DNA from: a virus
Strand: one strand, 5' to 3'
Virus record (IMG/VR): IMGVR_UViG_3300044986_000977
Coordinates: 1-33,961 of that record
Length of the DNA: 33,961 nucleotides
Part shown: positions 1 through 33,961 of the stretch, piece after piece
Layout: the number at the start of each line of letters is the position of its first letter
How positions within the stretch are numbered: the first letter of the stretch is position 1
Translations under genes and position numbers: made by a program
Notes under the pieces: generated by a model
Told to the model about the DNA's origin: nothing
Databases searched by the model: none
What the model saw: only the letters and a program-made list of their open reading frames with translations

Positions 1-642
1 CCTACTCAAACTCAAACTAATACGGCAACACAAACGCCAACTAATACAGCAACTAACACGGCATCTCCAACACAAACGCCAACTAATACAGCAACTAACA
101 CGGCATCTCCAACACAAACGCCAACTAATACAACAACAAATACAGCAACACCAACTAATACACCTACTCAAACTCAAACCCCTACCAATACATCAACTAA
201 TACACCGACACCAACAAAGACTCCGACACCGACTCCAACTCCTCCTGGTTTTTGGGAAATCGTGGATTGTTTCGGTACTTCATCTATTGTTGAAATTTCA
301 GGTGTATCCCCAAGTATTGGAGAAATGTATTTATTCACATTTGACAATAACAATTTAGATTATAATTGTTATTTTGTCACCGATACAAGTTACGGTCCGA
401 TAGTTGCTACTGCAATATACAATGATGGTCCATTTGTTGATTGTGCTGAATGTGGTGTGGTATATACTGGAACCTCAGTGAATCAAAATTATGAATATAC
501 TGCGGGTATGTTAGGTTCTTTCAGTGGCGGAACATTACCACCAGGAACACAAGTACCTCATCCGGGATATGCAACTCAAAACGGAATAGCAATCCAACTA
601 AACGCCATAACATTAGGAGGATTTAACGGACTCAATAATTAA
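1..642 (+). CDS. 3' end of tail-fibre/adhesin-like protein with Pro/Thr/Asn-rich linker (partial)
   Basis: The reading frame is open at base 1, so the gene begins left of the window; a GTG at 262 is internal to this frame and is not a convincing start. The first 80 or so residues are a low-complexity linker of P-T-N, T-N-T-A and T-Q-T-P units, ending in a run of P-T repeats and PPGFW. The remaining ~130 residues form a compact domain rich in Gly, Asn, Thr and aromatic residues with Cys residues, without a family I recognise. Long PT/NT linkers followed by a small C-terminal domain are common in surface or fibre proteins of phages, so a receptor-binding or virion-surface role is plausible but inferred. 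It is followed after 21 bases by the acidic protein at 664. Host-like secreted proteins also use such linkers, so the tail assignment is uncertain. Confidence 0.6.
   Translation, partial: PTQTQTNTATQTPTNTATNTASPTQTPTNTATNTASPTQTPTNTTTNTATPTNTPTQTQTPTNTSTNTPTPTKTPTPTPTPPGFWEIVDCFGTSSIVEISGVSPSIGEMYLFTFDNNNLDYNCYFVTDTSYGPIVATAIYNDGPFVDCAECGVVYTGTSVNQNYEYTAGMLGSFSGGTLPPGTQVPHPGYATQNGIAIQLNAITLGGFNGLNN
31..132 (+). repeat. 42-bp tandem repeats coding a 14-residue Thr/Asn/Pro unit
   Basis: The unit starting CAAACGCCAACTAATACAGC occurs at 31-72 and again, identical, at 73-114. A third copy begins at 115 and keeps only its first 18 bases before diverging into related ACA/ACT/AAT triplets. The repeat is in frame (42 = 14 codons), so copy-number change lengthens the linker without a frameshift. 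Confidence 0.9.
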
Positions 643-663
643 AACATATAAAAAAATATAAAA

Positions 664-1944
664 ATGGGAGACTTAAAACCAATAGGGAGTGAAAAACTCA
701 CAGGTCAAGACAAAATCAAAAGAATTCTTGAAATCGCTAAGTATAATGAAACAATTCCGAATTCAGTAAACGAAACGGCAAAATCATTCTATTCAATAAA
801 TCTAGCCGATGGTAATGATTATCAGATTGTAAAAGAAAAACAAGGATATATAATCAAGAAAATAGTTTCTGAGTCTGAGTTAGATTACATAGAGCCTATG
901 AAAAATAGGAAGTATTATTCTTCATATTCACAGGCGTTCAAGAGACTAAATCTATTGGCCGGAGAGTTGAATAGATTGAATGAAAATGAAGGTGGAGTAG
1001 AATTATATGGTGAACAAAAGAAATTTGTTCTGAAAACTCCTAAACCTGAACCCGTTGATGCAGAACCACCGGCACCACCAGCAGAACCGCCAGCGGTTCC
1101 TCAACCAGAATTACCTGATTCACCTGTTGGAGGGGAAGAAGAAATGGATATGAGTGCTGAAGAAATGCCTGATGGTGAACTTGAATTGGATGCAGATATG
1201 GAAATGGATGATACAGAATCTGCTCCTGAGGGTGAACCTGAAATGGATGATTCTTCAGAAGATATGTCATCGGCATCTGATGAGATGGTAACATTCAAGA
1301 CAATTCAAAAATTGACAGGAAAACTTACACAAAAAATTAGAGAGTTTGATAATCAAGACGGGATGACTTCCGAAGACATAAAATATGTAATAAACATGGT
1401 TCTTTCTTCATTAGATTTGAAAAACTTATCTGAGGAAGACAAAGAGGATATCATGTCTAAATTTGAAGATGCGGAAGAAAGACCTGAAGGAGATATGGAC
1501 ACGGATATGTCTGATGATGAATTGTCATTAGATGATGAGGATATTACCTCAGATTCGGAAGTTGAAGATATTGAAGTAGATATGGACAAACCAAAGGCTG
1601 AGATGGGTGAAATGAACTCTGGAAACGGTTCAATACTTGATAGTATCTTCAAAGAATCAAAAGTTGATAAAGTTTTATCAAGATATTTCGAAATCACAAA
1701 GAAGGAAATCTTGGAGTCAAAAGAAAAAAAACAAAGAAAAAGTAAAATACAAGAGGTAACTCTAAGAAAAAAAATGACAGAAGTAGTGAAACTTTCTGAG
1801 TCTGTTAAACAAGAACTTGTCTCAGAAAAATTTTTAAGAGCAAATCCTTCTTTCAATGTTGTTGGTAAAACAAATAAAAAAAATATAGTTTTTGAAAATA
1901 ACCAAAAACAAATTAAAATATCACCTGAGGGAGAAATTTTATGA
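664..1944 (+). CDS. Large acidic hypothetical protein, possible head/prohead core component
   Basis: 426 residues, no family recognised. The first ~110 residues look folded. Residues ~125-160 are a Pro/Ala/Glu linker, and ~160-325 are dominated by Asp, Glu, Ser and Met in motifs such as EMDMDT, similar in style to the acidic part of the scaffold at 12009. The last ~90 residues are Lys-rich and helical. The strongly acidic, disordered middle resembles phage scaffold or internal head proteins, which is inference from composition only. The ATG at 664 has an all A/T leader with no Shine-Dalgarno sequence. Its stop overlaps the next start as ATGA (1941-1944), indicating translational coupling. Confidence 0.6.
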   Translation: MGDLKPIGSEKLTGQDKIKRILEIAKYNETIPNSVNETAKSFYSINLADGNDYQIVKEKQGYIIKKIVSESELDYIEPMKNRKYYSSYSQAFKRLNLLAGELNRLNENEGGVELYGEQKKFVLKTPKPEPVDAEPPAPPAEPPAVPQPELPDSPVGGEEEMDMSAEEMPDGELELDADMEMDDTESAPEGEPEMDDSSEDMSSASDEMVTFKTIQKLTGKLTQKIREFDNQDGMTSEDIKYVINMVLSSLDLKNLSEEDKEDIMSKFEDAEERPEGDMDTDMSDDELSLDDEDITSDSEVEDIEVDMDKPKAEMGEMNSGNGSILDSIFKESKVDKVLSRYFEITKKEILESKEKKQRKSKIQEVTLRKKMTEVVKLSESVKQELVSEKFLRANPSFNVVGKTNKKNIVFENNQKQIKISPEGEIL

Positions 1945-2342
1945 GTAAATTGGTTTTCGTTAATGGTTTAGGACCTAACTACAAAGGCGATAACATTTAC
2001 GAATTCATATTTTCTGACGAAAATTTGGAAGATGTTTGGGGAGAAAATTGGGAATCAAAACCAAGTAATGGTTATCCATCACCTCCGAATTTGAAATATA
2101 TAAAAAAGGTAGGAGTTTTGAGAAATACTGATGTTAAATTGGAATTGATTCAGAACTCCGATTTTTTTTGTATGATAGATGCCTTAGATGATGTAGTTGC
2201 GATGGCTTGGGAACCTGAAGAAATAAAGGGACATAAAAGAATGATTTTTAGGTTCGGAGAGTCAGAGCAAGTTATAAAAGATAAATTATACGAGAGAGAT
2301 TTGATTCTCGAATTTGAAAAGAAAGTTGTATATGAAAATTAA
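1941..2342 (+). CDS. Conserved-looking hypothetical protein, 133 aa
   Basis: A compact globular protein with many Trp, Asp, Glu and Asn residues (for example DVWGENWESKPSNGYPSPP around residues 31-50). I do not recognise a family. It sits in a four-gene overlapping string (664-4481) just upstream of the terminase, overlapping both neighbours by a few bases, so it is probably made together with virion or packaging proteins. A GAGGGAG-like purine stretch a few bases before the ATG is inside the previous gene. Confidence 0.6.
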   Translation: MSKLVFVNGLGPNYKGDNIYEFIFSDENLEDVWGENWESKPSNGYPSPPNLKYIKKVGVLRNTDVKLELIQNSDFFCMIDALDDVVAMAWEPEEIKGHKRMIFRFGESEQVIKDKLYERDLILEFEKKVVYEN

Positions 2343-3174
2343 AATTAAATCATTGGAACTTATTGAAAAAGGAATCCCTTCAAGAACTGTTCTGAAATTG
2401 AATGAATCTGAAATAAATTTATTACATTCAAAATTATTTGGTGAACAAATACAATCCAAAGGTGCTCCCGTACAAATCAAAAGTACAACACCAAATGCGA
2501 TTCAAACGGTAAAAAACTTATCTACACAGGGGGTTCCTGTTCAGATGATTGAAAAAGAATTAGAGGAAGAGGAAGAAGTTGATATGGACCCAAATCAGAA
2601 GAAACAAACTCAAGACCCACAACAAGTTGGTCCAAGTTCAAACGATGGGTTCGGACCGGATAAAACAGAAGACTCTTCCATGAATGATGATGGTATGTAT
2701 AATTTTGAATCGATTGAAGAGTCAAAAAAGAAAAATGCGAAAAATCCCTGGGCTATTTGTACTGCAAAAATGGGAGAAGAATTCGGAACTACGGAAAGAA
2801 GTGAGTGGACAAAAAAACAAAAAGCCAAGTATGAAAGTTGTGTTATGGGTGTGAAAAAATCTTTGGAAGAAAGTAAAAAAAATGTATCTTTGTTTTTAGA
2901 AACAGAAATTCAAAAAATTGTCGAAAGACATCTTTCTCCAAAAATTACAAAAAAAGACCTCATGAAATACTTGAGAGAATCGGAACCAGCTACAGCACCC
3001 CCAAAACCGGCTACACCTACAAAACCGGCTACACCTACAAAACCAAAACCTAGACCCATGAGACCTGGACAAAATCCTAATCCAGGTGAAAAAGAGTCAC
3101 CGATGGCAGTTGAACCAGAAAAAGTCAAAGACAAAGTTATATCTACTATAATGAAAATGTTGAGAAAAAAATGA
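2332..3174 (+). CDS. Hypothetical virion-associated protein with PWAIC cysteine motif
   Basis: 280 residues from the ATG at 2332, which overlaps the previous stop by 11 bases; a TTG at 2314 would add six residues and is less likely. Residues ~138-175 carry KNPWAICTAKMG followed by a Lys-rich helix and CVMGVKK, a two-cysteine module that I associate with hypothetical proteins of marine T4-like phages. After it come a helical part with EIQKIVERHL and a Pro/Lys/Thr linker (PATPTKPATPTK, two short repeats). The C-terminus is Lys-rich. The function is unknown. Two other proteins in the window (15888 and 17020) carry comparable small Cys/Lys motifs. It overlaps the next gene as ATGA. Confidence 0.6.
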   Translation: MKIKIKSLELIEKGIPSRTVLKLNESEINLLHSKLFGEQIQSKGAPVQIKSTTPNAIQTVKNLSTQGVPVQMIEKELEEEEEVDMDPNQKKQTQDPQQVGPSSNDGFGPDKTEDSSMNDDGMYNFESIEESKKKNAKNPWAICTAKMGEEFGTTERSEWTKKQKAKYESCVMGVKKSLEESKKNVSLFLETEIQKIVERHLSPKITKKDLMKYLRESEPATAPPKPATPTKPATPTKPKPRPMRPGQNPNPGEKESPMAVEPEKVKDKVISTIMKMLRKK

Positions 3175-4481
3175 AAAAAAGAACATTAGAAGCAATTGAT
3201 TATGGGAATTATCCTGAGAGGATGGACCCAAACTTAGAAAGAAAACTTTCAAGTCCCGAAAATTTATATGCTAGCTCACCAGCATTCCAAAAAGGGGTTG
3301 AAGATGTAGAAAGGTTAGCAACAGAACGTTTCAAAACGGTCGTTGATAAGCTGCGTCAAGTCAAAGGGATGGAAAGACTAACTCCTAATGTAATTCAAAG
3401 AATTTATATGGAGGAGATGAGTAAGGTACCTATGATTTTAAGAATCGAATCTCAACATAGAGAGGAATTGGAAGAATTGGCTAAAGATGTTTGTTTGGAT
3501 GAAACTGAGACACCTGAGGATTGGTATCAAATTGAAGCCATGTTAAATAGAGAACCTATTGACGTGGACAATTTTAGATACGAACCCGAAGAACCCGAAG
3601 ATGAAGATGATGAAAATGAAGAAAAAAAACAGAGTTTGAGTTTTGATGATTTTGATATTGAAAATTTGACACCACAAGAAGAGTTTGAGTTAGAGAAACA
3701 CAAAAGAAATATTATAAATGCTCTTGTTCAGGGTGCCGCAAAAAAAGGACACTACTTATTTCAAAAACCTGAAGTTAAAACTAAACTTGACGCAATCGAC
3801 TCAAGATTGTACCCAGCTTATTTGGGGGTTATGGCCGTCAATGATTTATTGTATTTCACCATGGAACAAATGATTGAACACATGTCAGCCACAGGAAATG
3901 GTGTTGCCGGTAAAGTATCGTTGGAGGATGCTGATGACAAAGGAGGAGAAGGAGAAGAAGATTCTCAAGATAAACCAGACACCAAAATAGTTGCCGAGGG
4001 TTTATTTTTTCCAATTTTATGTCATGAAATTATTAAAGGAATCAAAAAGGCTAACGCTAGATTTGGTCTACCCAAGGACCCTCAAATGCGTGAAAAAGTG
4101 AAAGCAGCTGTTGATGTTCTCTCTAACGAACCCATGCAGTTGCGGTTAGGACCTCCTGTTGTAGAAAAACTTAGATTTGCGTTACCCGACGAAATGTTTC
4201 TTCCTGAAAATAAAGGTTTGATAAACTGGTTTGAAATCGAATTATACCAAATTCCAAATCGTGAATTTCTTCAAATTTTTGGCGATACAATTTCAAAGAT
4301 TCCATCAAAAGTTTCAAAGGCTAAAGAACGTTACAGAGAAATCATGAAAAAAGCGATGGAACTTAAAAAAGAGTATGAAGATTATTTGAAAACTCAAAAG
4401 AAAAGTGATGATTCCGATATTGACGATGACGATAGTTTGGACGACTTCTTGAGTAATTTAGGTATAAGTCGACCCAAATAA
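3171..4481 (+). CDS. Hypothetical protein immediately upstream of terminase, 436 aa
   Basis: No family recognised. A helical N-terminal half (residues ~1-130) is followed by an acidic stretch (EPEEPEDEDDENEEKKQ, ~140-158), a central helical domain (~165-345, interrupted by a second acidic, Gly-rich loop around 255-275), and a Lys-rich then Asp-rich tail ending near DDDDSLDDFLSNLGI. It ends six bases before the terminase start, and begins inside the stop of the preceding gene. Position suggests a packaging or head-assembly role (a small-terminase role is possible by location, but no helix-turn-helix was evident). This is inference only. Confidence 0.6.
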   Translation: MKKRTLEAIDYGNYPERMDPNLERKLSSPENLYASSPAFQKGVEDVERLATERFKTVVDKLRQVKGMERLTPNVIQRIYMEEMSKVPMILRIESQHREELEELAKDVCLDETETPEDWYQIEAMLNREPIDVDNFRYEPEEPEDEDDENEEKKQSLSFDDFDIENLTPQEEFELEKHKRNIINALVQGAAKKGHYLFQKPEVKTKLDAIDSRLYPAYLGVMAVNDLLYFTMEQMIEHMSATGNGVAGKVSLEDADDKGGEGEEDSQDKPDTKIVAEGLFFPILCHEIIKGIKKANARFGLPKDPQMREKVKAAVDVLSNEPMQLRLGPPVVEKLRFALPDEMFLPENKGLINWFEIELYQIPNREFLQIFGDTISKIPSKVSKAKERYREIMKKAMELKKEYEDYLKTQKKSDDSDIDDDDSLDDFLSNLGISRPK

Positions 4482-4487
4482 TTTTGG

Positions 4488-6251
4488 ATGACGAAAGAAC
4501 AACTAATTATTGAATATACAAAATGCATGAGGAACACTCCGTATGCATTAAAAACTTATTTACAAACTTACGATAACACGGTATCTAAGTACGTTCCTTT
4601 AGATTTATTTCCTGACCAAGTAAGATTGATTGAAGATTATGATGCTCATAATGAAAATATTGCCCTAAAATACAGACAAGCAGGTGTTTCTACCGTGACA
4701 GCAGCTTGGGCTTCAAAAAAATTAGTTTTCGCAAAAAAACAAAAACCTGAAAAAATTCTAATAATTGCCAATAAACTTGACACTTCCGTCGAGATGGCTA
4801 ACAAAATAAGGTCGTTCACGGAACAATGGCCTGAGTGGGTTGGTATCGGGTTTTCTGCAGAAAAAAACTCACAAAGACATTTCAAACTTTCAAATGATTG
4901 TGAAGTAAAGGCAGTTGCTACATCTAAAGATGCCTTACGTGGTTACACACCTACAATATTAATTTTTGATGAAGCAGCGTTCATTGAGGCGGACAATGAT
5001 TTTTGGTCTGCATGTATGGCCTCACTTTCTACAGGTGGTAAAGTTATAGTTGTTTCAACACCAAACGGATATGACCCAATCTATTATGAAATTTATGACC
5101 AAGCACTCAGAGGAATGAATGAGTTCAAAATTTCAGAAATGTTTTGGTATCGAGACCCGAGATATACAAAAGACCTTTATGTTGTAAAAACAAACGACTT
5201 AGTTCATTTTCTTCTCAATAGAGAAGACTACGCCAAAGATGTAGTTATTGACCTTTCAATAGAAAATCCATATGAGAGAGACCATTCAATTACAACAGAT
5301 TACATAAACAAGGGTTATAAACCATGTTCTGCGTGGTTCGAAGGAATGGTCAAAAAACTAAAATTTGACCGAAGAAAAGTTGCCCAAGAATTGGAGTGTA
5401 ATTTTTTGGGTTCAGGTGATAATGTTTTTGAGTCTGAATTGATGCAAAATATTGCAAAAAACAGTCTCCGAGAGCCACAAGCTAAATTGATGGGAAGTTC
5501 TCTTTGGATTTTCAAAGAACCTGAAAATAATCATAAGTACGTAATGGGTGTTGACGTTTCAAGAGGTGATTCTGAGGATTTTTCATGTATAGAAATTATT
5601 GACTTTGATACCAAAGAACAAGTATTAGAATATGTAGGTAAAATCCCTCCAGATGTACTTGCGGAGATTGCTTACAAATGGGGTACAATGTACAGAGCTT
5701 ACTGTGTTATTGATATAACTGGTGGAATGGGAATTTCTACTGCCCGAAAAATGCAAGAATTAAACTATGAGGGAGGTTTATATGTTGACAATATAGACCC
5801 AAATAAAAAATGGAAATGGGACCCAAAAGCTAATGAAAAAATACCTGGTATAAATTTTAATTCCAAAAGGGTTCAGATAATTGCATCTCTTGAAGAGGCA
5901 GTAAGACATGATTTTAAAATCTATTCCAATCGTTTATATAACGAAATGAATACCTTTATTTTTATAAACGGTAGGCCTGACCATCAAAAGGGACACCATG
6001 ATGATTGTATAATGGCCATATCTATGGCGATATATGTTGCAGAGAAATCATTTCAATCATTACAAAAAGTTGTCAACCACACTAAAGCAATGCTAAATTC
6101 ATGGACCTCAACCGTAAACGAAAATAAAAACACCTCAGATTATTTTAATCCTATGGTTCCTCAGTCTAATCGTAATTCAGGTATATATCCAACAAACGGT
6201 CCAACTAAGGCCGATTATCAAAAATATGGGTGGTTATTTGGGACCAAATAA
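4488..6251 (+). CDS. terL: Terminase large subunit (gp17-like packaging ATPase/nuclease)
   Basis: The motor that cuts concatemeric DNA and pumps it into proheads through the portal. The 587 residues compare with 610 for T4 gp17. The ATPase domain shows a Walker A-like RQAGVST (63-69), Walker B ILIFDEAAF (157-165, catalytic Glu162) and the coupling motif STPNG (190-194). The RNase H-like nuclease domain shows GVDVSRGDS (354-362, Asp356), VIDITGGMG (407-415, Asp409) and HHDDCIMA (503-510), the expected three acidic clusters. The ATG at 4488 follows the previous stop by six bases and has no Shine-Dalgarno sequence. It is followed directly by the portal gene, without tail sheath and tube genes between them as in T4. 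Confidence 0.96.
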   Translation: MTKEQLIIEYTKCMRNTPYALKTYLQTYDNTVSKYVPLDLFPDQVRLIEDYDAHNENIALKYRQAGVSTVTAAWASKKLVFAKKQKPEKILIIANKLDTSVEMANKIRSFTEQWPEWVGIGFSAEKNSQRHFKLSNDCEVKAVATSKDALRGYTPTILIFDEAAFIEADNDFWSACMASLSTGGKVIVVSTPNGYDPIYYEIYDQALRGMNEFKISEMFWYRDPRYTKDLYVVKTNDLVHFLLNREDYAKDVVIDLSIENPYERDHSITTDYINKGYKPCSAWFEGMVKKLKFDRRKVAQELECNFLGSGDNVFESELMQNIAKNSLREPQAKLMGSSLWIFKEPENNHKYVMGVDVSRGDSEDFSCIEIIDFDTKEQVLEYVGKIPPDVLAEIAYKWGTMYRAYCVIDITGGMGISTARKMQELNYEGGLYVDNIDPNKKWKWDPKANEKIPGINFNSKRVQIIASLEEAVRHDFKIYSNRLYNEMNTFIFINGRPDHQKGHHDDCIMAISMAIYVAEKSFQSLQKVVNHTKAMLNSWTSTVNENKNTSDYFNPMVPQSNRNSGIYPTNGPTKADYQKYGWLFGTK

Positions 6252-6252
6252 C

Positions 6253-6260
6253 TATTTATA
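6253..6260 (+). promoter_or_regulatory. Putative late promoter element upstream of portal gene
   Basis: TATTTATA, 28 bases before the portal ATG at 6289, lies in the 37-base gap after terL. It is one of ten intergenic copies of the same octamer family. Confidence 0.45.
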
Positions 6261-6288
6261 TTATTGATTAGACAAGTAAAATTAAAAA

Positions 6289-8121
6289 ATGAGTGAACAG
6301 AATTTAACGATTTGGCAAAGGTTATCCAAAACCTTTGGACCCAATTCTTTGTTAGGTCAAGATTATCCCACATATAAGTTTGACAAAAAAGTATTATTAC
6401 GTACAACTGACAGAACTGAATATGAGAGGGAAAAGTTACAAGCACAACAAAGTTTTTATTTAGCAAATCAGTGGGCTAAAGTTGAAAACAATCTATACTC
6501 TCAGGCCATTTATTATGAACCATCTAGGTTATCGGCACAATATGATTATGAGTCAATGGAATACACGCCTGAAATTTCCGCAGCTTTGGACATTTATGCT
6601 GAGGAATCAACAACAACTAATGAAGATGGATTTATTTTGCAAATTTACTCGGAATCTAAAAGAATCAAATCAGTTTTAGCTGACCTTTTCAACAATACTT
6701 TAGATATAAACACAAATCTACCCATGTGGACAAGAAACACTTGTAAGTATGGTGATAACTTCGTTTATCTTAAATTGGACCCTGAAAAAGGAATTGTTGG
6801 TTGTCAACAATTACCTACAATCGAAATCGAAAGAAGAGAAGTGGGAACATCACAGAAAATTACAGTTGAACCTGATAAGCCTGAAGATAGAAAAGCACTT
6901 CACTTTGATTGGAAAAATAAAAACATGACATTCCAATCATGGGAAATTGCACATTTTAGATTATTAGGTGATGACAGGAGGTTACCTTACGGTACTTCAA
7001 TGTTAGAAAAAGCAAGAAGAATTTGGAAACAATTATTATTATCTGAAGATGCGATGTTGATTTATCGTACTTCTAGAGCACCTGAAAGAAGAATTTTCAA
7101 AGTTTTCGTCGGAAACATGAACGATGATGATGTTGAAGCATATGTACAGCGTGTTGCCAACAAATTCAAGAGGGAACAAATAGTAGATAGTAAAACGGGT
7201 CAAGTTGATATGAGATTTAATCAGATGGCGGTAGACCAAGATTATTTCGTTCCTGTCAGAGACCCAGCAGCACCGAGTCCAATTGACACACTTCCTGGTG
7301 CACAAAATTTATCAGAAATTGCTGATATTGAATATATTCAGAAAAAATTACTAACAGCTCTTAGAGTTCCTAAAGCATTTTTAGGATTTGAGGAGGTGGT
7401 AGGTGATGGTAAAAACCTTTCCTTACAAGACATCAGGTTTGCCAGAACAATCAATAGGATTCAAAAAAGTATGCTACAGGAATTAAATAAAATTGCAATT
7501 GTACATTTATTCCTTTTAGGCTTTGAAGATGAACTTGAGAATTTTACTTTAGGTCTTACAAATCCCTCTACTCAAGCCGACCTACTCAAAATTGATGTTT
7601 GGAAAGAAAAGGTCACACTATATAAAGATATGGTATCTGACCCAGGAGGTGGAATATCTGCAACATCTACAACCTGGGCTAAAAAACATATTTTTGGTTG
7701 GTCAGATGATGAAGTCAAATTGGATTTACAACAACAAAGATTAGAAAGAGCTGTGGGTGAAGAATTGAAAGCAACACCAACGGTAATAACAAAAACAGGA
7801 ATATTTGATAATTTAGACAAACTATATGGGTCAACCACTGGAGGAACTACAACACAATCAGCACCTGAAACAGGAGGATTTGAACCCTCAGGTGCGGAAA
7901 CAATGGCACCACCGCCCCCAGAACAACCAGCACCTGAAGCTCCAGCAGCACCTGGAGCAACTCCTGAGGGAGGTGAAGTTACACCAGAATCCAAAACTAA
8001 AGAATTAAATATTTTAGTTGAAAATAACTTTATTGAAGGTCCAACAAACATAGATTTATCACATGGACAAAATTCTTTGGGTGAAATTACAAAGGAGTTA
8101 AACAAGTTACTAAATTCATAA
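6289..8121 (+). CDS. 20: Portal protein (gp20-like)
   Basis: A dodecameric ring at the special head vertex, the conduit for DNA packaging and the nucleation site for head assembly. The 610 residues compare with 524 in T4. Typical gp20-family features are seen: an early stretch around SAQYDYESMEYTPEISAALD (residues ~77-98), a central part with HFRLLGDDRRLPYGTSMLEKA, and later LSEIADIEYIQKKLLTALRVPKAFLGFEE. The C-terminal extension (~535-580) is rich in Pro, Ala and Glu and probably disordered, accounting for part of the extra length. No Shine-Dalgarno sequence: the leader is A-rich. It lies between terL and the unknown gene at 8145. Confidence 0.93.
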   Translation: MSEQNLTIWQRLSKTFGPNSLLGQDYPTYKFDKKVLLRTTDRTEYEREKLQAQQSFYLANQWAKVENNLYSQAIYYEPSRLSAQYDYESMEYTPEISAALDIYAEESTTTNEDGFILQIYSESKRIKSVLADLFNNTLDINTNLPMWTRNTCKYGDNFVYLKLDPEKGIVGCQQLPTIEIERREVGTSQKITVEPDKPEDRKALHFDWKNKNMTFQSWEIAHFRLLGDDRRLPYGTSMLEKARRIWKQLLLSEDAMLIYRTSRAPERRIFKVFVGNMNDDDVEAYVQRVANKFKREQIVDSKTGQVDMRFNQMAVDQDYFVPVRDPAAPSPIDTLPGAQNLSEIADIEYIQKKLLTALRVPKAFLGFEEVVGDGKNLSLQDIRFARTINRIQKSMLQELNKIAIVHLFLLGFEDELENFTLGLTNPSTQADLLKIDVWKEKVTLYKDMVSDPGGGISATSTTWAKKHIFGWSDDEVKLDLQQQRLERAVGEELKATPTVITKTGIFDNLDKLYGSTTGGTTTQSAPETGGFEPSGAETMAPPPPEQPAPEAPAAPGATPEGGEVTPESKTKELNILVENNFIEGPTNIDLSHGQNSLGEITKELNKLLNS

Positions 8122-8129
8122 TATTTATT
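8122..8129 (+). promoter_or_regulatory. Putative late promoter element upstream of the gene at 8145
   Basis: TATTTATT lies 15 bases before the ATG at 8145, immediately after the portal stop. Confidence 0.45.
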
Positions 8130-8144
8130 TGTAAATCCACAGTA

Positions 8145-8843
8145 ATGACATTCGGACAGATAAAAACCGCCATAGAAAACCATCTTATTGAATCTTATAA
8201 AAATGAAAAAGATTTTAAGAAAAGTATCAATGAATTCAGGTCTAACATATTGAATAATAAATCAATATCTAAACTTTACTCTATTTACGACCAATTGTCT
8301 ACAAATCAAGGTCTGAATGAAAGCGACGCTAAAGATTTTTTAGAAGAGGGTTTGTCTGTAATCAATAGAATCTTACCTACAATAAAATTACCCAAACTTG
8401 CTAAGGAAAATACAAATAACAATTATAAAAACATAGACACTTTAGTTTATACGAATAATTTAAATTTGTCTGAACGTGTAAATGCGAAAAAAGAAATTAT
8501 CCAAATTCTAAAATCGAAAAAAGAAAATTTAAAAGAGTCTATAAAGATACCTGTGTCTAGTATGGTCAAAATTGCGAATCAGACATTAGAAAATTACATC
8601 ACAAACATGGATGAGGATTCTAAAAAAATTTTCATGAACGTCGTGAAAACAGATAGTAAAAACTTGATAGAAGATTATCAAAATTTGAAAGACTCCACAA
8701 TAAATAAATTGAAAACAATTCTCACAAATGAATCTGAGGAAGAATTAAAATTCAAAATTGAAGAAACTATAGAAAAAATTCAAACTCAGGACTTTAATCA
8801 GATGAACTATGTGAAATTGATGAGTTTGGAAAAAAATTTATAA
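8145..8843 (+). CDS. Hypothetical helical protein between portal and protease (positional gp67/68 counterpart)
   Basis: 232 residues, Lys/Asn/Glu-rich and predicted mainly helical by eye, with long stretches such as SKKENLKESIKIPVSSMVKI. No family recognised. In T4 the corresponding interval between genes 20 and 21 encodes the prohead core proteins gp67 and gp68, so a core role is possible by position. No sequence similarity to those was recognised. It has its own upstream TATTTATT element and ends overlapping the convergent bS21 gene by six bases. Confidence 0.65.
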   Translation: MTFGQIKTAIENHLIESYKNEKDFKKSINEFRSNILNNKSISKLYSIYDQLSTNQGLNESDAKDFLEEGLSVINRILPTIKLPKLAKENTNNNYKNIDTLVYTNNLNLSERVNAKKEIIQILKSKKENLKESIKIPVSSMVKIANQTLENYITNMDEDSKKIFMNVVKTDSKNLIEDYQNLKDSTINKLKTILTNESEEELKFKIEETIEKIQTQDFNQMNYVKLMSLEKNL

Positions 8844-9026
8844 ATTATTTTTTTTTCTCTGAGTGTATTTTGCTTTCAGTAATGCTTTTCTTTTAGTAAC
8901 GGACTTTTTCTCAAATTCTTTCTTTTCAAGTAATTTTTGATTCTGTTTTGTCTTTATTACCTTGGATTTCAAAACTTTCAAAGCTTTCTCTAAATTTTCC
9001 GATTTGGTTATTTCAATAATCAACAT
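8838..9026 (-). CDS. rpsU: Phage-encoded 30S ribosomal protein bS21
   Basis: 62 residues starting MLIIEITKSENLEKALKVLK and continuing with a KxxxKT step, EFEKKSVTKRKALL and KAKYTQRKK. This matches the bS21 family (N-terminal strand, ENxExALK helix, then the basic K-SV-KR---KA-Y-Q helix), and most closely the Bacteroidetes type as I remember it. The length fits (about 62-71 residues). bS21 binds the 30S platform near the 3' end of 16S rRNA, beside the anti-Shine-Dalgarno. It is the only minus-strand gene inside the plus-strand head block up to 15577, convergent with 8145 and divergent from 9109, with its own putative promoter at 9052-9059. The Arg/Lys-rich C-terminus ends in KKNNL. I am confident in the family; its effect on translation is inference. 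Confidence 0.88.
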   Translation of the reverse strand: MLIIEITKSENLEKALKVLKSKVIKTKQNQKLLEKKEFEKKSVTKRKALLKAKYTQRKKNNL

Positions 9027-9051
9027 ATTTTATATATATTGTGTTTTTGAC

Positions 9052-9059
9052 AATAAATA
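9052..9059 (-). promoter_or_regulatory. Putative late promoter element upstream of bS21
   Basis: Read on the minus strand this is TATTTATT, 25 bases before the bS21 ATG. A second AT-rich stretch (ATATATATAAA on the minus strand) lies just before the start. The 82-base divergent gap 9027-9108 otherwise holds only the A/T-rich leader of the gene at 9109. Confidence 0.45.
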
Positions 9060-9108
9060 ACTTTATGGTTACTTTTGTATCAAAATAAACTATGAAATAT
9101 GAAAATGA

Positions 9109-9537
9109 ATGAAAAAAGGAAAAAGTGTAAAATTAAATTTATTTACACCAATTAAATCGGTATACGGAACAGTAGATTCAAAAAATTTGAAATCAATTTA
9201 CATAAATATTCAATCTTGGGTTTGTCCCAAAATTGAATATGATAATTGGAACAGAGTTGTTTGTAATTTAAACCGTGAAATAAAACATTCTGTATACAAT
9301 TCAATATCACAAGAAATTTTTTTAGAAAAAAATATTGTTGATTTAGATTTGAGAACCAGTGGTATAAACAAAGGAAAAAAATCTTTTTTTAATTTAGAAG
9401 TAAATTTATTCGTTACACAGGACTACGAATTCAAGTCACCAATTTTAAAAGAAGGTATCAAAAAAATTGTAAAAAATATTTACACAAATAATATTTCCAA
9501 CAACAAATATTTTGATTTTTCGAAATCAAAAAATTAA
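9109..9537 (+). CDS. Hypothetical protein, 142 aa
   Basis: A basic protein with a beta-rich pattern (alternating hydrophobics such as SVYGTVDSKNLKSIYINIQS), one WVCPK and one VVCNLNRE segment, and a Lys/Asn-rich C-terminus. I do not recognise it. It is placed between bS21 and the prohead protease. Several ATGs lie just upstream, the nearest frame stopping at 9112, so the 9109 start is the first that gives the full frame. No TATTTAT element was found directly upstream. Confidence 0.6.
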   Translation: MKKGKSVKLNLFTPIKSVYGTVDSKNLKSIYINIQSWVCPKIEYDNWNRVVCNLNREIKHSVYNSISQEIFLEKNIVDLDLRTSGINKGKKSFFNLEVNLFVTQDYEFKSPILKEGIKKIVKNIYTNNISNNKYFDFSKSKN

Positions 9538-9552
9538 ACAATACTAGCAATA

Positions 9553-9560
9553 TATTTATC
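9553..9560 (+). promoter_or_regulatory. Putative late promoter element upstream of prohead protease
   Basis: TATTTATC, 14 bases before the ATG at 9575. Confidence 0.45.
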
Positions 9561-9564
9561 TTTT

Positions 9565-9573
9565 AAAAGGAAG
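9565..9573 (+). promoter_or_regulatory. Shine-Dalgarno-like site of prohead protease gene
   Basis: AAAAGGAAG directly before the ATG at 9575. It stands out because the other transcription-unit heads in the window have A/T-rich leaders with no comparable purine motif. Confidence 0.4.
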
Positions 9574-9574
9574 A

Positions 9575-10288
9575 ATGAAACAACTCAGAATTTTAGAAGC
9601 ACATGAAACGGGGCACGGCATTTTGATTGAGATGGATGCTGGTTATGTTTCGCCGCGAGATGAACATAATGCTAATATGTTAAAAGAAGCAAAAAATTTA
9701 GATTATAGAAATCCTTTTGAATTTTATGCTGTACTTCAGAAATACGATACTCCGAATAGAAACGGAAGATTTTATCCTGAAAAAATATTGAAAAGAGAAG
9801 CCGACAGATATAGAAAAATAATTGAGAAAGGTTTATCTACTTCTGAATTGAATCATCCTGAATCTTCACTTATAGATTTAGATAGGGTTTCACATTTAAT
9901 TACTGATGTTTGGTGGGATAAAAATATTTTGATGGGAAAATTAAAATTATTAACTACTCCAGGTTTTCATGAAAGAGGGATTGTTTCAAGTAAAGGTGAT
10001 GTTGCGGCAAATTTAATGAGACAGGGTGTGACTATGGGGGTATCGTCGAGAGGGGTTGGTTCTCTAAAGAAAGTAGGAGAAAGAAATGAAGTTCAAGATG
10101 ATTTTGAATTGATTTGTTTTGATTTGGTATCTTCTCCCTCTACACCAGGTGCTTACTTGTTCTCCGATGTAAATGACAGACATAAGTATGAAGAAAACCT
10201 CGAAGAAGAAAAAAAGGTAAAATCAGACCCTACCACAAACAAATCGCTTGATTTGATGAAAAAATTATCCGATTATTTAGGAAAATAA
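9575..10288 (+). CDS. 21: Prohead core protease (gp21-like, peptidase family S80)
   Basis: A serine protease that matures the prohead by cutting the scaffold and the capsid protein N-terminus. The 237 residues compare with 212 in T4. Features seen: YDTPNRNGRFYP (58-68), the catalytic-His region STSELNHPES (His94), the catalytic-Ser region GVTMGVSSRGVG (Ser157/158), and FDLVSSPSTPGAYLF (182-196). The short Lys/Glu-rich C-terminal tail could be autolytically removed. It is preceded by a TATTTATC element and an unusually good Shine-Dalgarno-like sequence. It stands upstream of the scaffold and capsid genes as in T4, but separated from them by an array of five small genes. Confidence 0.92.
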   Translation: MKQLRILEAHETGHGILIEMDAGYVSPRDEHNANMLKEAKNLDYRNPFEFYAVLQKYDTPNRNGRFYPEKILKREADRYRKIIEKGLSTSELNHPESSLIDLDRVSHLITDVWWDKNILMGKLKLLTTPGFHERGIVSSKGDVAANLMRQGVTMGVSSRGVGSLKKVGERNEVQDDFELICFDLVSSPSTPGAYLFSDVNDRHKYEENLEEEKKVKSDPTTNKSLDLMKKLSDYLGK

Positions 10289-10295
10289 TTTAACC

Positions 10296-10508
10296 ATGGA
10301 TGAAAAGTATTTTGTAGCAAAAATTCAATATGAATTGCCTGATGAAGCAACAGGAAAAATTAAAAAAATCAGAGAAGAAAAATTAGTAAAAGGTTTTTCA
10401 GTTACTGATGTTGAGGCCAAGGTAACCAAAAGATATCAATCTTTTTCGTATGATTGGCGGATAACCTCTGTTTCAGAAAGTAAAATTGATGAAGTTATAG
10501 AAAAATAA
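10296..10508 (+). CDS. Small DUF4494-like protein
   Basis: 70 residues: YFVAKIQYELPDEATGKIKK, then LVKGFSVTDVEAKV, then WRITSVSESKIDEVI. This strand-strand-helix-strand pattern, with the phrases VTDVEA and ITSVSESKI, matches my memory of the second half of DUF4494 proteins of Bacteroidetes and their phages. Only one repeat is present here. Function unknown. It starts eight bases after the protease stop, so is co-transcribed with it, and is followed at once by a strong terminator. Confidence 0.65.
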   Translation: MDEKYFVAKIQYELPDEATGKIKKIREEKLVKGFSVTDVEAKVTKRYQSFSYDWRITSVSESKIDEVIEK

Positions 10509-10536
10509 AAGTGGTCAAACGACCACTTTTTTTTTT
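10507..10536 (+). terminator. Rho-independent terminator after protease/DUF4494 genes
   Basis: A perfect 10-bp stem, AAAAGTGGTC and GACCACTTTT, with loop AAAC, followed by a T run. It separates the protease unit from the small-protein array. Confidence 0.9.
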
Positions 10537-10541
10537 GGTGA

Positions 10542-10549
10542 TATTTATT
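10542..10549 (+). promoter_or_regulatory. Putative late promoter element at start of small-protein array
   Basis: TATTTATT ends only four bases before the ATG at 10554. If it is a -10 type element, transcription would begin at about the ATG, implying a leaderless mRNA or a later real start. Confidence 0.4.
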
Positions 10550-10553
10550 GGTT

Positions 10554-10877
10554 ATGGTAAAAAGAATTGTTGCATCAGGTAATATTGAAGGTACTGATTA
10601 TGATTATTTATATAACACAAACAACTTTTCTTACTTTTTGCAATATTTGGACACTTACAGACCGTATGAGTTGAATTTTGCTGGATTATCAGAATTTCAA
10701 GATACTGGTGTTGAAACAAATGTTGTTTTTGACGTGGTTTTTAAAAACATAGAAGGTGTTAGTGTAAACGCAGTTGTCTTGGGTTCGGATTATAAAGATG
10801 TATTTAATTACGTGTCACAAAATTTGGGTAAAGTAATAAAAATAAGTAAATCAAATTTACAACTTACAAATATATAA
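10554..10877 (+). CDS. Array protein 1: two-repeat small protein
   Basis: 107 residues from the ATG at 10554; a TTG at 10548 overlaps the promoter-like element and is rejected. The second half (VVFDVVFKNIEGVSVNAVVL, then SDYKDVFNYVSQNLG, then VIKISKSNLQLTNI) has the strand-strand-helix-strand pattern also seen in the next three genes and in the DUF4494-like protein at 10296. The first half resembles it weakly. Function unknown; encoded in the protease-to-scaffold interval, so a capsid accessory role is possible by position. Confidence 0.6.
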   Translation: MVKRIVASGNIEGTDYDYLYNTNNFSYFLQYLDTYRPYELNFAGLSEFQDTGVETNVVFDVVFKNIEGVSVNAVVLGSDYKDVFNYVSQNLGKVIKISKSNLQLTNI

Positions 10878-10880
10878 GTC

Positions 10881-11288
10881 ATGTTTCAATTAGCGGAAGG
10901 TCCTATAGGAGGTATTGAAGGTGGTGGAGGCAAGGGGTCCACAGGTTATTGGAATGTAATTTTAGAAAATGGAAACACCAACGTTTGGACAAATACTAAC
11001 TCCGAGTTCGATTCAATTAAACAAATTACCCAAATTGAAAGTTATTATAAAGAAAATGGTATTACAATCAGACAAATGAAATTTGTTGATGGTGAGTACA
11101 CAATTTGGGAAACTCCAAGAGATGCGAAATTTTATAGAGCAAAAATAAATTCTAATGACCCAAAAATAAAAAATAATTTACTAATAGCAGCAGAGAATTA
11201 TGATGCGGCAATAACGGCAGCCCAAACCTTTGGAATTACAAAGTCTATTTCTGATAGGGAATTAATTTTTATGGGTTCAATAAGATAA
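10881..11288 (+). CDS. Array protein 2: two-repeat small protein with Gly-rich N-terminus
   Basis: 135 residues. A Gly-rich start (GPIGGIEGGGGKGSTG) precedes two units: GYWNVILENGNTNVWTNTNS with a following helix and ITIRQMKF, then KFYRAKINSNDPKIKNNLLI with AAENYDAAITAAQTFG and a closing strand. The layout is like its neighbours. It starts four bases after the previous stop. No known function. Confidence 0.6.
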   Translation: MFQLAEGPIGGIEGGGGKGSTGYWNVILENGNTNVWTNTNSEFDSIKQITQIESYYKENGITIRQMKFVDGEYTIWETPRDAKFYRAKINSNDPKIKNNLLIAAENYDAAITAAQTFGITKSISDRELIFMGSIR

Positions 11289-11293
11289 TTTTT

Positions 11294-11614
11294 ATGGCAA
11301 TTTATTTAGTTACAAAATTGGAAAATGGAAAAAGGAATACATTTGTTTGTGAAACAAATAATCTCTCTCCAACCAATTCTATTCCTGGAGAATATTTACA
11401 AATAAGTTATCAAAATGTTGATAGTCTTATAAATATGAATACAGAACTTCCAGTTTATATGACAATTTATTTTGATAGTTTCGGAACTAAAAAAACCTCA
11501 TACATCTGCGGAAACTCATTCGATAGTGTATTTGATTTTCTTAGACGTAATTATGACGCCTCAGATTTTCAAGTCATAACTAAAACAAATTACAGTTGGT
11601 ACGAAATTAGATAA
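11294..11614 (+). CDS. Array protein 3: two-repeat small protein
   Basis: 106 residues. First unit: AIYLVTKLENGKRNTFVCET and onward to VDSLI. Second unit: PVYMTIYFDSFGTKKTSYIC, NSFDSVFDFLRRNY, then FQVITKTNYSWYEI. The NSF-S-hydrophobic helix start is shared with array protein 4 (ANSFSSAADIV). Start ATG at 11294, five bases after the previous stop and without a Shine-Dalgarno sequence. Function unknown. Confidence 0.6.
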   Translation: MAIYLVTKLENGKRNTFVCETNNLSPTNSIPGEYLQISYQNVDSLINMNTELPVYMTIYFDSFGTKKTSYICGNSFDSVFDFLRRNYDASDFQVITKTNYSWYEIR

Positions 11615-11618
11615 TATT

Positions 11619-11933
11619 ATGGGTAATTATTTAGTAAATTGGACAAATGGAAGTTCTCAAGAGAATTTTTTAGTTATGGCCAATTCTTTTTCTTCTGCGG
11701 CAGACATCGTTTGGGTGAAAAAATCTTTCGAGGGTTCTATACAGTCTCTATATGCAACAAATCTGTCCATAGATAAAGAAATGGGTCGGAATGTTTATTA
11801 TGTTGTTATGGGTGATGGTAGTAAATTTTTTATAACTTCAGAGACATGGTTAGATGCGAAGGGTTGGGTATATGAAACCTTGGGTTCAGATGTTGATACA
11901 ATAATGTCTTTGGATAGGGTATATGTGTATTAA
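11619..11933 (+). CDS. Array protein 4: two-repeat small protein
   Basis: 104 residues. First unit: GNYLVNWTNGSSQENFLVMA, NSFSSAADIVWVKKSF, then SIQSLYATNLSI. Second unit: NVYYVVMGDGSKFFITSETW, LDAKGWVYETLG, then TIMSLDRVYVY. This is the clearest internal duplication of the array: each unit is strand-turn-strand-helix-strand. It is the last array gene and ends 75 bases before the scaffold gene. Function unknown; decoration or head-completion roles are only guesses. Confidence 0.6.
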   Translation: MGNYLVNWTNGSSQENFLVMANSFSSAADIVWVKKSFEGSIQSLYATNLSIDKEMGRNVYYVVMGDGSKFFITSETWLDAKGWVYETLGSDVDTIMSLDRVYVY

Positions 11934-11977
11934 ATTTTTTTTATTACTTGAAAATCAACTTTTTTGGTTTTAGGTAA

Positions 11978-11985
11978 TATTTATA
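11978..11985 (+). promoter_or_regulatory. Putative late promoter element upstream of scaffold/capsid genes
   Basis: TATTTATA, 23 bases before the scaffold ATG at 12009. No such element was found in the 29-base gap before the capsid gene, suggesting scaffold and capsid share this promoter. Confidence 0.45.
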
Positions 11986-12008
11986 AGATAAAAATTAGAT
12001 AATTTCTC

Positions 12009-13733
12009 ATGCAAGAAAATAAAAATTTAGTAGAAGAGGCGCTCATTCAAATGAAAAACGTTGAAGAGGCTATCGCCGAGAATGCAAAAGGAATACTTGC
12101 TTCAACTATGAAGGAAGAAATCAACCAATTAGTAAAAGAATCTCTTTCTGAACAAGACGAGATTGAAGACGACGAAGTTGACATGTCTGATGAAGTGGAA
12201 GACACTGAAATGGACATGGATACTGATAAAATGGATGATTTTTCGGATGAAATTGAAATTGATTTCGAAAACGAACCCGAAACTCAAGATTTAACCGGTT
12301 TACCCAACGACGAACTTTTCAAAATCTTCAAACGTATGAATCCTGAGGATTCAATCACAGTTGTAAAAGATGGTAACAATTTACACATCACTGACGATGA
12401 TTCTGATGTTGAATATTTAGTCAACATGGGTGAGTCTAAAAACAAAAGACAAACTATGAAAGAAGAAATGGAGGAAGCAACAATCGATGACATTATGGCT
12501 ACTTTATTTGATGAACCAGAAACTGAAATGGAAGTAGATGTAGATTCAATGGATGATGATACTGAAACTGAAATGAATGTTGATGTCGATACCGACGATA
12601 TGGAATCAGAAGACGAAGTAATGTATGAAATCGAACTAGGAGAAGATGACGATGAGGCTGATGATGAAGCTGATGATGAAGCTGATGATGAAGCTGATGA
12701 AATGGCTGAATCGGATGACTTAGAAGAATCGGATGACTTAGAAGAATCGGATGACTTAGAAGAATCTGATGACTTAGATGAGTCTGATGACTTAGAAGAA
12801 TCTGATGACTTAGAAGAATCTGATGATTTGGAAGAATCAGATGACTTAGACGAGGGTAATTGGGAAGAATCTATAGAGGAGTCTTACAATCACAAGAAAG
12901 CGATAAAACCTAAAGGTGTTGGAATTGGCAAAGGTCCGAAATTCTCATATAAAACCACTACTAAAGGTGGTTTCAGTGAGGACAAAAAAGAAGGTCCTAA
13001 AACTATGGGAACTGGAAAGGCTAAATTCGAATACAAGAAAGGTGCTAATATGGAAGGTAAATCCAAAAAAGTTGAAACCAAAGAAGGTCGTCAGGGATAT
13101 AAGGATAAAGAGGATGAAAAGTTGGGTATGAAGCATGGCAAAACTGCAATGAAACATCTCAAAGGTTCACACTCAAAAAAAGAAAAATCCCGCAGGGACG
13201 ATGCAGGTTTTGAGAAGAGAGAAACTAAAGAAGCGGCTAGAACATACGGTATGGGTTCCAAAGAAGGTAGAGGCCTCAGAAAGGGCATTACCAACAACAG
13301 AAACTTCGTATATAGTGATAGCGGTGTAAAGGTAGAATCTCTTGAAGCAGAAGTTAGTATGTTGAGAGAAAAAAATGATGAGTATAGAAAAGCATTAAAT
13401 GTTTTCAGAGAAAAATTGAATGAAGTTGCAATTTTCAATTCAAACTTAGCATATGCTACTAGACTTTTCACAGAACATTCAACAACTAAAAAAGAAAAAA
13501 TAAACATTCTCAGAAGATTTGATGGAGTTGAAACTTTGAAAGAATCAAAAAATCTTTACAAAGCAATCAAGGACGAATTATCTACTGAGGAAACAAAACC
13601 AATAACTGAAGCTGTAGAAACAAAATTAAATAAAACAGTTTCTTCGGGTTCAGCAGTGAATCTTATTGAATCAAAAACTTATGAAAATCCTCAATTTTTG
13701 AGAATGAAAGATTTGATGAGTAAGATAAACTAA
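12009..13733 (+). CDS. 22: Prohead scaffold/core protein (gp22-like) with acidic repeats
   Basis: 574 residues, about twice T4 gp22 (269). The N-terminal ~30 residues are helical, followed by a long acidic region (~50-280) that includes DEAD-type four-residue repeats and eight ESDDL repeats. Next is a basic Lys/Gly-rich region (~295-435, PKGVGIGKGPKFSYK-like segments). The C-terminal part (~441-520) has a coiled coil, VESLEAEVSMLREK, then NEVAIFNSNLAYATRLFTEH and INILRRFDGVETLKESKNLY, which I recognise as the C-terminal signature of gp22-like scaffolds. The scaffold fills the prohead and is degraded by the protease encoded at 9575. Position directly before the capsid gene matches T4 order 21-22-23. 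The expanded acidic and basic middle is unusual. Confidence 0.82.
   Translation: MQENKNLVEEALIQMKNVEEAIAENAKGILASTMKEEINQLVKESLSEQDEIEDDEVDMSDEVEDTEMDMDTDKMDDFSDEIEIDFENEPETQDLTGLPNDELFKIFKRMNPEDSITVVKDGNNLHITDDDSDVEYLVNMGESKNKRQTMKEEMEEATIDDIMATLFDEPETEMEVDVDSMDDDTETEMNVDVDTDDMESEDEVMYEIELGEDDDEADDEADDEADDEADEMAESDDLEESDDLEESDDLEESDDLDESDDLEESDDLEESDDLEESDDLDEGNWEESIEESYNHKKAIKPKGVGIGKGPKFSYKTTTKGGFSEDKKEGPKTMGTGKAKFEYKKGANMEGKSKKVETKEGRQGYKDKEDEKLGMKHGKTAMKHLKGSHSKKEKSRRDDAGFEKRETKEAARTYGMGSKEGRGLRKGITNNRNFVYSDSGVKVESLEAEVSMLREKNDEYRKALNVFREKLNEVAIFNSNLAYATRLFTEHSTTKKEKINILRRFDGVETLKESKNLYKAIKDELSTEETKPITEAVETKLNKTVSSGSAVNLIESKTYENPQFLRMKDLMSKIN
12652..12851 (+). repeat. In-frame acidic repeats in scaffold gene (12-bp and 18-bp units)
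   Basis: GATGAAGCTGAT-type 12-bp units (Asp-Glu-Ala-Asp, about four) at ~12652-12700 are followed by eight 18-bp units GAATC(G/T)GATGACTTAGAA (Glu-Ser-Asp-Asp-Leu-Glu/Asp) at ~12708-12851. Neighbouring copies are nearly identical in DNA, indicating recent slippage or unequal exchange. Confidence 0.9.
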
Positions 13734-13762
13734 AAATAAATTAAAACAAAAATAATACTACA

Positions 13763-15577
13763 ATGGGAGCATTATTAGAATCAGGTCTTGTTGGTAATAT
13801 CGGTCTAAAACACCTTAAAGTTATCAAAGAAGACACAATCGGAAAATGGGACAAATTAGGATTCTTAGAGGGTCTTAAAGGTCACATGAGAGAAAACATC
13901 GCTCAGCTTTATGAAAACCAAGCTAGCTATTTAATAAACGAAGCTTCAACTACATCTGATACAGGTGCATTTGAAACTGTGGTTTTCCCTATCGTTAGAA
14001 GAGTATTCTCTAAATTGTTAGCTAACGATATCGTATCAGTACAGGCAATGAACTTACCTATTGGTAAATTGTTCTACTTTGTACCTAACATCCAGAACTA
14101 TACAGATACTCCAACACTTGCTGGTGCTTCTGAGCACTACGCACCTTATGGAGCACCTAATGGTCCTGCAACACCTAACGAAGGGTATAATTACAACAAT
14201 GGTAGAGACCTTTATGATAGATTTTATGAAGGTAATGAACCAGCGTTAGACCCACCAGGTTTGTTCGATTATTCGAAAGGTTCGTTTTCAACGATTACAT
14301 CTGCTGTAACTTCAGTTGTAACTGCACAGTGGAATAACACAACGTTGAATCTTGAACCTGCTGCTTATGCTACTGATAACTACAGAAAAGTATTAGTAAT
14401 CATGAGTGGTTTTGCAAATGCTGCAGCTGGTAAATTGATTGGACCAGACGGTAACCCAATCGATACAGAATCATTCTTGTCTGATTTAACAATTTATGGT
14501 GTTTCGGCAAACCCAACCACTGCAGGTGGTGGTCCTTACTTATTCAGAGTTGTTACTCAAAGATATGGTAAAGGTATAGTTCAGTATGGTGATAATAACG
14601 ACACATTAGTGTGGCCTAATTCACTTACGGATGGTGGTCAATATGACAACATTTGTGATGTGAATGGTGACATTTATTTGGAAATCGACCTTCAAGTACC
14701 TGTATGTATTACATGTGGTAACTCAATGGACGGTTACACAGGGTCTACATTTTCTTCTACAACTGCGAACAACGCAGCTTTCTCAGCTACTTACAGATTG
14801 TATAAGAACTTGGAATTCGAAGATAAAATTGGTGAAGTTTCATTTGACCTTATGTCTGTAACAGTTTCAGTTACTGAAAGAAAGTTGAGAGCACAATGGT
14901 CACCTGAAATGGCACAAGACGTTGCGGCATTCCACAATATTGATGCTGAAGCTGAATTGACAGCTTTATTGTCTGAGCAAGTTGCTGCTGAAATCGATAG
15001 AGAAATCTTGAGAGACCTTAGAAAAGGTGCGGCATGGAACTTGAGATGGGACTACAACGGATGGAAGAGATTAGGTAATGGTACTGGTGCTGTTTCATAC
15101 ACTCAAAAAGACTGGAATCAAACTTTGATTACTGCAATCAACCAATTGTCAGCACAAATCCACAAATCAACTTTGAGAGGTGGTGCTAACTGGATTGTTG
15201 TGTCTTCTGAAGTTTCAGCAATTTTTGATGATTTGGAATATTTCCACGTATCAAACGCGGCACCTGAGCAAGACCAATACAACATGGGTATTGAAAGAGT
15301 AGGTACTTTAGCTGGTAGATACCAAGTTTATAGAGACCCTTACTTCCCACCAAACCAAGTATTGATTGGTCACAAAGGAACATCGCTTCTTGACACTGGT
15401 TACATTTACGCACCATATGTACCTTTACAACTTACTCCAACAATGTATAACCCATTCAACTTCACACCTATCAAGGGTATCATGACTAGATACGCTAAGA
15501 AAATGGTTAATAACCGTTTCTATGGTAGAATCACAGTTGATGGAGTTAGAACATTCGATTTGAAAGAGTTGAGATAA
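13763..15577 (+). CDS. 23: Major capsid protein (gp23-like)
   Basis: 604 residues compared with 521 for T4 gp23; forms the capsid hexamers. The N-terminal ~60 residues are a helical delta-type domain (FLEGLKGHMRENIAQLYENQ), ending YLINE followed by ASTTSDTGAF. INE at 58-60 fits the known gp21 cleavage rule (L/I)-x-E, giving a predicted mature start at Ala61. FETVVFPIVRRVFSKLLAND and QAMNLPIGKLFYF follow, as in the gp23 family, and EKIGEVSFDLMSVTVSVTER-like and REILRDLRKGAAW segments mark the P-domain/A-domain core. A Gly/Asn/Thr-rich insert (~110-330) probably explains the extra length. The codon and base choice is less A-rich than its neighbours, as expected for a very highly expressed gene. 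No Shine-Dalgarno sequence precedes the ATG (ACTACA-ATG). Confidence 0.95.
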   Translation: MGALLESGLVGNIGLKHLKVIKEDTIGKWDKLGFLEGLKGHMRENIAQLYENQASYLINEASTTSDTGAFETVVFPIVRRVFSKLLANDIVSVQAMNLPIGKLFYFVPNIQNYTDTPTLAGASEHYAPYGAPNGPATPNEGYNYNNGRDLYDRFYEGNEPALDPPGLFDYSKGSFSTITSAVTSVVTAQWNNTTLNLEPAAYATDNYRKVLVIMSGFANAAAGKLIGPDGNPIDTESFLSDLTIYGVSANPTTAGGGPYLFRVVTQRYGKGIVQYGDNNDTLVWPNSLTDGGQYDNICDVNGDIYLEIDLQVPVCITCGNSMDGYTGSTFSSTTANNAAFSATYRLYKNLEFEDKIGEVSFDLMSVTVSVTERKLRAQWSPEMAQDVAAFHNIDAEAELTALLSEQVAAEIDREILRDLRKGAAWNLRWDYNGWKRLGNGTGAVSYTQKDWNQTLITAINQLSAQIHKSTLRGGANWIVVSSEVSAIFDDLEYFHVSNAAPEQDQYNMGIERVGTLAGRYQVYRDPYFPPNQVLIGHKGTSLLDTGYIYAPYVPLQLTPTMYNPFNFTPIKGIMTRYAKKMVNNRFYGRITVDGVRTFDLKELR

Positions 15578-15597
15578 TATGGTCTAACCGAAAATAT

Positions 15598-15624
15598 AAA
15601 AGGGTCCTCAGGGACCCTTTTTTT
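15598..15624 (+). terminator. Rho-independent terminator after major capsid gene (likely bidirectional)
   Basis: A perfect 10-bp stem, AAAAGGGTCC and GGACCCTTTT, with loop TCAG, followed by T residues. The small minus-strand gene ends inside the T run (stop at 15623-15625), and on the minus strand the hairpin is followed by TTTTATATTTT, so it can serve both genes. Confidence 0.9.
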
Positions 15625-15847
15625 ATTTTTTAGATATTTCAGAGTTCAAAACCGATAGTGATTTGGAAATAAGTTCGGTTTCAATCATTGTAAATGCTCC
15701 TTTATCATACGCATACTCTAGTGATTTAGTAATAAAAATGATTGATTGTTCTAGTGTTAAATCGTTTATTAAATTTCTTAAATCTACAGGAGAATTATAT
15801 CCAATAGATTGAAACAGGTATCCGATTGGTTGATTGTTAGCTTCCAT
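15623..15847 (-). CDS. Small hypothetical protein, 74 aa
   Basis: A small helical protein (MEANNQPIGYLFQSIGYNSP, then LRNLINDLTLEQSIIFITKS). Not recognised. It is convergent with the capsid gene at a shared hairpin and divergent from 15888 across a 40-base gap holding a palindromic TATTTATAAATA element. It looks like an independently transcribed accessory gene. Confidence 0.55.
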   Translation of the reverse strand: MEANNQPIGYLFQSIGYNSPVDLRNLINDLTLEQSIIFITKSLEYAYDKGAFTMIETELISKSLSVLNSEISKK

Positions 15848-15862
15848 ATTAAAATTATGAGA

Positions 15863-15870
15863 TATTTATA
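15863..15870 (+). promoter_or_regulatory. Putative late promoter element, rightward half of a divergent pair
   Basis: TATTTATA, 17 bases before the ATG at 15888. Overlaps the leftward element to make the palindrome TATTTATAAATA at 15863-15874. Confidence 0.45.
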
Positions 15871-15874
15871 AATA
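15867..15874 (-). promoter_or_regulatory. Putative late promoter element, leftward half of a divergent pair
   Basis: Reads TATTTATA on the minus strand, 19 bases before the start of the 74-residue gene at 15847. Confidence 0.45.
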
Positions 15875-15887
15875 ATAATTGATTTCA

Positions 15888-16586
15888 ATGAGAAAAACAA
15901 TAAAAGAAGCTACAACATCTGCTAGTTCAGGTAAATTCAAAGTACCTGTGGTTTTAGCGCCTCAGATTTGGAACGATAAACAATTAGGTCCTTTCACTAA
16001 CAAAGTTTATGATTATGATAATGCGGAATTGGCTTATGAGGAAGCGGATGGTGATTATTTAGAATCTCCCGAAGAACGAGAAAGGATTGAGAGAAATACG
16101 GATAAAATTTCTCAGGTTGATATGTATTTAAAAAAATTTTATACTGGTCAAAATGATGAAGAAGGTTCGGCTCTAAATCCTACAATGTCGGGTCTTCCCC
16201 CTGAGGATGTAGATTTTATAAATCAATCGTTGGGAGAACAATTGATTAGAGAAGATTTAGCCGTTTGGTTTGGAACTAAAAAAAAACCAAAAGGTAGTAA
16301 TCAACCTAAAGGGCCTTGGGTCAATATATGTAGAAAAGAAAATGGTAAACATCCTCCTTGTGGTAGAAAAAACGCCTCATCAAAGGGTTATCCCAAGTGC
16401 AGAGCAGTTCATGTTGCATCAAAAATGAGTGCGTCACAAAAAAGAGCCGCATGTCAACAAAAACGTAAAGCCGAAAAAAGTGACCCTAAAGTTGGTAAAG
16501 GTAACAAACCAACCATGACATCTTACAAACCAAGAAAAGAATCCTTGGAAAGATTGATTAGAAAAATTATAAGGGAGAATTTTTAG
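15888..16586 (+). CDS. Hypothetical protein with Cys/Lys-rich C-terminal module
   Basis: 232 residues from the ATG at 15888; an upstream TTG at 15879 adds three residues and is less likely. The N-terminal two thirds are mixed charged sequence. Residues ~142-195 hold GPWVNICRKENGKHPPCGRK, then YPKCRAVHVASKMSASQKRA and ACQQKRKAEK, a basic four-cysteine module that I have seen in hypothetical proteins of marine T4-like phages. Its spaced cysteines could bind metal, which is inference. The extreme C-terminus LERLIRKIIRENF is a short amphipathic helix resembling the N-terminal helix of the protein at 17020. The last 20 bases overlap the convergent gene at 16567. Confidence 0.6.
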   Translation: MRKTIKEATTSASSGKFKVPVVLAPQIWNDKQLGPFTNKVYDYDNAELAYEEADGDYLESPEERERIERNTDKISQVDMYLKKFYTGQNDEEGSALNPTMSGLPPEDVDFINQSLGEQLIREDLAVWFGTKKKPKGSNQPKGPWVNICRKENGKHPPCGRKNASSKGYPKCRAVHVASKMSASQKRAACQQKRKAEKSDPKVGKGNKPTMTSYKPRKESLERLIRKIIRENF

Positions 16587-16992
16587 TTGTTTTTTTCAAA
16601 ATATTCTCTAAAGAGTGTTGGATATTACTTCTCATTTCTTTTTCGAGGGACTCTCTTCGATTTTCTAATTCCATATCGAACAAGTCTAACAATTCGTTGT
16701 ACAATTCGGAATTTTCTATATAAACACTATAACTGTAAACGTGGTTGATTAGGAATAGTGTTCTTTGATGAATAACAACGAACATTCCAAAATTATCGTT
16801 TTTTATAAACCTTTTCAATGACCGTGGAGCGAAGGTCAATCTAGAGTCCGATTCTTTAATCAAATTTTTACAAATACCTATAGAGGTTTTTTCTTCGTAG
16901 GTTACTTCTGGTCTTGGGTCAAATTTTTCTTGAAGATATAGATAAACTTTATAAAGAAGTTTGGGTAAGTATCCGACAATTTTCTTTTCCAT
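16567..16992 (-). CDS. Hypothetical protein, 141 aa
   Basis: Starts MEKKIVGYLPKLLYKVYLYL from the ATG at 16992; a TTG at 17019 would add nine residues (including FCC) and is less likely. Contains FAPRSLKRFIKNDNFGMFVV and LFLINHVYSYSVYIEN, and ends in a charged helix. No family recognised and no clear membrane segment. It follows the gene at 17020 on the same strand by 27 bases, so is probably co-transcribed with it. Confidence 0.55.
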   Translation of the reverse strand: MEKKIVGYLPKLLYKVYLYLQEKFDPRPEVTYEEKTSIGICKNLIKESDSRLTFAPRSLKRFIKNDNFGMFVVIHQRTLFLINHVYSYSVYIENSELYNELLDLFDMELENRRESLEKEMRSNIQHSLENILKKTTKNSPL

Positions 16993-17019
16993 ACAACAAA
17001 AATAAGGTGAAAAAATCAA

Positions 17020-17478
17020 TTAACAATAAGAACCTGAACAATGTTTTTTTCCGTCCAAACCTGGCATTTTTCCTTGACATACTTGGACGGCATAACCGTT
17101 CGAATATGCTGAGGGGTAAACTTTGAATTTCGATTTTGCCGCTGCTTTACCTCTTGCACAAAGTTTTGTACCTGTTTTTTTTCTACCCTCATTCAAACTT
17201 GGTTCTATGTTGCTAGATGTCTTTGTCTGGTTCATCATGAAATCGAATACTTGGTCCATATTCTCTTTTGCAACAGTTATATGGTCATCTGCCCAATCGT
17301 GACCTGACATAAGAATCTCGTCAACCACTGCAGGGTCTAAATCTAATAACAAATCGGCTTGTCTTTTTATTTGTTCTAAATTGCTATAGAACATATAATT
17401 AGTGGACTCTTGTTCCTTTATAACTTTATTTACTAATTTTTTTATATCTTTTTCTGTTAGTTTAATTATACGTTTCAT
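17020..17478 (-). CDS. Hypothetical protein with KLCARGKAAAK cysteine module
   Basis: 152 residues. The N-terminus MKRIIKLTEKDIKKLVNKVI is the amphipathic tag I associate with many small proteins of T4-like marine phages (pattern I-x-LTE-x-D-x-x-x-LV-x-x-VI-x-E). The middle is helical. Residues ~104-152 form a basic four-cysteine module (Cys107, 134, 147, 152): GTKLCARGKAAAKSKFKVYP, SAYSNGYAVQVCQGKMPG and KKHCSGSYC. The function is unknown, and nucleic-acid or metal binding is only a guess. It overlaps the upstream structural gene by four bases (ATGA), so it belongs to the operon that begins at 18983. Confidence 0.65.
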   Translation of the reverse strand: MKRIIKLTEKDIKKLVNKVIKEQESTNYMFYSNLEQIKRQADLLLDLDPAVVDEILMSGHDWADDHITVAKENMDQVFDFMMNQTKTSSNIEPSLNEGRKKTGTKLCARGKAAAKSKFKVYPSAYSNGYAVQVCQGKMPGLDGKKHCSGSYC

Positions 17479-18983
17479 TTTACATTCACTATATTAAAAG
17501 TTAATTGTTTCTTATAAGTATCTTTCTCTCCTGAAGTATTCACTTGGATGTCCACATAATATTGGTTCGGTATTTTGTCTCTCATATCAAATATAAAATA
17601 GTATTCGTTGGGAGTTCTATTTATGGGGGTCCAATCTTGTACCTGTACTTCTGTTGTTCCTTCTTTTACATAAACCCTATAAAATGCCGAAATGTTTTCC
17701 AATAAAACTTGACCTGTAAAAGCCTTTTTGATTGTTACACCTACCTTTCTAATATCGGTGTTCAAGATTTGTTCGTTTTGTAGGATACCGTAAAAATCAA
17801 AACCATATATAGAGGGTTCTTTTGATTGTGAACCTATTTGTATTCCGGCACTATATTGTTGTAATATAAATTGATTGGTCACATTAGGAATTGATTGTCC
17901 GTTTATAGTTAAACCTGACCATATGTCAAAATATTCACAAGGTGTGGCACCTGTAAATCCGTCGGGTATGATTACCTCATATACACCTTTGGTTCTTAAA
18001 CAAGTTGACAGAGAAGCCATACCACTAACAGCAACTCCAAGTCTATCTTCAATCCTAACGAACGGAAGTGTATCTAAATTCGATAAATCTCCATTTTGAT
18101 ATACATAGAGATATAATTTATTTTGTTGGTTTTTTAAGAAGATATTTCTATCATCCTTGATGTAGTCATCGTAGTTGGTTAAAAGGTATGGTTGATAAAA
18201 TGTTTGAGTATGTCTTGAGAAAAAAGCGACGGAATAACTGTCCGTCAAACCTGTTATATTTTCGACCTGTGGAAAATAAGCTATACCCCATCCAGTGACC
18301 CCTGTTATAGTTCCATCTAAAATTCCATTTATTTCAGATGTCATGTCCATGTTTATATCTTCATTTCCAAATTCAAAGTGTTGTTGGTCTATAATTGTTA
18401 GTGCTGAGAAATTCACAAGACCAAGATTCCGGTTATTATAAACTCCAGGTTCAGACCAATCATCTATTGTTGTTGTCTGGTACCAATTTGAAGGTCTTGT
18501 AGAAAAAGCTCTAGGGTCAACATAGGTTAGAGGGTTTGCTCCCCCTTGTGCACTATTTTGATTCAGATTGAAATCATTATAATCATATCCCACTCCTTCG
18601 TCCCAAGACTGTGTGGAACCCGTAGTTCCACTAAAAAGTGGTATTCTGAACAAAAATAAGTCAAATGAGCTAGCCCTTCTCCTTTCGTTTGACATGAACG
18701 TATTTAACAATTCATTATCAAATGATGAAGTATTTGTCATTTTAAGAGTATGTGTCAAACCACTTATACCTGGTGTACAACCCGTGGATATAACTCCACT
18801 TTGTATATTTGAAATTAAAAGAGATAAATCCAAGTCAAATAAAAATCTTGTAAATCCGTAGTTAGGTATTACAAAATCAGATGCTCCGAAATTTAATTCA
18901 ACTACAGGATTTCTTCCTGTGTTTACATAAGAGTTGGAAATAATAGTATTATTTTTATCAATATAGGACCTTAAAATTGACAT
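17475..18983 (-). CDS. Hypothetical virion structural protein (tail/baseplate-like), 502 aa
   Basis: Gly, Asn, Ser, Thr and Tyr-rich with a beta-strand pattern throughout and few charged residues, as in fibre or baseplate wedge proteins. The start MSILRSYIDKNNTIISNSYV, followed by NTGRNPVVELNFG, resembles beta-structured structural proteins of this phage type. The C-terminal ~100 residues (IRKVGVTIKKAFTGQVLLEN, then YYFIFDMRDKIPNQYYVDIQ) look like an Ig-like domain. No exact family is recognised. It neighbours the gp5-like gene and its own TATTTATA element lies 10 bases before the ATG. Confidence 0.6.
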   Translation of the reverse strand: MSILRSYIDKNNTIISNSYVNTGRNPVVELNFGASDFVIPNYGFTRFLFDLDLSLLISNIQSGVISTGCTPGISGLTHTLKMTNTSSFDNELLNTFMSNERRRASSFDLFLFRIPLFSGTTGSTQSWDEGVGYDYNDFNLNQNSAQGGANPLTYVDPRAFSTRPSNWYQTTTIDDWSEPGVYNNRNLGLVNFSALTIIDQQHFEFGNEDINMDMTSEINGILDGTITGVTGWGIAYFPQVENITGLTDSYSVAFFSRHTQTFYQPYLLTNYDDYIKDDRNIFLKNQQNKLYLYVYQNGDLSNLDTLPFVRIEDRLGVAVSGMASLSTCLRTKGVYEVIIPDGFTGATPCEYFDIWSGLTINGQSIPNVTNQFILQQYSAGIQIGSQSKEPSIYGFDFYGILQNEQILNTDIRKVGVTIKKAFTGQVLLENISAFYRVYVKEGTTEVQVQDWTPINRTPNEYYFIFDMRDKIPNQYYVDIQVNTSGEKDTYKKQLTFNIVNVK

Positions 18984-18993
18984 TACTTTTCTT

Positions 18994-19001
18994 TATAAAT
19001 A
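18994..19001 (-). promoter_or_regulatory. Putative late promoter element upstream of structural gene at 18983
   Basis: Reads TATTTATA on the minus strand, 10 bases before the ATG, within the 18-base gap after the gp5-like gene. Confidence 0.45.
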
Positions 19002-20516
19002 TCAATTCAATCGAATATTTGAGTTCAATATTTTTCGTCTTGCACTTTGCATCATTCGGTCCAAATCTTCCACCTGAATTCCTGATTGAGTTTTTGATAC
19101 AGGGGTTAGTCCTGGATATGCGTGAGTATGGGACACTAAGAAATTATAAATCAAATTTATAAGTTCTAATAATTCTTCACCCCTTACCATACTTGAAGTA
19201 TTTGCTTGAATGTTTTCTGTGAAGGCTGATTCAGGGATTCCATATATCGTATTTGCAAAATTTATTTTTTGTTTTCCTTCAATGTCTGAATCTTGTGATA
19301 ATAAATAAATTTTTTGACCTCCCAAAGCAGCGAGTGTGTTGGGTTGATACACGAAATTACTAGTTTTCACTTCTTGAATTTGAACTTTAGATGGTAAACC
19401 GACAGTGTCCTTTTTCCAAATTAAACCATAACCACCAGGGTCTGCTGTGTTCAATTTAGTCCCATTATAAACTATTTTTAAATTTTTCTTGGAGTTTACA
19501 TTTACGTTTGATAGACCTGAAGATGGATTTATAATGTTATACATCTCAATAGTAGGTCTAAAGAAAATTGGAAATTTATTTATTGATTCAGAAAATAGTT
19601 GAGCTCCTGTTCTACTTACATTACTGTCGTTACACGTTCTTATATAGGAATTTATAAATTCTATAGTATCAATCATAGAAAGTTGGGTGAAATTTTCAGT
19701 GTCGATTAAAAATTTATCCGCAATTGAAACTTCTGAAGTTATGGTAAAATTATCAGTATTGTATTTAACTGATGGTTTTAGTGAATACAGATATACGGAA
19801 CCATTAAATTTATTCGCATTATTTTCAGGATTTGTTATGACCCATTCTATCAAGTAATTTATTAAAAGTGTTATTGGAGTGGTAGATATAATTTTTTGAG
19901 TTTCTTCACCTGACTTTGTTCTATCGAAATTTGAAAGTTGCAAGAAAGCTCTGTTAGAGTTAGAGACCGCAACAGTGTTTGATTGGGGTGGCTCCGAGAA
20001 TTTACCTGCACGTAAAATCAATTCATTTTTTTTGACAATCAAATCCGCACTACCTCTACCTAAAAGTGCGTTATCTAAAGGTTCGGGATAAATTCCAGCT
20101 TCAGTTGGGTCATCCCAATTTCCATCTTTCTTTTTTAAATTTCTCGGCGGTTTGACTTGAAAGCCTGTGCCTGTGTTATAAGAACCCGAAGCATTGTAAG
20201 TAAAAAAGGTTGAGCTTGGAGAGAAAAAATTACTTTGTATGTAAAATTGATTTTGAAATTTAAAATCAAAATTCATAAACATAATCTGAATGAGCTCACC
20301 TACTTCGGGTACTTGATATAAAAAATAAGGTATTAAAGGAGTAAAAATTAGAGGGTCTTTTTCAGTCCATGCATCCGCAGAATTACTCCAATTCTCAACA
20401 CTTTTAAGTGTATCAGGTAAATTTATAGTGTTGATTTTAGCCCTAATCCTACCAAGCATAAGTGGGTCCTTGTTGTCCAAAACCGTTCCTTGATATAGTA
20501 TAGATTGACTAGACAT
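19002..20516 (-). CDS. Baseplate hub/spike protein with gp5-like OB-fold
   Basis: The 504 residues begin with a classic gp5 OB-fold entry: LYQGTVLDNKDPLMLGRIRA (7-26), followed by QVPEVGELIQIMFMN (68-82). Next comes ALLGRGSADLIVKKNELILR (~150-170), usual at the join to the later domain. Near the C-terminus is GEELLELINLIYNFLVSHTH (~446-465) followed by AYPGLTPVSKT, also typical of this family in T4-like marine phages. No lysozyme domain with a Glu-x8-Asp-x5-Thr pattern was seen, and no long triple beta-helix repeat, so this is a non-enzymatic hub/spike. It lies in a minus-strand tail block. Confidence 0.8.
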   Translation of the reverse strand: MSSQSILYQGTVLDNKDPLMLGRIRAKINTINLPDTLKSVENWSNSADAWTEKDPLIFTPLIPYFLYQVPEVGELIQIMFMNFDFKFQNQFYIQSNFFSPSSTFFTYNASGSYNTGTGFQVKPPRNLKKKDGNWDDPTEAGIYPEPLDNALLGRGSADLIVKKNELILRAGKFSEPPQSNTVAVSNSNRAFLQLSNFDRTKSGEETQKIISTTPITLLINYLIEWVITNPENNANKFNGSVYLYSLKPSVKYNTDNFTITSEVSIADKFLIDTENFTQLSMIDTIEFINSYIRTCNDSNVSRTGAQLFSESINKFPIFFRPTIEMYNIINPSSGLSNVNVNSKKNLKIVYNGTKLNTADPGGYGLIWKKDTVGLPSKVQIQEVKTSNFVYQPNTLAALGGQKIYLLSQDSDIEGKQKINFANTIYGIPESAFTENIQANTSSMVRGEELLELINLIYNFLVSHTHAYPGLTPVSKTQSGIQVEDLDRMMQSARRKILNSNIRLN

Positions 20517-20715
20517 TTCCTCTTGATTGGTATTCTTTTAAAAATTTATTATATAGGCCCTCTACCGAATCCAACTCATAAGTAAGTGTAAGAATTTGAT
20601 TTTTTATTTTTTCAAATTCATTAGACAAATTAGACAAATGTTCGATTAAACTTGCATTTGAAAGTTCTTTCAAACGTAGGGCATCATTTGTAATATTTTC
20701 TTTAATTTGTTCCAT
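20509..20715 (-). CDS. Small coiled-coil protein in baseplate operon, 68 aa
   Basis: Starts MEQIKENITNDALRLKELSN from the ATG at 20715, two bases after the preceding stop; a TTG at 20736 lies inside the upstream gene and is rejected. The whole protein is a heptad-like helix (LIEHLSNLSNEFEKIKNQIL). Its stop overlaps the gp5-like start. Likely a small tail or assembly partner, by position only. Confidence 0.55.
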   Translation of the reverse strand: MEQIKENITNDALRLKELSNASLIEHLSNLSNEFEKIKNQILTLTYELDSVEGLYNKFLKEYQSRGNV

Positions 20716-20717
20716 AG

Positions 20718-22784
20718 TTATCTCGGAATACTCCAACAGAAACCGTTAAAACAGTAGGTATCATTTACACCTTGTTCTATCTGATTTTTTCTTTTTCCTC
20801 TATGTGTTGCATAGTTATAGAGTAACATCAAATTTGGTGTTCCATCAGGTAAGGCATCTGTTGGTAGTCCTATCTCTTGAAGATATTCTATTGTGTTTAT
20901 GAAAGCACCCTCCGCAGATTCACCTGGTAGAAAATCAGACAAAATTGCCAATGCTAAAGGTATTTTACGCCTTTTTCCCGGTAGTTTTCTTATTATGTTT
21001 ATGATGTTTCTGATTTCATCAATAAGAGATTTACATTTCGTATAATCAAAAATTCCTTGTGTTATTTGAGCCGCTATGTCTATTCCTGCCTGTACTAAAG
21101 CTTTTGTTTGTGCTGTTGAATCTTTTAATCTGTTTGCAACAATTTCATTCACAACTATTTTTATTATATTTATTAATTCTCTTTTTAAAGTTTCAAATAA
21201 AACTTTTATAAAAATTCCACCAATTCTTGATACAACTTTTATAACGAAACTTGTAAATTTTTTGATAAAATCTACCGAGTCTGTTATGATATTTGTATTA
21301 GCTGTGTTGACTTGATTTATTTGGGTTACGGCTTGGTTATAAGATAAATTCTTTTCACTTTCAACAACACTCAATAAAATAAACACGGGTAAAAGAACTT
21401 TCGGGCTAAGAGCAGCGCATGCCACAGCTATAGCCATGTTTTTTATTATTCCCTCTGAAATTGTAGCTTCAGCGTTGAAACTTGCCGGTAGATATATTTT
21501 CCAATCAGGATTCTCAGACAAACTGTCTATGATGTTTTCCATAGTAGTAATTTGTTCTTCAAAAGTCTGACCTGAGACGGTATTTTTAAAATCTAAGCAT
21601 TGATTTGTTAGATTATTGAAATCCACAGGAAGTTTCACGTTTTCACAATCGGCAAATTCTATAACGTTATTCTGAACATTATTCACCTCGTTTTGTATTT
21701 GTCTCAAATCCTGTTCAGTAAATTCAAAAAATCTATCGTCAACTCCATCAAGTTCTGCAACTTTAGAAAGTCCACTTACGTCAATTTCCTCTTTGGAATC
21801 AAAACACAAACCTAAAATTCTAGCAAGTAGTGTATAAAATTTTGATTGACTATCTATCGGACCTGATGATGCGGGAACTTTCATGTTCATAAATTGAGAT
21901 ATGAAATTCAATACTTGTGGTATAAGTTCTGTTGTATCAAAAAGTTTTATTGTAGAATAATAATCTTCTAAAAATTCACCAACTTTGTTTACTTCTGAAG
22001 CAATTCCTTCTCTGTCAATGAGTGCGACTCTGTAATAATTTCCTGTTACACCAAATTCGTTTGTTGTTGTATATTTTATATTGAATAATTTTTGACCACT
22101 ACTTCCTTGATAAAATTTACCATTTTCCTCAAAAAAACTTCTATTGTTATTATTTAATAAACCACTTAAAGTTCTGTTGAAAGGAAAAGGAACCTCACCT
22201 CCGTATGGTCTCATGATATTGTCTGCTACTGTAGGGGGGTAACTTTCGTATAAAATTTTCCCAATGGGTTGGTCAATATTTTGTTTCAACATTCCATTTG
22301 CCAATGTAATTGCGTCTAAAGACTGAACGGGTATAAAAATTGTGGAGTTGACGGGTAATAAATCTATATTTTGTGCACTTATTGCTGTGTTGGCTTTATA
22401 AATTTGTTCTTGAGAACAACCTAAAGATTTCAATGCTTCCTCAGCTATAATTTTTTTAACTTCAGATTCTGCTTGGACCGCTGACCTTAGTATTAGATTT
22501 CTGATTGCTTTTTTACTAGGTCCACCAGTACCTCTTGTCAAACCAATCAAATCATTCAGAGCATCCATGGAGGTTGGAACTTTCCTTTGGAACCTCTTTT
22601 GTTGTTTGTTGATTTTATTTAGTTGTGAAGTGGTCTGATTTAGAGATTTAGTCAATGGATTTGTTTGACTTTTTTCTAAATCTTTCTGTGCTTTTAAACT
22701 TTCTATAAATGCGTTTACAGCACTGATTCCTTTACCAGTTTCTTTTGTGGAATTTGAGAGGTCTAAATTTCCTAATTCTGCCAT
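20718..22784 (-). CDS. Large hypothetical tail/baseplate-region protein, 688 aa
   Basis: No family recognised. A Lys/Gln/Asn-rich helical N-terminus (residues ~1-70) is followed by a mixed domain with GPSKKAIRNLILRSAVQAES and SLGCSQEQIYKANTAIS. A central part (~330-430) has SPNWK-type and Cys-containing segments. A hydrophobic stretch near residues 445-475 (IAVACAALSPKVLLPVFILL) is followed by long helices with IIKIVVNEIVANRL. The C-terminus is YCFNGFCWSIPR. The hydrophobic helices could insert in a membrane or pack inside a virion. The preceding gene ends six bases upstream. Confidence 0.6.
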   Translation of the reverse strand: MAELGNLDLSNSTKETGKGISAVNAFIESLKAQKDLEKSQTNPLTKSLNQTTSQLNKINKQQKRFQRKVPTSMDALNDLIGLTRGTGGPSKKAIRNLILRSAVQAESEVKKIIAEEALKSLGCSQEQIYKANTAISAQNIDLLPVNSTIFIPVQSLDAITLANGMLKQNIDQPIGKILYESYPPTVADNIMRPYGGEVPFPFNRTLSGLLNNNNRSFFEENGKFYQGSSGQKLFNIKYTTTNEFGVTGNYYRVALIDREGIASEVNKVGEFLEDYYSTIKLFDTTELIPQVLNFISQFMNMKVPASSGPIDSQSKFYTLLARILGLCFDSKEEIDVSGLSKVAELDGVDDRFFEFTEQDLRQIQNEVNNVQNNVIEFADCENVKLPVDFNNLTNQCLDFKNTVSGQTFEEQITTMENIIDSLSENPDWKIYLPASFNAEATISEGIIKNMAIAVACAALSPKVLLPVFILLSVVESEKNLSYNQAVTQINQVNTANTNIITDSVDFIKKFTSFVIKVVSRIGGIFIKVLFETLKRELINIIKIVVNEIVANRLKDSTAQTKALVQAGIDIAAQITQGIFDYTKCKSLIDEIRNIINIIRKLPGKRRKIPLALAILSDFLPGESAEGAFINTIEYLQEIGLPTDALPDGTPNLMLLYNYATHRGKRKNQIEQGVNDTYCFNGFCWSIPR

Positions 22785-22789
22785 CCGAG

Positions 22790-23158
22790 TTACATTTTAT
22801 ATAGGCCATCATCAGTGGAAACATCTTTCTCAATTAAATTTTGTATCATTTCATCATCCAAATCTAAATCAGTCAATTTGAATGATTCATTTGATGAATT
22901 TGATTTTTCCCAAATGGTAGATTGAAGTTTAGAAAGACTCAATTTTTTTTCGACACAATCATTTACAATTTTTTGTTGTTTTTCTATTACAGGCCCTATA
23001 GTGGTCATGTCTTCAGGGTCTTTTAACATTGTCAACATTTTGTTTTGAATTCTTATTGCAGTATTTCTTTGTTCTACAAGTTCATTATAAATTTCTTGCA
23101 TCAACGCTAAAATTGAATCTTTAGTAAAATTTATTTCTTTTTTTTGCGGCCGTGGCAT
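22790..23158 (-). CDS. Small helical hypothetical protein, 122 aa
   Basis: Starts MPRPQKKEINFTKDSILALM, followed by a helical pair (EIYNELVEQRNTAIRIQNKM and IEKQQKIVNDCVEKKLSLSK) and an acidic C-terminus (LTDLDLDDEMIQNLIEKDVS). Not recognised. It is the first gene of the tail block, with a TATTTATT element only three bases before the ATG. Size and coiled-coil character would suit a tail assembly factor, which is inference. Confidence 0.55.
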   Translation of the reverse strand: MPRPQKKEINFTKDSILALMQEIYNELVEQRNTAIRIQNKMLTMLKDPEDMTTIGPVIEKQQKIVNDCVEKKLSLSKLQSTIWEKSNSSNESFKLTDLDLDDEMIQNLIEKDVSTDDGLYKM

Positions 23159-23161
23159 AAC

Positions 23162-23169
23162 AATAAATA
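23162..23169 (-). promoter_or_regulatory. Putative late promoter element at head of tail operon
   Basis: Reads TATTTATT on the minus strand, then GTT and the ATG at 23158. Spacing closely matches the element at 10542, both implying a leaderless or near-leaderless transcript. Confidence 0.4.
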
Positions 23170-23173
23170 CTTT

Positions 23174-23923
23174 TTAATCGTTTTTCATTTTAGTTTGAAT
23201 GGAGACGTACAATTTTTTAAATTTTTTTATTGAACCCCTTATTTCTTTTGTGCTCAGATTGGTCATTTCTCTTAGAGAAAGAAGAATAATGTTTTTGTTA
23301 AATTTGTTATTTTCTCTTCCCGTGAAAATTGTTTCATAGTTATAAAATAGGTCAATAAGTGCGTACCCTAATTTTTTTTCATTATCCGTCAAAACTTCAC
23401 AATCAACATATTCTTTTAGTTTTTCTAAGTAGGTTGATATTACTAAATTTGTATCCAAGTGGTCTTCATCTATTCGATAAATCATATCAGGACGTTCCTC
23501 GATTGTTGAAGATATGTCTTCGTATGATATCTTCCTATTTGTTTCTTTTTGGTCTTTTATTATTTGACCCATCAGATAATTTTTACAAATAGTACCGAAA
23601 TATGAATAAGCCTTTTTGTTTTTAGAAGGTTTAAATTTATCAACCTTTGTCATCAGAAAAGAATGAGTGTCGATATGAATTTCTTCAAAATCCATATCTT
23701 TTCGATAGAGCTTATATCTTCTAATAATAGAAGAAATCATTTTATCGAGAGGTGCTCTTAAAAACTCATTATAGATTTTATTTTTTTCTTCGGATGATTC
23801 TGCAATTAGAAATTTTCTTACTGCAGTTTCTTCTCGAACATCAAAATAATTTTCTTTTACGGCCTTTCTACCTCTTTTTTTTAACGAAACATCTTCTGTC
23901 TTACCTGAAATGGTTTCGGACAT
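23174..23923 (-). CDS. 55: Late-transcription sigma factor (gp55-like)
   Basis: 249 residues. A basic N-terminus (LKKRGRKAVKENYFD) precedes a sigma-70 region 2-like part at ~50-135: YNEFLRAPLDKMISSIIRRY, DFEEIHIDTHSFLMTKVDKF and KAYSYFGTICKNYLMGQIIK. The last is the usual core-binding/-10-recognition helix of phage late sigma factors. A C-terminal helical part (~195-249, LREMTNLSTKEIRGSIKKFK) follows, without an obvious region 4. It should direct host RNA polymerase to late promoters, plausibly the TATTTAT elements here. It starts on the last base of the upstream glycosyltransferase stop (TAATG), so is translationally coupled to the glycan operon. Confidence 0.85.
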   Translation of the reverse strand: MSETISGKTEDVSLKKRGRKAVKENYFDVREETAVRKFLIAESSEEKNKIYNEFLRAPLDKMISSIIRRYKLYRKDMDFEEIHIDTHSFLMTKVDKFKPSKNKKAYSYFGTICKNYLMGQIIKDQKETNRKISYEDISSTIEERPDMIYRIDEDHLDTNLVISTYLEKLKEYVDCEVLTDNEKKLGYALIDLFYNYETIFTGRENNKFNKNIILLSLREMTNLSTKEIRGSIKKFKKLYVSIQTKMKND

Positions 23924-24729
23924 TATTCATTTGTTGATTCATATTTTATGGCTCTGTCATCAACAAAAAAATATTCTTGTTTAGCCGTTTTTATCCAAAA
24001 TCTTACTTCATCTTCTAACATTTTATCCTCACCATATTTGTAATTCCAAAATAAAGAACCCTCTCTCAAATTTGTATGTTTATAACCTAACTTAGGTATG
24101 GTCATTATTACTGCTGAGTTATAAGTAAGTCTCAAAAGGAATTCATAAACAAAAGTTAGTTTCATTGAAGGTTTCATATACCCAAAATCTTCCAATATTT
24201 GTTTTTTGATAACACTTCCAGAAGTTTGAAAATTTTGGTACTCCTGTAGAGTATCGTTTGTTAGAAACCCAATTTCTTGTGTAAAGTTAGCTGCGAAAGT
24301 TGCTTCATTAGTAAAACCCGCAAACACACCCTTTTCATCAGTTTCAACTACTACAGGTAAAAACACTTGTACTTCAGGAAATGAATCGATGTATTTTTTT
24401 ACATTGTCAAACCAAATATTGGAATATTCATCATCAAATTCAAAAATAGAAATCCATTTACCACTACTCTCCTTTATACCTTGATTTAATTGAGATGCGA
24501 AGTTTGGTGTTTTTTCCCAAACTATAAGTTTTACATTCAAGTTTCCGAAATCATAGGATTTTAAAAGAGTAACTAATTGTTCTTCGGCTGTGTGAACAAT
24601 GACCAACTCTTCAATTTCGGTTTTTTGATTTTTCAAAGATGTTATTGCTTTACCAAAGTATTCGTCAAAATCTTTAGCCTTGGCAGATTTGATTGGTAAG
24701 ATTACAGATACAGATATTTTGTTACTCAT
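23923..24729 (-). CDS. Glycosyltransferase family 2
   Basis: 268 residues with a GT-A fold start: VSVILPIKSAKAKD (7-20), AITSLKNQ (28-35), ELVIVH (41-46), NQGIKESSGKWISIFEFDDE (82-101), where FDDEY stands in the DxD position that holds metal and nucleotide-sugar. The C-terminal part has SGSVIKKQILEDFGYMKPSM and LGYKHTNLREGS acceptor-side segments. Cytoplasmic, without membrane segments. Donor sugar cannot be read from the sequence. It is near the 3' end of the glycan operon and immediately precedes the sigma gene. Confidence 0.85.
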   Translation of the reverse strand: MSNKISVSVILPIKSAKAKDFDEYFGKAITSLKNQKTEIEELVIVHTAEEQLVTLLKSYDFGNLNVKLIVWEKTPNFASQLNQGIKESSGKWISIFEFDDEYSNIWFDNVKKYIDSFPEVQVFLPVVVETDEKGVFAGFTNEATFAANFTQEIGFLTNDTLQEYQNFQTSGSVIKKQILEDFGYMKPSMKLTFVYEFLLRLTYNSAVIMTIPKLGYKHTNLREGSLFWNYKYGEDKMLEDEVRFWIKTAKQEYFFVDDRAIKYESTNE

Positions 24730-24732
24730 ATA

Positions 24733-25779
24733 TTAAAGTTTTGAAATTTGTTCTTCTAATTGATTTGCTCTGGTAGTCAAGTAATTATCGAAAAGGTTTA
24801 TCACATCAGTTGTAAATTTTTCTTTACTTTTGAATTGTTCTACGGTTTTATCCATGTTTTCATAAAGTTCAGGTTTGATATTGTCCTCTAACCAATTTTG
24901 AATGAAGTCCGCAATAAAATCGGTAATCAATGTCAAATCTGTAATCCAAACACCGTTTTCTTGTGTCATCCAAGATGGTTGTAAATCAGGAATTTTACCC
25001 AATACAGGTACTCCACACGCCATACTTTCCAAGGGGAAAGTACCAAAACCACTTTTGGTATCTACCCAAACACTGAGGAAACAATCTTTAAGTGTCTTAG
25101 CAAATTCTTTTTCACTCAAACCTCGGAGGTCTCTGAAGGTAAACCATCTGTATTGAGGAAATCTTAAATAAAAAGTTTTGATGATAGAAATTGCATCTTC
25201 TTGTTCACGAGTATGTACCCCAATAATCGGCATCGGTGGAACACCTTTTTTCGTGAATGATTCTGATATTACAGGTTCTAAAATATCTACTGAAGCTTGT
25301 CTCATTACCTTTTCAATATATTCTTTTTGAGTTTGACAGGTTGTTATACATTTATACACACCGTGTTGAGACCAAGATTGACCGGGTTGTAGTGTTTCGA
25401 GCATGTAAGCATATGATTGTGTAAGAACAATTTTTGCACAAGGAAGATTTTTTACTTGTTCCATCACGAAACCGAATAGTTCAGGAATCACCAAAAAGTC
25501 CTCGGGTGCAATTTGAAGATTTTGATTCTCAATCGATTGATGAGGTATTGTCATAAATTCTGCATCTAACCATTTATCCACACCCATATAATCATTTTTT
25601 TCATGTAAAATTATAGGGTTGAAATTAGAGTTTTTTAACTCCATTGCAATTTGATAAATGTATCTAACAGATGCTCTTGCATTTCCTTTTGTATCTTGTA
25701 CAAAAAAATAAATCTTTGATTTCTTTTCCTTCAGATTTGTTATTGAGGCTAAAACCTTTTCTTTGGAGATATTTTCCAT
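24733..25779 (-). CDS. Glycosyltransferase, GT-B fold (GT4-like)
   Basis: 348 residues. The N-terminal Rossmann part starts KIYFFVQDTKGNARASVRYI (22-41). The C-terminal domain has the donor-binding signature GFGTFPLESMACGVPVLGKI (244-263), a family-typical E-S-M-A-CG-P-V-L segment. Before it, MPIIGVHTREQEDAIS is the domain-crossover strand. No membrane segment. The donor is presumably a nucleotide sugar, unspecified. It lies between a small unknown gene and GT2, spaced by one to three bases. Confidence 0.82.
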   Translation of the reverse strand: MENISKEKVLASITNLKEKKSKIYFFVQDTKGNARASVRYIYQIAMELKNSNFNPIILHEKNDYMGVDKWLDAEFMTIPHQSIENQNLQIAPEDFLVIPELFGFVMEQVKNLPCAKIVLTQSYAYMLETLQPGQSWSQHGVYKCITTCQTQKEYIEKVMRQASVDILEPVISESFTKKGVPPMPIIGVHTREQEDAISIIKTFYLRFPQYRWFTFRDLRGLSEKEFAKTLKDCFLSVWVDTKSGFGTFPLESMACGVPVLGKIPDLQPSWMTQENGVWITDLTLITDFIADFIQNWLEDNIKPELYENMDKTVEQFKSKEKFTTDVINLFDNYLTTRANQLEEQISKL

Positions 25780-25780
25780 A

Positions 25781-26059
25781 TTAGTAATGATTGATTAACT
25801 TTTTATTTAATAAACTATTGAATGCTAATTTGAAAGGAACGCTTAAATTGTTTGAACTTTTCAAACCTAATTTATCGTCCATCTCTTCATTTTCAGATAA
25901 AACTACTTCCATGAGCATTTTAACGATTTCAAATTTCACAATGTTGACTCTTGTTTCGGTAAATCCACTAGATGATTCTGAACTTACCTCATAGATATCC
26001 AAGTACCTTTCCAACTCATCCAAATCAACAAAGTAATTTTCGTTTAATATTTTTAACAT
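25781..26059 (-). CDS. Small hypothetical protein, 92 aa
   Basis: Starts MLKILNENYFVDLDELERYL; mainly helical (VNIVKFEIVKMLMEVVLSEN) with a Ser/Asn-rich middle. Not recognised. It overlaps the upstream HAD-like gene by seven bases and is one base ahead of the GT-B gene, so is part of the same operon. Confidence 0.6.
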   Translation of the reverse strand: MLKILNENYFVDLDELERYLDIYEVSSESSSGFTETRVNIVKFEIVKMLMEVVLSENEEMDDKLGLKSSNNLSVPFKLAFNSLLNKKLINHY

Positions 26060-26643
26060 ATTTCTTGTAATTTATTTTTTAGGTCTTTTATAGATTTTAT
26101 TTTGTGAATTATTTCTGTATCTGAATTATAAGAAGTTTCATACTTTATTAAAGTTTTGTTTTCAGGATGATTCAACAATAATTTTGGATTAGCGGTTACT
26201 AATATATCAACATTAGACCATAAGTTATCGATTGTTATTTCACTATAAAATAAAACGTGTTCAATAAGACTTCCAAATTTAGATATAAAAAAAAGAGATG
26301 CGGGTTTTGATTTACCAATTTCATCTGATACGATTATAAATTCATGTTCATCCCGAAGTTCCAAATATAAATTATTCAAATCCAAAAGTCCATTAGGCTC
26401 TACTGAACCTGCGTGACCGAAGATTTCCATAGTGTGTTCTTTATACAGAAAATTATAAAGTTCATCGTTATCTTTGAAAGCTAAATGTTCTGAAATATTC
26501 AAACTCGTAACGTCCGATTTAACTTGATATTCAAACTCTGACTCTTCCTTGAATGGATTATCAATATACCACTTTTGATATTCTTGTTGAATTTTTCCAA
26601 GTGTATTTCGTAAAACACCATTTATTTCAACTCCGATTTTCAT
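26053..26643 (-). CDS. Degenerate HAD-like protein (5'-nucleotidase type), probably non-catalytic
   Basis: 196 residues. MKIGVEINGVLRNTLGKIQQ aligns with the HAD motif I (normally DxDGVL), but both Asp positions are Glu6 and Asn8. EFIIVSDE (101-108) is in the motif II place (Ser106), GKSKPASLFFISKFG (110-124) carries the motif III Lys, and LWSNVDILVTANPKLL (141-156) the motif IV place, again without a DD pair. The layout follows deoxynucleotidase-like HAD proteins, but the missing nucleophile predicts a binding or regulatory role. It overlaps phoH by four bases upstream. Alternative: a divergent active enzyme using Glu6. Confidence 0.6.
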   Translation of the reverse strand: MKIGVEINGVLRNTLGKIQQEYQKWYIDNPFKEESEFEYQVKSDVTSLNISEHLAFKDNDELYNFLYKEHTMEIFGHAGSVEPNGLLDLNNLYLELRDEHEFIIVSDEIGKSKPASLFFISKFGSLIEHVLFYSEITIDNLWSNVDILVTANPKLLLNHPENKTLIKYETSYNSDTEIIHKIKSIKDLKNKLQEIC

Positions 26644-27371
26644 TCTTCGTATCTTTTTAATATTTGTGTTATTAAAGGGTTTCTTACAACATCAGTGTCT
26701 TTAAATTCATGAATTCCTACATCAGTAAAATCTCTAAATTTTTTCATCGCATCCCATAAACCTGTTTGAGTTTTGTCTTTGTGTCTATCAAACTGTTCTA
26801 AATCCCCTGAAATAAAAAATTTAGAATTGAAACCTATTCTTGTTAGAAGAAGTTTCATTTGACTTGGAGTAGAATTTTGAGCTTCTTCAAAAATTAAAAT
26901 CGAATTGTCAATATTCATACCCCTCATATAAGCCAATGCAAAGACCTCAATGGCTTCAATCTCTTTTAATTTTTCTCGTAATTCTTTTCCTATGATTTTA
27001 TTTAAAAGATAGTATGAGGGGAAAATATAAGGGTCAAGTTTTTCTTCTACGCCACCCGGTAAACTACCTAATTTTTCTTCGGCTTCTACCGCTGGTCTTA
27101 CGATTATAATTTTTTCAAAAGGGGTTTCTGGGTCAAATAATAAATCAACCGCACATTTCATTGCAATATAACTCTTACCAACTCCTGCAGGACCCGAACA
27201 GATTGTAATCTGATTATTTGATAACTTCTCGTAATACTCTTTTTGACTTTCTGATAAAAATTTTTGTTTTGTTTTCTTTTTTAAAATTGAAGTTATGTAC
27301 TCTTTTTTTGTTTTGTAATTGGAACTTTCTAAAGTTGGGGTAGGAGCTGGATTTTTTTTAGTTCTACTCAT
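26640..27371 (-). CDS. phoH: PhoH-family ATPase
   Basis: 243 residues: a Lys-rich N-terminus, then FLSESQKEYYEKLSNNQITI, Walker A GPAGVGKSY (60-68), IIIVRPAVEAEEKLGSLPGG (88-107), Walker B ILIFEEAQN (158-166), TPSQMKLLLTRIG (168-180), and SGDLEQFDR (188-196). This is the standard PhoH order, at the usual size for phage PhoH. PhoH is common in marine phages; its biochemical role (an RNA- or nucleotide-linked ATPase) is not settled. It is flanked by HAD and GDP-mannose epimerase genes with four-base overlaps. Confidence 0.93.
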   Translation of the reverse strand: MSRTKKNPAPTPTLESSNYKTKKEYITSILKKKTKQKFLSESQKEYYEKLSNNQITICSGPAGVGKSYIAMKCAVDLLFDPETPFEKIIIVRPAVEAEEKLGSLPGGVEEKLDPYIFPSYYLLNKIIGKELREKLKEIEAIEVFALAYMRGMNIDNSILIFEEAQNSTPSQMKLLLTRIGFNSKFFISGDLEQFDRHKDKTQTGLWDAMKKFRDFTDVGIHEFKDTDVVRNPLITQILKRYEE

Positions 27372-28489
27372 TTAACTTTGATTTTTTTTGTTTTTTGGGG
27401 TTCTCGTTTATAAACCGTTTTTCCACCATCGGGACTTTCATAAATCCACGGTGTTTCTTTTTCTAATGTATCTATTTGTGATTTAATCCAATTGAACGTT
27501 TTTTTCAATCCTATGGATAGAGGTTGACTGACTTCCCAACCAATTTTTTCTCTATATAGTTTATTGTCTGAGTTTCTACCTTTAACACCTAATGGACATT
27601 TGAAACCATACTTCGAAAGGAATTCATCCCCTTCTATGTTTCTTATTTTAATATTTTTTCCTGAAAATTCAATAGCCATTCGTGCTAATTGGTTGATTGT
27701 CACCATTTCTTCACTTCCTATATTGACGGGACCAGTGAATTTAGAATTCATCAATCTTAGAACAGCTTCAACACACTCATCGACATATAGAAAAGACCTG
27801 GTTTGTTGACCATTCCCCCAAACTTCTAACTCTTCACCGTCGTTTAGTTCTGCGGCTTTTCTACACATCGCTGCGGGAGATTTTTCACGTCCGCCTGTCC
27901 ATGTCCCCTGTGGTCCAAATATGTTATGGAATCTGGCTATTCTGACATCTAAACCATAATTTCTGTGATAAGCCAAATAAATTCTTTCTGAAAAAAGTTT
28001 TTCCCATCCGTATTCAGAATCAGGATTTGCGGGGTATGCAGAACTTTCTTCACAATTTGGATTATTGGGGTCTAGTTGGTTGTGTTCTGGATACATACAT
28101 GCCGATGAGGAATAGAAAACTTTTTTTACTTTTTTCTTAACACATTCATTGGCAACATTCAAATTTATCAAAGAGGAATTGTGCATTAAATTTGCATCAT
28201 TTTCGCCTGTGAAAATATACAAAGCACCTCCCATATCGGCTGCTAGTTGATATAATTCATCGACATCCTGTTCGATGACCAAGTCAACAACTTTAGGGTC
28301 AGTTAAATCCCCCAAAATGAATTCGTGACAAATTTCATCTTGAAAAAAATATTCGTGTTTTTTTATATCACAAATTCTAACGTGATTTCCTTCCTCTTTT
28401 AATCTTTTAGCTAAGTGTCCTCCTATGAAGCCACCGCCACCAAGAACAACTATTTTTTTACCTATTGATTGATTCTTCTGCAACTTCAT
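27368..28489 (-). CDS. gme: GDP-mannose 3,5-epimerase-like extended SDR
   Basis: 373 residues. An N-terminal NAD site, VVLGGGGFIGGHLAKR (14-29), is followed by LAADMGGALYIFTGENDANL (82-101), SSSACMYPE (127-135), the Y-x3-K pair in SEYGWEKL (Tyr160, Lys164), ARFHNIFGPQGTWTGGREKS (185-204), CRKAAELNDGEELEVWGNGQ and TRSFLYVDEC. The pattern, AxMGG, SSACxYPE, YGWEK and FHNxxGPxGTWxGGREK, is that of GDP-mannose 3,5-epimerase. Cys131, Tyr160, Lys164 and Lys203 keep the spacing I recall for plant GME catalytic residues (145, 174, 178, 217). Product: GDP-L-galactose (plus GDP-L-gulose) from GDP-mannose. The C-terminal extension is Lys-rich. It overlaps the upstream methyltransferase by 32 bases and phoH by four. 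Confidence 0.88.
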   Translation of the reverse strand: MKLQKNQSIGKKIVVLGGGGFIGGHLAKRLKEEGNHVRICDIKKHEYFFQDEICHEFILGDLTDPKVVDLVIEQDVDELYQLAADMGGALYIFTGENDANLMHNSSLINLNVANECVKKKVKKVFYSSSACMYPEHNQLDPNNPNCEESSAYPANPDSEYGWEKLFSERIYLAYHRNYGLDVRIARFHNIFGPQGTWTGGREKSPAAMCRKAAELNDGEELEVWGNGQQTRSFLYVDECVEAVLRLMNSKFTGPVNIGSEEMVTINQLARMAIEFSGKNIKIRNIEGDEFLSKYGFKCPLGVKGRNSDNKLYREKIGWEVSQPLSIGLKKTFNWIKSQIDTLEKETPWIYESPDGGKTVYKREPQKTKKIKVK

Positions 28490-29093
28490 ATATAATATTC
28501 ATTTTTTCAAAAATTTTATCGCAACTAATTTGATTACAGCTCCAAGAATTTATAACCGATTCCTCAAAATATTTGGGGGATATCCACCAATCTTCAAAAT
28601 ACATTTCTGGATGTCTTGAGTGAGAGATATCACCACAAATTAATTTGTAACCTTTGGACTCCAACAGTTGTCTTTGTGGTAATCTTTCTGCCTCGTTAAA
28701 ACGGTTTCCTAAATAAGCATCGTGTTCAATTGTTATGATTTTAAATTTGTAGTTGCTGTCAATTATTTTTTGGAGTAATTTAAATCTGTCTCCACAGCCT
28801 TCCATATCCAAGGTTAGATAATCAATAACTTCATTGTCATAATAATCCTTTAGTAATTGATTATAGTCTTGATTGAGACAATCTGCTTGAATGAACTTAC
28901 ATCTGCGTTCTTTCCATTGGTTACTGAAATTGATAATATCCAAAGAAATACCGTCCCACCCATTTAATTCGAGTAAGTAAGTGTTGTTAATTTTTTTTGG
29001 TAGGGAGCACCCTAAATCGAGAAACTTACCTGGTTTACCTTGACTTATATTATAAACAAATAAATCTTGACCACATTGGGAATATGATTTCAT
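28458..29093 (-). CDS. FkbM-family methyltransferase-like protein
   Basis: 211 residues from the ATG at 29093 (MKSYSQCGQDLFVYN). A longer frame to 29180 would run into the upstream gene and its extra residues look unrelated, so the shorter start is preferred. Seen: GKFLDLGCSLPKKINNTYLL (22-41, SAM site), GWDGISLDI (45-53), FIQADCL (67-73), IDYLTLDMEGC (90-100), KIITIEHDAYLG (118-129). This is the FkbM/SAM-methyltransferase order; the target is an acceptor hydroxyl in sugars in known members. The C-terminal 40 residues (WWISPKYFEESVINSW) are beyond the core fold. Confidence 0.78.
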   Translation of the reverse strand: MKSYSQCGQDLFVYNISQGKPGKFLDLGCSLPKKINNTYLLELNGWDGISLDIINFSNQWKERRCKFIQADCLNQDYNQLLKDYYDNEVIDYLTLDMEGCGDRFKLLQKIIDSNYKFKIITIEHDAYLGNRFNEAERLPQRQLLESKGYKLICGDISHSRHPEMYFEDWWISPKYFEESVINSWSCNQISCDKIFEKMNIIYEVAEESINR

Positions 29094-29104
29094 TTTTTTG
29101 TATT

Positions 29105-29713
29105 TTATTTTGAGATTATTTTTCCTTTTTTTCTCAGAATAGTGAGACCATGGTTTATGGGTATTGTCATCCACTCCCATTTATTTTTATCTAACTCTTC
29201 AACCGCTCTATATGGTCCACCAAGACCCCATTCACTTTTTTCAGGATAATTGATAGGATAGAAAAAATTTGGATGGCAACTATGACCCATCAAATCGTGT
29301 AGTAATATTATTGTGTTTTCATCACTAATCCTATCAATTTCTTCTAATTCTGTTTTTACGTGAGGGTAACTGTGCCAATCATCAACATAGATAATATCGT
29401 ATTTTTCGGTATTTTTTTTCAAAAATTCTATGGCGTCAGATTGTACAAAGGTTTGATATCTCGCCAAGTCCTCAGGAGCTTTCCAAACGTATTTTGAAAT
29501 GTCTACTGACGTTAAATGACCACCCAATACTTTACAGGCAACTAAAAAAGGATAACTAGAACCACCATCTCTTACTCCAAGTTCCAAGATTTTTTTAGCA
29601 TTCATTTGAAGAGCGATAGAGAAAAAAGTTAAGACGTGTTCAAAATATTGTTTTCCTCCGTCGTTTTTAGTTTTCAAAGTTCTATTCATCAATTCGACTA
29701 AATAATTTTCCAT
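29105..29713 (-). CDS. Class I SAM-dependent methyltransferase (Methyltransf_24-like)
   Basis: 202 residues. ILELGVRDGGSSYPFLVACK (42-61) is the SAM motif I, LTSVDISK (67-74) the acidic motif II, and FVQSDAIEFL (89-98), YDIIYVDDWHSYPHVKTELE (105-124) and ILLHDLMGH (136-144) match the usual motifs of this O-methyltransferase-like group. Soluble, no membrane segment. It shares its first base with the end of the SDR gene upstream, so is in the glycan operon. The substrate is likely a sugar or lipid-linked glycan, by context. Confidence 0.78.
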   Translation of the reverse strand: MENYLVELMNRTLKTKNDGGKQYFEHVLTFFSIALQMNAKKILELGVRDGGSSYPFLVACKVLGGHLTSVDISKYVWKAPEDLARYQTFVQSDAIEFLKKNTEKYDIIYVDDWHSYPHVKTELEEIDRISDENTIILLHDLMGHSCHPNFFYPINYPEKSEWGLGGPYRAVEELDKNKWEWMTIPINHGLTILRKKGKIISK

Positions 29714-30522
29714 TAAATTTTTTTTAGAATTTTATTTATACCTTCTTTCAGAGATATTTTTGGTTTCCAATAATTTAAAATGTATGGGTCGGGTTCATTT
29801 TTTTTATTTTTCTGTACATCATCAGTTTCTGTAGAAGCTAATATTTCACAAGGTATATATTCTCGAATTATTTCAGCAACTTCTAAGATTGAATTCCATT
29901 CAAAACTAGTAATGTGAAGGTTTTTATTTCTATCTATATCATTGTAATTTAAAGATAATATTTCTAAAGCATTAGAACAGTCTTCAGCATGTAAAAATTG
30001 TCTCAACTCGGAACCGTCAGTCAACATTTCTATTTTTCCTTGTTTAGCTTTGAGAATAAAATCGGTTATTACATGTGATTTTTCCAAATCATGTTCAGGT
30101 CCGTATACATTCCAAAATTTTACAGTAAGACCATTTAAAGCTGTGGCGCAAATTTCACCCATAGATTTCAAAAGTCCATATGGCGAATAGGACATGTTTG
30201 CCATTTGTGAGGAGGCAAAAATAAAAGGTTTATTGAATTTTTTGATTGATTTGAATGTATGAAGAGTTAGTGCTAAATTGTTTTCAACAAATTCATATGT
30301 GTGTTGATACTTTTTTAAGTATCTTGAACCACCTACATCAAAGGCCAAAAACATCACGAAGTCGACATCTTTCATTATTGTATCAAGAACATCAGGAATT
30401 CTGAGGTCTTGTTTAGGGTCTTTGATGATGTCAAACTCGACCACCTCATGACCTTTATTTTTAAGATATTGACATAATTCTAATCCTATTTGTCCTTCGG
30501 AACCTAAAACCAAATATTTCAT
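29713..30522 (-). CDS. NAD(P)-dependent epimerase/dehydratase (extended SDR)
   Basis: 269 residues. Nucleotide site YLVLGSEGQIGLELCQYL (3-20), FLAFDVGGSRY (58-68), FASSQMANMSYSPYGLLKSM (102-121, with Ser-x10-Tyr115-x3-Lys119 catalytic set), VKFWNVYGPEHD (134-145), and LRQFLHAEDCSNALEIL (173-189). These are typical of sugar-nucleotide epimerases/dehydratases. The exact reaction is not readable; as a second SDR in the operon beside GDP-mannose epimerase it may make a second donor sugar, which is inference. Confidence 0.82.
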   Translation of the reverse strand: MKYLVLGSEGQIGLELCQYLKNKGHEVVEFDIIKDPKQDLRIPDVLDTIMKDVDFVMFLAFDVGGSRYLKKYQHTYEFVENNLALTLHTFKSIKKFNKPFIFASSQMANMSYSPYGLLKSMGEICATALNGLTVKFWNVYGPEHDLEKSHVITDFILKAKQGKIEMLTDGSELRQFLHAEDCSNALEILSLNYNDIDRNKNLHITSFEWNSILEVAEIIREYIPCEILASTETDDVQKNKKNEPDPYILNYWKPKISLKEGINKILKKI

Positions 30523-30525
30523 AAT

Positions 30526-31143
30526 TTATCTTTGAACAAAAATTCCACCCATAGAACCTCCATGGGTAATTTCAAATTTATAGTTGTATTTAATTATCCA
30601 TTCAGTAAACGCTAATCTTTCATGTTCGTCAAAATCTTTGTTTCCTCCATGCCAATCATCAAATCTGATATATAATTTATTCCAATCACACTTTGTTACA
30701 AACTCTAAAGCTGACACCGTTGGTTCGTAAATGTCAACATCTATGTTGACTAAACTTATTTTCGAAATTTCGTAGTCTGATGGTTTAGTCAGTTTATGAA
30801 CATCACTGACAATCATTTTTACATTTTTGTATGGTGATAGTTTTTTTAAGGCCTCTTCCTTATTTTTTGGAATTCTATTGTTGTTAGCAAAAAGAGGATT
30901 TGATAAACTGAACATCCCTTCGGACCAATCTGCTGTTTCAGGTAAGGTTTTGTTAGATTTTTCTAAACCCTCAAAATGGTCTACTGTGAATATTGTCTTA
31001 TTCGGAAACGATTGAGAAAGTAAAATTGCTGATTCACAACTGAAGGTACCGAACTCCAATACGTCCCCTTGTGTTTCAAATTTTTTTACAAAACTAGATA
31101 AATCACTTAAAGAGCACGATTGTTTGTTTGGACTGGTGTTCAT
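30526..31143 (-). CDS. TylF/MycF-like O-methyltransferase
   Basis: 205 residues. GDVLEFGTFSCESAILLSQS (26-45, SAM motif I), IFTVDHFEGLE (51-61), and DVDIYEPTVSALEFV (135-149), which is the hallmark D-x-D-x-Y-x-P-T of the TylF sugar O-methyltransferase group, then IRFDDWHGG (159-167). Known members methylate deoxysugar hydroxyls with metal help from these Asp residues. The ATG overlaps the stop of the upstream GT10 gene by four bases. Likely target: the glycan built by the operon's transferases. Confidence 0.82.
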   Translation of the reverse strand: MNTSPNKQSCSLSDLSSFVKKFETQGDVLEFGTFSCESAILLSQSFPNKTIFTVDHFEGLEKSNKTLPETADWSEGMFSLSNPLFANNNRIPKNKEEALKKLSPYKNVKMIVSDVHKLTKPSDYEISKISLVNIDVDIYEPTVSALEFVTKCDWNKLYIRFDDWHGGNKDFDEHERLAFTEWIIKYNYKFEITHGGSMGGIFVQR

Positions 31144-31973
31144 AGATTCTTAAGATAATTTTCGTAAATATAATCCTCAGCAATTTGAAGAGACATAGCA
31201 GCTTCAAAATTTTTTTGAATGTGAGGCATCATCGAATCATACTTTTCTCTTGACAGAGAAGACAATGTTGGGTCATCCTCCAAAAATATAACTCCTCTTG
31301 GGTCAAAGTATTTTTCAACCACTTTTCTGGACCCCCAATAAACAGGAACTGTTCCCACAGCGAAACAATCGGTTAATTTTTCTGTGAAATAAGTGTCTGA
31401 GTTATCGTTTTCTATTGCCACTGAGAACATATAGTCAACTAAACCATCCTCTTTGTTATTCAACTGATGAGGTCTTCCTGTACCAAATAGGTCAACTTTA
31501 TCTTTTAATTTTTCAACCCAATTCAATCTGTTTTGGTGACCTCTTAACCATCCTTTTGTGGAGGATATCATTGAAACCAATTTGGTTTTTTCATGAATTT
31601 TTCTATTACGTTCCCAAATCCAAGGTACTGCGTTTGAAATTGTATAAGTGAAAGGGGCTCCGAGCTCTATCAAACTATCCACACAAGTGAAAATATACTT
31701 GTAATGTTCCTTCACCATGGGCAAATTCTCTAATAGAAATTTAATAGTTCCTTCATTCATTTGAGGTGATTCTAACAACCATCCAATTTTCTCTCTTGAT
31801 GGGTCATTAAATCCCCAATCTTTGATGTAGTTATCCACATATACTGAAATCTTATATGGGTCTTGGGTGTCTCTTGACAACCATTTTAACGTTTTGGGAT
31901 TATTTCTAGCTGAAGAACAATCGTAGTCCCCCCACCAATCTGATACTTTTCTAATTTTAGGTAATTCGCTCAT
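31140..31973 (-). CDS. GT10 alpha-1,3-fucosyltransferase-like glycosyltransferase
   Basis: 277 residues. The C-terminal donor-binding part MFSVAIENDNSDTYFTEKL (182-200) and AVGTVPVYWGSR (205-216) is the GT10 signature (ExSxxxDYxTEK then GxxPVYWG). Before it, VDLFGTGRP (160-168) is the usual linker of the two Rossmann halves, and GWLLESP (64-70) is near the N-terminal half. There is no membrane anchor, as expected of bacterial and viral members. Known donor is GDP-L-fucose; whether GDP-L-galactose is used here, given the epimerase in the same operon, is inference. Confidence 0.88.
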   Translation of the reverse strand: MSELPKIRKVSDWWGDYDCSSARNNPKTLKWLSRDTQDPYKISVYVDNYIKDWGFNDPSREKIGWLLESPQMNEGTIKFLLENLPMVKEHYKYIFTCVDSLIELGAPFTYTISNAVPWIWERNRKIHEKTKLVSMISSTKGWLRGHQNRLNWVEKLKDKVDLFGTGRPHQLNNKEDGLVDYMFSVAIENDNSDTYFTEKLTDCFAVGTVPVYWGSRKVVEKYFDPRGVIFLEDDPTLSSLSREKYDSMMPHIQKNFEAAMSLQIAEDYIYENYLKNL

Positions 31974-31976
31974 AAT

Positions 31977-32795
31977 TTAATTTTTTGGTTTCAGTTCACC
32001 GTTTATATATTCTACTTCTATTTTATTCCAATCAGGTTGAAACATATCCATGTAGTTTTGTGGTCCACTTGGTCCAAACCATACAGATGGAACAAAAACT
32101 TTTTTATTTGGATTTTGGTTTAGCAAAGCCGCCCACCAAGAAAATGTAGAATTGGAAATGATATTTGATTTACAAAGTGACATTATCCACATATCGATGT
32201 AATCTTCCTCATTTATAAGTGTCACATTATCACTCTTGAAATTTTCTAATAACCAGTTTTTATCATCTCCGAAAAGAAATAGATGGTCGTAATTTCCGAT
32301 AATGGTAAGTGCTTTGTCAATATATTCTTTGGAAACACTGGGATGAATGTGGGGGTTTTGTTTATAATCACCAAATCTCACGTGTATTGAAACTGTGTTT
32401 TCTTGATTAAGTTGAGGATACTTCTCCTTAATTTGTTTGATGAATTCTTCCGTTGGTCCAAAATATTCAATAATGTTTTTGTCGAATCCCAAAAAGTTTT
32501 TTCCGCTTTGGAAGTATCCTTCAAACACAGTGTTGCCTTCTACAGGATTCACATCAGAAAATTCCCATGGACCTTCGTGAACTTTTGTAAATCCATCTAA
32601 ACTATCTATAAATTTAAGTTTTCTGAATACGTTGTCTCGATAGTTCGAAGCGTCTCTACCTTGCATGGGTGTCCACGATTTGGGTAAAAAAACTGCCTCT
32701 CTATGATGTTTCCAAGCTTGACAAAGGGCGTGAGCGGCTTGGAACATTTGATTTCCAAGTCCACCCATCAGATTACAAGAAATTAAATTATTCAT
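31977..32795 (-). CDS. GT11 alpha-1,2-fucosyltransferase-like glycosyltransferase
   Basis: 272 residues from the ATG at 32795, which overlaps the upstream stop as ATGA; a start at 32846 adds 17 residues that overlap the neighbour and do not match the family. Family motifs in order: LMGGLGNQMFQAAHA (9-23), VSIHVRFGDYKQ (135-146, the HxRxGDY donor motif), HLFLFGDD (171-178), and ISNSTFSWWAALL (213-225). The usual length for bacterial GT11 is about 280-300. It transfers L-fucose from GDP-L-fucose in known members; GDP-L-galactose is a possible donor here. Confidence 0.9.
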   Translation of the reverse strand: MNNLISCNLMGGLGNQMFQAAHALCQAWKHHREAVFLPKSWTPMQGRDASNYRDNVFRKLKFIDSLDGFTKVHEGPWEFSDVNPVEGNTVFEGYFQSGKNFLGFDKNIIEYFGPTEEFIKQIKEKYPQLNQENTVSIHVRFGDYKQNPHIHPSVSKEYIDKALTIIGNYDHLFLFGDDKNWLLENFKSDNVTLINEEDYIDMWIMSLCKSNIISNSTFSWWAALLNQNPNKKVFVPSVWFGPSGPQNYMDMFQPDWNKIEVEYINGELKPKN

Positions 32796-33418
32796 TTTTG
32801 AAATGTTGTGTTTTCCCAAGATTCCCAAACAAATGGATATTCCCATTTAAGTTTGAAACCAATTTGAGTTAATCCCTCTTGAATTTTTTTATGTCTCTCT
32901 TCATAGTTTTCACCCATTCTGTGGTACTGAACTTGAATATAGTTGAACTTTTGTAAAATACCTGACTTAATCCATTCTTCCATAAGAGGGTACTCCTCCC
33001 CCTCGATATTAACCTGCATCAAATCTACCTTATCAATATTGTGTTTATCCAAATAATATTCTAAGGTGTGACATTTAACGGTTTGAAGGTTATTAGAATT
33101 CAAATAAGCGGATGTCGCATCACCATCAACCGCAAAAGACAACTCTTTTTCTTCTGTGGAAATACCAGCATTTTCAGTTTTGATTTTGTCTCTATTGTTT
33201 TTGAGGTAATAATCAAATTCTACAATCATTTTGTCGTAAAATTCTTTTATTGGTTCAATGACCAAAACATTACAATTGAATTTAGTTGAAACTCTTTTAG
33301 TCCAAAGACCGTGAAAACCACCAAGTTCAATGACTTGAGAATTTTCATTTAAGGGATAATCTAATACGAGAATATCGTCTCCTTTATCTGCTCTCCATTT
33401 TGCGTGTATTTCTGACAT
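32792..33418 (-). CDS. FkbM-family methyltransferase
   Basis: 208 residues: VIELGGFHGLWTKRVSTKF (29-47, SAM motif I), VLVIEPIKEFYDKM (51-64), NAGISTEEKELSF (83-95), and VDLMQVNIEGEEYPLME (131-147, the D-x-x-x-x-x-x-E-G-x-E core of FkbM). No membrane segment. It is three bases after the GT2 gene and four bases overlapping GT11, so its methyl transfer is likely to an operon-built sugar. The first 10 residues (SEIHAKWRAD) are short for the family, with a slightly truncated N-terminus. Confidence 0.85.
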   Translation of the reverse strand: MSEIHAKWRADKGDDILVLDYPLNENSQVIELGGFHGLWTKRVSTKFNCNVLVIEPIKEFYDKMIVEFDYYLKNNRDKIKTENAGISTEEKELSFAVDGDATSAYLNSNNLQTVKCHTLEYYLDKHNIDKVDLMQVNIEGEEYPLMEEWIKSGILQKFNYIQVQYHRMGENYEERHKKIQEGLTQIGFKLKWEYPFVWESWENTTFQK

Positions 33419-33421
33419 TAA

Positions 33422-33961
33422 TTATAATTTTTTATAAGGTGTTTTATTTCTGATTTTATTTGTTGTCTTCATGACATTTGCCATATTAACTTTATGGTCA
33501 TTAATCGGATTAGATTCGTTGTAAATGTATAAAATATCTGTCAAAAATCTATAATGTTCCTCTCCTGACATTTCAAACATAGGAAACATAAATGCCAAGT
33601 CGCCGGCAACACTCCAAAAATTACCATCTTCATCTTTCAAATCAGAATCTTCAATTTTCTTCCACAGCCATGATTTCCATGTTCTCATATGTGAAAGAGT
33701 AAATGTTTGTTTTCTAACATCTGAAAATTGTTGTGGTGGTTTGGCAAATCCTGGCCTACCATCGTGATACCTGAAGGAACCACTTGTCATCCAAATTTCG
33801 GAGTCTTTATAAGTTTCATTTATTGAATCAAAAACATTTGAGTTTGGTAGCCAATCGTCACCGTCAACTTCTATACAAATTTCATCATCAGGTATGTTTA
33901 ATCCTCTTATAATTTGGTCGTAATTTCCAGGTTGAAACATTTTTGTATTGTTTTCAACTAA
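33422..33961 (-). CDS. Glycosyltransferase family 2-like protein (5' end beyond window)
   Basis: The frame is open to the right edge: residues LVENNTK precede the Met at 33940, so that Met is internal and the start lies outside. CIEVDGDDWLP holds the DxD of GT-A enzymes, followed by WMTSGSFRYHDGRP and SHMRTWKSWLWKKI, then EDGNFWSVAGDLAFMFPMFE, a segment usual in GT2 transferases that check the acceptor. It is the most upstream operon gene visible, and its ending is three bases before the FkbM gene. Confidence 0.78.
   Translation of the reverse strand, partial: LVENNTKMFQPGNYDQIIRGLNIPDDEICIEVDGDDWLPNSNVFDSINETYKDSEIWMTSGSFRYHDGRPGFAKPPQQFSDVRKQTFTLSHMRTWKSWLWKKIEDSDLKDEDGNFWSVAGDLAFMFPMFEMSGEEHYRFLTDILYIYNESNPINDHKVNMANVMKTTNKIRNKTPYKKL

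Follow-up and report, generated by a model that had tools for sequence, protein, structure and literature searches.

A reversed bS21 gene within a phage head-gene block

A gene encoding a 62-residue protein of the bS21 family lies in reverse orientation inside a plus-strand block of terminase, portal, protease and capsid genes. It was found in the window, by which we mean the whole 33,961-base stretch analysed here, an IMG/VR virus record classed as linear and probably a fragment. The block comprises the following features:

4488..6251, plus strand: terminase large subunit (phrog_2, E 4.1e-38)
6289..8121, plus strand: portal protein of the T4 gp20 type (PF07230, E 4.3e-78)
8145..8843, plus strand: up1, 232 aa, convergent with bS21, the ends of the two genes overlapping by 6 nt
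8838..9026, minus strand: phage bS21 gene, 62 aa, with an ATG start, a match to Pfam PF01165, matches to bS21 in the PDB and two predicted helices
9027..9108, no strand: 82-nt gap separating the divergently transcribed genes for bS21 and bS21_CN, without a Shine-Dalgarno (SD) sequence on the bS21 side
9109..9537, plus strand: bS21_CN, 142 aa, conserved divergent neighbour, function unassigned
9575..10288, plus strand: prohead protease (PF03420, E 4.8e-22)
13763..15577, plus strand: major capsid protein of the T4 gp23 type (PF07068, E 8.4e-72)

The open reading frame is where the original prediction placed it, within a head-gene block. On one side bS21 converges with up1, for which profile searches returned no family match; on the other, the 142-aa gene at 9109-9537 points away from it. 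Chen et al. 2022 (PMC9723584) reported 47 genomes with a reverse-strand bS21 in the same block, for which Bacteroidetes hosts were predicted, and the placement in the window is that of their phages. We found no difference setting the window apart from those jumbo phages (clades a-e), with which it shares the reversed bS21, the block, a T4-like myovirus type, an aromatic residue 54 and a divergent bS21_CN. The Microcystis phage Mel-JY01 (PP395634) also carries a gene annotated as bS21 (RpsU) near its prohead protease and has a related portal (35.5% identity), but its RpsU is encoded on the head-gene strand, after the protease, and is a 75-aa protein of another bS21 type.

The window appears to derive from a T4-like, lake-type phage. 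Its host was probably a member of the Bacteroidetes, because the bS21 is of that type, the genes are SD-less, a DUF4494 protein (Pfam) is encoded at 10296-10508 and cultured Flavobacterium phages are among the nearest portal relatives. The minus strand of the window also carries sugar genes, namely a weak match to glycosyltransferase group 1 (24733-25779), an enzyme of the NAD-dependent epimerase/GDP-mannose dehydratase type (27368-28489) and a glycosyltransferase of family 11 (31977-32846), which fit a change of cell-surface polysaccharide as reported for this phage group.

The protein scores 31.6 bits against Pfam PF01165 (Ribosomal_S21; curated cut-off 27), with residues 4-57 covering profile positions 2-55 of 55, and its closest solved structures are Bacteroidota bS21 proteins (9i5v, E 4.6e-7; F. 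johnsoniae 7jil, E 2.2e-6). The assignment to the family is borne out by Pfam, and the proposed likeness to the Bacteroidetes type, also published for the phage group (PMC9723584), by the PDB matches. Against the NCBIfam S21p equivalog model TIGR00030, the window protein scores 19.0 bits, under the curated cut-off of 28.95, whereas F. johnsoniae bS21 scores 54.9, host proteins 41-55 and two phage relatives 25.7 and 29.1. Because it falls below this cut-off, we file the window protein as a bS21-family member of a divergent phage lineage, its status as an S21 equivalog being unproven from sequence. An AlphaFold2 model has the bS21 layout, with helices at 9-34 and 41-59 (pLDDT 82.8, pTM only 0.38); Foldseek and VIA-align searches with this model gave no match, which carries little weight for a two-helix chain. 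A tblastn search of the 62-aa protein against named phages was likewise negative. The observation is nevertheless beyond chance: viral homologues number in the hundreds by sequence search, the gene keeps a constant place among those fetched, and its dN/dS is low (median 0.105 over 172 pairs), which reflects purifying selection.

Conservation of the slot, its neighbour and candidate promoters

Wherever the contig was long enough, loci fetched by bS21 sequence showed identical gene order and orientation. Since that sample had been picked by bS21 itself, a second one was anchored on an alignment of the protease, yielding 80 loci, 8 of which end too near to be judged. In the 72 informative loci bS21 is present 65 times, with every copy reversed and in the same slot, and it is absent from 7. 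One of the loci lacking it belongs to a 309-kb record, in which a phage-profile search detected no copy elsewhere. Absence from seven related loci, together with the negative search of that record, shows bS21 to be dispensable in this phage group. The opposite orientation to the surrounding genes noted in the original prediction is therefore a property of all 65 carrying loci, while its comparison of the gene to a moron cassette is not supported: recent, patchy insertion is rejected for a syntenic core locus fixed in the lineage and found at one position in 65 of 72 loci. In two of the loci without bS21 (L229 and L238), the space between up1 and bS21_CN contains by eye a hairpin followed by a T run, resembling an intrinsic terminator.

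The neighbour bS21_CN is present in all 72 informative loci, including the 7 without bS21, which rules it out as a strict partner of bS21; Chen et al., in contrast, detected no copy in either of the two outgroups they used (PMC9723584). Its predicted fold is confident (pLDDT 92), with no clear structural match in the PDB and one viral relative in BFVD. A second, out-of-frame ATG precedes the start codon of bS21_CN by about 9-10 nt; it is conserved both in the window (ATGAAAATTAATG; 9088-9130, plus strand) and in relatives, and opens a short overlapping reading frame.

The gap and the wider block contain these promoter-like elements:

9047..9077, plus strand: Bacteroidetes-type promoter TTG-N20-TACTTTTG (9047-9049 and 9070-9077), directed towards bS21_CN
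9031..9040, minus strand: AT-rich box immediately before the start codon of bS21, in the place of the family motif ATATTTnTA, degenerate in the window (AATATATATA)
6253, 11978 and 15863, plus strand, and 19001, minus strand: TATTTATA boxes

The form TTG-N20-TAnnTTT, which we take to be that of Bacteroidetes promoters, points towards bS21_CN in 68 of 87 thinned gaps, compared with 4.3 in shuffles, and its spacer is 20 in 67 of them. A scan of 8700-9300 gave neither promoter nor terminator above chance; for sigma-70 it returned 1 site against 4.6 in shuffles, fewer than chance. When a shared divergent element at -33 was considered, the signal towards bS21 was weak. The promoter-like element attributed to bS21 in the original prediction is thus not its own: the conserved promoter of the gap faces the plus-strand neighbour, and a separate bS21 promoter in the window is not supported in view of this orientation and of the sigma-70 count below shuffles.

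The motif ATATTTnTA is found in 69 of 130 phage bS21 leaders (4.8 in shuffles), most often 13 nt before the ATG. This motif or the TATTTATA box also lies upstream of the portal gene (71 of 77 relatives, 36 nt before the ATG) and of the up1 and protease genes. We regard the TATTTATA box as a candidate late promoter of the phage group. As a lead, if the ATATTTnTA box, degenerate in its window copy, were a late promoter, the bS21 mRNA would be almost leaderless.

Residues 18-30, residue 54 and the bS21 leader

Two parts of the protein distinguish what the phage lineage has changed from what it has kept:

8937..8975, minus strand: codons 18-30, changed from the host sequence and almost constant among phages (VLKSKVIKTKQNQ in the window, RYKRKFDKTGTVR in F. 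johnsoniae)
8865..8867, minus strand: codon 54 (Tyr), equivalent to the F. johnsoniae residue stacked against the anti-SD (PMC9723584 and PMC9976891)

Positions were tabulated for 60 phage and 62 host sequences and cross-checked on the 58 distinct phage proteins of the protease-anchored sample. The alignment with host bS21 proteins that the original prediction had proposed reveals a rewritten segment 18-30 and a residue 54 that stays aromatic. In the cross-check set, Ser stands at position 21 in 44 proteins, Val at 23 and Ile at 24 in 54 each, Lys or Arg at 27 in all 58 and Gln at 28 in 56; canonical Flavobacteriaceae bS21 has Arg 21, Phe 23, mostly Asp 24, mostly Gly 27 and never Gln 28. Residue 54, Tyr in the window, is aromatic in 58 of 58, as in bS21 of the anti-SD-sequestering type, and K20, K22, S42 and R46 are invariant. 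The phage bS21 probably keeps the contact that sequesters the anti-SD. Compared with the chromosomal bS21 of F. johnsoniae (7jil), the window protein is alike in length, in its two helices and in K20, K22, K40, S42, R46, A52 and Tyr54; it differs from the Flavobacteriaceae chromosomal proteins by R21S, F23V, D24I, G27K and T28Q, by the lack of an extended SD and by its position in a separate clade. This clade unites all 60 phage representatives apart from the hosts with support 100/99, on 64 columns that do not fix its point of attachment.

In many Flavobacteriaceae genomes, bS21 is encoded two or three times (for example L092, L093, L401, L407, L414 and L425). Nearly all of the second and third copies lack an extended SD, have Lys or Gln at position 27 and are changed in segment 23-28. 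These SD-less copies resemble the phage gene in mostly lacking an SD and in having Lys 27 and sometimes Gln 28 (KVRKTKQ in L093), but the remainder of the protein is host-like. Such extra copies may escape rpsU autoregulation, like the phage gene. Constrained trees placing the phage clade with the SD-less host copies or with non-Flavobacteriaceae were both retained (AU p 0.27 and 0.28), and the profile scores of phage bS21 are split between host classes; descent from SD-less host second copies is neither shown nor rejected by these comparisons.

As a measure of SD strength we used the predicted pairing energy of each leader with the 16S 3' end. Host bS21 leaders (51, all classes) have a median of -13.1 kcal/mol, whereas the 126 distinct phage bS21 leaders have a median of 0.2 kcal/mol, with 122 of them lacking any SD core. 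The window leader, at +2.6 kcal/mol, does not have the extended SD of autoregulated Flavobacteriales rpsU. All 28 canonical Flavobacteriaceae leaders in the tree, from which one canonical leader that lacks an SD (L190) was omitted for an ambiguous residue, are at -6 or below, against an SD core in 4 of 126 phage leaders (Fisher p 8e-27, a value that overstates independence, as the sequences are related). The absence from phage bS21 of the extended SD by which the sampled canonical Flavobacteriaceae rpsU autoregulates is new here.

The lack of SD pairing extends to the rest of the phage. Mean pairing energy over 35 window genes is -0.5, compared with -0.3 when shuffled, and only one of 433 distinct leaders from five conserved late genes in relatives is at or below -6; by this predicted measure the structural genes are SD-less.

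The mechanism named in the original prediction, in which bS21 helps F. johnsoniae ribosomes to sequester the anti-SD, is correct (PMC9976891). The F. johnsoniae rpsU gene has an extended SD and is better translated when ribosomes carry no bS21, and the protein thereby restrains its own production (PMC9976891, McNutt et al. 2023). When bS21 is missing or cut at the C-terminus, ribosomes start weakly on SD-less mRNAs and more readily on rpsU (PMC9976891). A phage bS21 that frees the anti-SD to favour phage messages is rejected, since phage genes are SD-less and residue 54 is kept, and the SD form of the suggested change in start-site choice is likewise not supported.

Probable supply of bS21 and a possible link to the autoregulation of rpsU

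On balance, we consider it probable that the phage provides bS21 to serve its SD-less late mRNAs while the anti-SD remains sequestered, and that it does so outside the autoregulatory loop of the host. The phage protein would take the place of bS21 on Bacteroidetes 30S subunits late in infection, where its aromatic residue 54 would hold the anti-SD and so keep ribosomes in the SD-less mode of initiation that the phage late mRNAs need. Supply of bS21 would matter because loss of the protein, or of its C-terminus, impairs initiation by F. johnsoniae ribosomes on SD-less mRNAs, and expression of the phage gene would stand outside the host loop because its own mRNA has no extended SD. Continued supply with the anti-SD held is the best reading, preferred over a switch of ribosomes to SD use.

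Support from this work comprises the family identity, the fixed place, purifying selection, residue 54, segment 18-30 and the SD-less leader and structural genes. Related systems add the late transcription of bS21 with the structural genes in relatives (PMC9723584) and the entry of a pelagiphage bS21 into ribosomes (PMC6375957). We infer from these its incorporation, its timing here, its effects on translation and its benefit to the phage. That the phage copy could replace host bS21, as originally predicted, is plausible and published for the phage group (PMC9723584), with ribosome entry in the present case presumed. Several points speak against the supply reading. Substitution may instead inhibit, by analogy with the pelagiphage protein, which left E. 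coli ribosomes about 5% active (PMC6375957); the gene is missing from seven related loci and the NCBIfam equivalog cut-off is missed; and the rewritten segment 18-30, whose freezing supply does not explain, suggests more than plain provision of bS21.

An extension of continued supply, which we put forward tentatively and hold to be somewhat unlikely, links it to host rpsU. Phage bS21 would fill the ribosomal site, the host loop would read bS21 as plentiful, rpsU translation would stop and SD-less phage mRNA would continue to be translated, so that host bS21 would be replaced in one direction with no need of a protease. The SD-less leader, the retained residue 54 and the SD-less structural genes are observed; incorporation, sequestration by the phage protein and silencing of rpsU would be the remaining steps. 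PMC9976891 suggests the opposite, namely that host bS21 would be replenished through autoregulation as a counter-defence, and we did not find the present idea in the literature searched.

We judge it unlikely that residues 18-30, which lie where the first helix ends above the path of the mRNA, shift the choice of mRNA towards phage messages. This is the published reading and that of the original prediction, whose hypothesis was already in print because Chen et al. 2022 proposed replacement of the host bS21 by the phage copy, to the advantage of phage messages (PMC9723584). These authors found the aromatic residue 54 conserved and located the diverging residues in the N-terminal helix, close to the mRNA, and segment 18-30 is unlike all host classes and nearly fixed across a diverse phage clade, including the sample not chosen by bS21. 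The best argument for such selectivity is that rewriting followed by freezing implies a selected function beyond mere presence. However, we found no shared sequence feature marking phage messages, SD being excluded as such a feature, and the change is not exclusive to phages, some second host copies being partly similar.

It is improbable that phage bS21 acts by making ribosomes poor on host messages, leaving the phage to use remaining ribosomes or other factors. The incorporation of the pelagiphage HTVC008M protein into E. coli ribosomes with a drop in activity (Mizuno et al. 2019, PMC6375957) fits this idea, but that test crossed phyla, its authors name incompatibility, and late expression with structural genes (PMC9723584) suits protein making better than early shut-off. 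The pelagiphage case is alike in concerning a phage-encoded bS21 of a large myovirus; it differs in its Alphaproteobacterial origin and host translation system (PMC6375957). Least probable of all is a role off the ribosome, as a basic two-helix protein in head assembly or packaging or carried in the virion to the next cell, which the constant place within the head block and the packaging in the particle raised as a possibility by Chen et al. (PMC9723584) favour. A purely structural role would not require the retained residue 54 and rRNA-type basic residues, and seven related phages build heads without the protein.

The gene is real and its arrangement already published. Its interest comes not from being there but from a connection to host rpsU autoregulation that can be put to the test. 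Why phages carry bS21 has a published answer that is still hypothetical (PMC9723584). The comparison presented here argues against an SD-based choice of phage messages, narrows the idea of selectivity to residues 18-30, and indicates that the phage gene has dropped the control element of host rpsU while keeping the residue that the loop senses. Phage bS21 stands outside the feedback control of the host and may in addition silence host rpsU; if so, its expression in F. johnsoniae would lower an rpsU'-gfp reporter and not a reporter carrying the phage bS21 leader.
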